From Bradyrhizobium sp. Ash2021 (GTDB taxonomy: Bacteria > Pseudomonadota > Alphaproteobacteria > Rhizobiales > Xanthobacteraceae), in the NCBI RefSeq assembly GCF_031202265.1, contig NZ_CP100604.1:434001-498000 (forward strand): a stretch of DNA of 64,000 nucleotides. Direction: 5' to 3'. The translations under genes and the position numbers were made by a program. Below are positions 1-64,000 of the stretch, piece after piece. The first letter of the stretch is position 1; each line of letters opens with the position of its first letter. The notes beneath the pieces are model-generated. The model was not told the origin of the DNA. It searched no databases and was given only the letters and a program-made list of their open reading frames with translations.

Positions 1-289
1 TCAGCAAGGGCGCGAAGATGAAAAGCCACTTCAGGGGGCTCACATACATCGCATAGCCGAACGGCGTCAGGAAGGCGTTGCCGAATTTGGCCGCGCCGGC
101 CGCCGGATCGCCGGTCACCGCCGCCATATAGACGCCGAGCGCCGCGAGACCGGTGATGGCCAGCCCGATGCTCATGTAATTGTAGATGCGCAGCATGTAG
201 GCGCGCAGACCGGCGTCGACGGCCGCAGCGTCAATGCGTCCGGCGGCCCGGCCGAAAGGAGAAGCGTAGTTACGGTCTAGGTCCGACAT
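1..289 (-). CDS. Bax inhibitor-1/YccA family membrane protein (N-terminal part)
   Basis: The gene runs off the left edge; only about 96 N-terminal residues are present. The protein begins MSDLDRNYASPFG and has a charged amphipathic N-terminus followed by hydrophobic segments at about residues 38-56 and 78-96, including the pattern FLTPFGYAMYVSPLKW. This layout is typical of the BI-1/YccA inner-membrane family, which in bacteria is linked to membrane quality control or ion leak. Function here is by family only. The ATG at 289 is the first in frame after an upstream non-coding stretch. Confidence 0.8.
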   Translation of the reverse strand, partial: MSDLDRNYASPFGRAAGRIDAAAVDAGLRAYMLRIYNYMSIGLAITGLAALGVYMAAVTGDPAAGAAKFGNAFLTPFGYAMYVSPLKWLFIFAPLL

Positions 290-349
290 GGTCGAATTCC
301 CGTTGGTTGCCCGGCGGAGCGCAAGGGGTTTGCGACGCCGGTTAGATAT

Positions 350-362
350 CTATCTCAGATAG
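350..362. promoter_or_regulatory. Short perfect palindrome in the 290-533 intergenic gap
   Basis: CTATCT-C-AGATAG forms a 6-bp inverted repeat with a one-base centre, about 60 bases upstream of the leftward Bax-inhibitor-like gene. It could be an operator for that gene, or chance. The rest of the gap shows nothing recognisable. Low confidence. Confidence 0.25.
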
Positions 363-533
363 CGCGATTTTGCTGACATTAATTTTGCGTCATCAAACCG
401 GCTCTCTTCCCATCCGATATGTGGGAAACTAGCACATTCGCTGCAAGCTTCCACGCGCGGCCGAATGTCGCTCTAAACCGCGATTTAGGGGCAAAAACGG
501 CGTTAACCCTGCTCGCTCCGCCGCTACAAATTG

Positions 534-3107
534 TCACAAATTCCGCAACACCGTGGCCGGTTTCTGGTTCAGGGCCAAAAGCGTCCCGGCCAGTCCCAGC
601 CCCACCGTGACGATCAGCGCGGCCACGACCACGCCGGCGGCGCTTCCGGCCTGCCAGATGAAGCTCAGCGTCATCAGCCGGGTCACGATCAGCCAGGCGG
701 CGATCGAGCCCGCGATCACGCCGAACACGGCGGTGGCAAAGCCGATCATCAGATATTCCAGCGCATAGGCGCCGAGCAGCCGCGCGCGGGTGGCCCCGAG
801 CGTCTTCAGGATTACCGCGTCGTAGACCCGGTGGCGATGGCCGGCGGCGAGCGCGCCGCCCAGCACCAGGATGGCCGAGATCAGCGTCACCGCGCTGGCG
901 CCGCGGATCGCCATCACGAGGTTGGTGACCACGCTGCCGATGGTTTCCAGCGCCTCGCGCACCCGCACGCTGGTTACCGTCGGGAAGGCGTCGGCCACCT
1001 GTTTGATGATGCGGGCGTCGCCGGCGGCGTCCGGATGGGTCTCGGTCAGGGTCGCGACATGGCTGTGCGGCGCGCCCTTGAAGGCGTTCGGCGAGAACAC
1101 CAGCACGAAATTGATGCCGAGGCCCTGCCAGTCGATATTGCGCAGATTGGCGATTTTGGCCGGAATGTCGCGGCCGAGCACGTTGACGACGATCTCGTCG
1201 CCGATTTTGAGCTTGAGCCCGTCGGCGATCTTCTTCTCCATCGAGACCAGTGGCGGACCGCTGTAATCCGGCCCCCACCACTCGCCCTCGACGATCTTCG
1301 AGCCCTTGGGAATCTCGCCGGTATAGGTCAGGCCACGGTCGCTCTGCAGCACCCATTCGGAATCCTGCGACGCCTTGAGGTCTTCGGCCTTGACGCCGCG
1401 GGCGGCGGCGATCCGCCCGCGCAGCATCGGCACGTCCTCCACGGTCGATCCGGGCGCGGTCTGTTTCAGGAAGGCAGCGAAGCGGTCGGCTTCGGTGGTG
1501 GGAATATCGATGAAGTAGAACGACGGCGCGCGATCCGGCAGCGCCGCCAGGAACTGCCGCCGCAGATTGCCGTCGATCTGGGTAATGGTGACCAGCACCG
1601 CGAGCCCCAGGCCGAGCGACATCACGACCGACGGCGTCAGTGCGCCGGGCCGGTAGATGTTGGCGATCGCCAGCCGCAGCATGGTGATGCGACTACGGGG
1701 CAGGCGGCGCGCCAGCGCCATCAGCCCGGCGGCGACGCCGCGCAGCAGCGCGAACACCGCGGCTGAGGAGACGACGAACACCGCCGCGACGCGCTTGTCA
1801 TAGGCAAGCCCGATCGCAACCGCGATCAACAGCGCAATCACCACCGCCATCAGCGCCAGATAGCTCCAGCGCGGGCGGTGCCATTCGGGGGCTACTTCGT
1901 CGCGGAACAGCGCCGCGACCGGCACATCATGCACCCGGCCGAGCGGCCACAGGCCGAAGGCCAGCGCCGTGAGCAGGCCGTAGATGAACGACAGCGCGAG
2001 TTCGTCCGCGTGCAACGCGGGAATCACCGGCAATGGCAGCAGCTTGCCGAACAGGCCGACGATAACGAAAGGCAGCGCCGCCCCGGCGGCAAGGCCGATC
2101 ACCGAGCCGATCCCGGCAAGCACGACCACCTGGGTCAAATAGATCGTGAAGACGTCGCGGCCGGTGGCGCCCAGCGCCTTGAACGACGCGATGACGTCGC
2201 GGCGGCGATCGATATGGCTCTTGACCGCATTGGCGACGCCGACGCCGCCGACCAACAGTGCGGCAAGGCCGACCAGGGTCAGAAATTGGGTGAAACGGCT
2301 GATGGTGCGCTCGAGCTGCGGCGAGGCGTTGCCGCGGCTTCGAATCTCCCAGCCGGCTGCCGGCAGCGCGCTTCGCGCGCTGTCGATCAGCGCGGTCGCG
2401 GCGCGGTCGGTGGCTGCGTTGTCGGGTAGTTTCAAGCGGTAGATCCAGCGCACCAGGCTGCCGGGCTGCAACAACCCGGTCGCGCGCAGGCCGGCTTCGC
2501 TGACCAGGAAACGCGGGCCGAGGCCGACATTGCCGGCAAGCTTGTCGGGCTCGGCGCTATCAACGGTGCGGATCTGGAAGCTGGCGCTGCCGATGGTGAC
2601 GCGGTCGCCGAGCTTGAGGTCAAGCCGCGCCAAAAGGGTGGAATCCACCGCCGCGCCGAACGCGCCGTCGCGCTCGGCCAACACATCCGCGATCGGCAAT
2701 TCCGGATCGAGCGTCAGCTCACCCAGCATGGGATAGTTGCCGTCCACCGCCTTGAGCTCGACCAGCGCCAGCCTGCCGTCGGCGCTGCGGGCCATGACGC
2801 GCAACGTCGCCGCGACCGAAACGTCGCCGCGCGAACGCAGGAACGCGATCTCGTCGGGCTTGGCTTCGCGCTGGATGAGAGAGAATGCGACGTCGCCGCC
2901 GAGCAGCGTACGGCCCTCGCGCGCAAGGCCTTCGCTGAGGCTGGCCGCAACGGAGCCGACGCCGGCGATCGCCATCACGCCAAGCGCGATACAGGCGATG
3001 AAGACGTAAAAGCCGCGCAAGCCGCCGCGCAACTCGCGAAGCGCATAGCGCAGCGCAAGCGACGACGCGCGGCTGCCGCGGTCAGCGGCCTCGGATGCGA
3101 TGCTCAT
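534..3107 (-). CDS. ABC transporter permease, FtsX-like (YbbP family)
   Basis: 857-residue inner-membrane permease. A first transmembrane segment (about residues 31-55, GFYVFIACIALGVMAIAG) is followed by a large periplasmic MacB-like domain, then groups of transmembrane segments around 270-400 and 410-500, a second periplasmic domain, and a final FtsX domain (about 720-850). This two-FtsX-domain, ten-helix layout is that of E. coli YbbP. Its start overlaps the end of the upstream ATPase gene by 4 bases (ATGA), so the two are translationally coupled. As in E. coli ybbA-ybbP, a tesA-like esterase is divergent to the pair. The substrate is unknown; lipid or lipoprotein handling in the envelope is a common inference for this class. 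Confidence 0.92.
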   Translation of the reverse strand: MSIASEAADRGSRASSLALRYALRELRGGLRGFYVFIACIALGVMAIAGVGSVAASLSEGLAREGRTLLGGDVAFSLIQREAKPDEIAFLRSRGDVSVAATLRVMARSADGRLALVELKAVDGNYPMLGELTLDPELPIADVLAERDGAFGAAVDSTLLARLDLKLGDRVTIGSASFQIRTVDSAEPDKLAGNVGLGPRFLVSEAGLRATGLLQPGSLVRWIYRLKLPDNAATDRAATALIDSARSALPAAGWEIRSRGNASPQLERTISRFTQFLTLVGLAALLVGGVGVANAVKSHIDRRRDVIASFKALGATGRDVFTIYLTQVVVLAGIGSVIGLAAGAALPFVIVGLFGKLLPLPVIPALHADELALSFIYGLLTALAFGLWPLGRVHDVPVAALFRDEVAPEWHRPRWSYLALMAVVIALLIAVAIGLAYDKRVAAVFVVSSAAVFALLRGVAAGLMALARRLPRSRITMLRLAIANIYRPGALTPSVVMSLGLGLAVLVTITQIDGNLRRQFLAALPDRAPSFYFIDIPTTEADRFAAFLKQTAPGSTVEDVPMLRGRIAAARGVKAEDLKASQDSEWVLQSDRGLTYTGEIPKGSKIVEGEWWGPDYSGPPLVSMEKKIADGLKLKIGDEIVVNVLGRDIPAKIANLRNIDWQGLGINFVLVFSPNAFKGAPHSHVATLTETHPDAAGDARIIKQVADAFPTVTSVRVREALETIGSVVTNLVMAIRGASAVTLISAILVLGGALAAGHRHRVYDAVILKTLGATRARLLGAYALEYLMIGFATAVFGVIAGSIAAWLIVTRLMTLSFIWQAGSAAGVVVAALIVTVGLGLAGTLLALNQKPATVLRNL

Positions 3108-3823
3108 GTACTGGAATGCCCGTCGATCCGGCCCGAGCGCAGCCGCACCACGCGGTCGCAGCGCTGCGCCAGCGAGGTGTCGTGCGTCACCAGCACCAGC
3201 GTCATGCCGCGCTCGGCGTGCTTGGTGAACAGCAGGTCGACGATCTGCTTGCCGGTGGCTTCATCGAGGTTTCCGGTCGGCTCGTCCGCGACCAGGATCG
3301 CGGGATCGGGTGCCAGCGCACGCGCAAGGGCGACGCGCTGCTGCTCGCCGCCGGATAATTGCGTGGGATAATGATGCAGGCGGTCGCCGAGGCCGACCGA
3401 TTGCAGTTCCTGCGCGGCGCGCGCGGATGCATCGGGATTGCCGGCGAGTTCCAGTGGCACCGCGACATTTTCCAGCGCTGTCATGGTCGGTATCAGATGG
3501 AACGACTGGAATACGATGCCGACATGCCGGCCGCGAAAGCGGGCGAGGGCGTCCTCGTCGAGGGCATTGAACGGCGTGCCGTTGACCACCACCTCTCCGC
3601 TGTCAGGACGTTCCAACCCCGCCATCACCATCAGCAAGGTCGACTTCCCCGAGCCTGACGGTCCGATCAGTCCGATCGCTTCGCCCGGTGCCACACGAAG
3701 GCTGATATCTTTCAGGATATGAACGCGTGCCGCGCCGCTGCCGAGTGAGAGATTGACATTGGCGATTGAAATAGTGTCCGGCTCGAGGCCGGCCAGTGAA
3801 GAGGGTTCGATGAGACTGTCCAT
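3104..3823 (-). CDS. ABC transporter ATP-binding protein (YbbA/LolD type)
   Basis: 239-residue ATPase partner of the downstream FtsX-like permease. Visible motifs are Walker A GPSGSGKSTLL, the signature LSGGEQQRVALARAL, and Walker B ILVADEPTGNLD followed by the H-loop VTHD. The sequence resembles the MacB/LolD/YbbA group, which power mechanotransmission rather than classic transport. The ATG at 3823 is chosen because the family begins shortly before the segment ISIANVNLSLG; longer in-frame starts would run into the divergent esterase. The start codon shares the CATG tetranucleotide at 3821-3824 with the divergent tesA ATG. Confidence 0.93.
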   Translation of the reverse strand: MDSLIEPSSLAGLEPDTISIANVNLSLGSGAARVHILKDISLRVAPGEAIGLIGPSGSGKSTLLMVMAGLERPDSGEVVVNGTPFNALDEDALARFRGRHVGIVFQSFHLIPTMTALENVAVPLELAGNPDASARAAQELQSVGLGDRLHHYPTQLSGGEQQRVALARALAPDPAILVADEPTGNLDEATGKQIVDLLFTKHAERGMTLVLVTHDTSLAQRCDRVVRLRSGRIDGHSST

Positions 3824-4526
3824 GGCTCGGTCATATGGCACTTCAGCCGCTCGGGTCGAGGGCCGGTTCGTGATCTTCGTGCACATACTCGTGTTGATTA
3901 TGGCCTTGATGACGGCGGGAACGGCTTTGGGGCAAGGGTCCGTGGCGGTGACGGCAAAGCCGGTCAAGATGGTGGTTTTGGGCGATTCCTTGAGCGCCGG
4001 CTACGGCCTGCCGGCCGGGGCGGCGTTCCCGGTTCGCCTACAAAAAGCCTTGGATACCAAAGGGATAAAGGTCGACATGATCAACGCCGGGGTATCCGGC
4101 GATACCGCCTCCGGCGGCCGCGACCGGCTCGACTGGTCGGTGCCCGAGGGAACCGACGCCGTGATCGTCGAACTCGGCGCCAACGACGCCCTGCGCGGCA
4201 CCGATCCCGCGGTCACGCATGCGGCGCTGTCTGACATTCTGACGCGGCTGAAGGCGCGCGGGGTAGCGGTTCTGCTCTGCGGGATGGTCGCGCCGCCAAA
4301 TTATGGCAGCGATTATGCGGCCCGTTTCAACGCGATCTACCCGGAGCTCGCGAAATCATTCGGCGTGCCGCTCTACCCGTTCTTTCTGGACGGCGTTGCC
4401 GCCGACGTCCGGCTCAATCAGGCGGATGGCATGCACCCGACCGCGGAGGGCGTGGACCTCGTCGTGAAAAATATCTTGCCCACGGTGGAGGCATTTCTCG
4501 GCAAATTATCCGGGCAACGGAGTTGA
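3822..4526 (+). CDS. tesA: Arylesterase / lysophospholipase L1-like, SGNH hydrolase
   Basis: 234-residue secreted or periplasmic esterase. An N-terminal hydrophobic signal (IFVHILVLIMALMTAGTALGQG) precedes block I GDSLSAGYG with the nucleophile serine, the oxyanion residues (GAND), and block V DGMHPT with the catalytic Asp-His pair. Members hydrolyse thioesters, aryl esters or lysophospholipids. The ATG at 3822 overlaps the divergent ABC ATPase ATG. Other possible starts are a GTG within the signal region and the ATG at about 3900 (MALMTAG). Pairing with ybbA/ybbP-like genes matches the enterobacterial arrangement. Function is confident at family level; the substrate is not known. Confidence 0.9.
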   Translation: MARSYGTSAARVEGRFVIFVHILVLIMALMTAGTALGQGSVAVTAKPVKMVVLGDSLSAGYGLPAGAAFPVRLQKALDTKGIKVDMINAGVSGDTASGGRDRLDWSVPEGTDAVIVELGANDALRGTDPAVTHAALSDILTRLKARGVAVLLCGMVAPPNYGSDYAARFNAIYPELAKSFGVPLYPFFLDGVAADVRLNQADGMHPTAEGVDLVVKNILPTVEAFLGKLSGQRS

Positions 4527-4660
4527 AAAATCAGCAGTGATAACCTTAAGCACCGTGTTTTCCCGGACTTTCGCCTCGCATGCTTCGCAGAGTCACATAA
4601 GTCAGGTAGAAATTAGCGATCGGTGATTCGTCACCGGGTTTCAGCATCGGGAGTCGAGCG

Positions 4661-5197
4661 ATGCCGCGTCTGTTCACTGGTCTGGAAATTCCGGCCGAGA
4701 TCGGCCAAACGCTTTCCAATTTGCGTGGCGGCCTCCCCGGCGCCCGCTGGGTCGATCCCGAAAATTATCACGTCACCTTGCGCTTCATCGGCGACATCGA
4801 CGGCATGTCGGCGAATGAGATCGCCTTGATGCTGTTTCGGGTCAACCGCAAGCCGTTCGAGGTCAGGCTGCAGGGCTTGTCGAGTTTTGGCGGCCGCAAG
4901 CCGCGCGCGGTGGTCGCCTCCGTCGAGCCGTGCCGGCCGCTGATCGAGCTGCAGGCCGAACTCGAACGGCTGATGCAGCGGATCGGGCTCGATCCCGAGG
5001 GGCGCAAATTCACCCCCCATGTGACGCTGGCGCGGCTGTACGACGCCTCGAGCCAGGACGTCGCCGATTATCTCTCGGTGCGCGGCTATTTTCCGAGCCG
5101 CGTCTTCACCGTCTCCCGCTTCGTGTTGTTCTCGTCCCGCGCCTCGACCGGCGGGGGGCCCTATGTGGTCGAGGATTCTTACGCGTTGAGTGCCTGA
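4661..5197 (+). CDS. thpR: RNA 2',3'-cyclic phosphodiesterase (2H family)
   Basis: 178-residue protein of the LigT/ThpR family, which opens RNA 2',3'-cyclic phosphates to 2'-phosphates. Both catalytic HxTx tetrapeptides are present, in the contexts NYHVTLRFIG (about residue 32) and FTPHVTLARL (about residue 122). Length and the start MPRLFTGLEIP are typical. It stands alone, downstream of tesA with a 134-base gap and upstream of a repeat-rich intergenic region. Confidence 0.92.
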   Translation: MPRLFTGLEIPAEIGQTLSNLRGGLPGARWVDPENYHVTLRFIGDIDGMSANEIALMLFRVNRKPFEVRLQGLSSFGGRKPRAVVASVEPCRPLIELQAELERLMQRIGLDPEGRKFTPHVTLARLYDASSQDVADYLSVRGYFPSRVFTVSRFVLFSSRASTGGGPYVVEDSYALSA

Positions 5198-5230
5198 GGG
5201 CGGGAGCGCCCGCTCGTCACATCCACCGCT

Positions 5231-5402
5231 GTCATCGCCCGGCATAGCCGTCCGAAGGACGGCGTCGCTTCCGCTCGCCATAGCCGTCCGAAGGACGGCG
5301 TCGCTTCCGCTCGCCTATGACCGGGCGATCCAGTATTCCAGAGCCGCCATGATTTAACCGAGAAGCCGCGGCGTACTGGATACCCGCTGTCGCGGGTATG
5401 AC
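5231..5402. repeat. Intergenic palindromic repeat cluster (GTCAT...ATGAC type)
   Basis: The sequence opens GTCATCGCCCGG, contains TATGACCGGGCGATCCAG, and ends CTGGATACCCGC-TGT-CGCGGGTATGAC. Several self-complementary arms (CCGGGCGAT; CCAGTA/TACTGG; ACCCGC/GCGGGT) suggest a folded element. Related elements lie between other genes in the window. It carries an internal 36-bp tandem duplication. Confidence 0.75.
5243..5314 (+). repeat. Perfect 36-bp tandem duplication
   Basis: Two identical 36-base units, 5243-5278 and 5279-5314, each beginning CATAGCCGTCCGAAGGACGG and ending CTTCCGCTCGC. Each unit holds the small inverted repeat CCGTCC-GAA-GGACGG, so each could form its own hairpin. It sits inside the palindromic repeat cluster between thpR and zapE. 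Confidence 0.9.
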
Positions 5403-5491
5403 GATTTGCGGCTGGGTCAGCGCCGGCCGCGCATACCCCCACCACCAATTCGCGGCTTGCAATTTTCCTCCCGCTGGGCCGTAAGAGGGCC

Positions 5492-6676
5492 ATGCTGTCC
5501 ACCTCGCCCAGCTCGTTCCGCGCCCATTACCAGGCTCTGGTCGACTTCGGCTCGATCGAGGCCGATCCCGCCCAGGCCAGCGCCGTCGAGGCCTTTGCCG
5601 GCCTTGAAGAGCGGCTGTCGAGCTACAAGCCGTTCCGCAAACAAAGCCTGCTCGGCCGGCTATTCGCCGACAAGGGCGAGCCGCCGCCGCGCGGTCTCTA
5701 CGTTCACGGCGAAGTCGGCCGCGGCAAGACCATGCTGATGGATCTGTTTTTTCAGCAGAGCCCGGTCGAGCACAAGCGCCGCGCCCATTTCCATGAATTC
5801 ATGGCCGAGGTGCATGAGCGGATCTACGGCTATCGCCAGGAGATCGCGCGCGGCGAGATCGCCGATGGCGACGTGATCACGCTGACGGCTCATGCGATCT
5901 TCGAGCAGGCGTGGCTGCTGTGCTTCGACGAATTCCATGTCACCGACATTGCCGACGCCATGATCCTGGGCCGTCTGTTCACAAAACTGTTCGAGCTCGG
6001 CACCGTCGTGGTGGCGACGTCCAACGTCGCGCCCGAAGATCTCTACAAGGGCGGACTGAACCGCGCGCTGTTCCTGCCGTTCATCGCGCAGATATCGGAC
6101 CATATGGACGTGCTGCGGCTCGATGCGCGCACCGATTTTCGGCTGGAAAAACTCGTGGGCGTGAAGATGTGGCTGGTGCCGGCGGATCACGACGCCCATA
6201 CCGCGCTCGACAAGGCCTGGATCAGGATGACCGGCAACGCGCCCTGCAAGCCGCGCGATATCGCGATCAAGGGCCGGATCCTGCACGTGCCCTGTTCGTC
6301 GCACGGCGTCGCGCGATTCAGTTTTGCGGATATCTGCGAAAAACCGCTGGCCGCGTCGGATTACCTGCGGCTGGCGCACGACTACCACACGATCCTGATC
6401 GATCGGATTCCCGTCATGGACTATGCCGAGCGCAACGCCGCCAAGCGTTTCATCTCGCTGATCGACACGCTCTATGACAACGCCGTGAAATTGATGGCGT
6501 CGGCCGCGGCCAATCCGGTGTCGCTGTATCTGGCGACCGAGGGCAATGAGGCCAACGAGTTCAAGCGCACCTCGTCGCGGCTGATCGAAATGAGTTCGGA
6601 ATCCTATCTGGCGCTCCCGCATGGGCGAAAAGACTCCGCGGCAAGCGGGTCGAGCACGGGATTGGTGGAGACGTAG
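5492..6676 (+). CDS. zapE: Cell division protein ZapE (AFG1-like ATPase)
   Basis: 394-residue AAA+ type P-loop ATPase of the AFG1/LACE1 family. Walker A is HGEVGRGKTMLMD (about residues 70-82) and Walker B is LLCFDEFHVTDIADAM (about 142-157), followed by sensor region VVATSNVAPEDLYKGGLNR, all diagnostic of ZapE. In E. coli ZapE is recruited to the Z-ring late in constriction; the mitochondrial homologue handles misfolded respiratory proteins. In alphaproteobacteria zapE commonly precedes mdh and the suc genes, as here. The ATG at 5492 gives the usual family length. Confidence 0.93.
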   Translation: MLSTSPSSFRAHYQALVDFGSIEADPAQASAVEAFAGLEERLSSYKPFRKQSLLGRLFADKGEPPPRGLYVHGEVGRGKTMLMDLFFQQSPVEHKRRAHFHEFMAEVHERIYGYRQEIARGEIADGDVITLTAHAIFEQAWLLCFDEFHVTDIADAMILGRLFTKLFELGTVVVATSNVAPEDLYKGGLNRALFLPFIAQISDHMDVLRLDARTDFRLEKLVGVKMWLVPADHDAHTALDKAWIRMTGNAPCKPRDIAIKGRILHVPCSSHGVARFSFADICEKPLAASDYLRLAHDYHTILIDRIPVMDYAERNAAKRFISLIDTLYDNAVKLMASAAANPVSLYLATEGNEANEFKRTSSRLIEMSSESYLALPHGRKDSAASGSSTGLVET

Positions 6677-6684
6677 TTTTCTCC

Positions 6685-6801
6685 GTCATTGCGAGGAGCG
6701 AAGCGACGAAGCAATCCATCTATCCCCGGGCGGAGAGGTGGATTGCTTCGCGGAGCCTGTCATCGGGCGCGCATTCGCGCGACCCGTTGGCTCGCAATGA
6801 C
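6685..6801 (+). repeat. Palindromic intergenic repeat, copy A
   Basis: Begins GTCATTGCGAGGAGCGAAGC and ends GGCTCGCAATGAC, with an internal pair GAAGCAATCCA / TGGATTGCTTC. Its reverse complement is found, nearly intact, at 22208-22323. Both ends are inverted repeats of each other, so the transcript would fold into one long interrupted hairpin. Confidence 0.88.
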
Positions 6802-6905
6802 GGGAGGGGGACTTCTTGGCATACCTAGTCGAAATCGAGGCAAGGCCCGCAAGAGACCGACAATTGGGCGCGCCGCGACTTGAACGTATCATTCGAAAGG
6901 GATAA

Positions 6906-7931
<1,026 letters not shown>

Positions 7932-8067
7932 TCGCGCCCCGACGATCAGCCGACGGATCGGGCCAATCGTTCCTCGGCACTTCAATTTCCAAGGTTCGCA
8001 CCCAATCCGGTGCGGACTCGGCATCGAGACAGCACTAATGCGATGAAATTCCTGGGTGATTTCGGAT

Positions 8068-8096
8068 TTGCAGGTTCTGTGGTATATGGTATACCA
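8068..8096 (+). promoter_or_regulatory. Candidate sucC promoter overlapped by a TGGTATA-N3-TATACCA operator
   Basis: A 7-bp perfect inverted repeat TGGTATA-TGG-TATACCA lies at 8080-8096. A possible -35 (TTGCAG, 8068-8073) is 16 bases before TATACC (8090-8095), which could be the -10, so the operator would cover the -10 region. The half-site resembles operators of GntR/FCD-type regulators. It is 58 bases upstream of the sucC ATG. No regulator gene is adjacent; the assignment is an inference. Confidence 0.5.
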
Positions 8097-8153
8097 GTTA
8101 CAAAATCGGTGTGAAACCCAAATTCACCGCACGAGACTTCGGGGAGCGTCCAC

Positions 8154-9350
8154 ATGAACATCCATGAATACCAGGCCAAGGCGTTGCTACGTGAATACGG
8201 CGTGGCCGTGCCGCGCGGGGTGGCCATTCTCAAGCCTTCCGACGCCGATCTTGCCACCGACGAACTCGGCGGTCCGGTCTGGGTGGTGAAGAGCCAGATC
8301 CATGCCGGCGGTCGCGGCAAGGGCAAGTTCAAGGAAGCCTCCGCCGGCGACAAGGGCGGCGTCCGTGTCACCAAGTCCGCCGCCGAGGTCAATCAATTCG
8401 TCAAGCAGATGCTCGGCGCAACCCTGGTTACCGTGCAGACCGGGCCGGCCGGCAAGCAGGTCAACCGCCTCTACATCGAGGAAGGCTCCGATATCGACAA
8501 GGAGTTTTACCTCTCGATACTGGTCGATCGCGAAACCTCTGAAGTGTCGTTCGTGGTTTCGACCGAAGGCGGCGTCAACATCGAGGACGTCGCGCATAAT
8601 ACGCCGGAAAAGATCGTCACCTTCTCGGTCGATCCCGCCACCGGCATCATGGCCCACCATGGCCGCAAGGTCGCCAAGGCCCTGAACCTGTCGGGTCCTC
8701 TCGCCAAGCAGGCGGAAAAGCTGGTGAGCCAGCTTTATACGGCCTTCGTCGCCAAGGACATGGCGATGCTGGAAATCAACCCGCTGGTCGTCACCAAGAA
8801 TGGTGATCTGCGCGTGCTCGACGCCAAGGTGTCGTTCGACGACAACTCGCTGTTCCGGCATCCCGAAGTGGTGGCTTTGCGCGACGAGAGCGAGGAAGAC
8901 GCCAAGGAAATCGAGGCGTCGAAATACGATCTCAACTACATCACGCTCGACGGCACCATCGGCTGCATGGTCAATGGCGCCGGCCTTGCGATGGCGACCA
9001 TGGACATCATCAAGCTCTACGGCCTGGCGCCGGCGAACTTCCTCGATGTCGGCGGCGGCGCCAACAAGGAAAAAGTCACCGCGGCGTTCAAGATCATCAC
9101 CGCCGATCCCAACGTGAAGGGTATCCTGATCAACATTTTCGGCGGCATCATGAAATGCGACATCATCGCCGAAGGCGTGGTCGCCGCGGTCAAGGAAGTC
9201 GGCCTGAAAGTGCCGCTGGTGGTGCGGCTCGAAGGCACCAACGTTGAAGCCGGCAAGAAGATCATCGAGGACTCCGGCCTCAACGTCGTGGCCGGCGACA
9301 ATCTCGACGACGCCGCGCAGAAGATCGTGAAAGCCGTCAAAGGGAGCTAG
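8154..9350 (+). CDS. sucC: Succinyl-CoA synthetase (ADP-forming) beta subunit
   Basis: 398 residues, the standard length. The ATP-grasp domain begins [17 protein letters not shown] and includes [11 protein letters not shown]; the C-terminal flavodoxin-like domain includes [13 protein letters not shown] and [14 protein letters not shown], where substrate phosphate is bound. It pairs with SucD to make succinate and ATP from succinyl-CoA in the TCA cycle. A strong Shine-Dalgarno (GGGGAG) lies 7 bases upstream. It is separated from sucD by a small DUF1579-like gene, with only 4 bases between sucC and that gene. Confidence 0.97.
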
Positions 9351-9354
9351 TTCC

Positions 9355-9834
9355 ATGCCCCAGGACCATCTCGCCGCACCGACTGCGTTGGAAGAGCACC
9401 GCAAACTCGCGGTGTTCGCCGGCGAGTGGGCTGGCGAAGAGGTGGTTTTCCCGTCGCGCTGGACCGCGGGCGGACCGGCCACCTCGCGCGTCGTCGCGCG
9501 CATGGATCTCAACGGCCTCTATCTGATCCAGGACACGCGCCAGATGCGCGACGGCAAGGAGAGCTTCGCCACCCACGGCGTGTTCACTTACGATCGCGAG
9601 GACCGGCACTACAAACTGTTCTGGCACGATTCACTCGGCTACTACTCGCCGGCGCCGGCCTCCGGCGGCTGGACCGGCAAGACGCTGATCCTGGTGCGCG
9701 GCTCGCTGCGCGGCAACGCGCGGCATGTCTATGAAGTCGTTGACGACAACAACTACACCATGAAAATCCAGTTCTCGCCCGACGCGGAAGGATGGGCCGA
9801 TGTGCTCACCGGCGTGTATCGGCGCGTGCACTGA
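9355..9834 (+). CDS. DUF1579-like protein embedded between sucC and sucD
   Basis: 159-residue protein without signal peptide or membrane segment. It contains the pattern [15 protein letters not shown] near the N-terminus, and [19 protein letters not shown] and [15 protein letters not shown] later, which resemble the lipocalin-like DUF1579 family (MxxLxxxxGxWxxE... type). It starts 4 bases after sucC and ends 37 bases before sucD, so it is very probably co-transcribed with them. Its role is unknown; location suggests a ligand-binding or accessory function linked to succinyl-CoA metabolism, which is inference only. Confidence 0.8.
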
Positions 9835-9871
9835 CTCCATTTCCCGATCATCTACGAAAGCAACATCAACC

Positions 9872-10756
9872 ATGTCCGTTCTGATCGACAAGAACACCAA
9901 AGTCATCTGCCAGGGTTTTACCGGCAAGAACGGCACGTTCCATTCCGAGGCCGCGATCGCCTATGGCACAAAAATGGTCGGCGGCACGTCGCCCGGCAAA
10001 GGCGGGTCGACGCATCTCGATCTGCCGGTGTTCGACACGGTCGCCGAAGCGCGCGACAAGACCGGCGCCAACGCCAGCGTGATTTACGTGCCGCCGCCGG
10101 GTGCGGCGGATGCGATCTGCGAAGCGATCGATGCGGAAATTCCGCTGATCGTTTGCATCACCGAAGGCATTCCGGTGCTCGACATGGTCAGGGTGAAGCG
10201 CTCGTTGTCGGGATCGAAATCGCGGCTGATCGGACCGAACTGCCCGGGAGTCATGACGGCGGGCGAATGCAAGATCGGCATCATGCCGGCCAACATTTTC
10301 ACGCCGGGCAATGTCGGTATCGTTTCGCGCTCGGGCACCCTGACCTATGAGGCGGTGTACCAGACCTCCCAGGAGGGGCTCGGCCAGACCACGGCGGTCG
10401 GCATCGGCGGCGACCCGGTCAAGGGAACCGAATTCATCGACGTGCTGGAGATGTTTCTGGCCGATCCCAAGACCACCTCGATCGTCATGATCGGCGAAAT
10501 CGGCGGCTCGGCCGAAGAGGACGCCGCCCAGTTCATCAAGGACGAGGCCAAGCGTGGTCGCAAGAAGCCGATGGTCGGCTTCATCGCCGGCGTCACCGCC
10601 CCTCCCGGCCGCCGCATGGGCCATGCCGGCGCCATCATTTCCGGCGGCAAGGGCGACGCCGGTTCCAAGACTGCGGCGATGGAATCGGCCGGAATCACGG
10701 TCTCTCCATCCCCTGCCCGGCTCGGACACACCCTCGTCGAAAAATTGAGGTCCTAA
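9872..10756 (+). CDS. sucD: Succinyl-CoA synthetase (ADP-forming) alpha subunit
   Basis: 294 residues. The CoA-binding Rossmann domain begins [21 protein letters not shown], and the catalytic histidine that is phosphorylated sits in [15 protein letters not shown] near residue 250. [19 protein letters not shown] is the family signature. The ATG at 9872 is chosen since upstream in-frame sequence overlaps the preceding gene and is not family-like. It works with SucC; the next gene, sucA, follows after 134 bases. Confidence 0.97.
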
Positions 10757-10890
10757 TTCAATTCTTGGCTCTTTTCGGCGGGAATATTCGTCCCAAATAG
10801 GGTAAAGGGTTCTTTATCCCGCTGATCCGGTTTCCGGATCGGCGTTGCGCCGTCTTCCACGCGCGAACCGAAAATCACCAGGAAGCCACC

Positions 10891-13848
<2,958 letters not shown>

Positions 13849-13860
13849 AAATTTTCATTC

Positions 13861-13959
13861 GTCATGCCCCGCGAAAGCGGGGCATCCGGTGACCCGCACC
13901 GTTCAATCCGATCACGAACGTTACGGGGTACTGGATCGTTCGCCCTCGCGGACGATGAC
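13861..13959 (+). repeat. Palindromic intergenic repeat between sucA and sucB
   Basis: Begins GTCATGCCCCGC-GAAA-GCGGGGCAT, an 11-bp-class hairpin, and ends GCGGACGATGAC. It fills most of the 138-base gap between sucA and sucB, so it would be transcribed within the operon. The 5' GTCAT and 3' ATGAC ends are shared with the other elements in the window. Confidence 0.75.
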
Positions 13960-13986
13960 TGCAGAAGCGATTGAGGAAAACACACA

Positions 13987-15234
13987 ATGACTGAAATTCG
14001 CGTTCCGACGCTCGGCGAGTCCGTGACCGAGGCCACCATCGGCCGCTGGTTCAAGAAGGCCGGCGATGCTGTAGCGGTCGACGAGCCCCTGGTCGAGCTC
14101 GAGACCGACAAGGTCACCATCGAAGTCCCGGCGCCGTCGGCGGGCGTGCTCGGCGAGATCTCCGCCAAGGACGGCGAGACCGTCGCGGTCGGCGCGTTGC
14201 TCGGACAGATCAATGACGGTGCGGCGGGCGCCGCCAAACCGGCGGCCGCGCCCGCCAGGGCCGCAGCCCCGGCTGCGCCGCCGCCGGCCGCTGCGCCCGT
14301 TGCCGCCGCGCCTCCGAAGGCTGCGCCGGCCGACGCGCCGCTGGCGCCGTCGGTGCGCAAGCTCTCCGCCGAAAGCGGCATCGATGCGGCCACGGTTCCC
14401 GGCTCCGGCAAGGATGGCCGTGTCACCAAGGGCGACATGCTGGCTGCGATCGAGAAGGCGGCCTCGGCGCCGACGCCGGTCAATCAGCCCGCCGCCGCCG
14501 TCCAGGTGCGCGCGCCGTCGCCCGCCGACGATGCCGCGCGCGAAGAGCGCGTGAAGATGACGCGGCTGCGCCAGACGATCGCGCGGCGGCTCAAGGACGT
14601 GCAGAACACAGCCGCGATGCTCACGACCTTCAACGAGGTCGACATGAGCCACATCATGGCGATGCGGGCGCAGTACAAGGAGGTGTTCGAGAAAAAGCAC
14701 GGCAGCAAGCTGGGCTTCATGGGCTTCTTCACCAAGGCCTGCGTGCAGGCGCTGAAGGATATCCCGGCGGCCAATGCCGAGATCGACGGCACCGATCTGA
14801 TCTACAAGAATTATTACCACATCGGCGTTGCGGTCGGAACCGACAAGGGCTTGGTCGTGCCTGTCGTGCGCGACTGCGACCACAAATCGATCTCCGATAT
14901 CGAAAAGAGTATCGCGGACTTCGGCCGCCGCGCCCGCGACGGCCAACTCAAGATCGACGAGATGCAGGGTGGCACTTTCACCATCACCAATGGCGGCATC
15001 TATGGTTCGCTGATGTCGACGCCGATCCTGAACGCGCCGCAGTCGGGCATTCTGGGCATGCACAAGATCCAGGATCGCCCGGTCGTGGTCGCCGGCAAGG
15101 TCGAGATTCGCCCGATGATGTATCTGGCGCTGTCCTACGATCACCGCGTCATCGACGGCAAGGAAGCGGTCACCTTCCTGGTCCGCGTCAAGGAAAGCCT
15201 GGAAGACCCGGCACGGCTGGTGCTGGATCTCTGA
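13987..15234 (+). CDS. sucB: 2-oxoglutarate dehydrogenase E2, dihydrolipoyl succinyltransferase
   Basis: 415 residues. One lipoyl domain at residues 2-76 with the lipoylated lysine at K42 ([10 protein letters not shown]), an Ala/Pro-rich linker at about 80-118, a peripheral-subunit-binding domain ([13 protein letters not shown]...GRVTKGDML, about 119-155), a second linker, and the catalytic domain ending with the active-site motif [13 protein letters not shown]. It transfers succinyl from E1 to CoA. The single lipoyl domain is normal for SucB. Upstream is sucA; downstream an SDR gene separates it from lpd. Confidence 0.97.
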
Positions 15235-15319
15235 TGCAATCCGTCTGCCGGAGTCCGTTTGCGAGGACCTCAGCCGACCGGCGGGCGTTGATCATCTGCG
15301 TTGAGCTTTGGGGGCGATT

Positions 15320-16066
15320 TTGACTGATCGAGTTGCTGTCATCACCGGCGGAAGTCGCGGCATTGGCCGCGCCACCGCCATTGGCGCTGCGGCGCGCGGC
15401 TTTCGCATTGTGGTCGGTTACGCCAGCAATCACGCAGCGGCGCAGGAAGTCGTATCCGTCATCGAAGCCAAGAACGGCAAGGCCATCGCGGTGAAATGCG
15501 ATGTCGGCAGCGAGCATGACATTCTCGCGCTGTTCAAGGCTGCCGACGAATTCGGAACGCTGGGCGCACTGGTCAACAATGCCGGTATTGTCGGGCCGTC
15601 GGCGCGGGTCGAGGACATGTCGGCCGAGCGCATCCAGCGCATGATGGCGGTCAACGTGACCGGCAGCATTCTATGCGCGCGTGAAGCCGTGAAACGAATG
15701 TCGACGCGGAACGGCGGCAAAGGCGGCGTGATCGTCAATCTGTCCTCGGTCGCGGCGAAACTTGGCGCGCCCAATACCTATGTCGATTACGCGGCGTCCA
15801 AGGGCGCGGTGGATTCCTTCACCATCGGACTGGGCCATGAAGTTGCCGGCGAAGGCATTCGAGTCGCGGCGATCCGCCCGGGATTGATCGACACCGAAAT
15901 TCACGCCAGCGGCGGCGAGCCCGACCGCGCGCATCGGCTTGCGCATATGGTGCCGATGCAACGTGTCGGCAGCGCGGAGGAAATCGCCAACGCCATCGTC
16001 TGGCTGATGTCGGACGATGCGTCCTACGTCACCAGCGCCATCCTCGATGTGTCGGGTGGTCGGTAA
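15320..16066 (+). CDS. SDR family oxidoreductase (FabG-like)
   Basis: 248-residue classical short-chain dehydrogenase. The dinucleotide motif GGSRGIGRATA is at residues 10-20, NNAG near residue 89, and the catalytic Ser-Tyr-Lys appears as NLSSVAAK ... YVDYAASKGAVD. The C-terminus (DDASYVTSAILDVSGGR) is typical. The TTG at 15320 (protein MTDRVAVITGG) is preferred over TTG at 15308 because GGGGGCG lies at the right distance upstream. It sits between sucB and lpd in the same direction; its substrate cannot be inferred from sequence. Confidence 0.88.
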   Translation: MTDRVAVITGGSRGIGRATAIGAAARGFRIVVGYASNHAAAQEVVSVIEAKNGKAIAVKCDVGSEHDILALFKAADEFGTLGALVNNAGIVGPSARVEDMSAERIQRMMAVNVTGSILCAREAVKRMSTRNGGKGGVIVNLSSVAAKLGAPNTYVDYAASKGAVDSFTIGLGHEVAGEGIRVAAIRPGLIDTEIHASGGEPDRAHRLAHMVPMQRVGSAEEIANAIVWLMSDDASYVTSAILDVSGGR

Positions 16067-16102
16067 ACACCTGTCACACTATTCAGCTACAGGACTTCAA
16101 TC

Positions 16103-17503
16103 ATGGCCACCTACGATCTCGTCATCATCGGCACCGGTCCCGGCGGATATGTCTGCGCGGTGCGCGCCGCGCAACTCGGCATGAAGGTCGCCGTGGTCGA
16201 AAAGAGCGCGACGCTCGGCGGCACCTGCCTCAACGTCGGATGCATGCCGTCGAAAGCATTGCTGCATGCCTCCGAGATGTTCGAGGAAGCCGAGCACTCC
16301 TTCGCCAAGATGGGCGTCAGCGTCTCCACGCCAAAGCTCGATTTGCCCGCGATGATGAATTTCAAGCAGCAGGGCATCGACGGCAACGTCAAGGGCGTCG
16401 ACTTCCTAATGAAGAAGAACAAGATCGATGTCCTGAAGGGTATCGGCAAGATCCTCGGCGCCGGCAAGGTCGGGGTCTCCGGCGACGGCAAGACCGAGAT
16501 TGTCGAGACCCGGAACATCGTCATCGCCACCGGCTCCGATATCGCGCGGCTGAAAGGCATCGAGATCGACGAGAAGCGCATCGTGTCGTCGACCGGCGCG
16601 CTGTCGCTCGACAAGGTGCCGGAAAAACTGTTGATCATCGGCGCCGGCGTGATCGGCCTCGAACTCGGCTCGGTATGGCAGCGGCTCGGCGCGCAGGTCA
16701 TGGTGGTTGAATTCCTCGATCGCATCTTGCCCGGCATGGACGGCGAAGTTGCAAAGCAATTCCAGCGCACCCTCGAAAAGCAGGGCTTTGCGTTCAAGCT
16801 CGGCGCCAAGGTCACCGGCGTCGATACGTCGGGCAAGACGCTCATTGCAAAGGTCGAGCCCGCCGCGGGCGGGGCTGCGGAAACGCTGGAAGCCGACGTG
16901 GTGCTGGTCTGTATCGGCCGCGTGCCCTACACCGAAGGCCTCGGCCTGAAGGAGGCCGGCATAGCCCTCGACGATCGCGGCCGCGTGCAGATCGACCAGC
17001 ATTTTTCGACCAGCGTGAAGGGCGTCTATGCGATCGGCGACGTGGTTGCGGGTCCGATGCTGGCGCACAAAGCGGAAGATGAAGGCGTCGCCTGCGCGGA
17101 AATCATCGCCGGGCAAGCCGGGCATGTGAACTACGACGTTATCCCTGGCGTCGTGTATACCACGCCGGAAATTTCGTCGGTCGGCAAGACCGAGGAAGAA
17201 TTGAAGCAGGCCGGCGTGGCTTACACGTCAGGTAAATTTCCCTTCACCGCCAACGGCCGCTCCAAGGTCAACCAGACCACTGACGGATTCGTGAAGGTTC
17301 TCGCAGATGCGAAGACCGATCGGGTGCTGGGCGTGCACATTATCGGCCGCGAAGCCGGCGAAATGATCCATGAGGCCGCCGTTCTGATGGAGTTTGGCGG
17401 TTCGGCGGAGGATCTGGCGCGAACGTGTCATGCCCATCCGACACGATCGGAAGCCATCAAGGAAGCCGCGCTTGCGGTTGGCAAGCGGGCGATCCATATG
17501 TGA
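16103..17503 (+). CDS. lpdA: Dihydrolipoamide dehydrogenase (E3)
   Basis: 466-residue FAD flavoprotein. FAD-binding [17 protein letters not shown], redox-active disulfide [17 protein letters not shown] (Cys pair near residues 42 and 47), NAD-binding domain [13 protein letters not shown], and the C-terminal catalytic His-Glu in [14 protein letters not shown]. It reoxidises the dihydrolipoyl group of SucB and reduces NAD+. Its position 3' of sucA-sucB marks it as the E3 of the 2-oxoglutarate complex, though it may also serve other complexes. Confidence 0.97.
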
Positions 17504-17539
17504 TCGACATCCGGCACGCGCCGGGTAGAGACCACGTCC

Positions 17540-18070
17540 ATGATGCGCCGCCTTCTTCAACCGATCTGGGTTCTGCTCGCGGTCATCTTCCTGATCGAAG
17601 CATGGCTGTGGGATCATCTCGAGCCGATCGTGGCGCGTGTGGTGGCGCTGATTCCGCTGCGTGCGTTCAAGCAATGGCTGTCCGACCGCGTCGATACGTT
17701 GTCGCCGGCGATGACGCTGATCGTATTCATCGTGCCGGTGATCCCGCTGTTTCCGCTCAAGCTGGTCGGCCTGTGGCTGATGATGCATGAATATTGGCTG
17801 AGCGCCATCGTCACCATCATCTTCGCGAAACTCGTCGGCGTCGGTGTCACCGCGTTCATCTTCGACGTGACACGCTCGAAGCTTCTGGAAATGCCGTGGT
17901 TCGAAAAGCTCTATGAATTCATCATGGGTCTGCGCGCCAAAGCGGCCGCGCTGGTCGAACCAACCAAGCGGCGAATCCTGGAGATTTTACGCGCCGACGG
18001 CGGCGGTTGGTCGTCGCGGATGCTGCGGCTGATCCAGCGCTTTCGCAAAAGCGTGCACGAGGCGCGCTGA
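17540..18070 (+). CDS. Small membrane protein of unknown function
   Basis: 176 residues. A hydrophobic N-terminal helix (residues 8-25, PIWVLLAVIFLIEAWLW), a second and third hydrophobic span at about 60-105 (LIVFIVPVIPLFPLKLVGLWLMM and AIVTIIFAKLVGVGVTAFIF), then a basic cytoplasmic-looking tail ending RLIQRFRKSVHEAR. It starts 36 bases after lpd and may share its transcript. I do not recognise a named family; high GC at third codon positions and a clean start support it as real. Confidence 0.75.
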   Translation: MMRRLLQPIWVLLAVIFLIEAWLWDHLEPIVARVVALIPLRAFKQWLSDRVDTLSPAMTLIVFIVPVIPLFPLKLVGLWLMMHEYWLSAIVTIIFAKLVGVGVTAFIFDVTRSKLLEMPWFEKLYEFIMGLRAKAAALVEPTKRRILEILRADGGGWSSRMLRLIQRFRKSVHEAR

Positions 18071-18170
18071 TTGTTCCGCTGATAGAAGCGTCTTCGCCAT
18101 GCGCTCGGTCCTCTCCCGATGGGAGAGGTGAAAGCGGAGTCCGCTGCGCGTGTGACGCAGAGGAACAGTA

Positions 18171-18758
18171 TCAAGGCAGATGCAGCAGGTGCGGCATGAA
18201 GATGCCGAGCGCGGTAACGGCGATGCCCGCCAGCGTCAGCAGGCCGGAGATCCAGGCCAGCGCAATAATCCCGGTGATAATGGTTGCCGAGGCCAGCACG
18301 ATTCCGATCTGAAAGGCCGCCGAGGCCAGTTCGAAGTGATGGTACTTGGCCTCCGCGAGGTTACGCTCCTCCTCGGCGTGCTTGGCCCGCTCGGACAATT
18401 GCTCCGAGCCTTCGCCGGTTTCCGGTTCGGAGCGGTAACGCGCCGCGGTCTTCTGCCAGTCGTCGATCTGCTTTTGCACCGCCGCCTTGGTGGCGTCGTC
18501 GCCGGCACCGAGGCTCAGTTTGGCCTGTTCTGCCGCGGTCTGGACCGTGGTGCGGCGAATGCTCTTGGCCTGGAAAAACGCCCACAGGTTCGACGCCTCG
18601 ACGTTCTTGCTGATGGATTCGGTTTGCGCGCCCTTGCCCAGCGTTTCCGATAGCGCAAGACACAACGCGATCACGGCGATCAATAGCGCGATCTTCCTGT
18701 TCTCGCCGGCGGCTTCCTTGGCGTGGTCCGCTTGCTCCATGCTCTCATGTGCGCTCAT
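18171..18758 (-). CDS. DUF4337-like membrane protein
   Basis: 195 residues starting MSAHESMEQADHAKEAAGENRK. One transmembrane helix at about residues 23-42 (IALLIAVIALCLALSETLG) is followed by the conserved pattern VEASNLWAFFQAKSIRRTTVQTAAE, a charged helical stretch, and two C-terminal helices (about 140-190). This matches DUF4337, whose role is unknown. The ATG at 18758 has a strong GGGGAGAG ribosome site. It is convergent with the preceding gene, about 100 bases apart. Confidence 0.85.
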   Translation of the reverse strand: MSAHESMEQADHAKEAAGENRKIALLIAVIALCLALSETLGKGAQTESISKNVEASNLWAFFQAKSIRRTTVQTAAEQAKLSLGAGDDATKAAVQKQIDDWQKTAARYRSEPETGEGSEQLSERAKHAEEERNLAEAKYHHFELASAAFQIGIVLASATIITGIIALAWISGLLTLAGIAVTALGIFMPHLLHLP

Positions 18759-18863
18759 GATTCTCTCCCCGAATGAGACCCTGTCCACGATTGCCGAACG
18801 GCATCGCTTACGCAAGTGGCAAGCGGATGTGACGGGAGCGCGTCAGGATGAAAACGCCGGAGA

Positions 18864-19835
18864 TCAGCCGCGCGGATGCGCCGTTCTATAGACTTCCAGC
18901 AGCCGTTCGCTGTCGATGCCGGTATAAATCTGCGTGGTCGAGAGCGAGGCGTGGCCGAGCAGTTCCTGGATCGCGCGCAGATCGCCGCCGCGGCTCAACA
19001 GGTGGGTGGCGAACGAATGCCGCAGCGCATGCGGCGTTGCACTGTCGGGCAGGCCGAGCGCGCCGCGCAATCGCTCCATGGTGAGCTGAATGATTCGCGG
19101 GCTGAGCGGGCCGCCGCGGGCGCCGACGAAGATCGGCCCCGCCGGGGCGAGCTGATGCGGGCAGGTCGCGGTATAATCCTGGATCAATTGCAGCACATTT
19201 TGCAGCACCGGCACCATGCGGGTCTTGTTGCCCTTGCCGGTCACGATCAGGACGTCGCCTTCGCCGGGCAACGGCACGTCGCGGCGCTTCAGGCCCAGCG
19301 CCTCGGAGATACGCAGGCCCGAGCCGTAGAGCAGCGCCATCACGGCGGCGTCGCGCGCCCAGATCCAGGGATCGCGATCCTCGCCGGCGCGCTCGTCGGC
19401 GTCCGTCAAACGCTTCGCCGCAGCCATCTGGATCGGCTTCGGCAGGCTTTTTGCAACTTTGGGCGCGCGGATGGCAGAGAGCGCGCCGACCTTGCCTTTG
19501 CCTTCCCGCTCGAGGAAGCGGCCGAACGAACGCAAGCCCGCCAGCGCCCGCATCAGCGAGCGCCCGCCGATCTCATCGGCGCGGCGCATCGCCATGAACG
19601 CCCTGATGTCGCTGGCTTCCAGCGCGGCGAAAGCCTTGAGCGTCACCCGCCTGCCCCAGTGTTCGGCCAGAAAGGTGAGACATTGGCGGACGTCGCGGGC
19701 ATACGCCTCAGATGTCTTGGGTGACAGCCGCCGCTCGGCGCGCAGATGCGACAGCCAGCGCGTCATCTCCAGCGTGACGGTTTCGTCGGCGCAATCGAGT
19801 TCGATCGGTTGAAGTGACGTGGCCGGTTTGGTCAT
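18864..19835 (-). CDS. xerC: Tyrosine recombinase XerC
   Basis: 323 residues. N-terminal SAM-like core-binding domain (about 10-110) and C-terminal catalytic domain with the full R-K-H-R-H-Y set: LYGSGLRISEALGL, GKGNKTRMVPVL, HALRHSFATHLLSRGG, LGHASLSTTQIYTGI. With XerD it resolves chromosome dimers at dif near division. The ATG at 19835 (MTKPATSLQP) is preferred to an upstream GTG. It is divergent from priA with a 151-base gap; no dif-like sequence was seen in the window. Confidence 0.93.
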   Translation of the reverse strand: MTKPATSLQPIELDCADETVTLEMTRWLSHLRAERRLSPKTSEAYARDVRQCLTFLAEHWGRRVTLKAFAALEASDIRAFMAMRRADEIGGRSLMRALAGLRSFGRFLEREGKGKVGALSAIRAPKVAKSLPKPIQMAAAKRLTDADERAGEDRDPWIWARDAAVMALLYGSGLRISEALGLKRRDVPLPGEGDVLIVTGKGNKTRMVPVLQNVLQLIQDYTATCPHQLAPAGPIFVGARGGPLSPRIIQLTMERLRGALGLPDSATPHALRHSFATHLLSRGGDLRAIQELLGHASLSTTQIYTGIDSERLLEVYRTAHPRG

Positions 19836-19986
19836 GGAGCTATCGGCGCCCTGATTCTGACGATTATATCGCACCGGTTTCGTTTACCGTTCGCTAACTT
19901 GCGCAAACCGGTGCAGTCAAAGGCTGGCCCCGAACCCGGCACGCCCCTAAGTTAGCTCGTTCCTCCGGCATCGAATCAGCCTCCCA

Positions 19987-22197
19987 ATGGACCACGCCAC
20001 GCGCCCCGACACTTCCACCGCTTCCGCGACCCGGGTCGTCGATGTGCTGGTGCCGGTTGCGCTCAACCATGCCTATTCCTATCGCGTGCCGCGCGGCATG
20101 GAGCTGAAGCCGGGAGACGTGGTCTGCGTGCCGCTCGGCCCCCGCGAAGTGGTCGCGGTGGTGTGGGCGGAAAATGCAAAGCCCGACCCGCGCTTGCACA
20201 ACCGCCTCAAGGATGTCGGCGAAAAGCTCGACGTGCCGCCGCTGAAGGAGGAACTGCGCAGTCTCGTCGACTGGGTCGCCAATTACACGCTATCGGCGCG
20301 CGGCATGGTGCTGCGGATGTGCCTGCGGATGGGCGAGAATCTCGGGCCCGAGCGGATGCGCATCGGCGTGCGGCTGACAGGCGAGCCGCCGCGGCGGATG
20401 ACCCCCGCGCGGCGTCGCCTGATCGTAATCCTGTCGGACGGATTGCTGCACGGCAAATCGGAGGCGGCGCGGGAAGCCGGCGTCAGCGCCGGGGTGATCG
20501 ACGGCCTGGTCGACGAGGGCACGCTGACGATTGAGACGATGCCGCCGCCGCTGGCGCCGCCACCGCCCGATCCTCAGTTTGCGCAGCCTGATTTCTCGCG
20601 CCAGCAGCGCGCGGCCGTCGATGCCTTGCGGGCGCTGGCGGCGAACGGCAGCTTTCACGTCGCGTTGCTCGACGGCGTCACCGGTTCGGGCAAGACCGAA
20701 GTCTATTTCGAGGCGATCGCCGAAATCATCCGGCGCGGCAAGCAGACGCTGATCCTGATGCCGGAGATCGCGCTGACCGGACAATTCCTCGATCGCTTCG
20801 CGCAGCGTTTCGGCGTGCGTCCGCTGGAGTGGCATTCCGAACTGACCCCGCGCACCCGCGCGCGCAACTGGGCCGCGATATCGGCCGGCGAGGCGCCGGT
20901 CGTGGTCGGCGCGCGCTCAGCCTTGTTCTTGCCCTATGCCGATTTGGGTCTGATCATCGTCGATGAGGAGCACGACCAGGCCTACAAGCAGGATGACGGC
21001 GCGCATTATCATGCCCGCGACATGGCAGTGGTGCGCGCCCATATCGCCAAAATCCCGATCATCCTGGCGTCCGCGACGCCGTCGATCGAGACCGAGGTCA
21101 ATGCGCGCAAGGGGCGCTACCAGCGCGTCGCATTGCCGTCGCGCTTTGGCGGCCAGCACATGCCGCAGATCGAGGCGATCGATCTGCGCCGCGAACCGCC
21201 GCCGCGCGGTCGCTTCATTTCGCCGCGGCTCGCCGAATATATCGGAATCGCGATCGAGCGGCGCGAGCAAGCGCTGCTGTTCCTCAATCGCCGTGGCTAC
21301 GCGCCGCTCACGCTGTGCCGGGCCTGCGGGCATCGCTTCGCCTGCACGATCTGCGACGCCTGGCTGGTGGACCACAGATTTCGCCAGCGCCTGGTCTGTC
21401 ACCATTGCGGCTTCTCGATGCCGCGCCCGCATGTTTGCCCGCATTGTGCGGCGGAACAATCACTGGTCGCGGTCGGTCCCGGCGTCGAGCGCCTGCAGGA
21501 GGAAGCGGCCGCGTTGTTCCCGCAAGCGCGGACCATGGTGCTGTCGAGCGATCTGATCACCTCGATCGAGACCATGCGCAGCGAACTGAACGAGATCGCG
21601 GAAGGCCGCGTCGACATCATCATCGGCACGCAACTGGTGGCAAAGGGGCATAATTTCCCGCGGCTCAATCTGGTCGGCGTGGTCGATGCCGATCTCGGCC
21701 TCGGCAATGGCGATCCGCGCGCCGCCGAGCGCACGTTTCAGCTGCTGAACCAGGTGATCGGGCGCGCCGGGCGCGATCAGGGCCGCGGCGTCGGCTACAT
21801 GCAGACCCATCAGCCCGAACATCCCGTGATGAAGGCGCTGGTCGCTGGTGATCGCGAGGCGTTTTACGCCAGCGAGATCGGGTCGCGCGAGCGCACCGGC
21901 TATCCGCCGTTCGGCCGGCTCGCCAGCCTGATTATTTCCGCGGGCGATCGGCCGACCGCCGAGGGTTTTGCGCGCCGCCTTGCCGCGGTGGCGCCGATCG
22001 ATGAACGGATCCAGGTGCTGGGCCCCGCGGAAGCGCCGCTCGCGGTCATCAAGGGCCGCTATCGCTTTCGGCTCTTGGTGAAGTCGCTGCGCAATGTCGA
22101 CCTCTCGGACTATTTGCGCGAATGGCTCGCGGCCGGGCCGAAGACCAAAGGCAATCTCAAGCTCGAAGTCGACGTCGATCCGCAGAGCTTTTTGTAA
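19987..22197 (+). CDS. priA: Primosomal replication protein N' (PriA helicase)
   Basis: 736-residue superfamily 2 helicase that restarts stalled forks. N-terminal 3'-DNA-binding domain (VVDVLVPVALNHAYSYRVP, about 17-35), Walker A DGVTGSGKTEVYFEA (about 229-243), Walker B IIVDEEHDQAYKQDD, and a zinc-binding insertion with eight cysteines between about 444 and 488 (CRACGHRFACTICD ... CHHCG ... CPHCA). GTQLVAKGHNFPRL and GRAGRDQGRGVGYMQT are motifs V-VI. Length and motif order are standard. Confidence 0.96.
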   Translation: MDHATRPDTSTASATRVVDVLVPVALNHAYSYRVPRGMELKPGDVVCVPLGPREVVAVVWAENAKPDPRLHNRLKDVGEKLDVPPLKEELRSLVDWVANYTLSARGMVLRMCLRMGENLGPERMRIGVRLTGEPPRRMTPARRRLIVILSDGLLHGKSEAAREAGVSAGVIDGLVDEGTLTIETMPPPLAPPPPDPQFAQPDFSRQQRAAVDALRALAANGSFHVALLDGVTGSGKTEVYFEAIAEIIRRGKQTLILMPEIALTGQFLDRFAQRFGVRPLEWHSELTPRTRARNWAAISAGEAPVVVGARSALFLPYADLGLIIVDEEHDQAYKQDDGAHYHARDMAVVRAHIAKIPIILASATPSIETEVNARKGRYQRVALPSRFGGQHMPQIEAIDLRREPPPRGRFISPRLAEYIGIAIERREQALLFLNRRGYAPLTLCRACGHRFACTICDAWLVDHRFRQRLVCHHCGFSMPRPHVCPHCAAEQSLVAVGPGVERLQEEAAALFPQARTMVLSSDLITSIETMRSELNEIAEGRVDIIIGTQLVAKGHNFPRLNLVGVVDADLGLGNGDPRAAERTFQLLNQVIGRAGRDQGRGVGYMQTHQPEHPVMKALVAGDREAFYASEIGSRERTGYPPFGRLASLIISAGDRPTAEGFARRLAAVAPIDERIQVLGPAEAPLAVIKGRYRFRLLVKSLRNVDLSDYLREWLAAGPKTKGNLKLEVDVDPQSFL

Positions 22198-22207
22198 ATC
22201 CCCTCCC

Positions 22208-22323
22208 GTCATTGCGAGCCAAGGGGTCGCGCGAATGCGCGCCCGATGACAGGCTCCGCGAAGCAATCCATCGTTCGACAAAGAAAGTGTGGATTGCTTC
22301 GTCGCTTCGCTCCTCGCAATGAC
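22208..22323 (-). repeat. Palindromic intergenic repeat, copy B (inverse of 6685-6801)
   Basis: Reads GTCATTGCGAGCCAAGGGGT at its left and TTCGCTCCTCGCAATGAC at its right, with GAAGCAATCCA / TGGATTGCTTC inside. It is the reverse complement of the copy between zapE and mdh, differing mainly in the loop. It lies between convergent priA and rlpA. Confidence 0.88.
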
Positions 22324-22343
22324 GTTGAGAGCCCATCCGAAAC

Positions 22344-22380
22344 AAAAAGCCTGCCGTCATTCGCGACGGCAGGCCTTTAT
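22344..22380 (-). terminator. Rho-independent terminator of rlpA
   Basis: On the minus strand GCCTGCCGTC-GCGAAT-GACGGCAGGC is followed by TTTTTG. The stem has 10 perfect GC-rich pairs, and the T-run fits transcription from the leftward rlpA gene that ends about 80 bases upstream. The plus strand also has CCTTTAT after the stem, so it may act in both directions for priA. Confidence 0.85.
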
Positions 22381-22461
22381 CGATGCGCGAAAAGTTCCGC
22401 GATCGTTACGCTACGCAACGCTTACCGAAATGGTTGGATCGAAAGCGGCGGGTCAGACGCC

Positions 22462-22953
22462 TTACGAGACGATCTCGGCGGTGATGCGGCCGACGCCGGC
22501 GGCGGTCAGGCCGATGGCACGGGCGGCGCCCGTGGACAGATCAAGGACGCGGCCACGGACGAACGGGCCACGGTCGTTGATGGTGACGACGACGCTCTGG
22601 CCGCCATGGGTCACGCGGAGCTTGGTGCCGAAGGGCAGCGAGCGGTGGGCCGCGGTCATGGCGTTCTGGTTGAAGCGCTGACCTGAGGCGGTGTGGCTGC
22701 CTGATTCATTGCCGTAAAAGGAGGCCATGCCCGAGAAGCTGTGCCCGCCGGAAGACGAGGCGATCGAGGCATTGGCGTCGCGCCAGGAAGAACCCTCGGA
22801 TGCGGCCTGGTGGTGATGGTGGCGATAATGGTGCCTGGATTTGGCGGAAGCTTCGGTGACGCTGCCACCGACCAGGAGAGTTGCGGCGACAAAGGCGAGC
22901 GCCGTGCGCGACCGGGTTACATTTCCCAGCGCGACATTATTGGTATTCAGCAT
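22462..22953 (-). CDS. rlpA: RlpA-family septal ring lytic transglycosylase / DPBB lipoprotein-like
   Basis: 163 residues. A signal peptide (about 12-35, RTALAFVAATLLVGGSVTEASA) is followed by a histidine-rich stretch SRHHYRHHHHQ and then the double-psi beta-barrel domain: GMASFYGNESGSHTASGQRFN, MTAAHRSLPFGTKLRVTH, VVVTINDRGPFVRGRVLDLS. These include the conserved His and Asp of RlpA enzymes, which cut denuded septal glycan. No SPOR domain is present, so the septum-targeting part is missing. The ATG at 22953 has a GAGGGAC ribosome site. A CtrA-type box is about 180 bases upstream. Confidence 0.88.
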   Translation of the reverse strand: MLNTNNVALGNVTRSRTALAFVAATLLVGGSVTEASAKSRHHYRHHHHQAASEGSSWRDANASIASSSGGHSFSGMASFYGNESGSHTASGQRFNQNAMTAAHRSLPFGTKLRVTHGGQSVVVTINDRGPFVRGRVLDLSTGAARAIGLTAAGVGRITAEIVS

Positions 22954-23646
22954 TAAATTGTCCCTCAGACAGTATTGCCATACACGTGGCAAGTGGAACC
23001 CCCGTCCCGTCTTGCGTGATTGCCGTTTGGTTGCGCAATGAGGCATGAATTGGGCAGTAAATCCGGATTGTATCCGGCTGCAATATCTTGTTACCTATTG
23101 CAAGTAGTCAGGAGATATTCCGTAATCTTTTACTTTAACGAATTATTAACCAATACTGTACTTGTTAATACTGACGAATGAAGTCATCGGCCGCCGCCGG
23201 CGAGGTTTGCGCAAGTAATGCGTAAATGGAATCAACCGGCCGCTTCGGTTCCGGGGCGAGGGCTCATGGCGGCCATGCAATCGCTGGTGGAACGAATCTT
23301 TTCAGCGACGGCGCTCCAGGGATCGATGACGATCCGGGGATCAGCGATGACGCTCCAGCGAGAAGGCCGCGATCCAGGCCGCAATTTTCGTGACACAGAA
23401 TGGCGGTTGGACAGGGCGCGGCGGACCGAAAACAGCACGTGCGACAAGGCATCGCCGGCGCGCGCCGTCATGTTGCACCTGCGCGCTCGCTATGTTAGCA
23501 AAGCCGCGATTTTAACGGTCCCGGGACTTCCAGTGCCGGTCGAAAATCGAAGTCCCGCTTGAATTCCAAGGGCTTGGATCGCTAGGCGCCGCTTCGTGGC
23601 GACGGTTTTTCCCTTGCGAGTTTGACAGCAAAAAAAGAGCGCGTCA
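22954..23646. other. Long non-coding gap between rlpA and atpH
   Basis: About 690 bases. The part near rlpA (about 23040-23190) is clearly AT-rich and holds a CtrA-type site, so it probably contains the rlpA promoter. The right half has weak open frames on both strands (for example 23218-23562 plus) with no recognisable domain or ribosome site; I judge them non-coding. The atp operon promoter should lie just before 23647, but I cannot point to clear -35/-10 boxes. Confidence 0.5.
23135..23150. promoter_or_regulatory. Full CtrA-type binding motif TTAA-N7-TTAAC
   Basis: TTAA-CGAATTA-TTAAC matches the alphaproteobacterial CtrA consensus exactly in both halves and spacing. It lies in an AT-rich island about 182 bases upstream of the divergent septal gene rlpA and about 500 bases upstream of atpH. 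Cell-cycle control of rlpA is the natural inference. The motif is AT-only apart from the C and G, so a chance match in an AT-rich stretch is possible. Confidence 0.55.
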
Positions 23647-25736
<2,090 letters not shown>

Positions 25737-25740
25737 CGCC

Positions 25741-25894
25741 GTCATGGCCGGGCTTGACACCGCAAGTCGGGTTTACCCGACTTGCGCAAATTAGATACAA
25801 GGACGGAACTCGTGAAACGAGTTCCTGCGCCATCCACGTCTTCGCGCGTGGCAAGAATTAAGACGTGGATGCCCGGCACAAGGCCGGGCATGAC
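25741..25894 (+). repeat. Palindromic repeat between atpA and atpG
   Basis: Left end GTCATGGCCGGGCTTGACA, right end GCCCGGCACAAGGCCGGGCATGAC. Internal complementary pairs are AAGTCGGGTTTACCCGACTT, GAACTCGTGAAACGAGTTC and CATCCACGTCTT / AAGACGTGGATG. The transcript would form at least three strong hairpins between two genes of one operon. Confidence 0.85.
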
Positions 25895-25947
25895 GAACGA
25901 GGGGTTCGCGACCGGGTTGAAAAACAGGTCGCTAGGGTGAACTAAGA

Positions 25948-26826
25948 ATGGCTTCACTGAAAGACATGCGGGTCCGCATCGCCTCCACCAAGGCGACGCA
26001 AAAGATCACCAAGGCCATGCAAATGGTTGCGGCGTCCAAGCTGCGTCGCGCGCAGACCGCCGCCGAAGCCGCGCGGCCCTATGCCGAAAAAATGGATTCG
26101 GTGATTTCCAACATCGCGACCGCTGCCGCGGGATCGCCCGGCGCACCGGCGCTGCTGGCCGGCACCGGCAAGGATCAGGTGCATCTGCTGCTGGTCTGCA
26201 CCGGCGAGCGCGGCCTGTCGGGTGCTTTCAACTCGTCGATCGTGCGTCTCGCCCGCGAGCGCGCGCTGTCGCTGATCAACCAGGGCAAAGAGGTCAAGTT
26301 CTTCTGCGTCGGCCGCAAGGGCTACGAGCAGCTCCGCCGCACCTTTGAGAAGCAGATCATCGAACACGTCGACCTGCGCTCGGTTCGCCAGCTCGGCTTC
26401 GTCAATGCCGAAGATATCGCCAAGAAGGTTATCGCCCGTTTCGAGGCCGGTGAATTCGACGTCTGCACGCTGTTCTATTCGCGCTTCAAGTCTGTCATTT
26501 CGCAGGTGCCGACCGCCCAGCAGATCATTCCGCTGGTCGTGGAAGCACCCGCCGCCAATGCCGGTCCCGCGACTTCGTACGAATACGAGCCCGAGGAAGA
26601 CGAGATTCTGACGCGCCTGTTGCCGCGCAATCTCGCGGTGCAGGTGTTCCGTGGGCTGCTGGAAAACAACGCCTCGTTCTACGGCGCGCAGATGAGCGCG
26701 ATGGACAACGCCACCCGCAACGCCGGCGACATGATCCGCAAGCAGACCCTGATTTACAACCGAACCCGTCAGGCCATGATCACCAAGGAGCTGATTGAAA
26801 TCATCTCCGGCGCCGAGGCGATGTAA
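25948..26826 (+). CDS. atpG: F1 ATP synthase gamma subunit
   Basis: 292 residues. N-terminal coiled-coil helix [32 protein letters not shown] and C-terminal helix [38 protein letters not shown] form the rotor shaft; [15 protein letters not shown] marks the central domain. One copy per enzyme. It follows the hairpin repeat after atpA and precedes atpD by 59 bases with a GGAGAG ribosome site. Confidence 0.97.
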
Positions 26827-26861
26827 CGGCGACAGGCACGATCAAACTGACGGTTGTCTAG

Positions 26862-28328
<1,467 letters not shown>

Positions 28329-28339
28329 GCTTTTGATGT

Positions 28340-28420
28340 GTCATTGCCGGGCTTGACCCGGCAATCCATCGCTACAAAATTTTTGCTGATGGACCCGCGG
28401 GTCAAGCCCGCGGGTGACAG
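28340..28420 (+). repeat. Palindromic repeat between atpD and atpC
   Basis: Two clear hairpins: TTGCCGGG-CTTGA-CCCGGCAA and ACCCGCGGG-TCAAG-CCCGCGGGT, flanked by GTCAT at the left and GTGACA at the right. The element begins 12 bases after the atpD stop and ends 20 bases before the atpC start. Confidence 0.85.
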
Positions 28421-28439
28421 CGGAAAGAACGGAAAGACC

Positions 28440-28847
28440 ATGGCCACCTTCCACTTCGATCTCGTCTCCCCCGAAAAGCTCGCCTTCTCCGGCGAGGTCG
28501 ATCAGGTTGACGTTCCCGGCGTGGAGGGTGAATTCGGCGTGCTCGCCGGTCATGCGCCGGTCGTTGCCGCGGTCCGGCCGGGTATCCTGACCATCACGTC
28601 AGGCGACACGCATCAGAAGATCATCGTGCTCGGCGGTCTGGCGGAAGTCTCGGAGAAGGGCCTCACCGTGCTCGCTGACGTCGCCACCTCGATACAGGAG
28701 CTCGACCGCGCTCAATTCGCCGAGTCGATCGCCGAGATGGAAGCCAAGCTCGCCGAGAAGGAAGGCTCCGAACTCGACCGCGCGATCGAGCGGCTCGATC
28801 ACTTCAAGGGCATCCAGCACGAACTCAACACGACGGCTATGCACTAA
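28440..28847 (+). CDS. atpC: F1 ATP synthase epsilon subunit
   Basis: 135 residues. The beta-sandwich begins [20 protein letters not shown] and includes [22 protein letters not shown], the family signature; a C-terminal helical part of about 45 residues is charged. It couples gamma to the c-ring and can restrain ATP hydrolysis. The ATG at 28440 is right after the hairpin repeat; in-frame sequence upstream is translated repeat and is excluded. Last gene of the F1 operon. Confidence 0.96.
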
Positions 28848-28893
28848 GCCCCGGTGCACCGCGCCGGGGCTCGACAAAAACCTGAATAAATTC

Positions 28894-28930
28894 AGCGCTC
28901 GTCACACGGTGACGGGCGCTAATTTTGTTT
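28894..28930 (+). terminator. Terminator after the atp operon
   Basis: AGCGCTCGTCAC-ACG-GTGACGGGCGCT pairs along 12 positions with one mismatch and is followed by AATTTTGTTT. It lies 47 bases after atpC. A smaller hairpin GCCCCGG / CCGGGGC at 28848-28870 comes just before it without a T-run. Confidence 0.8.
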
Positions 28931-29040
28931 GGAGGCCTGTTCTCGAAGCGCTACCCGCTTCGCTTGAAAACGCTATGGTTGCGCTCGGGAACGTCTAGCG
29001 GCATTCTGCCCCGGCAGATGGTTGTCCATGGCGGGCATTG

Positions 29041-30675
29041 ATGAAACGCAAGATCGCGGCGATTTTTGCGGCCGATATAGCCGGTTACAGCCGACTGGTT
29101 GCCGAAGACGAAGAGGAGACGCTGCGGCGGCTCGCCTCCTATCGGCTGGTGACCGACGATTTCATCGCCAAGGGCGGCGGCCGGATTTTCAACACCGCGG
29201 GCGATGCCGTGCTCGCCGAATTTCCAAGCGCGGTCGAGGCGGTGCGTTGCGCGATCGACATCCAGGAAAGCCTGCGCACCCGGAATATGGCCTATCCGCC
29301 GAGCCGCCAGATGAGCTTCCGCATCGGGATCACGATCGGCGACGTGGTCGAGCGTGACGGCGATTTGCTCGGCGATGGCGTCAACATCGCGGCGCGCCTC
29401 GAAGGGCTGGCCGAGGTCGGTGGCATCTGCGTCTCGCGCGCGGTGCATGAACAGGTCGCCAACAAATTGTCGGTGCAGTTCGCTGATATCGGCGAGCAGG
29501 AAGTGAAGAACATCCCAACCCCGGTGCATGCCTATATGGTGGCGATGCGGCGCGAGGACGGCACCTATGCGACGCCGCAAGTCAAGAAGCCCGTCAAGGC
29601 TGGGGCCACGACGGCGCCGAACTGGATGTGGCCGGTCGCGGTCACACTGGTCTGCCTGACCGCGATCGGCGTCAGCGGCTTCCTCTATTTCACCAAGCTG
29701 GAAACCTCTGCGACCAAGGTCGCGTCTTCGAGCAGCAAGGACGCGAGCCCCGCACCTTCGGCGTCGACTGCTCCGACGCCTGCCCCGACACCAACCATGG
29801 CCGCACCGGCGCCGCCACCTCCACCACCTTCGCCACTACCGATTCCATCCGGCGAGAAGTTTGCTGCGGAGACCGTGCCGTTCGTTTCTGATCGCACCCG
29901 GGTTGTTTTGACCAACGAATATGTGCCGGCGGCGGATTACAAAGCGTTCGCTCTGAACACCAACGGCGTCAACGTGTTCGTCGCCGGCCAGCCGAACGAA
30001 GAAGCGGCGAAAAATGCCGTGCTCGAGCAATGTCAGAAACGCGCCGACAACAGTCAGCCGGTGCGAAAATGCGAGCTTTACGCGGTCGGCAACGCGATGG
30101 TCTACCCGCATCCCCGCCCGCCGCTACCACCGATGCCCTGGATCAGGCACGACCCGTCTACCGAGAAGCCGTTCGTGACCAAGGATGTGCCGATTGTGCG
30201 TGACCCCGGAAAGGCCAGGCTTGAGAGCGTCTATCCGTCGGCCCGAAAGAGCAAGACGATCGCGATTGGACCTGGTGGGGCTTACTTCTTCAATTCGAAC
30301 GCGGAAAGCGTCGAGGAATCGGCGCGCCGAATTCTGGAAACATGCGGCGCTGTCGTCGGCATTGCCTGCATGATCGTGGCTGCTGACGATGTCTTCGTCG
30401 TTCCGGTGCCGACCACCTTGAAGGCCATCGGCTTCTTTCGGCCGGAACGAAATCCTTCCATTGCCGTGGATGCGAAGGATGACGTGGCCCGTAAACTGGC
30501 AGATGCGTCATCCGGCTGGAACGCAGTCGCCGTCGGCACCTCGGGGCGTCCCGGACTGGCGCTCAAGGCGGCGACCGAGCAGAACGCGGTCAATGAGGCG
30601 CTCGGCAACTGCGTCAAGCACGACAGCGATTGCCACGTCATCGCGATCGGCCCGTTCGCGGTTGGGCCGAATTAA
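29041..30675 (+). CDS. Membrane class III adenylate/guanylate cyclase with three periplasmic DUF4189-like repeats
   Basis: 544 residues. The cytoplasmic class III cyclase domain spans about residues 4-165 with FAADIAGYSRL (metal Asp near 12), FNTAGDAVLAEF (second metal Asp near 55) and LLGDGVNIAARLEG (catalytic Asn/Arg). One transmembrane helix follows at about 196-216, then a Ser/Ala and Pro-rich linker (about 230-270). The rest, presumably periplasmic, contains three repeats at about 300-354, 403-454 and 492-541; each has an aromatic or Ser start, an A-x-A/G core, and two cysteines (near 331/344, 435/443 and 524/531) as in DUF4189. The layout suggests a sensor whose periplasmic side controls cAMP synthesis. 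It stands alone after the atp terminator and converges on rppH, sharing a TTAA with its stop. Confidence 0.88.
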   Translation: MKRKIAAIFAADIAGYSRLVAEDEEETLRRLASYRLVTDDFIAKGGGRIFNTAGDAVLAEFPSAVEAVRCAIDIQESLRTRNMAYPPSRQMSFRIGITIGDVVERDGDLLGDGVNIAARLEGLAEVGGICVSRAVHEQVANKLSVQFADIGEQEVKNIPTPVHAYMVAMRREDGTYATPQVKKPVKAGATTAPNWMWPVAVTLVCLTAIGVSGFLYFTKLETSATKVASSSSKDASPAPSASTAPTPAPTPTMAAPAPPPPPPSPLPIPSGEKFAAETVPFVSDRTRVVLTNEYVPAADYKAFALNTNGVNVFVAGQPNEEAAKNAVLEQCQKRADNSQPVRKCELYAVGNAMVYPHPRPPLPPMPWIRHDPSTEKPFVTKDVPIVRDPGKARLESVYPSARKSKTIAIGPGGAYFFNSNAESVEESARRILETCGAVVGIACMIVAADDVFVVPVPTTLKAIGFFRPERNPSIAVDAKDDVARKLADASSGWNAVAVGTSGRPGLALKAATEQNAVNEALGNCVKHDSDCHVIAIGPFAVGPN

Positions 30676-31169
30676 AGCGCGAATTTCGCAAAGCGCTGCG
30701 CCACAGTCCGGTACACTTCGCGCCGGAATGGAACCACGAGGTCGGCGACGCGATCGAGACGCTCCCAGCGCCAGCAGTCGAATTCCGCGGGCTGTCCGTT
30801 GCGCGGCGTCAGCGGGTCGATTTCGTCGTCGCGGCCGGTGAAGCGCAGCGCGAACCACTTTTGGCGCTGGCCGCGGAATTTGGCGAGGCGATGCGACGAT
30901 GGCCCGTCGTAGGGCGGAAACTCGTAGGTCATCCAGTCGGTTTCGCCGAGATGGTCGGCGCTGACCGCACCGGTTTCTTCCCAGAGCTCGCGCATGACCG
31001 CCTCGCGCGGGTCCTCACCGGCGTCGATGCCGCCCTGCGGCATCTGCCATTCGAGGCCGGGGAGAATGATTTCCGGTCCATCGTCCCGATACCGCCGGCC
31101 GATCAGCACCTGGCCGGACGCGTTGAACAAGGCGATCCCCACATTGGGGCGATAGGGCTTGGCTTCCAT
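30672..31169 (-). CDS. rppH: RNA pyrophosphohydrolase (Nudix), copy 1
   Basis: 165 residues, close to the family's usual size. The Nudix box at residues 46-68 is complete (GGIDAGEDPREAV ... RELWEETGA). The N-terminus YRPNVGIALFNASGQVLIGRR and the C-terminal WRWERLDRVADLVVPFRREVY are typical of RppH/NudH, which removes pyrophosphate from 5'-triphosphate RNA and starts decay; in alphaproteobacteria related enzymes (IalA-like) also hydrolyse diadenosine polyphosphates. A second copy lies 5 bases upstream in the same operon. Confidence 0.9.
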   Translation of the reverse strand: MEAKPYRPNVGIALFNASGQVLIGRRYRDDGPEIILPGLEWQMPQGGIDAGEDPREAVMRELWEETGAVSADHLGETDWMTYEFPPYDGPSSHRLAKFRGQRQKWFALRFTGRDDEIDPLTPRNGQPAEFDCWRWERLDRVADLVVPFRREVYRTVAQRFAKFAL

Positions 31170-31174
31170 CAGGA

Positions 31175-31678
31175 CTAGCCGCCCGCGAGGCTGGAGAATT
31201 CCTTCACCACGCGCTCATAGACTGGCCGCTTGAACGGCACGATCAGGTTCGGAAGGTTCTTCATCGGCTCCCAGCGCCACGTCACGAATTCGGCCTTGTG
31301 GCCGCCGCCGGGGCTGGCGACATTGATCTCGCTATCGGCGCCGGTGAAGCGAACCGCGAACCATTTCTGGCGCTGGCCGCGATAGCGGCCCTTCCAAGTG
31401 CGGCCGGCGACGGTGCGCGGGATGTCGTAGATCAGCCAGTCGGCGACTTCGCCGAGTTTCTCCACCGAGCGGACGCTGGTTTCTTCGTAGAGCTCGCGCT
31501 TGGCCGCCGCCCAAGTGTCCTCGCCGGGGTCGACGCCGCCCTGCGGCATCTGCCAGACGTGGGTTTCATCGACATGTTCGATGCCGCCGGCGCGGCGACC
31601 GATGAAGACCAGCCCCGCTGCATTGATCAGCATCATGCCGACGCATGTTCGGTAGGGCAGGTCCTCGTAGCGCGCCAT
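31175..31678 (-). CDS. rppH: RNA pyrophosphohydrolase (Nudix), copy 2
   Basis: 167 residues starting [20 protein letters not shown]; an in-frame ATG six codons earlier is possible. The Nudix box is complete at residues 48-70 ([13 protein letters not shown] ... RELYEETSV). The C-terminal [25 protein letters not shown] matches the RppH signature. It is clearly paralogous to the gene 5 bases downstream but well diverged, so the two probably differ in substrate. Which of them is the true RppH cannot be told from sequence. Confidence 0.9.
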
Positions 31679-31756
31679 GCCGTCAAAACCTCGCATACTC
31701 AGGGGGGCTGACCCTTAAGACCCGGCGGGTCCGAAGTCGCGCCATCAGATTGATCT

Positions 31757-32956
31757 TTAGCCCGATTTTGATTTCAACATTGCCGTTGTCAATGGCACAA
31801 GCATGATGCCGCGGCTATCGAGGGTCTTGATCCAGGCGCCGATCCGTTCGATCGAAACCGGCAACGCCGAAGCCACGCCGACGGCGACCCCGCGTTCCCT
31901 GGCCAGGGTTTCAAGCTTGATCAGCGTCCGGTCGATTTCCGCCGATGTCGGCACCGCATCGATGGCCAGATCGGCTCTGGCGAAGGGCATGGCCTGGCCG
32001 GCTGCCAATGAGGGGGCGACGCTGCGCGGCGTGGCGCCGTCATCGAGGTAGCCGAGGCCGCGTTTGGCCGCCTCGCGGATGATCGGCTGCATCACCGCTT
32101 CGGTGGCAACGAACCGTGCACCCATGAAATTGGCAATCCCGGCATACCCCTGGAACCGGCTGAGGTGCCAGTACAGCCGGTCGAGATTTTGCTCGGCGGC
32201 CAGCGTCGTGAGCAGGGTCTGGGGACCTGGATCGTTATCGGGATAATCGAACGGCTCCATCGGGATCTGCAGCAGGATCTCGTGGCGCTGCGCCCGCGCC
32301 CGTTCGGCGAGCTTGGTCGGATCCGCCCCATAAGGCGTAAATGCCAGCGTCACCGCCGACGGCAGCTTCATGATGGCGTCGGTGGTCTTGGCGGCGCCCA
32401 CACCAAGGCCGCCGACGACAATGGCAACCACGGGCATTTTGGCCGCCTTGGTGCGGTCGGCATCGGCCGCATAGACCGTGAACGGCTTTAGCCCGTCGGC
32501 GACCACGGGGATCATGCCGTAGCGCGACTTCTCCAGCAGGCGCGCGTCGATGCCTGCCATCATCCCGGGCGCGGCGTCGCCCTCGGCCTTGTCGGTGGCT
32601 TCGCCGCCGATCACGACGTCCTGGCGCTTGCCGCTGGAGCCGTCGATGATGGTGACGGTCTTGTTCTCGCCGGACGGTGCCTGTTTGGGCGCGGCTTTCG
32701 CCGCCGGTTCGTCGTGACCGGCCGCCGCCATGGCCGGCTTTTCGTCGGCCGGCGCCTTGCGCAAGGCGATGTGGGCGACCGGCTCGCCGCCGAGCGGATT
32801 GTCGGTGAAAAGGGCGATACCGGCAAAGGCGACCAAAAACAGGCCGAGCAACACAGCCAGCGCCTGCATGGCCGTGAACGGCAGCCGAAACCAGCGCTTC
32901 TTGCGCGCCGCTTTCTGTCCGAGTGGCGCGCTCAGTTCGTCGGCCGTCTCTGCCAT
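31757..32956 (-). CDS. Divergent polysaccharide deacetylase family protein (YibQ/DUF610)
   Basis: 399 residues beginning MAETADELSAPLGQKAARKKR. A single transmembrane anchor at about 28-50 (AMQALAVLLGLFLVAFAGIAL) precedes an Ala/Pro/Lys linker and the deacetylase-fold domain, which contains VAIVVGGLGVGAAKTTDAI, LQIPMEPFDYPDNDPGP, NFMGARF, and the C-terminal GVAVGVASALPVSIERI. This family resembles polysaccharide deacetylase 2 and often sits next to ctpA and envC, as here. Catalytic activity is not proven for the family. It faces the periplasm and probably acts in envelope remodelling. Confidence 0.88.
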   Translation of the reverse strand: MAETADELSAPLGQKAARKKRWFRLPFTAMQALAVLLGLFLVAFAGIALFTDNPLGGEPVAHIALRKAPADEKPAMAAAGHDEPAAKAAPKQAPSGENKTVTIIDGSSGKRQDVVIGGEATDKAEGDAAPGMMAGIDARLLEKSRYGMIPVVADGLKPFTVYAADADRTKAAKMPVVAIVVGGLGVGAAKTTDAIMKLPSAVTLAFTPYGADPTKLAERARAQRHEILLQIPMEPFDYPDNDPGPQTLLTTLAAEQNLDRLYWHLSRFQGYAGIANFMGARFVATEAVMQPIIREAAKRGLGYLDDGATPRSVAPSLAAGQAMPFARADLAIDAVPTSAEIDRTLIKLETLARERGVAVGVASALPVSIERIGAWIKTLDSRGIMLVPLTTAMLKSKSG

Positions 32957-33027
32957 GAACCTCCCCGAATCAACTGTGCCGACGATACCACGACGGGGTG
33001 GATTCGAGCCCCTTTGCACGCGCAAAA

Positions 33028-33050
33028 GCCCGCGGGAGCTTCCCGCGGGC
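33028..33050. other. Perfect hairpin near the ctpA 3' end
   Basis: GCCCGCGGGA-GCT-TCCCGCGGGC pairs over 10 bases with a 3-base loop. It lacks a T-run and lies just beyond the stronger terminator at 33067-33095, in the gap between ctpA and the deacetylase gene. It may protect or attenuate the leftward read-through transcript. Confidence 0.6.
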
Positions 33051-33066
33051 GGTTGGAACCGGCCAC

Positions 33067-33095
33067 AAAAAGGGCGGCCCGAAGGCCGCCCTTTT
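33067..33095 (-). terminator. Rho-independent terminator of ctpA
   Basis: On the minus strand AAAAGGGCGGCC-TTCG-GGCCGCCCTTTTT, a 12-bp stem with a stable UUCG-type tetraloop, begins 25 bases after the ctpA stop and ends in a T-run. It suggests that the downstream deacetylase gene has its own promoter or is reached by partial read-through. Confidence 0.88.
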
Positions 33096-33119
33096 CGCGA
33101 AATCCCAAAGTCGGGTGGA

Positions 33120-34487
33120 TCAGTTCGCCGCCTTGTTGGCAGGCTTCTCGATCGCGGCCTTGTCGCCGGTCGCCGGTGCCGGCGGCGTCGTCACGGCAGT
33201 GGACTTGATGCCATGCAGCAGGTCGTCGGCTGTCTTCAGGGCCTTGTCGTCCTTGGCATCCGGCGGCACGTAGGATTGCGAACCGGTTTTTTCGTCGCCG
33301 TCGTTCTTCAGATGGCCGCGCAGCGAGGCTTCGCCCTTGGTGTCGGTGCGCGACTTCAACTCATCCGGCACGTCCTGCAGTACCTCGATATCGGGCACGA
33401 TGCCCTTGGCCTGAATCGACTTGCCCGACGGCGTGTAATAGCGCGCGGTGGTGAGACGCAGCGCGCCGTTGCCGCTTCCGAGCGGAATGATGGTCTGCAC
33501 CGAGCCCTTGCCGAACGAGCGCGTGCCGACCAGCGTCGCGCGCTTGTGGTCCTGCAATGCGCCGGCGACGATTTCCGACGCCGATGCCGAGCCGCCATTG
33601 ATCAGGACGATCACCGGCTTGCCCTTGGTCAGGTCGCCCGGATGGGCGGCGCGGCGCTGGGTTTCCTCGGCGTTGCGGCCGCGGGTCGAGACGATCTCGC
33701 CGCGCTCGAGGAAGGCGTCGGAGACCGTCACCGCTTCCTCGAGCAGGCCGCCGGGATTGTTGCGCAAGTCGATGATGTAGCCCTTCAGCTTGTCGCCGAG
33801 CTGGTTCGACAAATTGCCGATTTCGCGCTTCAGGCCTTCGGTGGTCTGCTCGTTGAAAGTGGTGATGCGGATATAGGCGATATCGTCGCCTTCGACGCGG
33901 GCGCGCACCGAACGGACGCGGATATTGTCGCGCACCAGCGTGACGTCGATCGGATTGTCCTGGCCCTTGCGGATGATCTTGAGGCGGATCTTGGTGTTGA
34001 CCGGTCCGCGCATTTTCTCGACGGCCTGGTTGAGGGTGAGGCCCTGCACGGCTTCGTCGTCGAGATTGGTGATAATGTCGTTGGCCATGATGCCGGCCTT
34101 GGAAGCCGGCGTATCGTCGATCGGCGAGACCACCTTGATCAGGCCGTCTTCCATCGTGACCTCGATGCCGAGCCCGCCGAATTCACCGCGGGTCTGCACC
34201 TGCATGTCGCGGAAACTCTTGGCGTCCATGTAGCTGGAATGCGGATCGAGGCCGGCCAGCATGCCGGAGATCGCGGATTCGACCAGCTTGGAGTCGTCGG
34301 GCTTCTCGACATAGTCGCTACGCACCCGCTCGAACACGTCGCCGAACAGATTGAGCTGGCGATAGGTGTCGGACGTCGCGGCACGCGCGCTCGATCCCAT
34401 GAACACCGCGCGCGGCTGGGTCACGAACAGCGTCAGTGCTGCGCCGGTGGCGGCGCTCAGGAGAATTACAGAAGTCTTGCGCATCAT
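33120..34487 (-). CDS. ctpA: C-terminal processing peptidase, S41 family
   Basis: 455 residues. Signal peptide MMRKTSVILLSAATGAALTL, PDZ domain about 90-170 (FGGLGIEVTMEDGLIKVVSPIDD), and the S41 core with the catalytic serine in NGGSASASEIVAGAL and lysine in RSFGKGSVQTI. CtpA cleaves C-termini of periplasmic proteins, including peptidoglycan hydrolases. It overlaps envC by 4 bases (ATGA), so the two are coupled. Confidence 0.95.
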   Translation of the reverse strand: MMRKTSVILLSAATGAALTLFVTQPRAVFMGSSARAATSDTYRQLNLFGDVFERVRSDYVEKPDDSKLVESAISGMLAGLDPHSSYMDAKSFRDMQVQTRGEFGGLGIEVTMEDGLIKVVSPIDDTPASKAGIMANDIITNLDDEAVQGLTLNQAVEKMRGPVNTKIRLKIIRKGQDNPIDVTLVRDNIRVRSVRARVEGDDIAYIRITTFNEQTTEGLKREIGNLSNQLGDKLKGYIIDLRNNPGGLLEEAVTVSDAFLERGEIVSTRGRNAEETQRRAAHPGDLTKGKPVIVLINGGSASASEIVAGALQDHKRATLVGTRSFGKGSVQTIIPLGSGNGALRLTTARYYTPSGKSIQAKGIVPDIEVLQDVPDELKSRTDTKGEASLRGHLKNDGDEKTGSQSYVPPDAKDDKALKTADDLLHGIKSTAVTTPPAPATGDKAAIEKPANKAAN

Positions 34488-35890
34488 CCGCGAACCTTTT
34501 CGCCTTCATTTGCGGCCCACCATGGACCTGGATCGATTGGAGTGCCGTCCTTACGGAACTCGACATAGAGCACGGGCTGGCTCGCATTGGTTGCGAGAAT
34601 CGATGCGACCTGGGACGTCGAACCCATGGTCGCGACCGGCTCCCCCGTAAGTACAAACTGGCCGATGTTTACCGAAATGCGCTCCATCCCGGCGATCAGG
34701 ACATGATACCCGCCCCCGGCATTGAGGATCAAGAGTTGTCCGTAGCTGCGGAAGGGTCCGGCGTAAACAACCCATCCGTCACACGGGGTTGTGACCTGGG
34801 CGCCGGCCCGGCTGGCCAAAGAAATGCCTTTTTCTACCCCGCCGGCACCGTCGGAACCGCCAAAATCGCGAATCTTGGTGCCATTAACCGGGAATGCGAA
34901 TAGCCCCTTGGCCGACGCAAAGGCAATGGCCGGGCTGAGCCGGGCGGGGTCTTTCAGCGCCCCCAGATTCGGCTTGCCATTGAGGCTGGCAGGAGCACCC
35001 TGCAGGCTGGCGGTGGCGGCCGCTTTTGCGGCGCTCTTGAGGTCCTGCTCCATCTTGGCGATCAGGCCCTGCAGGCTGTCGACCTGTTTGGACAGGGTGA
35101 TGGCGCGGGCGCCTTCCGCCTCCATGTCCTTCTCGATCGCGCTCTGCTTGCGTTGCCGTTCGTCGACCAGCGCGGCCAGCCTGACCTGGTCGTCCTTCAG
35201 CCTGTCGCGGTCCTGCGCCATCGCATCGCGCTCGGTCGCGATGGTTTTGCGAAGCGCGACCAGTTCGCCGAGGTCGCCGGCCAGTTTTTCCGCGCGTCCG
35301 CGCAACTCGGGAACCACCGATCCGAGCAGCATCGCGGTGCGTAGCGATTGCAGCGCGTCTTCCGGCCGCACCAGCAGCGCCGGTGGCGTGCGCCGTCCGG
35401 CGCGTTGCAGCGCTGCCAGCACCTCGACGATCTCGGCACGGCGTGAATCGAGGGAGGAGCGGATCTGCTGCTCGCGGCTGTCGAGCGGGCGCAGCCGCGC
35501 TTCGGCGTCGCCGATCCTCGTCTCAACGCTGCGCACCTGGGCCGCGATGTCGATCAGCTGCTGATTGAGCTTGCTGCGGTCCTGACCGATCGCCGCGATA
35601 TCGGCCTTCAATTTCTGTTGCAGCTCGGCGGCGTTTTTTTGCTGCAGGCGGGCGGCTTCGAGTTCCTGCTCGCGCTGCTTGATGGCGTCCGGCGAAGCGG
35701 CCGCCGCTTGCTGTGCGGATGTTTGCTGAGATGGCGCGGTTACCTGCGCCGCCGCCGGCGCAAGCGACAGGCCGGCAAAGCTCGCGGACAGCAAAACGAC
35801 GGAAAGCGGGACAGGGGACACCAGATGCCGATCGCGGCTGGCGGTGCTGGGGTAAGACAAAATGTCCCGCGTTGGCTGCATTCGACTCAA
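34484..35890 (-). CDS. envC: Murein hydrolase activator EnvC (LytM/M23 domain, degenerate)
   Basis: 468 residues. Signal peptide region LSVVLLSASFAGLSLAPAAAQ, a long coiled coil at about 55-290 rich in Glu/Gln/Lys/Arg, and a C-terminal LytM domain from about 345. In that domain the first zinc motif HxxxD is replaced (GVEKGISLASRAG) and the HxH is reduced to a single His in GGYHVLIAGM, so it should not cut peptidoglycan itself but activate amidases at the septum, as E. coli EnvC does. The gene lies between rlmH and ctpA. Confidence 0.93.
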   Translation of the reverse strand: MSRMQPTRDILSYPSTASRDRHLVSPVPLSVVLLSASFAGLSLAPAAAQVTAPSQQTSAQQAAAASPDAIKQREQELEAARLQQKNAAELQQKLKADIAAIGQDRSKLNQQLIDIAAQVRSVETRIGDAEARLRPLDSREQQIRSSLDSRRAEIVEVLAALQRAGRRTPPALLVRPEDALQSLRTAMLLGSVVPELRGRAEKLAGDLGELVALRKTIATERDAMAQDRDRLKDDQVRLAALVDERQRKQSAIEKDMEAEGARAITLSKQVDSLQGLIAKMEQDLKSAAKAAATASLQGAPASLNGKPNLGALKDPARLSPAIAFASAKGLFAFPVNGTKIRDFGGSDGAGGVEKGISLASRAGAQVTTPCDGWVVYAGPFRSYGQLLILNAGGGYHVLIAGMERISVNIGQFVLTGEPVATMGSTSQVASILATNASQPVLYVEFRKDGTPIDPGPWWAANEGEKVRG

Positions 35891-35920
35891 TCAGCGCTCT
35901 CTGTGTTCACGTCACCGGGC

Positions 35921-36403
35921 TCAGGCGCGGTGATAGGGGTGGCCGGCCAGAATGGTCGCGGCCCGGTAAATCTGTTCCAGAAGCATGACGCGGACCATTT
36001 GATGCGGCCAGGTCGCCGTGCCGAACGCGATGCGCAGTTTAGCCTTGCGCTGCAAATCGGGCGAAAGTCCGTCGGCGCCGCCGATTATGAAGATAGTGTT
36101 GGCGCTTCCCTCGTCGCGCCAGCGGCCGAGATGGCGGGCAAACGTGGCGCTATCGACGTTCTGGCCGCGCTCGTCGAGCGCCACCAGCACGTATTTCTCC
36201 GGTATCAGCGCCGAGATCGCGGCGGCCTCTTCAGCGATGCGGCTGGCCGCATCACGCGCCCGGCTTTCCGGAATTTCATGAATCTCGAGGCCGCGAAACC
36301 CAAGCTTGCGGCCGACATCGTCGAACCGCTCGCGATAGCGCTCGGCCAGATCCCGCTCCGGACCCTGCTTCAGCCGGCCTATGCAAACGACAACGAGGCG
36401 CAT
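35921..36403 (-). CDS. rlmH: 23S rRNA (pseudouridine-1915 N3) methyltransferase
   Basis: 160 residues starting MRLVVVCIGRLKQGPERDL, the typical RlmH N-terminus; SPOUT-fold motifs FIIGGADGLS and RIAFGTATWPHQMVRVMLLEQIYRA bind SAM in the C-terminal knot. It methylates helix 69 of 23S rRNA in assembled 70S ribosomes. The ATG at 36403 is preferred to a TTG one codon earlier. It is co-oriented with rsfS, 49 bases away, as in most bacteria. Confidence 0.96.
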   Translation of the reverse strand: MRLVVVCIGRLKQGPERDLAERYRERFDDVGRKLGFRGLEIHEIPESRARDAASRIAEEAAAISALIPEKYVLVALDERGQNVDSATFARHLGRWRDEGSANTIFIIGGADGLSPDLQRKAKLRIAFGTATWPHQMVRVMLLEQIYRAATILAGHPYHRA

Positions 36404-36452
36404 CAACGCACGCTAGCATGCGCTCTCGCCGATTCGCATCGGCTCCGTAAAC

Positions 36453-36872
36453 TCAGACCGCCGCCACTGCCGGGTTTTGCGTCCACAATCGCTCGAGATT
36501 GTAGAACTCACGCACCTCGGGTCTGAATACGTGCACGATCACATCGCCGGAATCGATCAGCACCCAGTCGCAATTGGGCAAGCCCTCGACGTGGATGCTC
36601 TTGATGCCGGTTTCCTTCAGGGCTTTCGTGACGTTTTCCGCGATCGCGCCGACGTGCCGGTTGGCCCGGCCCGTGGTGACGATCATGTAGTCGGAAAAGG
36701 CAGATTTGCCGCGAAGGTCGATGGTGACCGTTTCTTCCGCCTTCATATCGTCGAGGCGGGAGAGGATCATATTCAGCGTCTTGTCGGCGTCGGGTTGCGC
36801 CTTCAAGGCCGCAGCTTCGGTCGATGTTTTACGCGCAGTCTTGGGAACCTTGGGTAAAACAGACTTGGACAA
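36453..36872 (-). CDS. rsfS: Ribosome silencing factor RsfS
   Basis: 139 residues as drawn. The core (about 28-130) has the family patterns AEETVTIDLRGKSAFSDYMIVTTG and VEGLPNCDWVLIDSGDVIVHVF. RsfS binds ribosomal protein L14 and blocks subunit joining in starvation. No ATG start exists in frame; TTG at 36872 is used here, while a CTG at 36887 lies at better distance from an AAAGGA ribosome site. The N-terminal 25 residues (KSVLPKVPKTARKTSTE) are basic and poorly conserved. It sits between nadD and rlmH. Confidence 0.92.
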   Translation of the reverse strand: MSKSVLPKVPKTARKTSTEAAALKAQPDADKTLNMILSRLDDMKAEETVTIDLRGKSAFSDYMIVTTGRANRHVGAIAENVTKALKETGIKSIHVEGLPNCDWVLIDSGDVIVHVFRPEVREFYNLERLWTQNPAVAAV

Positions 36873-36989
36873 TACAGATGTGGCCAGGGACCATTCCTTT
36901 CACTGTATCGCGAACGCCGAATCCTGACGTCCGCGGGCTATATTACGCATGTGGGGTTAATGGTTTCAATATTCCAGTTAGCCCCATCT

Positions 36990-37640
36990 TCACTTCGTCC
37001 TCCAGCTCCCGTCCGGGTTCCGAAGGGTGGTCGACGACAGGTTCAGCTTCATGCCGGTGAGAAAAACCCAGGCAGGCGCGTGCTGATCCGCTAGCCGGGC
37101 CGCCTGATTCTCAGGCAGGCGACAGCGCGCCAGCGCTTGGGCTGCGGGTGCGGCGAGCGCGCGAAAACTTTGCGGCGGGCGGTCGATCACGGCGATTGGA
37201 ACCTCGGCCGCGATGCGCCGCCAGTTCTGCCAGCGATGAAATTGCGCGAGATTGTCGGCGCCCATGATCCAGACAAAGCGCAGGCCGGAAGCGCGCCGGC
37301 GCAGATAGGTGATGGTGTCGACAGTGTACCGCGTCCCAATGACGGATTCGAGACAGCTGACATCGATACGCGGATCGTTGGCCATCTTGCGGGCGACCTC
37401 GACGCGCTCGTCGAGATCGCGCAAGGCGCCATTCTCCTTGAGCGGATTGCCCGGCGTCACCAGCCACCAGACGCGATCGAGTTTCAATCGCTTGATCGCA
37501 AACAGGCTGATGGCGCGGTGCGCGGCGTGCGGCGGATTGAACGAGCCGCCGAGCAGGCCAATGCGCATGCCGTTGGCGTAGAACGGTATGGTTTGAGCGA
37601 CGGATTGCGACGCCACCGGAGTTGGCTTCAAATGGTTCAC
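36990..37640 (-). CDS. nadD: Nicotinate-nucleotide adenylyltransferase
   Basis: 216 residues. The nucleotidyltransferase signature [18 protein letters not shown] is at about 28-45, with [13 protein letters not shown] and [16 protein letters not shown] further on, and the C-terminal SSTTLR (ISSTxIR type) motif. It adenylates nicotinate mononucleotide in NAD synthesis. The N-terminal 20 residues before MRIGLLGG could be extra; an internal ATG at about 37568 is an alternative start. Part of the proB-proA-nadD-rsfS-rlmH run. Confidence 0.94.
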
Positions 37641-37746
37641 CGCAAGCGCCGGACTTTGTTTTTTTGACGCGTTTTCTTCACGCGAACCGGTTCCCAGCCT
37701 CGGATCAAGTCCGAGGGCATGCTTCGCGTGAAAACGCTATGGCCGT

Positions 37747-39039
37747 TCACGGCCGCGTCTGCCCGGTGCCGTGAATACGGTATTTGAAGCTGGTCAGCTG
37801 CTCGGCGCCAACCGGGCCGCGAGCGTGGAATTTGCCGGTGGCGATGCCGATCTCCGCGCCGAAACCGAATTCGCCGCCATCGGCGAACTGCGTCGACGCA
37901 TTGTGCAGCACGATCGCCGAATCGACCTCGTTGAGGAATTTTTGCGCGGTGCCTGCGTCTTCGGTCACGATCGCGTCGGTGTGACGCGAGCCGTGATTGT
38001 GGATATGCGCAATGGCCTCGTCGACGCCATCGACCACCCGGGCTGCGATAATCGCGTCCTCATATTCGGTGTCCCAGTCCTCGTCGGAAGCGGGTTTTAC
38101 CCTGCTATCGACGCGCTGCACCGAATCGTCGCCACGCACCTCGCAGCCGGCATCGATCAGCATCTCGACCAGCGGCTTCAGGCTGTTGGACGCGCCGGCG
38201 CGATCGACCAGCAGGGTTTCAGCGGCGCCGCAGACGCCGGGGCGGCGCATCTTGGCGTTCAGCACGATCGACTTCGCCATTTCGAGATTGGCGGAATGAT
38301 CGACATAGACATGGTTGACGCCTTCGAGATGCGCGAACACCGGCACGCGCGCCTCGGCCTCGACGCGCGCGACGAGGCTTTTTCCCCCGCGCGGCACGAT
38401 CAGATCGACGCCGCCGCTCAATCCGGTCAAGAGCAGGCCGACCGCGGCGCGGTCGCGGGTCGGCACCAGCGTGATCGTCGCCTCGGGCAGGCCGGCCTCG
38501 CGAAGACCCTGCGCCAGGCAATCATGGATCGCGCGGCAGGAGCGGAAACTGTCGGAGCCGCCGCGCAGGATCACGGCATTGCCGGATTTCAGGCACAGCA
38601 CGCCGGCGTCGGCCGCGACATTGGGGCGGCTTTCGAAGATCACGGCGATCACGCCGAGCGGCACGCGTACACGTTCGATGATCATGCCGTTCGGGCGCTG
38701 CCAACTCTCGGTGATGGCGCCGATCGGATCGGCGATCCCGCGCACGGTGGCGACGCCATCGGCCATCGCCGCGACCCGCGCCGGCGTCAGCGTCAGGCGA
38801 TCGATGAAGGCCGACGTCGCGCCGCCCGCGCGCACTTCCGCGACATCCTCGGCATTGGCTGCGAGAATCGCCGGCGCGTTGGCGCGGATCGCGCGCTCGA
38901 TCGCGTCCAGTGCGCGATTCTTCTGCTCGGGCGAGGCGAGCGCCAGCACCCGCGCGGCGGCGCGGGCGCGGCTAGCGAGTTCAGTCATCAAGTGAGGCAA
39001 ATCGGCGTTGCCGTCGATCGCCTTCAGCGGCGCGCTCAT
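37747..39039 (-). CDS. proA: Gamma-glutamyl phosphate reductase
   Basis: 430 residues of the aldehyde dehydrogenase superfamily. The catalytic cysteine is in [19 protein letters not shown](P)-binding [17 protein letters not shown] and the C-terminal [12 protein letters not shown] / [20 protein letters not shown] are diagnostic. It makes glutamate semialdehyde in proline synthesis. The protein starts [18 protein letters not shown]. It follows proB after 111 bases; a hairpin-free gap of about 106 bases separates it from nadD. Confidence 0.96.
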
Positions 39040-39150
39040 GTCGTTTAGTCCCGGTTAAGGCCATGTGCTAGCACGGAAATCCACCTTTTGCGAGGTGCGG
39101 AACCGGCATGGCAGGCGGGCGGGAAGGGCCATGGCGGCTCGGCCAATGGC

Positions 39151-40293
39151 CTATTTTGCAGAAATAGCCCCGGCCGGGCCCACCACCAGGTCATCGCGGT
39201 GAATCATCTCGGCCCGCCCGCTGATGCCCAGAATGGCCATCACGTCCGGCGAGGAACGGCCTTTGATCTTTTCGGCGTCCTCGGCGTCATAGGCGACGAG
39301 GCCGCGGCCGATTTCATGGGTGTCGGGGCCACGCACCACCACGGCGTCGCCGCGGGCGAATTGGCCGTCGATCCGGATCACGCCGGCCGGGAGCAGGCTT
39401 TTTCCGGCGCGCAGCGCGTTGACTGCGCCGGCGTCGATGGTCAGCGTGCCCTTTGGCTCCAGCGAGCCCGCGATCCAGCGTTTTCGCGCCGTCACGGGGT
39501 TTGCGGGTGTCAGGAACCAGGTGCAGCGCCCGCCATCGGCGATCGCAGCAAGCGGATGCTCGATCTTGCCGGAGGCAATCAGCATGTGCGTGCCTGACGT
39601 GGTCGCGATCTTCGCCGCCTCGATCTTGGTGTACATACCGCCGCGCGACAGCTCGGACTCAGCCGCGCCCGCCATCGCCTCGATTTCAGAGGTGACGGAT
39701 TCCACGATCGGAATCAGTTTTGCATTCGGATTGGCGCCGGGCGGCGCGTCATAGAGACCGTCGATATCCGAGAGCAGGATCAGCAGATCGGCGCTCGCCA
39801 TGGTGGCAACGCGCGCGGCCAGGCGATCATTGTCGCCGTAGCGGATCTCATTGGTGGCGACGGTGTCGTTCTCGTTGATGACCGGTACCGCGCGCCATTC
39901 CAGCAGTTTTGCAATCGTCGAGCGGGCGTTGAGATAGCGGCGGCGTTCTTCAGTGTCCTGCAAGGTCACCAGAATCTGCCCGGCACCGATGCCGTGATTG
40001 CCGAGCACCTCGGACCAGATCCGCGCCAGCGCGATTTGCCCCACGGCGGCTGCGCCCTGACTCTCTTCGAGCTTCAGCGGGCCGCGCGGCAATTTCAGGC
40101 GGCTGCGCCCGAGCGCAATCGAGCCCGACGAGACCACGAGAACATCGCGGCCTTCGCCGTGCAGCTTTGCGATATCGGCGGCAAGCGCCGACAGCCACGA
40201 TGCCCGGACCTCGCCTGCAGCCGAGTCGATCAGCAGCGACGAGCCGACCTTGACGACGATGCGGCGGAAGTTTTTTAAGCTCGGGCGGGCCAT
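39151..40293 (-). CDS. proB: Glutamate 5-kinase with C-terminal PUA domain
   Basis: 380 residues. The amino-acid kinase domain (about 8-260) has [33 protein letters not shown] and [15 protein letters not shown]; a PUA domain follows (about 280-370, [21 protein letters not shown]). It phosphorylates glutamate, the proline-inhibited first step of the pathway completed by ProA next door. Length with PUA is normal for this group. Confidence 0.96.
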
Positions 40294-40385
40294 GGTTTCG
40301 GTCGAATGGAGCGGATTGGATGGGAAGCAATACGCGCCACCTCCATGATTTGGAAGTGACGCGGCAGCGTGAAAGTGCCGTCGGG

Positions 40386-40754
40386 TCAGCCCATCACAAA
40401 GGCGTTGAGCTTGTTGCCTTCGGGATCACGAAAATAGGCGGCGTAGAAGTTTTCGCTGCGCTGGCCGGGAGGGCCTTCGCAGGTGCCGCCGAGCGACAGA
40501 GCGAGCTTGTAGACGCGGTCGACCTGGGCCTTGTCCTTGGCGCCGAACGCCGCCATCACGCCGTTGCCGACCGTCATCGGCTTGCCGTCATAGGGAAGGG
40601 CGACGCCGAAACCCGCGCCACCGCCCGGACCGCCCCAGGCGATCAGCCGATCCATGGTCATGAAGCGCCCCATACCCAATTCGCCGCAAATCTTGTCGTA
40701 GAATTCGCCGGATTTCTTGAGATCGTTGGTACCAACCGTGACGTAACCGATCAT
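40386..40754 (-). CDS. VOC family (glyoxalase-like) protein
   Basis: 122 residues beginning [20 protein letters not shown], the usual opening of single-domain VOC proteins, and ending [18 protein letters not shown], which carries the second metal-ligand-type segment. These proteins bind divalent metal and small molecules; the reaction is unknown. The ATG at 40754 has a strong AGGAGGA site. It lies between obgE and proB in the same direction. Confidence 0.9.
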
Positions 40755-40841
40755 GATTTCCTCCTGGCATTTTTTCGGAAGTGCCAAAGTCTTGCAGCCG
40801 AACGTAACACGCGCAAGTCAGCCTTGAGGCAGGCTTCGGCG

Positions 40842-41963
<1,122 letters not shown>

Positions 41964-42060
41964 TTAATTTTCGGGCCTTTTTGCGGCTCCCCGACGATAT
42001 TCGGCGCTGCTTGGTGTGATATAGCTGGCTTGCGCCAAAGGGTGGGCTTTGAGGGGAAGA

Positions 42061-43056
42061 ATGAAGCGGCGGGAATTTATCGGGCTTGCCGTCGGGGCTG
42101 TCGCCGCCTGGCCTCAGGCGTTGCGCGCGCAGCAGAAGCCACACCGGATCGCGTTCGCTCATTCCGGCATTCCGGCCGATCACCTGACAGAGAAGGCCGG
42201 GCCGTTCTGGGTGCGGCGGTTCTTCGAAACCTTGCGCGGTTTTGGCGATGTCGAGGGAAGCAACCTCGTCGTCGAGCGTTTTTCTGCCGAAGGCCGATCC
42301 GAACGCTTTGCGGCACTCGCTGCCGAAGTCGTGAGCCGCAACCCTGATGTCATCGTTTCGAACCTCAACGATCTCGTCAAAGCCTTCATGACGGCCACCA
42401 CCAAGATACCGATTGTCGTGATCACGGGGGATCCAATTGCAGGTGGGCTGGTGACGAACCTTGCGCGCCCCGGCGGCAACGTCACCGGTGTCAGCATCAA
42501 TGCAGGTATCGAAATCGAAGCCAAGCGGCTGCAGATCCTGAAGGAGGCAATACCGTCGGTGGCCAGGGTCGTCCATCTGCTGTCAGGGGTTTGGGTGGGT
42601 GACGGTGCGAAAGCGCTTGACGAAGCAGGCCAACGTCTGGGCGTAACGGTCACGCGCAATTTGCTGGCGGTGGTCGACGACGCTCAGCTGCAGCGCAGTT
42701 TTGCCGATATGGCCCAACAGAAAGTCGATGCCGTGGTCGTTGATGAGGGAGGCAGCTTTTTGGCGCAGCGTACTGCGATCGCCGAGCTGGCGGAGAAATA
42801 TCGTCTGCCGGTGATCTATCCCTACCGCGACTATGTCGAGCAGGGTGGGCTGATCGCCCTGGCACCCGATCTCGGTGAACTCGCCGAACGCATGGCGAGC
42901 GACGTTCATCAGATCCTCAACGGCACCAAGCCGGGCGATATTCCGTTCTATCAGCCCAGCAAATTCCAGATGATCATCAATCTGAAGACCGCCAAGGCGA
43001 TCGGCCTCGAGATTCCGGCGACGCTGGTTGCGCGTGCCGACGAGGTGATCGAATGA
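42061..43056 (+). CDS. ABC transporter substrate-binding protein (ABC_sub_bind / TrpX-like)
   Basis: 331 residues. The N-terminus MKRREFIGLAVGAVAAWPQALRAQ is the signal typical of the large rhizobial family of such periplasmic proteins. RPGGNVTGVSINAG, KRLQILKEAIPSVARV and LNGTKPGDIPFYQPSKFQMIINLKTAKALG-like C-terminal sequence are family marks. No permease or ATPase follows, so it is an orphan binding protein of unknown ligand. Its stop overlaps the ATG of a tiny remnant of a second member. Confidence 0.9.
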   Translation: MKRREFIGLAVGAVAAWPQALRAQQKPHRIAFAHSGIPADHLTEKAGPFWVRRFFETLRGFGDVEGSNLVVERFSAEGRSERFAALAAEVVSRNPDVIVSNLNDLVKAFMTATTKIPIVVITGDPIAGGLVTNLARPGGNVTGVSINAGIEIEAKRLQILKEAIPSVARVVHLLSGVWVGDGAKALDEAGQRLGVTVTRNLLAVVDDAQLQRSFADMAQQKVDAVVVDEGGSFLAQRTAIAELAEKYRLPVIYPYRDYVEQGGLIALAPDLGELAERMASDVHQILNGTKPGDIPFYQPSKFQMIINLKTAKAIGLEIPATLVARADEVIE

Positions 43057-43124
43057 GGCGGCGGGAGTTTCTTGGCGTGCTCGGCGGCGTCGCCTTCTCT
43101 TGGCTGTTCGCGGCGCGTGCGTAA
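43053..43124 (+). pseudogene. Remnant of a second ABC_sub_bind protein (signal peptide only)
   Basis: A 23-codon frame reading MRRREFLGVLGGVAFSWLFA plus three residues, then TAA. This is the signal peptide of the same protein family as the preceding gene, starting with an ATGA overlap, and then stops; the following DNA shows no continuation of the family in any plus-strand frame. It looks like what is left of a tandem paralogue after deletion. Confidence 0.6.
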
Positions 43125-43182
43125 CCCTCCGCGATGCCGGTGATCGGATTCCGGCACACGGGCTCGCCGATGACGTGATCGG

Positions 43183-43662
43183 CTAAGCCGGCCGCCGCCG
43201 GATCAAAAATTTCTGCGTCCCTTCCAGCACCAGCTCGCGCCGCTGATTGAACACGGTGGAGCGCAAGGTCACCACGCCGGTGCTGCGGCCGGGCACAAGC
43301 TCGATCACTTCGAGCGCGGGATAGATCGTGTCGCCGGCATAGACCGGCTTCAAGAACCGGCTCGACTGTTCGAGAAAGCCGACCAGCGATTCTTCCACGA
43401 TGTAGGGGAACAGGCCTGCGCCCGGCGCGGTGTGGACCAGGGTCTGGAAACCATGTGCCAGCAGGTCGGGCATGCCGCGGCTGCGGCAATATTCGACGTC
43501 GTAGTGAATCGGGTGGGTATCGCCGCTTGCGGTCTGGAACGCGGCGAACACGGCCGACGTCTGGGTGCGGCTCGGGATCACGAAACGCTCGCCGAGCACG
43601 AAATCTTCGAACCAGCGTTGTTCCGGCACCATACGATGCTGGGCGGGGTCGAAGTCGGTCAT
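43183..43662 (-). CDS. MaoC family (hot-dog) dehydratase
   Basis: 159 residues beginning MTDFDPAQHRMVPEQRWFEDF. The hydratase motif is visible as FQTASGDTHPIHYDVEYCRSRG, with the Asp-His pair of R-specific enoyl-CoA hydratases, then LAHGFQTLVHTAPGAG. Members hydrate enoyl-CoA or related thioesters. The ATG at 43662 is chosen because upstream in-frame sequence is translated repeat DNA. Context gives no pathway; neighbours are an orphan binding protein and a permease. Confidence 0.88.
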   Translation of the reverse strand: MTDFDPAQHRMVPEQRWFEDFVLGERFVIPSRTQTSAVFAAFQTASGDTHPIHYDVEYCRSRGMPDLLAHGFQTLVHTAPGAGLFPYIVEESLVGFLEQSSRFLKPVYAGDTIYPALEVIELVPGRSTGVVTLRSTVFNQRRELVLEGTQKFLIRRRPA

Positions 43663-43741
43663 GGCCACATTCCTGCGATGTTTCCGAATAGCTGATGTAC
43701 CGGTATCGCAGAGAAAGCACTGCGACAATTGGTTCAATTCG

Positions 43742-43852
43742 CCATGCCCGGGCTTGTCCCGGGCATCCACGTCTTTAAAACGTCGCTGCAACAAGACGTG
43801 GATGGCCGGAATGCCAGTGCAAAGACGCGCTTCGCGCTTTCGCCCGGCCATA
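43742..43852. repeat. Palindromic repeat between maoC-like and EamA genes
   Basis: Contains GCCCGGG-CTTGT-CCCGGGC, and CATCCACGTCTT / AAGACGTGGATG as in the atpA-atpG element, and ends CGCCCGGCCATAAC. It is a member of the same repeat group as 25741-25894. Confidence 0.8.
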
Positions 43853-43874
43853 ACAGGGAAACGCCGCAATTCTC

Positions 43875-44789
43875 ATGGGTCTCTTCGCAAAGCTTTCCAC
43901 CTACGACGAGCGTTCCGCGCGGCTTGCCGGCATCGGATTGATGCTGCTGTCGATCTTCATGTTCTCGTTCGGCGATGCGATGGGCAAGTTCATCGTCGCG
44001 ACCTATTCGGTCGGGCAATTGCTTCTGCTGCGCGCCTGTGCGGCGCTGCTGGTGCTGCTGCCGATGATCTGGAAACAGCGGGCCGAGTTCACGCGCCTCG
44101 AACGGCCATGGCTGCAATTGCTGCGGGTGACGCTCTCCACGCTCGAGGTCGCGGCGTTCTTTCTCGCCACCGTCTACCTGCCGCTTGCCGACGTCATCAC
44201 CTATTATCTGGCCTGTCCGATTTTCGTCACGGCGCTTTCGGGCATTGTGCTGGGGGAGCGCATCGGCTGGCGGCGCTGGACTGCGATCCTGATCGGGTTC
44301 TGCGGCGTGTTGATCGCGCTGCGGCCGTCGGCGCAGACCGTGAGCTGGCCGGCGATGATCGCGCTCGGCGGCAGCACCTCGTTCGCGGTGCTGATGCTGA
44401 TCACGCGCTCGCTGCGGGCGACGCCGGACATCGTGCTGGCCTCGTCGCAGTTCGCAGGCACGTTCCTGCTCGGTGCGATCATGTCGCCATTCGGCTGGGT
44501 TACGCCGAGCGCCGGCAGTCTCGGGCTGTTTGCCGCGGCGGGGATTATCTCGGTCGCCGCGTTATTATGCGTCAATCGCTCGCTGAAACTGGCGCCGGCC
44601 AGCGTGGTGGTGCCGTACCAATATTCGATGATCGTGTGGGCGGTGATCTTTGGCTTCGTCGTGTTCGGCGATGTGCCGTCGGTGGCGACGATCGTCGGCG
44701 CCGCCATCATCATCGGCGCCGGGCTCTACATCTTTCTGCGCGAGCAGAAGTTGGGGCGCGAGGACGCGATGGCGAGTCCGCCGGTGTAA
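43875..44789 (+). CDS. EamA/DMT family transporter
   Basis: 304 residues with about ten hydrophobic segments arranged as two five-helix EamA repeats (about 15-145 and 155-290). Typical patterns include LMLLSIFMFSFGDAMGKF in helix 1, LPLADVITYYLACPIFVTALSGIVLGE at the end of the first repeat, and SVVVPYQYSMIVWAVIFGFVVFGD in the second. Such proteins export amino acids or other metabolites; the substrate is unknown. The start is 23 bases after the palindromic repeat. Confidence 0.92.
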   Translation: MGLFAKLSTYDERSARLAGIGLMLLSIFMFSFGDAMGKFIVATYSVGQLLLLRACAALLVLLPMIWKQRAEFTRLERPWLQLLRVTLSTLEVAAFFLATVYLPLADVITYYLACPIFVTALSGIVLGERIGWRRWTAILIGFCGVLIALRPSAQTVSWPAMIALGGSTSFAVLMLITRSLRATPDIVLASSQFAGTFLLGAIMSPFGWVTPSAGSLGLFAAAGIISVAALLCVNRSLKLAPASVVVPYQYSMIVWAVIFGFVVFGDVPSVATIVGAAIIIGAGLYIFLREQKLGREDAMASPPV

Positions 44790-44812
44790 TTGACGCGAAC
44801 CAAAATGCGGCC

Positions 44813-44933
44813 GTCTTCCCGGCCTTGAGCCGGGACCCATAGCCACCGATGTCAATTTTGAGAAGGTTGGAGCAACAGTTCAGGGTAACAACAGGCGACC
44901 GGGATTATGGGTCCCCGCTTTCGCGGGGACGAC
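44813..44933. repeat. Palindromic repeat between EamA and GNAT genes
   Basis: Left part GTCTTCCCGGC-CTTGA-GCCGGGACCCATAG and right part CTATGGGTCCC-like ATTATGGGTCCCCGC-TTTC-GCGGGGACGAC. The GGACCCATA / TATGGGTCC arms are complementary across the element. It belongs to the same general group as the other intergenic palindromes. Confidence 0.75.
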
Positions 44934-44954
44934 ACTCGTTGTTGTGGCACGAGC

Positions 44955-45551
44955 CTACCGCGCTCGCCGCGTCGAACTGCCCCAGTTCTTCAGCGACGAC
45001 CAGACGCTGCGCGAGAGCCGGAAGCAATCGACCGGGGTCGACGATCCCAGCGCCTCGAAGCGGTGCAGCTCGACGCCGCTCCACTGGAAGCCGCATTTCT
45101 CCAAAATGTTGCGCGACGACGGATTGGCGACACGGGCGCCCGAGATCAGGTGGTCGCAATCAAATTCCTCGAAAAAGAAATCGATCACGGCGCGTGCGGC
45201 CTCGGTGCCAAAGCCCTGGCCCCAATAGTCGACGCCGAGCCAATAGCCGAGTTCCGGCGCATCCGGGTCGCGGCGGTCGATGCCGACCATGCCGATCGGC
45301 ACATGATTGTTTTCGATCAGGAATACCGTCTCGCACCGATCCTCGACGGTCGCGCGCACGAATTCGACGGCGTGGTCCTGGGAATAGGGGTGTGGCAGGC
45401 GGCGGGTGTTTTCCGCAATGCGGCGATCATTGGCGAGACGCACAATCGCTTTTACGTCCGCGAGCGTCGGCCGGCGCAACGTCAGCCGTTCGGTCTCGAG
45501 GACGCAGGCTCTCGCCTCGCGCAAGGTCGGTGTCGGGATGTCCTGCAGCAT
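44955..45551 (-). CDS. GNAT family N-acetyltransferase (RimJ/RimL-like)
   Basis: 198 residues. RLTLRRPTLADVKAIVRLAND near the N-terminus, PELGYWLGVDYWGQGFGTEAARAVIDFFF (acetyl-CoA-binding loop) in the middle and ANPSSRNILEKCGFQWSG near the end give the RimJ/RimL pattern. The acceptor is unknown; being next to rpmA and rplU a ribosomal-protein target is possible but unproven. The ATG at 45551 (MLQDIPTPTLREAR) is preferred to a GTG/ATG farther upstream. Confidence 0.9.
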   Translation of the reverse strand: MLQDIPTPTLREARACVLETERLTLRRPTLADVKAIVRLANDRRIAENTRRLPHPYSQDHAVEFVRATVEDRCETVFLIENNHVPIGMVGIDRRDPDAPELGYWLGVDYWGQGFGTEAARAVIDFFFEEFDCDHLISGARVANPSSRNILEKCGFQWSGVELHRFEALGSSTPVDCFRLSRSVWSSLKNWGSSTRRAR

Positions 45552-45721
45552 GTCGGGCTCCTGGGATGCGAAAACAATACGCAACGCTTGGGACTCGTTG
45601 CGCGCGGTTCCCTCACAGGAATTCGCGCAACGAAAAGGGGAGGCCGGTTTCCCGCCTCCCCTTGGAGCCTTCTCGAGCTCGCCGGTTCAACAGGACCCGG
45701 CGGACTCAATTTGTCCACCGT

Positions 45722-45991
45722 CTATTCGGCCGCCTCCGTCATCGGAACCACCGATACGAAAGTGCGACCATTGGCTTTAGCGCGGAACTCGACATGACCT
45801 TCAACCTTGGCGAACAGAGTATGGTCGGTGCCCATGCCGACATTAAGGCCGGGATGCCAGGTGGTGCCGCGCTGACGCGCGATAATGTTGCCGGGAATCA
45901 CGCGCTCACCGCCATAGGCCTTGATGCCCAGGCGCTTGCCCGCTGAATCGCGTCCGTTTCGCGATGAACCGCCTGCTTTTTTATGAGCCAT
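45722..45991 (-). CDS. rpmA: 50S ribosomal protein L27
   Basis: 89 residues. The N-terminus [20 protein letters not shown] reaches the peptidyl-transferase centre; no Firmicute-like N-terminal cleavage extension is present. [23 protein letters not shown] is the conserved core. It lies 92 bases downstream of rplU and is co-transcribed with it. Confidence 0.97.
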
Positions 45992-46083
45992 AGCCCGTCT
46001 CCAACTTCGCTCTGATCTCTAGATCAATTCCTTGACGGAATCATTTCACTTTTTGTCACGTTTCAATTTTTGATCCGTGACGA

Positions 46084-46551
46084 TCACTTCCTGGCGGCGG
46101 CCTTCTTGGCCGGAGCCTTCCTCGCCACGGTCTTCCTGGCGGGCGCCTTTTTCTTTGCGGCCGGGGCCTCGTCGTCGCCCTCGGCGGGCGCTGCAACAAT
46201 CTTTTCCTTCTTCGGACGCGGGCCGATCGAAGGCTTTGCGTTATCGGCCAGGATCTCGGTGATGCGAAGCACCGTGATCTCGTCGCGATAGCCACGCTTG
46301 CGGCGCGAATTCTTGCGGCGGCGCTTCTTGAACGCGATTACCTTGGGGCCGCGCTTGTGCTGCAGCACTTCGGCCGCAACCGAGGCGCCGGCCACGGTGG
46401 GAGCGCCCAGCACCGGCGTATCGGCGCCGAGCAGGAGAACTTCGCCAAGCTGCACGATCGTACCGACATCGCCGGCGATCTTGCCTATCTCGAGCACATC
46501 ATCCGGAACGACGCGGTATTGCCGGCCGCCGGTTTTGATGACTGCGAACAT
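46084..46551 (-). CDS. rplU: 50S ribosomal protein L21 with Lys/Ala-rich C-terminal tail
   Basis: 155 residues. The first ~102 residues are canonical L21 (MFAVIKTGGRQYRVVPDDVL ... HKRGPKVIAFKKRRRKNSRRKRGYRD). The remaining ~50 residues form a low-complexity tail with an acidic patch (EGDDEAPA) followed by repeated AKKK/ARK units. E. coli L21 has 103 residues and lacks this. The tail is seen in some alphaproteobacteria and should be surface-exposed and disordered. First gene of rplU-rpmA. Confidence 0.95.
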   Translation of the reverse strand: MFAVIKTGGRQYRVVPDDVLEIGKIAGDVGTIVQLGEVLLLGADTPVLGAPTVAGASVAAEVLQHKRGPKVIAFKKRRRKNSRRKRGYRDEITVLRITEILADNAKPSIGPRPKKEKIVAAPAEGDDEAPAAKKKAPARKTVARKAPAKKAAARK

Positions 46552-46916
46552 CGTTTTATTCCTTCGTGTTCGATCCCGGCCTCGGACAGGTCCGGGCCGG
46601 CTTTTTGGTCAGTCGTTTTGGGTTCAATTTCCGCGCGATCAGGGAGCGATCCCGTGAAATTGCGCAAAAACAAACAGCGCGAGAAAAATCCCGCGCCGGA
46701 TTGCGGGGACTTATAGCCGCTGAGCGTCCGGAGTCAAGGCAAAGGAGCCCAAAAAACCGCCAAATATGAGGGATTTGCGGCCAAAAGGGCGAATTGGGAG
46801 TGGCGAATGGCGAATGGGGAGGGCCATTCGCCACGCGTCATTCGCCACTCGCCGCCCCATGAAACCAATGGGTTGCCCGTCCGTTGTACCCCAAATTCCG
46901 GCTGGGCAAGGGCAAA
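46552..46916. other. Non-coding gap between rplU and the ROK-family gene, with inverted repeats
   Basis: 365 bases between divergent genes. An imperfect inverted repeat lies at 46798-46850, with GAGTGGCGAATG at its left and CATTCGCCACTC at its right and further ATTCGCCAC / GTGGCGAAT copies inside. The rplU promoter should be in the left half, but no clear boxes stand out. No open frame with recognisable content. Confidence 0.5.
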
Positions 46917-48029
46917 ATGGCTGACGAAATCGCAACGACCACGGGCATCGCCCGCCATGGCGGGTCCCGGTTGCCTTCGGTGGACGTGGACAGCTTCAAT
47001 ATCGAGTTGAAAGACGACGAAGGCTTTGTCGGCGACCGCGCCAGCAAGGGCGCATTTCGCGCGATTTTCGACAAATGGCGGAAGCCGCTGCGCGAGTCAG
47101 ACAAGGACCCGTTCGGTGACGAGCCGTCTGACGAGATCAGCAAGAAGAAGCTCGACGCCATCCTGGTCGGTGACGATCTCGAGGCGTCCGCCGTCCTGCA
47201 CAGCGCGATCGAGGAGTTTGCGCAGGAACTGGCCTATGTGACGCGAAAATTCCTCAAGACCAAGGCGTGGGACAAGACCGAGCGCATTGTGGTCGGCGGC
47301 GGGTTTCGCGACAGCCGGTTGGGCGAACTCGCGATCGCGCGCACCCAGATCATCCTCAAGGACGAAAACCTCAAGGTCGATCTGGTGCCGATCCGCCTTC
47401 ATCCCGACGAGGCCGGCCTGATCGGCACGCTGCATCTGGCGCCGTCCTGGATCTTCGAGGCCCATGACAGCATTCTGGCGGTCGATATCGGCGGCACCAA
47501 TATCCGCTGCGGCGTGTTGGAGACGCGCTGGAAGAAGGCGCCCGACCTTTCCAAGGCCGCGGTGTGGAAATCCGAACTCTGGCGCCACGCCGACGATGAG
47601 CCGACGCGCGAGGGCGCGGTGAAACGGCTGGTCAAGATGCTGAAGGATCTGATCGCGGCGGCCGAGGCCGAAGGGTTGAAACTCGCGCCGTTCATCGGCA
47701 TCGCCTGTCCCGGCGTCATCAACGAGGACGGATCGATCGCGAAAGGCGCGCAGAACCTGCCGGGCAATTGGGAGAGCAGCAAGTTCAATTTGCCGGCGAG
47801 CCTGGTGGAAGCGATTCCGCGGATCGGCGATCACGACACTGCGGTGCTGATGCACAATGACGGCGTAGCCCAGGGTCTTTCGGAAGTGCCCTTCATGCAG
47901 GACGTCGAGCGCTGGGGCGTGCTGACCATCGGCACCGGATTGGGCAACGCACGCTATACCAACCGCAGAAAAGAAAACGGCAAGGACAAGGACGACAAGA
48001 AGACCAAGGAAAAGAAGACGAAGGATTAA
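46917..48029 (+). CDS. ROK-family sugar kinase-like protein with circularly permuted motif order
   Basis: 370 residues. The hexokinase-fold phosphate-1 motif LAVDIGGTNIRCG lies at about 188-199, followed by GIACPGV (261-267), NLPGNW (280-285), the catalytic-Asp motif MHNDGVAQG (about 312-320) and the phosphate-2 motif TIGTGLGNA (337-345). In ordinary ROK kinases DxGGT is near residue 10 and the protein ends with a helix, a GGG motif and AGLIGAA. Here that ending, EEFAQELAYVTR ... RIVVGGGFRDSRLGELA ... DEAGLIGTLHLA, stands before DIGGTN at about 99-175. So the chain appears circularly permuted. The CxCGxxGCxE zinc motif is absent. The last 20 residues are Lys/Asp-rich. Substrate unknown; an isolated gene. 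Confidence 0.8.
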   Translation: MADEIATTTGIARHGGSRLPSVDVDSFNIELKDDEGFVGDRASKGAFRAIFDKWRKPLRESDKDPFGDEPSDEISKKKLDAILVGDDLEASAVLHSAIEEFAQELAYVTRKFLKTKAWDKTERIVVGGGFRDSRLGELAIARTQIILKDENLKVDLVPIRLHPDEAGLIGTLHLAPSWIFEAHDSILAVDIGGTNIRCGVLETRWKKAPDLSKAAVWKSELWRHADDEPTREGAVKRLVKMLKDLIAAAEAEGLKLAPFIGIACPGVINEDGSIAKGAQNLPGNWESSKFNLPASLVEAIPRIGDHDTAVLMHNDGVAQGLSEVPFMQDVERWGVLTIGTGLGNARYTNRRKENGKDKDDKKTKEKKTKD

Positions 48030-48335
48030 AATAGTTACGTTGCCGCGAATCTTCTTTCAGCAGGTCGTTTCAGCGCGCGTGAGCGCGTACTGAATATCCC
48101 GGGATTCTCCGGTGCGCGATTGCCAAATCCCACGGGAAAACACGGGGGAAATTGTTCCCGCGAGCCCCGGTAACCTTGACTGGTTAGGTTAAGATCGAGA
48201 TCGCATTGCCGATTCCGCGCGCGTTGCTAACGTCATTTTGTCGCTCCGGCTGACCGGCGAAGCCGCACTTCCCGGCCAGAATTTCAAAGAAGCGGCACGG
48301 GGCCGCCAGTGTTTTGTCGCGTCTGGCGGTCCCAC
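48030..48335. other. Non-coding gap between convergent genes
   Basis: 306 bases between the ROK-family gene and the leftward hydrolase. It holds short self-complementary runs (CAGCGCGCGTGAGCGCG; TTCCCGCGAGCC with GGGGAA) but no clear terminator, repeat-family member or open frame. Confidence 0.5.
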
Positions 48336-49198
48336 CTATTTCCAATCGATGCGCTCAAAATACGCCGCGATCTCCTCGCTCGCGCGATCGGGATCCTCGC
48401 GATGTGGAAAATGCCCGACGCCGGGAAACATCTCGAGATCGAGATTTGCAAACGTCTCGCTCAGCCGATCGGTCCAGGCGTAGGGAAACAGCGGATCGTG
48501 CTCGGCCCAGCGGATGCAGGTCGGCGCCGTGATCGGTGGCAATATCGGCGCCTCGCCCTTCATCATCCTGATTCGGCCGGCATGGGCCGCACGGTAATGT
48601 GCAAAGCCGCCGGCGAGGTTTCCGGGTTTCAGGAAATTATCGGTGAAGGCTTCCAGCACGTCGTCGAACGCATGCTTGCGGTATGACCATTGCAGCAAGA
48701 AATGCCCGATATAAATGCGGCAGTTTTCGCGCGTCGCGCCGATCAAGGCGGGCGCCATCTCCATCTGATGGAACGACTGGTACCAGATGTTATTCAGCCG
48801 ATCAGGCTCCGCCATCCGTGGCCCGATGCCGGGATAGACGAAATCGAAGAAGAATAATCCGGCGACGCGGTGGGGCGCCTGGCGGGCCAGCGGCTGCATC
48901 AGCGCGCCGCCGACGTCGTGCCCGATAATACCGGCCTGCCTCAGGCCGAGCGCGTCCATCAGCGCCAGCATGTCGGCGGCATGCTGGTCGGGTCCAAACG
49001 GCCCGTCGGGCTTGTCGCTGTCGCCGAAGCCACGCAGATCAGGCGCAAGAAGCGTGAAGCGGTCGGCAAGCCGCGCCATCACGGGCTCCCAGGTCAGCCA
49101 GAATTCGGGCCAGCCATGCAGCAACAGCAGCGGCTTGCCCGTGCCGACCCGCGTGACATGGAACGTCGCGCCGTTGGCCTGAACCTCAAATGCTCCAT
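48336..49198 (-). pseudogene. Alpha/beta hydrolase (epoxide hydrolase / haloacid dehalogenase-like), frameshifted near its start
   Basis: The body (about 262 codons from 49124 down) has LLLLHGWPEFWLTWEPV, DLRGFGDSDKPDG, the nucleophile elbow IGHDVGGALM (Asp nucleophile) and the C-terminal His in PGVGHFPHREDP, as in fluoroacetate dehalogenases and epoxide hydrolases. The only good start, ATG at 49198 with an AAAAGGAGCC site, reads MEHLRFRPTARRS, out of frame. Restoring one base in the T-run at 49188-49190 gives MEHFEVQANGATFHV, the expected family N-terminus. So there is a one-base deletion, either a real mutation or an assembly error. With it repaired the protein is 287 residues, normal for the family. 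Confidence 0.8.
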
Positions 49199-49322
49199 TT
49201 TATGGCTCCTTTTCGCTTCGCCCGGGGCCCTCGGAAATCTTGATTCCGTGCCTTGTCTGGCCAGCCATCCTCGCCTAGAACTCGCCCCGACCGCGGCCGA
49301 GGAATCAGCCGCCATGGCGCCT

Positions 49323-49412
49323 GGAGAGGTGGCAGAGTGGTCGAATGCACCGCACTCGAAATGCGGCATAGGTGCAAGCCTATCGGGGGTTCGAATCCCT
49401 CCCTCTCCGCCA
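49323..49412 (+). tRNA. tRNA-Ser(CGA)
   Basis: 90 bases with encoded CCA. Acceptor stem GGAGAGG pairs with CCTCTCC; the anticodon loop CTCGAAA gives anticodon CGA; a long class II variable arm (CATAGGTGCAAGCCTATC) and T-loop GGTTCGAATCC follow. It reads UCG codons. A GIY-YIG protein gene starts 73 bases downstream. Confidence 0.97.
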
Positions 49413-49485
49413 CCCTTCGCCCTGTCGGGCTTCGGGTGGCAGGCCACCCGAAGCTCCGTCAGGAGCGTAGGGAGACTGTTGGCGC

Positions 49486-49740
49486 ATGTGGTACGTTTAT
49501 TTCCTCGAACTCAGCAATGGCGACATCTATGTCGGTTCGACCGACGATCTTCGTCGTCGAGTCGCATCGCATCAACAAGGGCATGTCGTTTCCACGCGCA
49601 GGTACCTGCCGATAGTTCTTCGCTCGTATGTGGCGGTTGCTGATGAAGCAAGAGCTCGCAGCCTTGAGCGATATTTCAAATCAGGCTCAGGGAAAGCTTT
49701 TGCAAAGAAGCGCTTTCTCCCTTCACCGGCTACCCCTTGA
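49486..49740 (+). CDS. GIY-YIG nuclease family protein (small)
   Basis: 84 residues, a single domain. The motif is YVYFLELSNGDIYVGSTDDLRRRVASHQQGH (GIY replaced by the usual YVY ... IYVG form), then SLERYFKSGSGKAFAKKRFL. This is the UPF0213/YhbQ-like group, whose nuclease activity and role are poorly known. It is next to the tRNA-Ser gene and overlaps the 3' end of the convergent gene by 11 bases. Confidence 0.88.
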   Translation: MWYVYFLELSNGDIYVGSTDDLRRRVASHQQGHVVSTRRYLPIVLRSYVAVADEARARSLERYFKSGSGKAFAKKRFLPSPATP

Positions 49741-50593
49741 TAAACTGCCGGTAGTCCGGCTCCCGGTGGAACCAGAATTCGTAGCCGCTGGTGTTCTTCT
49801 GCATGGCGACGTCATGGATCGGCTGGTTGAGCGGAATGACCGGAACGTCGCGGATGCACAGCGCGATGAATTCCTTCACGGTGTTTTCGTATTCCGCGGC
49901 ATCGGTCGTGAAGCGCGCTTTGTCGATCAGCGCGTCCATCGCCTTGTTCTGGCAGGACGAGATGTTGAAGATCGAGTTATTGCCGTGGAAATTCCAGTAG
50001 AAATAGTGTTCGGGATAGTCGAGCCAACCGCTGAATCGATTTAGCGCCAGCGGTAGTTCCTTCTTGTTCAGCGTGGTCCGCCAATTGGCGCCTGGAATCT
50101 TGTTGATCGCCGCGTTGATGCCGATCTTGGCGAGGCCCTCCTGAACAAACACGACCCTGGGCTCGCCGACCGTCGCCGTGCCGGTGTCGAGCGACAGTGT
50201 CGTCTCCAGCCCGGTTTCGAAGCCGGCCTCCTTCATGAGCGCTTTCGCTCTGTCGAGGTCGGTGACATAGTGAAACGGCTGCGGCCACACCGGCTTTGAG
50301 ACGTCTGCGGGACCGGCATACATCGGAACGGCGCGGCCGAAGAAAGCGCTGCTCTGGATCTGCTCGTAAGGCATCGCGAAGGCGAGCGCTTGGCGCAGTT
50401 TGACGTTGTCAAAAGGCGGCATCGCCGTGTTCAGCGCAAGATACCAAAGCGCGTTCGGGATCGGCACGCTCGAAACCTTGACCTTGTCTTCCCTGATGAT
50501 CTGGTCGAAGTCGCGTGGCGCAAAGCCGCTCGAGAGGTCGGCATCGCCGCGCTCCAGCGTGGTCCGCCGCGTTCCGGCAGAGGAAAGTATCAC
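49730..50593 (-). pseudogene. C-terminal half of a peptide/nickel ABC substrate-binding protein
   Basis: 287 codons from GTG 50593. The sequence enters the SBP_bac_5 family in mid-domain (GTRRTTLERGDADLSSGFAPRDF) and continues normally to the end (LNTAMPPFDNVKLRQALAFAMPYEQIQ ... FWFHREPDYRQFIKG). Full members have about 520-550 residues with a signal peptide; the first ~230 are missing. In-frame sequence can be read upstream to about 50690 but loses family likeness. No permease genes follow. The break coincides with a change to less GC-rich DNA on its right, so an insertion or deletion probably cut the gene. Confidence 0.75.
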
Positions 50594-50676
50594 ACCATCG
50601 ACGATGCGGCCTCGCCGCTTGGCAGCGTCCAGATCATTCGCGATACGTTTGTCGGGTTTCAGCGATATCTGTACGG

Positions 50677-50862
50677 ATGACTGTGTGCGGTGGAAATGTC
50701 GGGCGGCCGGTAACGACGATCCTCTTAGGCGTCGGATTCGGAACCCCGCATGAGCCTTCTCAGCTCATCATGCCATTGACACGGCCAACGATTCTTCGCA
50801 AATCATCCGAGCTACTAATTGAAGAAACGCGTTCATACGCAACGGCCGTGAGCAATCGGTGA
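50677..50862 (+). CDS. Possible small protein upstream of the AAA+ gene
   Basis: 61 codons, ATG at 50677, stop overlapping the GTG start of the next gene by four bases (GTGA), which suggests translational coupling. The sequence begins MTVCGGNVGRPVTTILLGVG and ends SSELLIEETRSYATAVSNR. I recognise no family. It may be a real first gene of a two-gene unit or the tail of a gene cut at the same junction that truncated the neighbouring binding protein. Confidence 0.35.
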   Translation: MTVCGGNVGRPVTTILLGVGFGTPHEPSQLIMPLTRPTILRKSSELLIEETRSYATAVSNR

Positions 50863-52689
50863 CACCGTACAAAGAGTCAATAACGATCCTCCGAGAGAAG
50901 CTCCACTCGTTAGTTCATGAGGCCGCGATAGATTTTGATTGTTGTTCCGCCTTCGCAAATGAATGGTCATTCGCCGGAGTAAGTGATGAAAACATGCGCT
51001 CGTGGCTGGAGCGCAATTTTCGGGAACGTCCTCCAATACGCGATGACTTCATCTCCGACGTTTGTGGCGACACGGCCTTTTTGCTGATTTCCGTCCTATA
51101 TCCAGGACTGGAGCAAGATGCGGGGACCACTTCAAACGATTCTCTGTTGAATATTTTGGCATGGGTCTTTTGCTCTGTCCCGGGGTACGATCTGTCCCGC
51201 GCAGATGCGAAGAAAAATCTGAATTATCTTCTGGTCGAGTTTCAGAAGATGGCTTCTCAGTCGGATCAGAAGGTGCTGCCGTTTCTCGGAATGACCGACA
51301 AAATGCGGCTTCTCTTTACGGTCTCTTCGCTCAGGAGCGGCTATCTGCGGCCTCTCCTATCGATGATAGCAATTTCGTTGGCAATGCTCGATGATCAGGC
51401 GCGTGCCAATTGCTACCCATTGCTCCGAAGCTTCGTAGCGTATCTAAGCAAGGAAATAGAAATTTCAGTCGACGATCTTCAAGCCATCGTCGCGGACCTA
51501 GCGGGGATGCCCATTAGGCTCCGCTTAGGAGGTTACGCCATTGTCGTTCCTGACGATGAGACGGTGAGCGTCCTACAATCTGCGGTCAGCGTGATTTCGA
51601 ACCACAAGAAGCTTCAGTCTACCATGCGCGAGTTTCAGCCCGAGGGAGCGGCTTCTCCGCAGGTCGCAAATTTCAACGGCAAAGCCGAAAGTGTTATAGC
51701 CAAATTGACGGGCATGATTGGGTTGGAGGCGGTCAAGAAAGAGGTTGTTTCTCTGGCGAACTTCATCAAAGTCCGCCGCCTGCGAGAGGCGGGGGGTCTA
51801 AAGCAGCCTCCAATTTCCATGCACCTCGTTTTCTCTGGTAATCCTGGAACAGGGAAAACAACAGTCGCTCGCATGATTGCCGAGCTCTACAAGGAACTTG
51901 GCGTGCTGACCAAAGGGCACCTCGTCGAAATAGATAGGCGGCCTCGTTGGAGGCTACGTAGGACATACTGCTCTCAAGACCAAGGAAGTCATTGAGCGGG
52001 CTTTGGACGGAGTGCTATTCATCGACGAGGCTTATACGTTAGCAAACGGATACGAATTGGATTTTGGAAAGGAAGCCATCGACACGCTCCTCAAGGATAT
52101 GGAGGATCATCGCGCGCGTTTGGTCGTTATTGTCGCTGGTTACACAGATAAAATATCTGAGTTCATTGCATCAAATCCCGGTCTCCAGAGTCGGTTTGCG
52201 AGACAAATTGAATTTCACGACTATACAGCGGGCGAGATGCTGCAAATATTCGAAAGACTGGCAGCGGCTCACAATTTTGAACTTTCGTCAGACGCAGCGA
52301 TTACCCTTCGGACCTATCTCGGCACGGTTGAAGGTAACGATGGGTTCGGTAACGGAAGGGGCGTGCGGAATCTGTTTGAAGCCGCGGTGGTTAGTCACGC
52401 TAACCGGATTGCACCAATGGAGCTGCCCACTGCGCGTGACTTGACGCTCCTTGATCGCGACGACGTTGTCGGCGCGTTGCCTGCCGCCGCGATTGAGACT
52501 TTCCGGGGTGTGCCGGGTTGGTCTGCTGACAACTGTGACGAACTACTTGATCTTGAGAAAGCTGATCGGGTGTTTCACCAAAGGTTTGGCTATGGCGAAG
52601 TTCTAGGCGTCGAAGGCTCTAAGGTGATGGTCGATTTTCAAAAAGTAGGTCAGAAGATCGTCCACGGTAGCTTCTTGGAGCGGGCCTAA
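50859..52689 (+). pseudogene. CbbX/SpoVK-type AAA+ ATPase with helical N-domain and UvrD/PcrA-like C-terminal module, frameshifted
   Basis: Two frames join near 51934-51940. Frame 1 (50859 to about 51935): an unassigned ~275-residue helical N-domain, then LTGMIGLEAVKKEVVSLANFIKVRR and Walker A FSGNPGTGKTTVARM (about 325). Frame 2 (from about 51938): GGLVGGYVGHTALKTKEVIERA, Walker B VLFIDEAYTL, sensor VIVAGYTDKI, arginine finger NPGLQSRF, and a C-terminal ~40 residues (VFHQRFGYGEVLGVEGSKVM ... VHGSFL) resembling the Tudor-like tail of UvrD/PcrA helicases. Comparison with CbbX suggests loss of two bases (or gain of one). Repaired length is about 610 residues. DNA here is visibly less GC-rich than its surroundings, suggesting transfer. 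The role is unknown; SpoVK-like ATPases remodel partner proteins. Confidence 0.75.
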
Positions 52690-52853
52690 GGTCTGTGAGG
52701 CCGATGGCCGATGCCTGAGCATCTTTGTTTCGAAGGCCCTGGTGGTCGGGCCGCGTCATGCGGTGCCTGCCAAGAGGTGCGCCAACCGTGTGCTCCATCC
52801 GAGGCTAGGGCGGAACAGGTGCAGGCTGAGCTGATTGTCAGCACACGCAACTT

Positions 52854-53303
52854 ATGATTTCATGCCCCGCTCGCGTAGCGCTGGGGGGCGGGTTGGCTAG
52901 GGGCTTTTGCCGCGAATGCGGTTTGCAGGTAAATTCGGACAACAAATTCTGTCCTCGTTGCGGGGTCGGCTGGCCTATGGCGAGCAATCCTCTCGCTATC
53001 CTAAGTCCCCCGACGCCTGAAAGACAGTCTCGCCAGCGGTTCGCTCAGCGAAGAAACTCTAACGAAGGCGTTGTCCCTGGTGTGATCGGTTGCATCTTCG
53101 CGGTTCTCGGCATTTTCACTCTCGGAGTGATATTCGTCCCTATTGCGGCAGCTTGTAGCGCGGTCGGTATGTTGCTGGCGTTGGCGGGCGGGAGTGGTTC
53201 AGGCTTCGGCGTATCTGCGGTGGCCGCTGCACTGACATTCGCGGGCGCACTGCTTTCCCCGACTGTATGGGCCCTTATGGCAGGTTTTGCGATTTCTCAT
53301 TAG
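52854..53303 (+). CDS. Zinc-ribbon membrane protein
   Basis: 149 residues. A zinc ribbon FCRECGLQVNSDNKFCPRCG with two CxxC knuckles is followed by a polar linker and two to three hydrophobic segments (about 75-100, 103-120, 127-146), rich in Gly/Ala. The ATG at 52854 gives an odd first 13 residues; TTG at 52893 (MARGFCREC) preceded by GGGGGGCGGG is a good alternative. It shares the lower GC content of the AAA+ gene 164 bases upstream and may have arrived with it. Confidence 0.7.
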   Translation: MISCPARVALGGGLARGFCRECGLQVNSDNKFCPRCGVGWPMASNPLAILSPPTPERQSRQRFAQRRNSNEGVVPGVIGCIFAVLGIFTLGVIFVPIAAACSAVGMLLALAGGSGSGFGVSAVAAALTFAGALLSPTVWALMAGFAISH

Positions 53304-53399
53304 GTAGTCAGCTTGCTTTGATCTGGGACGCGTTGCGACCAACAAGGTTCAGTCTCTCAATGATAGAAACGCCGCAATCGCGCCTGACGGTGACCCTCG

Positions 53400-53942
53400 C
53401 TATCGCTTCGGCGCGGCGCGCCCTGCCGCCTCCACGGACGCCTCGAACAGATCCAGCGCATCGATGCCGCGCGCCTTGCCGTCTTTGGGAACGAAGATCG
53501 GGTAGCCGCCGCTCTGGACCGCACCGACGATCATGAGATTGTCCGGCAGATGGAAGCCTTCGATGCCCAACTCCGCATGCCCCGCGCCAAGTTGCCGCCG
53601 CATCCGGGACTCGAAACTCTCCGGAGAGTTCGAATAGCCGAAGATCGGCTTGCCCTTGCCGAGAAACCAGCCGACCTCGATCAAGGTGCCGGCGTCGGCG
53701 GACGCGCCGGCGAACGGCGTGAGGTTGGCGATGATGATGTCGCATCGCTCCATCATCGCGAGATCCTTTTCATAAATCGTTTGCCAGACCTCCAGGTGCT
53801 TCGCGGCCGTCGCTATGTCCTCATTGAGGGGCGGCAGGCCGCGCAAACCAAATCGCCGGCATATCTCCACCTTCCTCGCGGCGTGCGCGGCCGCGTCGGG
53901 AAGAAACACATCGGGCCCGGCCAGATAGGCAATCGCTGTCAT
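53400..53942 (-). CDS. Nucleoside 2-deoxyribosyltransferase-like protein
   Basis: 180 residues beginning MTAIAYLAGPDVFLPDAAAHA. The N-terminal YLAGPxVF motif, the DIIIANLTPFAGASADAGTLIEVGWFLGKGKP segment containing the nucleophilic Glu, and PDNLMIVGAV match the nucleoside 2-deoxyribosyltransferase / DUF4406-like fold used in nucleoside salvage or base exchange. The ATG at 53942 is used; upstream in-frame sequence overlaps the divergent protease region and lacks family likeness. Confidence 0.85.
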   Translation of the reverse strand: MTAIAYLAGPDVFLPDAAAHAARKVEICRRFGLRGLPPLNEDIATAAKHLEVWQTIYEKDLAMMERCDIIIANLTPFAGASADAGTLIEVGWFLGKGKPIFGYSNSPESFESRMRRQLGAGHAELGIEGFHLPDNLMIVGAVQSGGYPIFVPKDGKARGIDALDLFEASVEAAGRAAPKR

Positions 53943-54165
53943 GACAAATCTCACAAAACGAATCCGCACGGCCGAGCATAGGCGAAAACCCGGCGGTTCG
54001 AAGCACAACGGCGCCCCCGGGCAGCTTCTGCGCCGGATTTCTCGGAAGCCTTTGCGGTGCTTCCAATAATAGGCGTTGGTTGTTGGGATCTTGTCGGCAC
54101 CCGCGCAAGTTGATATTCCAAAGGTCGCCGCCGCCCGATCGCGGCGCCATCGAGGGAGGAAGAGC

Positions 54166-55539
54166 ATGCTTGCATCTCTTGTTTTCCACGTGAACGAGAA
54201 CGGCCGATACATTCGCTGTTTCCGAAATCTCCGCCCGCAATATCTCGCAACCGACTTCGCGCTGATGGCTCTGACCGGCGGCCCGGCGATGGCCCAGGGA
54301 ATTTCGGAGCCGGCGGCGCGTCAGTTGGAGAATAGAACCATCGTGCTGCCCGGCGGTGGTTCGGGCGCGCGTCTGTTCGCGCTGCCTGAGGGATTCCAGC
54401 TCAAGACGCTGCAATCGGACGCGGCCAAAGCCGATGCCAATGTGGATTCGGACGGCGACGGGTTGACCGATGCGGAAGAGCTCGCACTCGGCACCGATCC
54501 TCACAATCCCGACACCGATGGCGATGGCTTGCCCGACGGATGGGAGGTCCATGGCGTGAACGGCATCGACCTGCGCGCGTTGGGCGCAAGTCCCCTGCAC
54601 AAGGATCTGTTCGTCGTCATGGACTATATGGAGCGGTCGACCGCGACCAACGGGCTTGGTCCCAACAGTGTGGTCACGGCCGGAATCACCGCTGCGTTCG
54701 CGGCCGCTCCGGTTCAAAATCCCGACGGCCGGCCGGGAATCGCCATCCATCTGATGACGGGGAACAAGATCGACTATCAGGACGATCTGATTCCGTTGGC
54801 GCAGGCCTTTGCCGCGGTGAAAGCCCGGAGCTTCGACGTCAAGCAGGCACCGGTCTTCCACTACATGATTTGGGCCAACGGCTACGACCAGGGAACATCG
54901 AGCGGCAATGCGCTCAACATTCCCAATTCGGATTTCGTTGTCACCCTCGGCAGGTGGAATAATGGTGCCGGAGGTACCAACGATCAGAAAATCGGAACCT
55001 TCATCCATGAGCTCGGGCACGATCTGGGCCTCCACCACGGCAGCGTCGATGACGTGAATTACAAACCCAATCACCTCAGCGTCATGAACTATTCCTTTCA
55101 GACCATCGGCATCATGCTGAACGGCCGCCGGGTGTTCAGCTACCAGCCGTTCGCGCTTCCCTCGCTGGACGAGAACCGATTGAGCGAGCCGAACGGTCTG
55201 GGTCACGACCCGCTGCTGGTGCAATCGACGACGATCTTCTTCGACACCAACGCCGGTTCATTCGTCGAAGTGCCGGCGGGCGGCAGCATCGATTGGAACC
55301 GGAGCAACGTTATCGACACTGCGACAGTGTCGGCCGATATCAACAACGACGGCACGCGTACCGTTCTGAGCGCGATACCCAATGAGTGGGGCAGGCTGAA
55401 TTTCAAGGGTGGCTCGATCGGCAGTCAGACGTCGTTGAGCACGCTCAGCCAATTGAAGGTCGAGGACATCGCGCCGGCGCTGCGGCAGGAACTCGACGAA
55501 CCAACGCATGTGCGCCTGATGTCGCGCAAGGTGGAATGA
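54166..55539 (+). CDS. Secreted metzincin-type zinc metalloprotease with calcium-binding repeats
   Basis: 457 residues, ATG 54166 with a strong GGGAGGAAG site. A hydrophobic stretch ending GGPAMAQG near residue 44 may be a late signal sequence. Residues about 94-130 carry thrombospondin-type-3-like calcium repeats (DSDGDGLTDAEE, NPDTDGDGLPDGWE). The protease site is HELGHDLGLHH at 281-291, with the three zinc histidines (281, 285, 291), catalytic Glu 282 and Gly 288, followed by a Met-turn LSVMNYSF near 305-311. A later DSDxD-like segment (ADINNDGT) may bind calcium. Export as an extracellular or periplasmic enzyme is inferred. Neighbours do not show a dedicated secretion system. Confidence 0.83.
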   Translation: MLASLVFHVNENGRYIRCFRNLRPQYLATDFALMALTGGPAMAQGISEPAARQLENRTIVLPGGGSGARLFALPEGFQLKTLQSDAAKADANVDSDGDGLTDAEELALGTDPHNPDTDGDGLPDGWEVHGVNGIDLRALGASPLHKDLFVVMDYMERSTATNGLGPNSVVTAGITAAFAAAPVQNPDGRPGIAIHLMTGNKIDYQDDLIPLAQAFAAVKARSFDVKQAPVFHYMIWANGYDQGTSSGNALNIPNSDFVVTLGRWNNGAGGTNDQKIGTFIHELGHDLGLHHGSVDDVNYKPNHLSVMNYSFQTIGIMLNGRRVFSYQPFALPSLDENRLSEPNGLGHDPLLVQSTTIFFDTNAGSFVEVPAGGSIDWNRSNVIDTATVSADINNDGTRTVLSAIPNEWGRLNFKGGSIGSQTSLSTLSQLKVEDIAPALRQELDEPTHVRLMSRKVE

Positions 55540-55567
55540 GCGAGATCTGACGGACCTCCGGAGCCTC

Positions 55568-57184
55568 TCAATGCGCTCCGGCGGCGCTTCCTCTTGCCTT
55601 GCGCGTCAGCGTAACCGCCATCGCGGCCAGCACCAGAACCACGCCGATCACGGCGAACGTATCGCTAAAACCCATCACCAGGGCCTGATGCTTCACCGCC
55701 TTGCCGAGCGCGATGATCGCCTGCTGACGCGCCGCCGCCGGGTCCGGTACGCCGTGGGCCATGAAGAAGTCGGTCGTCTGCGCAATCCGGTTGCGGACCT
55801 CTTCGCGGCCGAGCGTGACGGACTGGCCGATGATGTTGGAATGAAACTGCTCGCGTCTGGTGATCACGGTCGCGAGCACCGCAGTGCCGATCGCGCCGCC
55901 GAGATTGCGCAGCATGTTGCTGATGCCGGATGCCGCCGCGGCGTCCTGCGGTGCGGTGTCGCCTGTCGTCACCGAGGTCAGCGGGGTCAGCACCATGGCC
56001 TGACCGATCGCGCGCACAATGTTGGGGATCCAGAGCTGATCGCCGGAATAGTCGGGCGACATTGCCGTGTTCATGAAGCAGCTATAGGCGAAGATCATCA
56101 GCCCGGTGAACGCGATGTAGCGCGCATCGAAGCGCTGCATCAGCTTCGGCACCAGCGGAATCAGGAGCAGCTGCGGCAGACCGGTCCAGGCCAGCACCTC
56201 GCCGATCTGTTCGGCATTGTAACCCTGCGCCTGGCCGAGATAGGCCGGCAGGATGTAGACCGACCCGAACAGCGCGAAGCCCAACAGCGTCACGGCGATG
56301 GTGCCGAAGCCGAAATTGCGCTGCTTCAGCAGCCGTAGCCGGATCAGCGGTTTTGCCGTCGTAAGTTCGATCCAGATGAACAGCGACAGGCTGACCAGCG
56401 CGATTACCGCCAGGCGCTGGATGAAGGGCGAAGCGAACCAGTCGTCCTTGTTGCCTTCCTCGAGCACGGTCTGCAGCGCCGACAAACCGATCGCCATGGT
56501 GAAGATACCGGCCCAGTCACCCTCTTTGAGAAGTTTGAGCTGCATCGGCTGCCGCTCCAGCGTCAGATAGAGCGCGCTCACCATGACCGCGGTCGGGATC
56601 ACGTTGACGAAAAAAATCGTTCGCCAGCCGTAATTTTCGGTGAGATAGCCGCCGATGGTGGGACCGATCGCCGGTGCGAAAGTGACGGACAGCGCGAATA
56701 CCGCAAGCCCGACCGGTTGCTGTGGTTTTGGCAGCTTGGTCAGCACCAGCGTGAACGCCATCGGGATCAGCACGCCGCCGGCGAAGCCTTGCAGGCCGCG
56801 CATCGCAATCATGGAGGGCAGATCGTGGGTGAAGGCGCAGGCGACCGAGAACAGAGCGAACAGCGCGGCGCTGGCGAGCATGTAGCGGCGGAACGAGAAC
56901 ACGCGGCTGAGATAGTCGGTCAGCGGGATCACCACGATCTCGCCGATCAGATACGAGGTCGAGATCCACGAACCATTGTCGACCCCGGTGCCGATGCCGC
57001 CCTCGATGTTGAGCAGCGAGGCGTTGGTGATCTGGATGTTCAGGATCGCCATGAACGAACCGATCATGGCGGCGAACACCGCGATCCAGGTGGTGAGGCT
57101 GGCGCGATCGACGGCTGTCGAACTAGATCCGGCCGGCGAGGTTGGAAGCGGTGATATCGAAGCTGACGGGACTGGATTTGACAT
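55568..57184 (-). CDS. emrB: DHA2-family MFS multidrug transporter (EmrB-like)
   Basis: 538 residues with 14 predicted transmembrane segments. Family marks include IQITNASLLNIEGGIG in helix 1, WISTSYLIGEIVVIPLTDYLSR after helix 2, and GLQGFAGGVLIPMAFTLV. It should work with the membrane-fusion protein encoded just upstream and an outer-membrane channel to export toxic compounds. Its start lies 62 bases inside the end of emrA, so the two are tightly coupled. Regulation by the divergent TetR protein is likely. Confidence 0.93.
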   Translation of the reverse strand: MSNPVPSASISPLPTSPAGSSSTAVDRASLTTWIAVFAAMIGSFMAILNIQITNASLLNIEGGIGTGVDNGSWISTSYLIGEIVVIPLTDYLSRVFSFRRYMLASAALFALFSVACAFTHDLPSMIAMRGLQGFAGGVLIPMAFTLVLTKLPKPQQPVGLAVFALSVTFAPAIGPTIGGYLTENYGWRTIFFVNVIPTAVMVSALYLTLERQPMQLKLLKEGDWAGIFTMAIGLSALQTVLEEGNKDDWFASPFIQRLAVIALVSLSLFIWIELTTAKPLIRLRLLKQRNFGFGTIAVTLLGFALFGSVYILPAYLGQAQGYNAEQIGEVLAWTGLPQLLLIPLVPKLMQRFDARYIAFTGLMIFAYSCFMNTAMSPDYSGDQLWIPNIVRAIGQAMVLTPLTSVTTGDTAPQDAAAASGISNMLRNLGGAIGTAVLATVITRREQFHSNIIGQSVTLGREEVRNRIAQTTDFFMAHGVPDPAAARQQAIIALGKAVKHQALVMGFSDTFAVIGVVLVLAAMAVTLTRKARGSAAGAH

Positions 57185-58408
57185 GGCATGACACTCCGGA
57201 AACCGTGGCTGATATTTTCGATGCGGCGACCGCAGCGCGGCGGCTCTGCGTTTGCGATTGGGTTTCGATGGTCGGGATCACCGACATGCCCGGCCGCAGC
57301 TCGACCAGCGAATTGCTGCCGTCGAGCGCGATCTTCACCGGGATGCGTTGCACGACCTTCGTGAAATTGCCGGTGGCGTTGTCCGGCGGCAGCAGCGCGA
57401 ATTCCTGTCCGCTGGCGGGAGCAATGCTGTCGACATGGCCATGCACGGTCTGGCCGGGGAACATGTCGACGGCGATATCGACCGCCTGACCCTGACGGAC
57501 GTCGGTGAGCTGCGTCTCCTTGAAGTTGGCGACGACGTAAGCGCCGGTGGCGGGGACCAACGACATCAGTTGGGTGCCGGCCTGCACGAATTGTCCGGTG
57601 CGCAGCGAGCGGTTGCCGACCACGCCATCGATCGGCGCGACGATCGTGGTGTAACCGAGATTGAGTTCGGCCTGGCTCTGCACCGCCTCCGCGTGCGCAA
57701 GCGCTGCCTTTGCTTGAACCAACTCGGCCTTGAGCAGATCAACCTGTTTCAGCGCAGAGGCAAGGCTGGCGGTGTCGCGCGCGATCGCGGCCTGGGCACC
57801 GGCGTTGCGCGATTGCGCCTGCTGCGCGTTTTGCACGCTGCCGTAACCGGTGCTGGCAAGATCCGTGTAGCGCTTGTTCTCCTGGCAGCGAAAGTCGACG
57901 TCGCTTTGTCGACCTCAATGGTCGCCTTGGCGGCGTCGATTACAGCTTGTTGAACGCCGAGCTGGGCCTGTTTGCTGGCGATCGTGGCATCGGCCGACGC
58001 TACGTCGGCCTTGGCCTGATCGAGCGCGACCGTGAAGTCGCGGTCGTCGATCCGTGCCAATATCTGGCCCGCGGTGACGTGCTCGTTGTCACCGACCAGC
58101 ACCTGGTGGAGGTAGCCTGAAACCTTCGGCGCGATGGTGGTGTTGTCCGCTTTGACATAGGCGTCGTCGGTCGAAACCAGATACTGCCCGACCGTCCAAT
58201 AGTCCCAGCCGTACCAGGCGGCGCCAGCCAGCACAGCGGCCGCCGCGCTGGCCATCAACAGCTTGCGAAAATTGAACTTTTTTGCGTGAGCCGGGGCGGG
58301 AACCGGTGCTTCGGCGCCCTCCTTTTCAAGGAGGCCCGGCAAGCCCCGCGCCACGCTTTCGGCGGGGACGGGACGCTCGATCTCGAAAGTGGGGGAGTGC
58401 TGGTTCAT
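57123..58408 (-). pseudogene. emrA: HlyD/EmrA membrane-fusion protein, frameshifted in the coiled-coil hairpin
   Basis: N-terminal part from ATG 58408: MNQHSPTFEIERPVPAE, transmembrane anchor (about 52-68), VSTDDAYVKADNTTIAPKVSGYL lipoyl half, and the first helix to KATIEVDKATSTFAA. There the frame breaks (about 57884-57885). The next frame continues QENKRYTDLASTGYGSVQNAQQAQSRNAG and the second helix, lipoyl half (NLGYTTIVAPIDGVVGNRSL) and barrel domain to 57123. A single lost C explains it. With the repair the protein has 428 residues, normal for EmrA. Either a real null allele or a sequence error; emrB downstream is intact. Confidence 0.85.
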
Positions 58409-58452
58409 GGCGCTTGCTCCTGCAGTCCGATTTAGGAAACTTGATATTTTCC

Positions 58453-58491
58453 AAAATAGAGCTTACCTTGGGACTGTCAATAGAATGACAG
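58453..58491 (-). promoter_or_regulatory. emrA promoter with overlapping palindromic operator
   Basis: On the minus strand TTGACA (58475-58480) and TATTTT (58453-58458) are 16 bases apart, a good sigma-70-type promoter for emrAB. The palindrome CTGTCA-ATAGAA-TGACAG (58474-58491) covers the -35 and lies 15 bases before the tetR start, so one bound dimer could repress both directions. A second weaker inverted repeat GGAAA / TTTCC is at 58435-58452. Confidence 0.65.
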
Positions 58492-58506
58492 GCATCATAT
58501 AAAAGC

Positions 58507-59157
58507 ATGGCTGAGATCGACACCAACGGGGAACGCCGCTGCCGGGGCCGTCCGCAGGTCCGCTCCGACGACGAGACGCGCCAGATCATCTTCGAGGCGG
58601 CGCGGCACGAATTCGCCGGCAACGGCTATGCCGCGACCAGCATGGACACGGTCGCGCGCCGCGCCGGGGTATCGACGAAAACGCTGTATCGGCTGCTCCC
58701 GAACAAGGCGGCACTATTCGAAGCCATGGTCGCCGATCGGCTCGATCACTTTCTCGCCGACGTCAATCTGCGCGCCGTCGATCATGCCGATATCGAGGAG
58801 GCGCTCTATGCCGCACTGATGGCTTGCGCCAATCTGGCGCTCGATCCGGAAGTCGTCGCGCTTCAGCGCATGGTGCTGCAGGAGACCGGCAAGTTTCCCG
58901 ACATCGCGCCAACGTTTTACCGGAACGGCCCCCAGCGCACGCTCACTGCGCTGGCGGACTGGCTGCGGGTGCAGCAGAACCGCGGGCTGATTGCTCTCGA
59001 CGATGTCGACGAGGCCGCCGGCATGCTGCTCGGCATGGCGACTTCGGCACCGCAACGCGCTGCGATCTTCGGCGGTCAGCCGCTGCCGCCGCGTTCGCAG
59101 ACCGAAGCAAGGCTGCGTCGTTGCGCAAAACTGTTTTTGCGGGGCTGCCGGGTATGA
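58507..59157 (+). CDS. TetR/AcrR family transcriptional regulator of the efflux pair
   Basis: 216 residues. The N-terminal helix-turn-helix runs about 20-65 (IIFEAARHEFAGNGYAATSMDTVARRAGVSTKTLYRLLPNKAALF), followed by a ligand-binding domain of the TetR_C AefR-like type (FPDIAPTFYRNGPQRTL). Divergent from emrAB with about 100 bases between starts that contain the palindrome described above; repression of emrAB and itself is the natural inference. Confidence 0.92.
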   Translation: MAEIDTNGERRCRGRPQVRSDDETRQIIFEAARHEFAGNGYAATSMDTVARRAGVSTKTLYRLLPNKAALFEAMVADRLDHFLADVNLRAVDHADIEEALYAALMACANLALDPEVVALQRMVLQETGKFPDIAPTFYRNGPQRTLTALADWLRVQQNRGLIALDDVDEAAGMLLGMATSAPQRAAIFGGQPLPPRSQTEARLRRCAKLFLRGCRV

Positions 59158-59265
59158 TGGTTTCGCCATCGATCGCTTGACTCCGGGCTGAAGCCGTCCA
59201 GTATTGACGCGAAGGTTTTGCAACCTTTGCGAAAAACAAAAAGATCACTCCGGGAGGAGATGGCG

Positions 59266-59826
59266 ATGGCAGGCATTGGCCGGCGCGGCTTCGTGAAAGG
59301 CGCGACCGTGGGCGCGCTAGCATTTGCGGTCGGTGGCGTCGAAATCATCATGACGGCCCAGGAGGCAAGGGCCCGCGGCGTTCCGTTCCGGCTGCTCGAC
59401 GGTCATCAAGGCGAAGCCCTGGAAGCGCTCGGCGAGACGCTGGTGCCTTCCGCCCGCGAGGCCGGCATTGCCCACTTCATCGATCAGCAACTCTCGGTGC
59501 CGCCAACCGAATCGCTGCTGCAGGCGCGCATCTTCAATTTCCGTCCGCCGTTTGCGGATTTCTATCGCTCCGCGATCGTGGCGGTCGATGCCGGCAGCAA
59601 CAAGATGTTCGGGCGTGACTTCGTGCTGCTTTCGACGGCCGATCAGCGCGCCTTCGTCGATCTGATGCGCCAGAACAAGGTCGAAGGCTGGACCGGGCGG
59701 CCGGGCGCGCTGGTCTACGCCGTGCTGCGCGCCGACGCGGTCGACGTCGTCTACGGAACGATGGAAGGCTACGAAGCGCTCGGCATTCCCTATATGCCGC
59801 ATATTCCACCCGAGAAGAGGTGGTGA
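59266..59826 (+). CDS. Gluconate 2-dehydrogenase subunit 3 family protein (Tat-exported small subunit)
   Basis: 186 residues from ATG 59266 (spacing 8 from GGAGG). The N-terminus GRRGFVKGATVGALAFAVGG is a Tat-type signal. The mature part contains LDGHQGEALEALGETLVPSAREAGIAHFIDQQL, typical of the small subunit of membrane-bound FAD sugar/alcohol dehydrogenases. It probably carries the GMC flavoprotein encoded one base downstream across the membrane by hitch-hiking. No cytochrome c subunit follows, unlike many such operons. Confidence 0.87.
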   Translation: MAGIGRRGFVKGATVGALAFAVGGVEIIMTAQEARARGVPFRLLDGHQGEALEALGETLVPSAREAGIAHFIDQQLSVPPTESLLQARIFNFRPPFADFYRSAIVAVDAGSNKMFGRDFVLLSTADQRAFVDLMRQNKVEGWTGRPGALVYAVLRADAVDVVYGTMEGYEALGIPYMPHIPPEKRW

Positions 59827-59827
59827 G

Positions 59828-61396
59828 ATGAGCAACGAAAAAGTCGACGTCCTCATCGTTGGCGCCGGCGCGTCCGGCTCGGTCTATGCATCGGTGCTGG
59901 CCAAAGCGGGCAAGAAAGTCGTGCTGCTGGAATCCGGTCCGGACTGGGAGCTCTCGGATCTCATCAGTTCCGAGATTTGGGGGCGGCGTATCAAGCCTGC
60001 CGGCGCACCCATCCTTCTCGAAGGCAAGAACCCGATGACCTACGCCGCCCAGGGCGGCTGGGGCGTCGGTGGCGCGGCCTTGCACTATTTCGCGAACTTT
60101 CCGCGTCTGCTGCCGACCGATTTCAGGGTCAAGAGCGAGCACAACCGGGCCCACGACTGGCCGATCGCCTACGAAGACGTCGCGCCGTTCTACGACAAGG
60201 TCGCGCGCGACACCGGCGTCTCCGGCGATGCCAGCGCGGAAGAGAAATGGCGGCCGGCCGGCGAGGCCTATCCGATGCCGCCGATGAAGACGTTCAGGAA
60301 CGGCGACATCTGGCTGAAGGGTTTTGACGCGGCCGGCATCCGCATGGTGCCGGCGCCGGTCGGAATGAATTCGGTGGAGTATCATGGGCGGCCCGCGTGC
60401 CTTTATGACGGCTGGTGTCACGTCGGCTGTCCGATCGGCGCGCTGGCCAATCCGCAAATCACCTATCTCGGCAATGCGCGCAGCGCCGGCGCCGAAGTTC
60501 GCGCGCTTTCCACGGTGACGCGTATATTGACCAACCCGGCCGGCACCCGCGTCACCGGCGTCGAATATTACGACGACAAGCACGGCAAGCAGGTTCAGGA
60601 AGCGAACGTCGTCGTGCTGGCGGCCTGGTCGGCGCAAAATCCGCGGCTGCTGCTCAATTCCGCAACCGACAAGCACAGCAAAGGACTCGGCAATTCAAGC
60701 GGCCTGGTCGGCAAGTTCATGATGTCGCATCACGTCGCCTCGACCTGGGGCATGTTCGACGAAGACACCCAGAACCACATGGGCACGATTGCCGTGCAGT
60801 ACATGTCCTACGAGCATTACCCCAAGACCAGCCATCCCGGCGCGTTCGGAAGCTCCTTCATCACCGCCGGTTTCGCGTTGAAGACCACCGATCTGGCGGT
60901 TTCCCGCGCCGATCTGTTCGGGCCCGAACTCGCCGATTACATGAAGCAGGCGGCGCGCCATCTGGCGGGAATCAAGACCTTCGGCGAGGAACAGCCGAGG
61001 ATGGAAAATCGCGTCGAGCTGACAGGCGAAAAAGACGAATTCGGCATGCCGCTTGGAAAGCTGTTCCACAGCTACGACGAGGACGCGGTCGCGCTTTGGA
61101 ACGCCAACCTCGAAGAGGGATTGAAAGTGGCCAAGGCGTCCGGCGCCAGGGAGGCGTGGTCGGCGCGGGGCGCGATCCCGACCAGTCATCTGATGGGCGG
61201 CACCATCATGGGGACGCGGGCCGACAACTCCGTGGTCAACAGTTTTGGCCAAAGCCATGAAATCCCGAATCTCTGGATCGCGGGACCGAGCATTTTCCCG
61301 ACCGCGGGCGCCTCGAATCCGACGTTCACGATATTTGCGTTGTCGCAGCGCGGCGCCGAGCACATGGCGTCGCAATGGAGCACGCTGACCAACTAG
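59828..61396 (+). CDS. GMC family FAD-dependent oxidoreductase (dehydrogenase large subunit)
   Basis: 522 residues. ADP-binding VDVLIVGAGASGSVYASVLAKAG at about 6-28, GGWGVGGAALHYFANFPRL, and C-terminal GPSIFPTAGASNPTFTIFALSQR with the active-site region. A cysteine group CLYDGWCHVGC near residues 191-201 resembles the iron-sulfur-binding stretch of FAD-dependent sugar dehydrogenases, but only three cysteines are visible. It has no signal of its own; export with the preceding Tat subunit is likely. The substrate (sugar, sugar acid or polyol) cannot be decided. Confidence 0.9.
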   Translation: MSNEKVDVLIVGAGASGSVYASVLAKAGKKVVLLESGPDWELSDLISSEIWGRRIKPAGAPILLEGKNPMTYAAQGGWGVGGAALHYFANFPRLLPTDFRVKSEHNRAHDWPIAYEDVAPFYDKVARDTGVSGDASAEEKWRPAGEAYPMPPMKTFRNGDIWLKGFDAAGIRMVPAPVGMNSVEYHGRPACLYDGWCHVGCPIGALANPQITYLGNARSAGAEVRALSTVTRILTNPAGTRVTGVEYYDDKHGKQVQEANVVVLAAWSAQNPRLLLNSATDKHSKGLGNSSGLVGKFMMSHHVASTWGMFDEDTQNHMGTIAVQYMSYEHYPKTSHPGAFGSSFITAGFALKTTDLAVSRADLFGPELADYMKQAARHLAGIKTFGEEQPRMENRVELTGEKDEFGMPLGKLFHSYDEDAVALWNANLEEGLKVAKASGAREAWSARGAIPTSHLMGGTIMGTRADNSVVNSFGQSHEIPNLWIAGPSIFPTAGASNPTFTIFALSQRGAEHMASQWSTLTN

Positions 61397-61407
61397 CGCG
61401 ATCGGGT

Positions 61408-62463
61408 TTGATAGATCTCCGCCCGGCGACATCAGGGCATTCCATTGCTGAGCAGCAGATGCCCATCGGCGAACTCTTCATCCTCGGCTTCTTCGGCAAG
61501 GTGATCCCGGAATGGCTGAAGCAATTTGCCGCCCGCTACGGACTCGGCGGCGTCATCCTGTTCGATTACTCCTGCCAGACCCGGCAATACGACAACAACA
61601 TCGAATCGCCCGAACAGCTGCGCGGTCTGTGCGAGCAGATCTCGCGGCTGCCTTCCGGTCCGATGGTGTTCATCGACCAGGAGGGCGGATTGGTGCGGCG
61701 GCTCAAGGAGGGCCTTGGATTCAAGCCGCTTCCCAGTGCCAGGGAATTCAATCGTCTCGCCGCGGCCGAAAAGCGCAAAACGCTGGCCGCCAGCTTTGCC
61801 GAGATGCGGCAACTCGGCATCCACTATGATTTCGCGCCGGTGATCGATGTCGATTACAATCCGGACAATCCCAACATCGGCAAGATCAAGCGCGCCTTCT
61901 CCGCCGACATTGGCGAAGTCGAAGCCAATGCGTTGCTGATGAGCGAAATCGCCCGCGAGGCCGGCATCGGCCTCTGCCTCAAGCATTTTCCCGGCATCGG
62001 CGGCGCGGTGGTGGATTCGCATCAGGAGTTCATGGACATTTCGGACGCGATGCGCCCCGAACAGGAAGCGCTGTTCTACTCGCTGGCGCCGAAAATGTTC
62101 GGCGACGCGGTTCTGGTCAGCCACGCCATCGTCCGGCAATGGGACCCCAACCATCCGATGACGCTGTCGCCGGCGGGCCTCGGTCGTTTGCGCCAGCGGC
62201 TGCCCGATACGCTGCTGATCACCGACGACATGCAGATGGAGGGATTGCAGAAGGCGCTTGGAACCCGGGAGGCCAGCCTGCGATCGCTGAGAGCCGGCAT
62301 GGACATGCTGTGCATCGGCAACAATCTGCTCGACCAGGAGCAGGAAATGGCCGGGGTCGCGGCGTACATTCAACAGTCGCTGCACGATGGAACCTGGGGT
62401 GTTTCGGCCGCAGAAGCGTCGATCGAGCGGGTGCGGAAACGAAAGGCGCTTCTAATTGCTTAA
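61408..62463 (+). CDS. Glycoside hydrolase family 3 protein (NagZ-like)
   Basis: 351 residues from TTG 61408 (family-like LIDLRPA opening); an ATG at 61375 inside the preceding gene is an alternative. The TIM-barrel has GVILFDYSCQTRQYDNNIESPEQL, VFIDQEGGLVRRLKEG, LCLKHFPGIGGAVVDSHQ (catalytic loop with KHFPG) and the nucleophile Asp in LLITDDMQMEGLQ. KHFPG and TDDM are typical of GH3 beta-N-acetylglucosaminidases of the NagZ type, which act in cell-wall recycling, though this subgroup is divergent. It overlaps or abuts the GMC gene. Confidence 0.87.
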   Translation: MIDLRPATSGHSIAEQQMPIGELFILGFFGKVIPEWLKQFAARYGLGGVILFDYSCQTRQYDNNIESPEQLRGLCEQISRLPSGPMVFIDQEGGLVRRLKEGLGFKPLPSAREFNRLAAAEKRKTLAASFAEMRQLGIHYDFAPVIDVDYNPDNPNIGKIKRAFSADIGEVEANALLMSEIAREAGIGLCLKHFPGIGGAVVDSHQEFMDISDAMRPEQEALFYSLAPKMFGDAVLVSHAIVRQWDPNHPMTLSPAGLGRLRQRLPDTLLITDDMQMEGLQKALGTREASLRSLRAGMDMLCIGNNLLDQEQEMAGVAAYIQQSLHDGTWGVSAAEASIERVRKRKALLIA

Positions 62464-62526
62464 GCGCGGCTGTTGCCTTACGAGGCCATTGAGACTAAAA
62501 GCCTTTTTTCAACCGGAAGACAGACG

Positions 62527-62733
62527 ATGGCCCACAACTTCGCGATCAATGACGACGTTCATCACCAGTTGCAGGGGCCGCAGGGCCGCGCGACGGTCAA
62601 GGAGCGGAGCGTCTACACCATTGTCACCTGTCTGCCGATCGAGGCGGATGGTCGCCCGCGCTACCGCATCAAGAGCAAGACCGAGAACGTCGAGCGCGTC
62701 GTGACCGAGGAGCAGATCAGCCGGCTCGGCTGA
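62527..62733 (+). CDS. Small conserved-looking protein of unknown function
   Basis: 68 residues from ATG 62527: MAHNFAINDDVHHQLQGPQG ... YRIKSKTENVERVVTEEQISRLG. No signal or membrane segment; the pattern LPIEADGRPRYRIKSKTENVERVV suggests a small beta-barrel, SH3-like fold. Strong third-position GC bias supports coding. Its 3' end overlaps a convergent decayed gene by 17 bases. I do not recognise a named family. Confidence 0.7.
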   Translation: MAHNFAINDDVHHQLQGPQGRATVKERSVYTIVTCLPIEADGRPRYRIKSKTENVERVVTEEQISRLG

Positions 62734-63121
62734 TCCGCCGCCATTGCCATTCCGACGGTTCGGCGCCTGCCTGTTGCGCCTTGTCGTGCGCTGCGATGCC
62801 AACCGCGCTGCAATCATAGGTCGGATAGAACTCGGTGCGATAGGCGCCGCAGGCCATGTTTTCGAACAGGCGGTTGACCTCGCGAAGCCGCGACGCCCGC
62901 GGCCGCAGCGTCACCATCTGACCGATCCCCATCATCACGGCCGGCATCGAAGTAGTCAGCTGGTATGCGCGACTGGTCGTGGTTCAAAACACGGTGAGCA
63001 TCACCGCGTCGTCGGCCGCGGGCGCGGCGTTTTCCGCAGGCGCTGCCGCCGTTTGTGCCATGGGCGCGATCAATCCCGTGGCAACGCCCGACGCTTCTGC
63101 AGCGAATGTGAAGCAGGTCAC
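62717..63121 (-). pseudogene. Decayed small exported-protein gene
   Basis: From GTG 63121 the frame reads MTCFTFAAEASGVATGLIAP ... DDAVMLTVF and then TGA at 62984-62986. If one base is added before that stop, the frame continues LNHDQSR, and a third frame from 62947 gives MPAVMMGIGQMVTLRPRASR ... ACGAYRTEFYPTYDCSAVG. Both outer parts have strong third-position GC bias. I interpret them as one former gene with a one-base loss and an internal deletion around 62950-62975. The last part alone (76 codons) may still be called as a gene. Family not named with certainty. Confidence 0.55.
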
Positions 63122-63523
63122 AGGCGAGCGCCGGCTTCGGCGCTAATCACGGCGTGCGGGGCCATCTCGGGATCGAGGATGGGACTGATGAACACGCGCC
63201 GGCTGGCATATTGGTGGTTCAGGTTTGTCACTTCGGGTCGATTCCTCGAAAAATTTCTGACGCTGCGGCGCTCCTGACCCGTCGCGGCCATTAAGAAAGC
63301 AAATGAAGTCGCCCGTGAAATCGTGAGCCGACCGGCCTCGATCTGCGCATTTCTGCGATCCGTAAAACTACGGGGGTTTTGGCCCGCCGCCCGTCGCATT
63401 TCGCAAATTTGCTGCTGATTTCCGGAAATTCCTGCCCCGCGACCGGGTGGCCGTGGTCCCCCCGTATTCTTACCGTCTGAAAAATTAATCCCTGAACCAG
63501 CCCGGAACCGATAAAAACCTTAT
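63122..63523. other. Non-coding gap before the LuxR-type gene
   Basis: About 400 bases. There is an AG-rich and then C-rich stretch (CGTGGTCCCCCCGTATTCTTACCGTC near 63451) but no clear promoter, repeat or reading frame with recognisable content. The regulator gene's promoter must lie in its right part. Confidence 0.45.
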
Positions 63524-64000
63524 ATGTCTCAGCAAGAACATCGCGCCGGTGATTCGCACTTTTCGAAGTGGATGGAAAACAGCACGTCTCTCGAAGACAA
63601 CCTTGAAATCGTGCAGCTGTCCCTTGCTCGCGCCCGGGCGATGGAGGAGGCCGGAGCTGCAATCGCGCGTCAGCTCAACGGCCCGTTGACGGCGTTGCTG
63701 CTCTACATGAACGAGATCAAGCAGCACAGCGAACAGCTTTCGCAAGCATCGGGCAATCGCACTTACCTGCAGCAGGTGGTAGAGAACGCGTTTCAACAAA
63801 CCGAACGCGTCTGCGCCATGCTGAAGCAGATTTCGGATAGTCATCCTCAAGCAAGCCCTGATTCCGATCGCAAACAGGGAACGGAAGGTCAAGCTGACTG
63901 CGCCAAGGATGGTGGTCGGGCGCCGGGCGTGGTGATTTCGTCGGAATCCGGCCGCAAGCCGCTGACCAAGCGCGAGCGCGAGGTGCTCAGCCTGATCAGC
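63524..64000 (+). CDS. LuxR-type regulator with histidine-kinase-dimer-like N-domain (5' part)
   Basis: 159 residues before the window ends. ATG 63524 begins MSQQEHRAGDSHFSKWMENS. Residues about 30-105 form a helical region (AMEEAGAAIARQLNGPLTALLLYMNEIKQ ... VVENAFQQTERVCAML) that looks like a HisKA dimerisation domain in which the phospho-His position is replaced: RQLNGPLTALLLY where kinases have xHExxxPL. After a polar linker (about 108-145) the helix-turn-helix starts, GRKPLTKREREVLSLIS, the first GerE helix. A non-phosphorylating sensor fused to a LuxR DNA-binding domain is likely. Confidence 0.8.
   Translation, partial: MSQQEHRAGDSHFSKWMENSTSLEDNLEIVQLSLARARAMEEAGAAIARQLNGPLTALLLYMNEIKQHSEQLSQASGNRTYLQQVVENAFQQTERVCAMLKQISDSHPQASPDSDRKQGTEGQADCAKDGGRAPGVVISSESGRKPLTKREREVLSLIS

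Follow-up and report, generated by a model that had tools for sequence, protein, structure and literature searches.

A probable circular permutation of the ROK sugar-kinase fold in a conserved Bradyrhizobium protein

Kinases of the ROK family (PF00480), such as N-acetylmannosamine kinase (2yhw) and the ROK glucokinase of S. griseus (3vgk), have the motifs DxGGT, PG, (H)ND and GTG in common, and they also share a long C-lobe helix, a GGG adenosine motif and an ending of the D(E)AGLIGA type. DxGGT is the phosphate-1 motif, ND provides the catalytic Asp and GTG is the phosphate-2 motif. Glucokinases of the PF02685 family have the ASKHA fold as well. ASKHA enzymes act by hinged closure of two lobes, and the points at which the chain passes from one lobe to the other are fixed.

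The protein described here carries the sequence features of both lobes in swapped order. It is encoded in a stretch of 64,000 nucleotides from Bradyrhizobium sp. Ash2021 (NZ_CP100604.1, positions 434,001 to 498,000), which is called the window below. We estimate a probability of roughly nine in ten that this protein is a single chain folded into the two lobes of a ROK (ASKHA) sugar kinase, in a naturally circularly permuted form.

Parts of the protein and family assignment

The ORF is located at 46917..48029 on the forward strand, where an ATG at 46917 begins a protein of 370 amino acids and the stop codon ends at 48029. A TTG located 11 codons upstream of this ATG is a mechanical alternative start. 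Motifs of the ROK N-lobe are found at residues 185-350 (47469..47966, forward strand), a part that also includes the two strands flanking the phosphate-2 loop. These motifs are phosphate-1 DIGGTN (190-195), CPG (264-266), the catalytic HND (313-315) and phosphate-2 GTGLG (339-343). The C-lobe motifs precede them, and hhalign assigns residues 73-177 (47133..47447, forward strand) to the C-terminal end of the ROK C-lobe, which includes a long helix (88-113), the adenosine motif VVGGGF (125-130) and DEAGLIG (164-170). The GGG motif is therefore found before the N-lobe and no such motif follows it. The first-pass annotation, which proposed a circular permutation, had placed the ORF correctly, and the further segments that it quoted are present, namely EEFAQELAYVTR at 99-110, RIVVGGGFRDS at 123-133, DEAGLIGTLHLA at 164-175, GIACPGV at 261-267, NLPGNW at 280-285 and GTGLGNA at 339-345. 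The charged tail that it described is a Lys-rich segment after GTGLGNA (residues 353-370; 47973..48026, forward strand), which is mostly disordered in the predicted structure and variable in relatives.

A family alignment of 52 sequences, made from the window protein and 51 relatives chosen from 240 listed, reveals that D190, G192, G193, N195, D315, G339, T340, G341 and G127-G129 are invariant. The earlier claim that the catalytic Asp and both phosphate motifs are kept thus holds in these sequences, even if the T of DxGGT is replaced by S in some relatives. The order of the parts is identical in 20 aligned sequences (the window protein and 19 relatives), and most of the key motif residues are invariant among these as well. 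In addition, hhalign superposes G127-G129 on the VLGGG of ROK proteins. A full-length set of 27 sequences includes the window’s own copy (L001) and excludes the short matches L002, L003 and L016; one member of this set, L009, ends early at a stop before GTGLG.

Family databases recognize the back part of the protein. The Pfam ROK model PF00480 covers residues 187-355, corresponding to profile positions 2-147 of 294, scoring 33.6 bits where the gathering cut-off is 22.9, and 50 of the 52 family sequences match this model at E values up to 1. No other Pfam family matches the 370-amino-acid protein up to E 10, including PF02685 glucokinase and the winged-helix DNA-binding domain of ROK repressors (NagC/Mlc). 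The best PF02685 E value among the 52 family sequences is 0.0013, and the cut-out C-terminal part scores 12.1 bits against this model, below its cut-off of 22.1. Seven NCBIfam models of ROK or glucokinase type match far below their cut-offs, with the best stretches falling within residues 180-356. Because the matches are confined to the back part, the databases show, by sequence alone, half of a ROK protein with an unexplained front.

The zinc site of classical ROK proteins had been reported missing, and this is borne out: the protein has only two Cys residues (198 and 264), which makes a CxCGxxGC motif impossible. However, a regular expression for CxCGxxGC also fails in 1 of 11 canonical-order ROK proteins (L030), and the motif may therefore not be universal in this family. 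H14 is invariant and D25 and N28 are at least 90% conserved in the region where ExGH would be expected, but forcing residues 10-79 onto the ROK zinc region gave an alignment that is not significant, and for this reason we do not name replacements for ExGH. Neither the window protein nor any relative examined has the canonical order of N-lobe followed by C-lobe. Since the canonical order and the zinc motif are both absent, we do not class the protein as a canonical ROK member and instead treat it as a homologue of ROK kinases in circularly permuted form.

Distribution and possible function

Of 117 genomes from the genus, 114 carry this gene, including all 109 in which completeness is 90% or higher and contamination 5% or lower. 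This frequency rules out an assembly artefact. More than one match is present in 16 of the 117 genomes, and several of these matches are fragments. The window’s genome also carries, outside the window at C1:5968157-5968408 on the reverse strand, a decayed fragment of a second copy with 55% identity over residues 268-352 and two internal stops. A homologue search yielded at least 8000 candidates at E 0.001 or better, 120 of which were listed. In a list of relatives made up mostly of Bradyrhizobium, a gene with 80% identity comes from a record titled Frankia sp. RB7 (L079, JAUEPE010000043.1), possibly a genome that is mislabelled.

Farther afield, 13 of 289 genomes in a sample of the class match, including the window’s own and one weak match (G050). 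In a sample of the phylum there are 28 matching genomes among 299, of which 16, again counting the window’s own, match at E <1e-90; three of these 16 (G312, G475 and G492) are outside the class. The other 12 matches are weak, and 11 of the 12 loci were parsed as canonical-order ROK proteins. Plasmids contribute 207 records, mainly from Rhizobium (111) and Sinorhizobium (79, e.g. pSymB). The permuted gene is a core gene of Bradyrhizobium and is also found in many related bacteria.

In the window’s genome, a single-genome family search found no other PF00480 protein, a family search found no PF02685 glucokinase, and single queries with a PF02685 protein from the same genus and with a canonical ROK protein from the same order gave no match, although an empty result of this kind does not prove absence. 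A PF00480 search run on 120 genomes showed nothing in this genome, whereas the single-genome run showed one match, this gene, at E 1.0e-5; thus, a search spread over many genomes can miss weak matches. Given these searches, which covered the ROK and PF02685 families, the permuted protein is a candidate glucose kinase in the window’s genome. PF02685 is present in 10 of the 16 strongly matching genomes, with no match listed in the window’s genome (G000), G468, G484, G552 and G554, and with G475 absent from the matches. Because both genes are present in these 10 genomes, the permuted gene is not simply replacing the PF02685 enzyme, and we rejected a clean replacement.

The genes near the permuted gene are too variable across loci to serve as a guide to function. 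In Bradyrhizobium the divergent gene is rplU, and in three other loci (L167, L176 and L177) it is otsB, which encodes trehalose phosphatase and is weakly suggestive of a role in glucose or trehalose metabolism. Genes for DUF892 (PF05974) are found near the permuted gene in two distant genomes (L166:7818-8360 and L170:7350-8066) and a related ORF is found in L171, possibly marking a neighbourhood of stress genes. Elsewhere in the window there is a tRNA-Ser (cga) at 49323-49412 on the forward strand, followed by a small ORF at 49486-49740 whose start resembles what we take to be a GIY-YIG nuclease domain. At 49730-50593 on the reverse strand there is an ORF that, as judged by eye, resembles an oligopeptide ABC transporter substrate-binding protein without its front part.

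A kinase role is the most likely function because phosphate-1, the catalytic Asp, phosphate-2 and the adenosine motif would still be brought together, and an ATP-dependent kinase of a small substrate is most likely because the residues for nucleotide binding and catalysis do not vary among the 52 sequences. We consider kinase activity probable. The substrate, as judged by kinship, is most likely a hexose such as glucose, and the enzyme would, unlike classical ROK kinases, have no structural zinc.

The alternative that survives best accepts the permuted fold, and so overlaps with this explanation, but holds that the protein uses the retained ATP site to sense a sugar or nucleotide, or to phosphorylate something other than a sugar. 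Such a role would be consistent with the missing zinc site and the lack of a clear ExGH sugar motif, with gene neighbours that vary and so fix no sugar pathway, and with the coexistence of a PF02685 glucokinase in most of the strongly matching genomes. However, the catalytic Asp and the nucleotide motifs never vary in the 52 sequences. The protein also matches no DNA-binding family in Pfam up to E 10 and begins with disordered residues (1-8), and in R. johnstonii pRL10, Shinella and G519 the divergent neighbour encodes a trehalose phosphatase. We therefore regard this alternative as unlikely, albeit deserving of serious consideration, and favour an active hexose kinase.

Profile and structural evidence for the permutation

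The family alignment was divided into residues 10-184 and 185-352, and hhalign was used to align each part to a profile built from 19 canonical ROK proteins (20 proteins from the 30 loci L124-L153, minus the misparsed L133). The front part aligns through residues 73-177 to ROK columns 205-302 of 308 (score 41.7, P 1.5e-5), and the back part aligns through residues 187-345 to columns 6-140 (score 47.9, P 1.4e-6). None of 200 column shuffles reaches these scores, the highest values being 25.2 for the front and 31.7 for the back. Moreover, the front part scores 20.4 against the reversed ROK profile, and decoy profiles made from ten other genes or ORFs of the same loci score at most 23.5. There were 29 decoy candidates, of which 11 had enough relatives, and one (L119 7727-9155, the family gene itself) was excluded; the ten decoys are not all independent because some are the same gene from two loci.

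The first-pass annotation had proposed that one continuous strong hit of the rotated protein to ROK profiles would support permutation. No such hit was obtained, as the rotated sequence gives no stronger joint match to the Pfam ROK model (34.0 versus 33.6 bits) and the rotated family profile scores 47.2 and 41.3 against a single ROK profile, which does not exceed what a single half achieves. At the level of sequence, residues 10-70 do not match ROK, even with merged ROK sets, and thus the halves can be joined across the old termini and not across the new ones. A doubled ROK profile was therefore needed. With this profile, the natural-order protein aligns continuously from residue 73 to 351 with columns 205-454, crossing the junction with a score of 76.3 (P 2.4e-9) versus 46.1 and 41.2 for the halves. 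Doubled in the same way, the reversed ROK profile gives 16.5 and the ten decoys give at most 30.9. A second ROK set, drawn from 11 of the 12 loci L030-L041, scores 120.2 versus 104.2 when doubled on its own; the front part reaches only 25.0 against this set, with its register unchanged. When the two sets are merged and doubled, the score is 125.8 versus 85.6 and 51.0 (P 3.7e-16), and the front part alone scores 50.9 (P 4.9e-7). This alignment runs through residues 174-184 (47436..47468, forward strand), the short linker by which the original C- and N-termini would have been joined.

AlphaFold predicts one confident fold for the full protein (pLDDT 86.7, pTM 0.83). In this model, the disordered residues 1-8 are followed by C-lobe elements that begin with strands 11-14 and 22-27 and helices 38-42, 44-60 and 76-84, and then continue with the long helix 88-113, a strand at 123-128 that runs into the GGG turn, helix 134-149, strand 155-158 and helix 163-174 at the C-lobe end. 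The linker contains a helix (177-181). The N-lobe is formed by strands 185-191, 196-202 and 215-222, helix 231-252, strand 256-264 leading into CPG, helix 292-299 and strand 309-314 leading into HND, and strands 332-338 and 343-349 flank GTGLG. The order of these elements would place the new termini within the C-lobe, in the gap between the strand behind the phosphate-2 loop and the C-lobe strand that comes next. Folding would then reunite DIGGTN, the Asp of HND, GTGLG and the adenosine GGG motif in one site.

The same ROK structures are matched in complementary halves by residues 182-351 and by residues 18-170 when the latter are modelled alone. On 3vgk the back part matches 2-142 and residues 21-170 of the isolated fragment match 148-306, and the corresponding pairs are 1-145 and 143-283 of 6q26, 82-230 and 235-385 of 1z05, and 405-554 and 553-711 of 2yhy. 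A sequential alignment of the full model with ROK entries gives a TM-score of roughly 0.35. The front segment as modelled thus resembles a ROK C-lobe, and the chain has no second C-lobe ending after GTGLG, as nothing is ordered beyond the next strand and residues 353-367 have pLDDT <50. Both points agree with the permutation first proposed from the motifs. The front segment of about 98 residues, previously left unexplained, is now predicted from structural evidence to be the start of the C-lobe, with residues 10-70 (46944..47126, forward strand), which lack Cys, placed there by the AlphaFold model and the fragment alignment.

A second alternative is a fusion of an unrelated helical domain with a ROK N-lobe, wherein the likeness to a C-lobe is coincidental. 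Pfam is indeed blank for residues 1-184 alone, and residues 10-70 lack a sequence match. The isolated front fragment is matched weakly by Foldseek, with nothing at E 0.001 or better and with its best ROK match (E 0.25, probability 0.94) just below an unrelated protein (E 0.22, probability 0.20). However, coincidence would have to explain the hhalign match of residues 73-177 in both profile comparisons, as well as the four best VIA matches of the front fragment, all of which are to the second halves of ROK proteins. Furthermore, a ROK N-lobe without a C-lobe would have no adenosine site. We judge this fusion to be very improbable. Slightly less credible still is an obligate domain-swapped dimer in which each active site is built from two permuted chains, which the short linker would permit but which is at odds with a monomer model that is confident as one unit.

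With the permuted single chain as the preferred reading, its origin can be considered. A rotated query is split into two swapped pieces by all 16 strongly matching genomes and is matched only at positions 2-178, the N-lobe part, by the 12 weak ones; in the 298 genomes searched, this query revealed no close relative with the canonical order. In a tree of N-lobes (66 sequences; 24 of 27 permuted and 11 of 19 ROK sequences parsed), all 24 permuted sequences form one group with support 0.82, a weak test with few outgroups. The simplest reading is that there was probably a single old event. Circular permutations usually arise by duplication, fusion and truncation, and probably here a tandem duplication and fusion was followed by loss of the outer halves and retention as a core gene, although no intermediate was seen.

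Comparison with known systems

On balance, we lean towards the complete proposal: a permuted ASKHA kinase that evolved once, is a core gene of Bradyrhizobium with scattered occurrence in Alphaproteobacteria and at least one other class, is still active, and has its termini just after the phosphate-2 loop. By this proposal it would be the first recognized circular permutation within the ROK family and the only sugar kinase of ROK or PF02685 type found in the window’s genome. There is no published permuted ROK protein among the matches listed in the open literature, which largely leaves aside subscription papers. A permuted ASKHA member kept by evolution would demonstrate that the usual connectivity between lobes is dispensable for this fold, and could serve as a natural experiment on the links that are important in folding and lobe closure. 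In rhizobia without the usual glucose kinases, this protein, if active, may fill that role. Profile models presuppose a single order of the lobes, and for that reason many database entries titled ‘ROK family protein’ would be annotated over only half of the fold.

Compared with ROK kinases, the window protein has its lobes swapped, lacks CxCGxxGC, has an unclear ExGH, carries a Lys-rich tail and matches half of the Pfam model. The PF02685 glucokinases resemble its N-lobe (profile score 52.9 for the back part) but not its front part (16.0, no match), and the order is swapped relative to them as well. A doubled PF02685 profile gives no gain (54.3).

ADP-dependent glucokinase has a ribokinase-like fold. 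As described in a published comparison with 2-dehydro-3-deoxygluconokinase (PMC2213659), there is a natural rearrangement of segment order between these enzymes, wherein binding-site residues come from non-sequential parts. That case is a segment swap in another fold and not a permutation of a ROK protein. Lastly, when the full model is searched with Foldseek, six of the eight best matches are tandem hexokinases of the type of hexokinases 1 and 2, and the C-lobe of one copy followed by the N-lobe of the next would give the same linear order. However, these enzymes have two complete copies per chain, and they align with an rmsd of about 30 A or more, which indicates that the matched parts do not pack alike.
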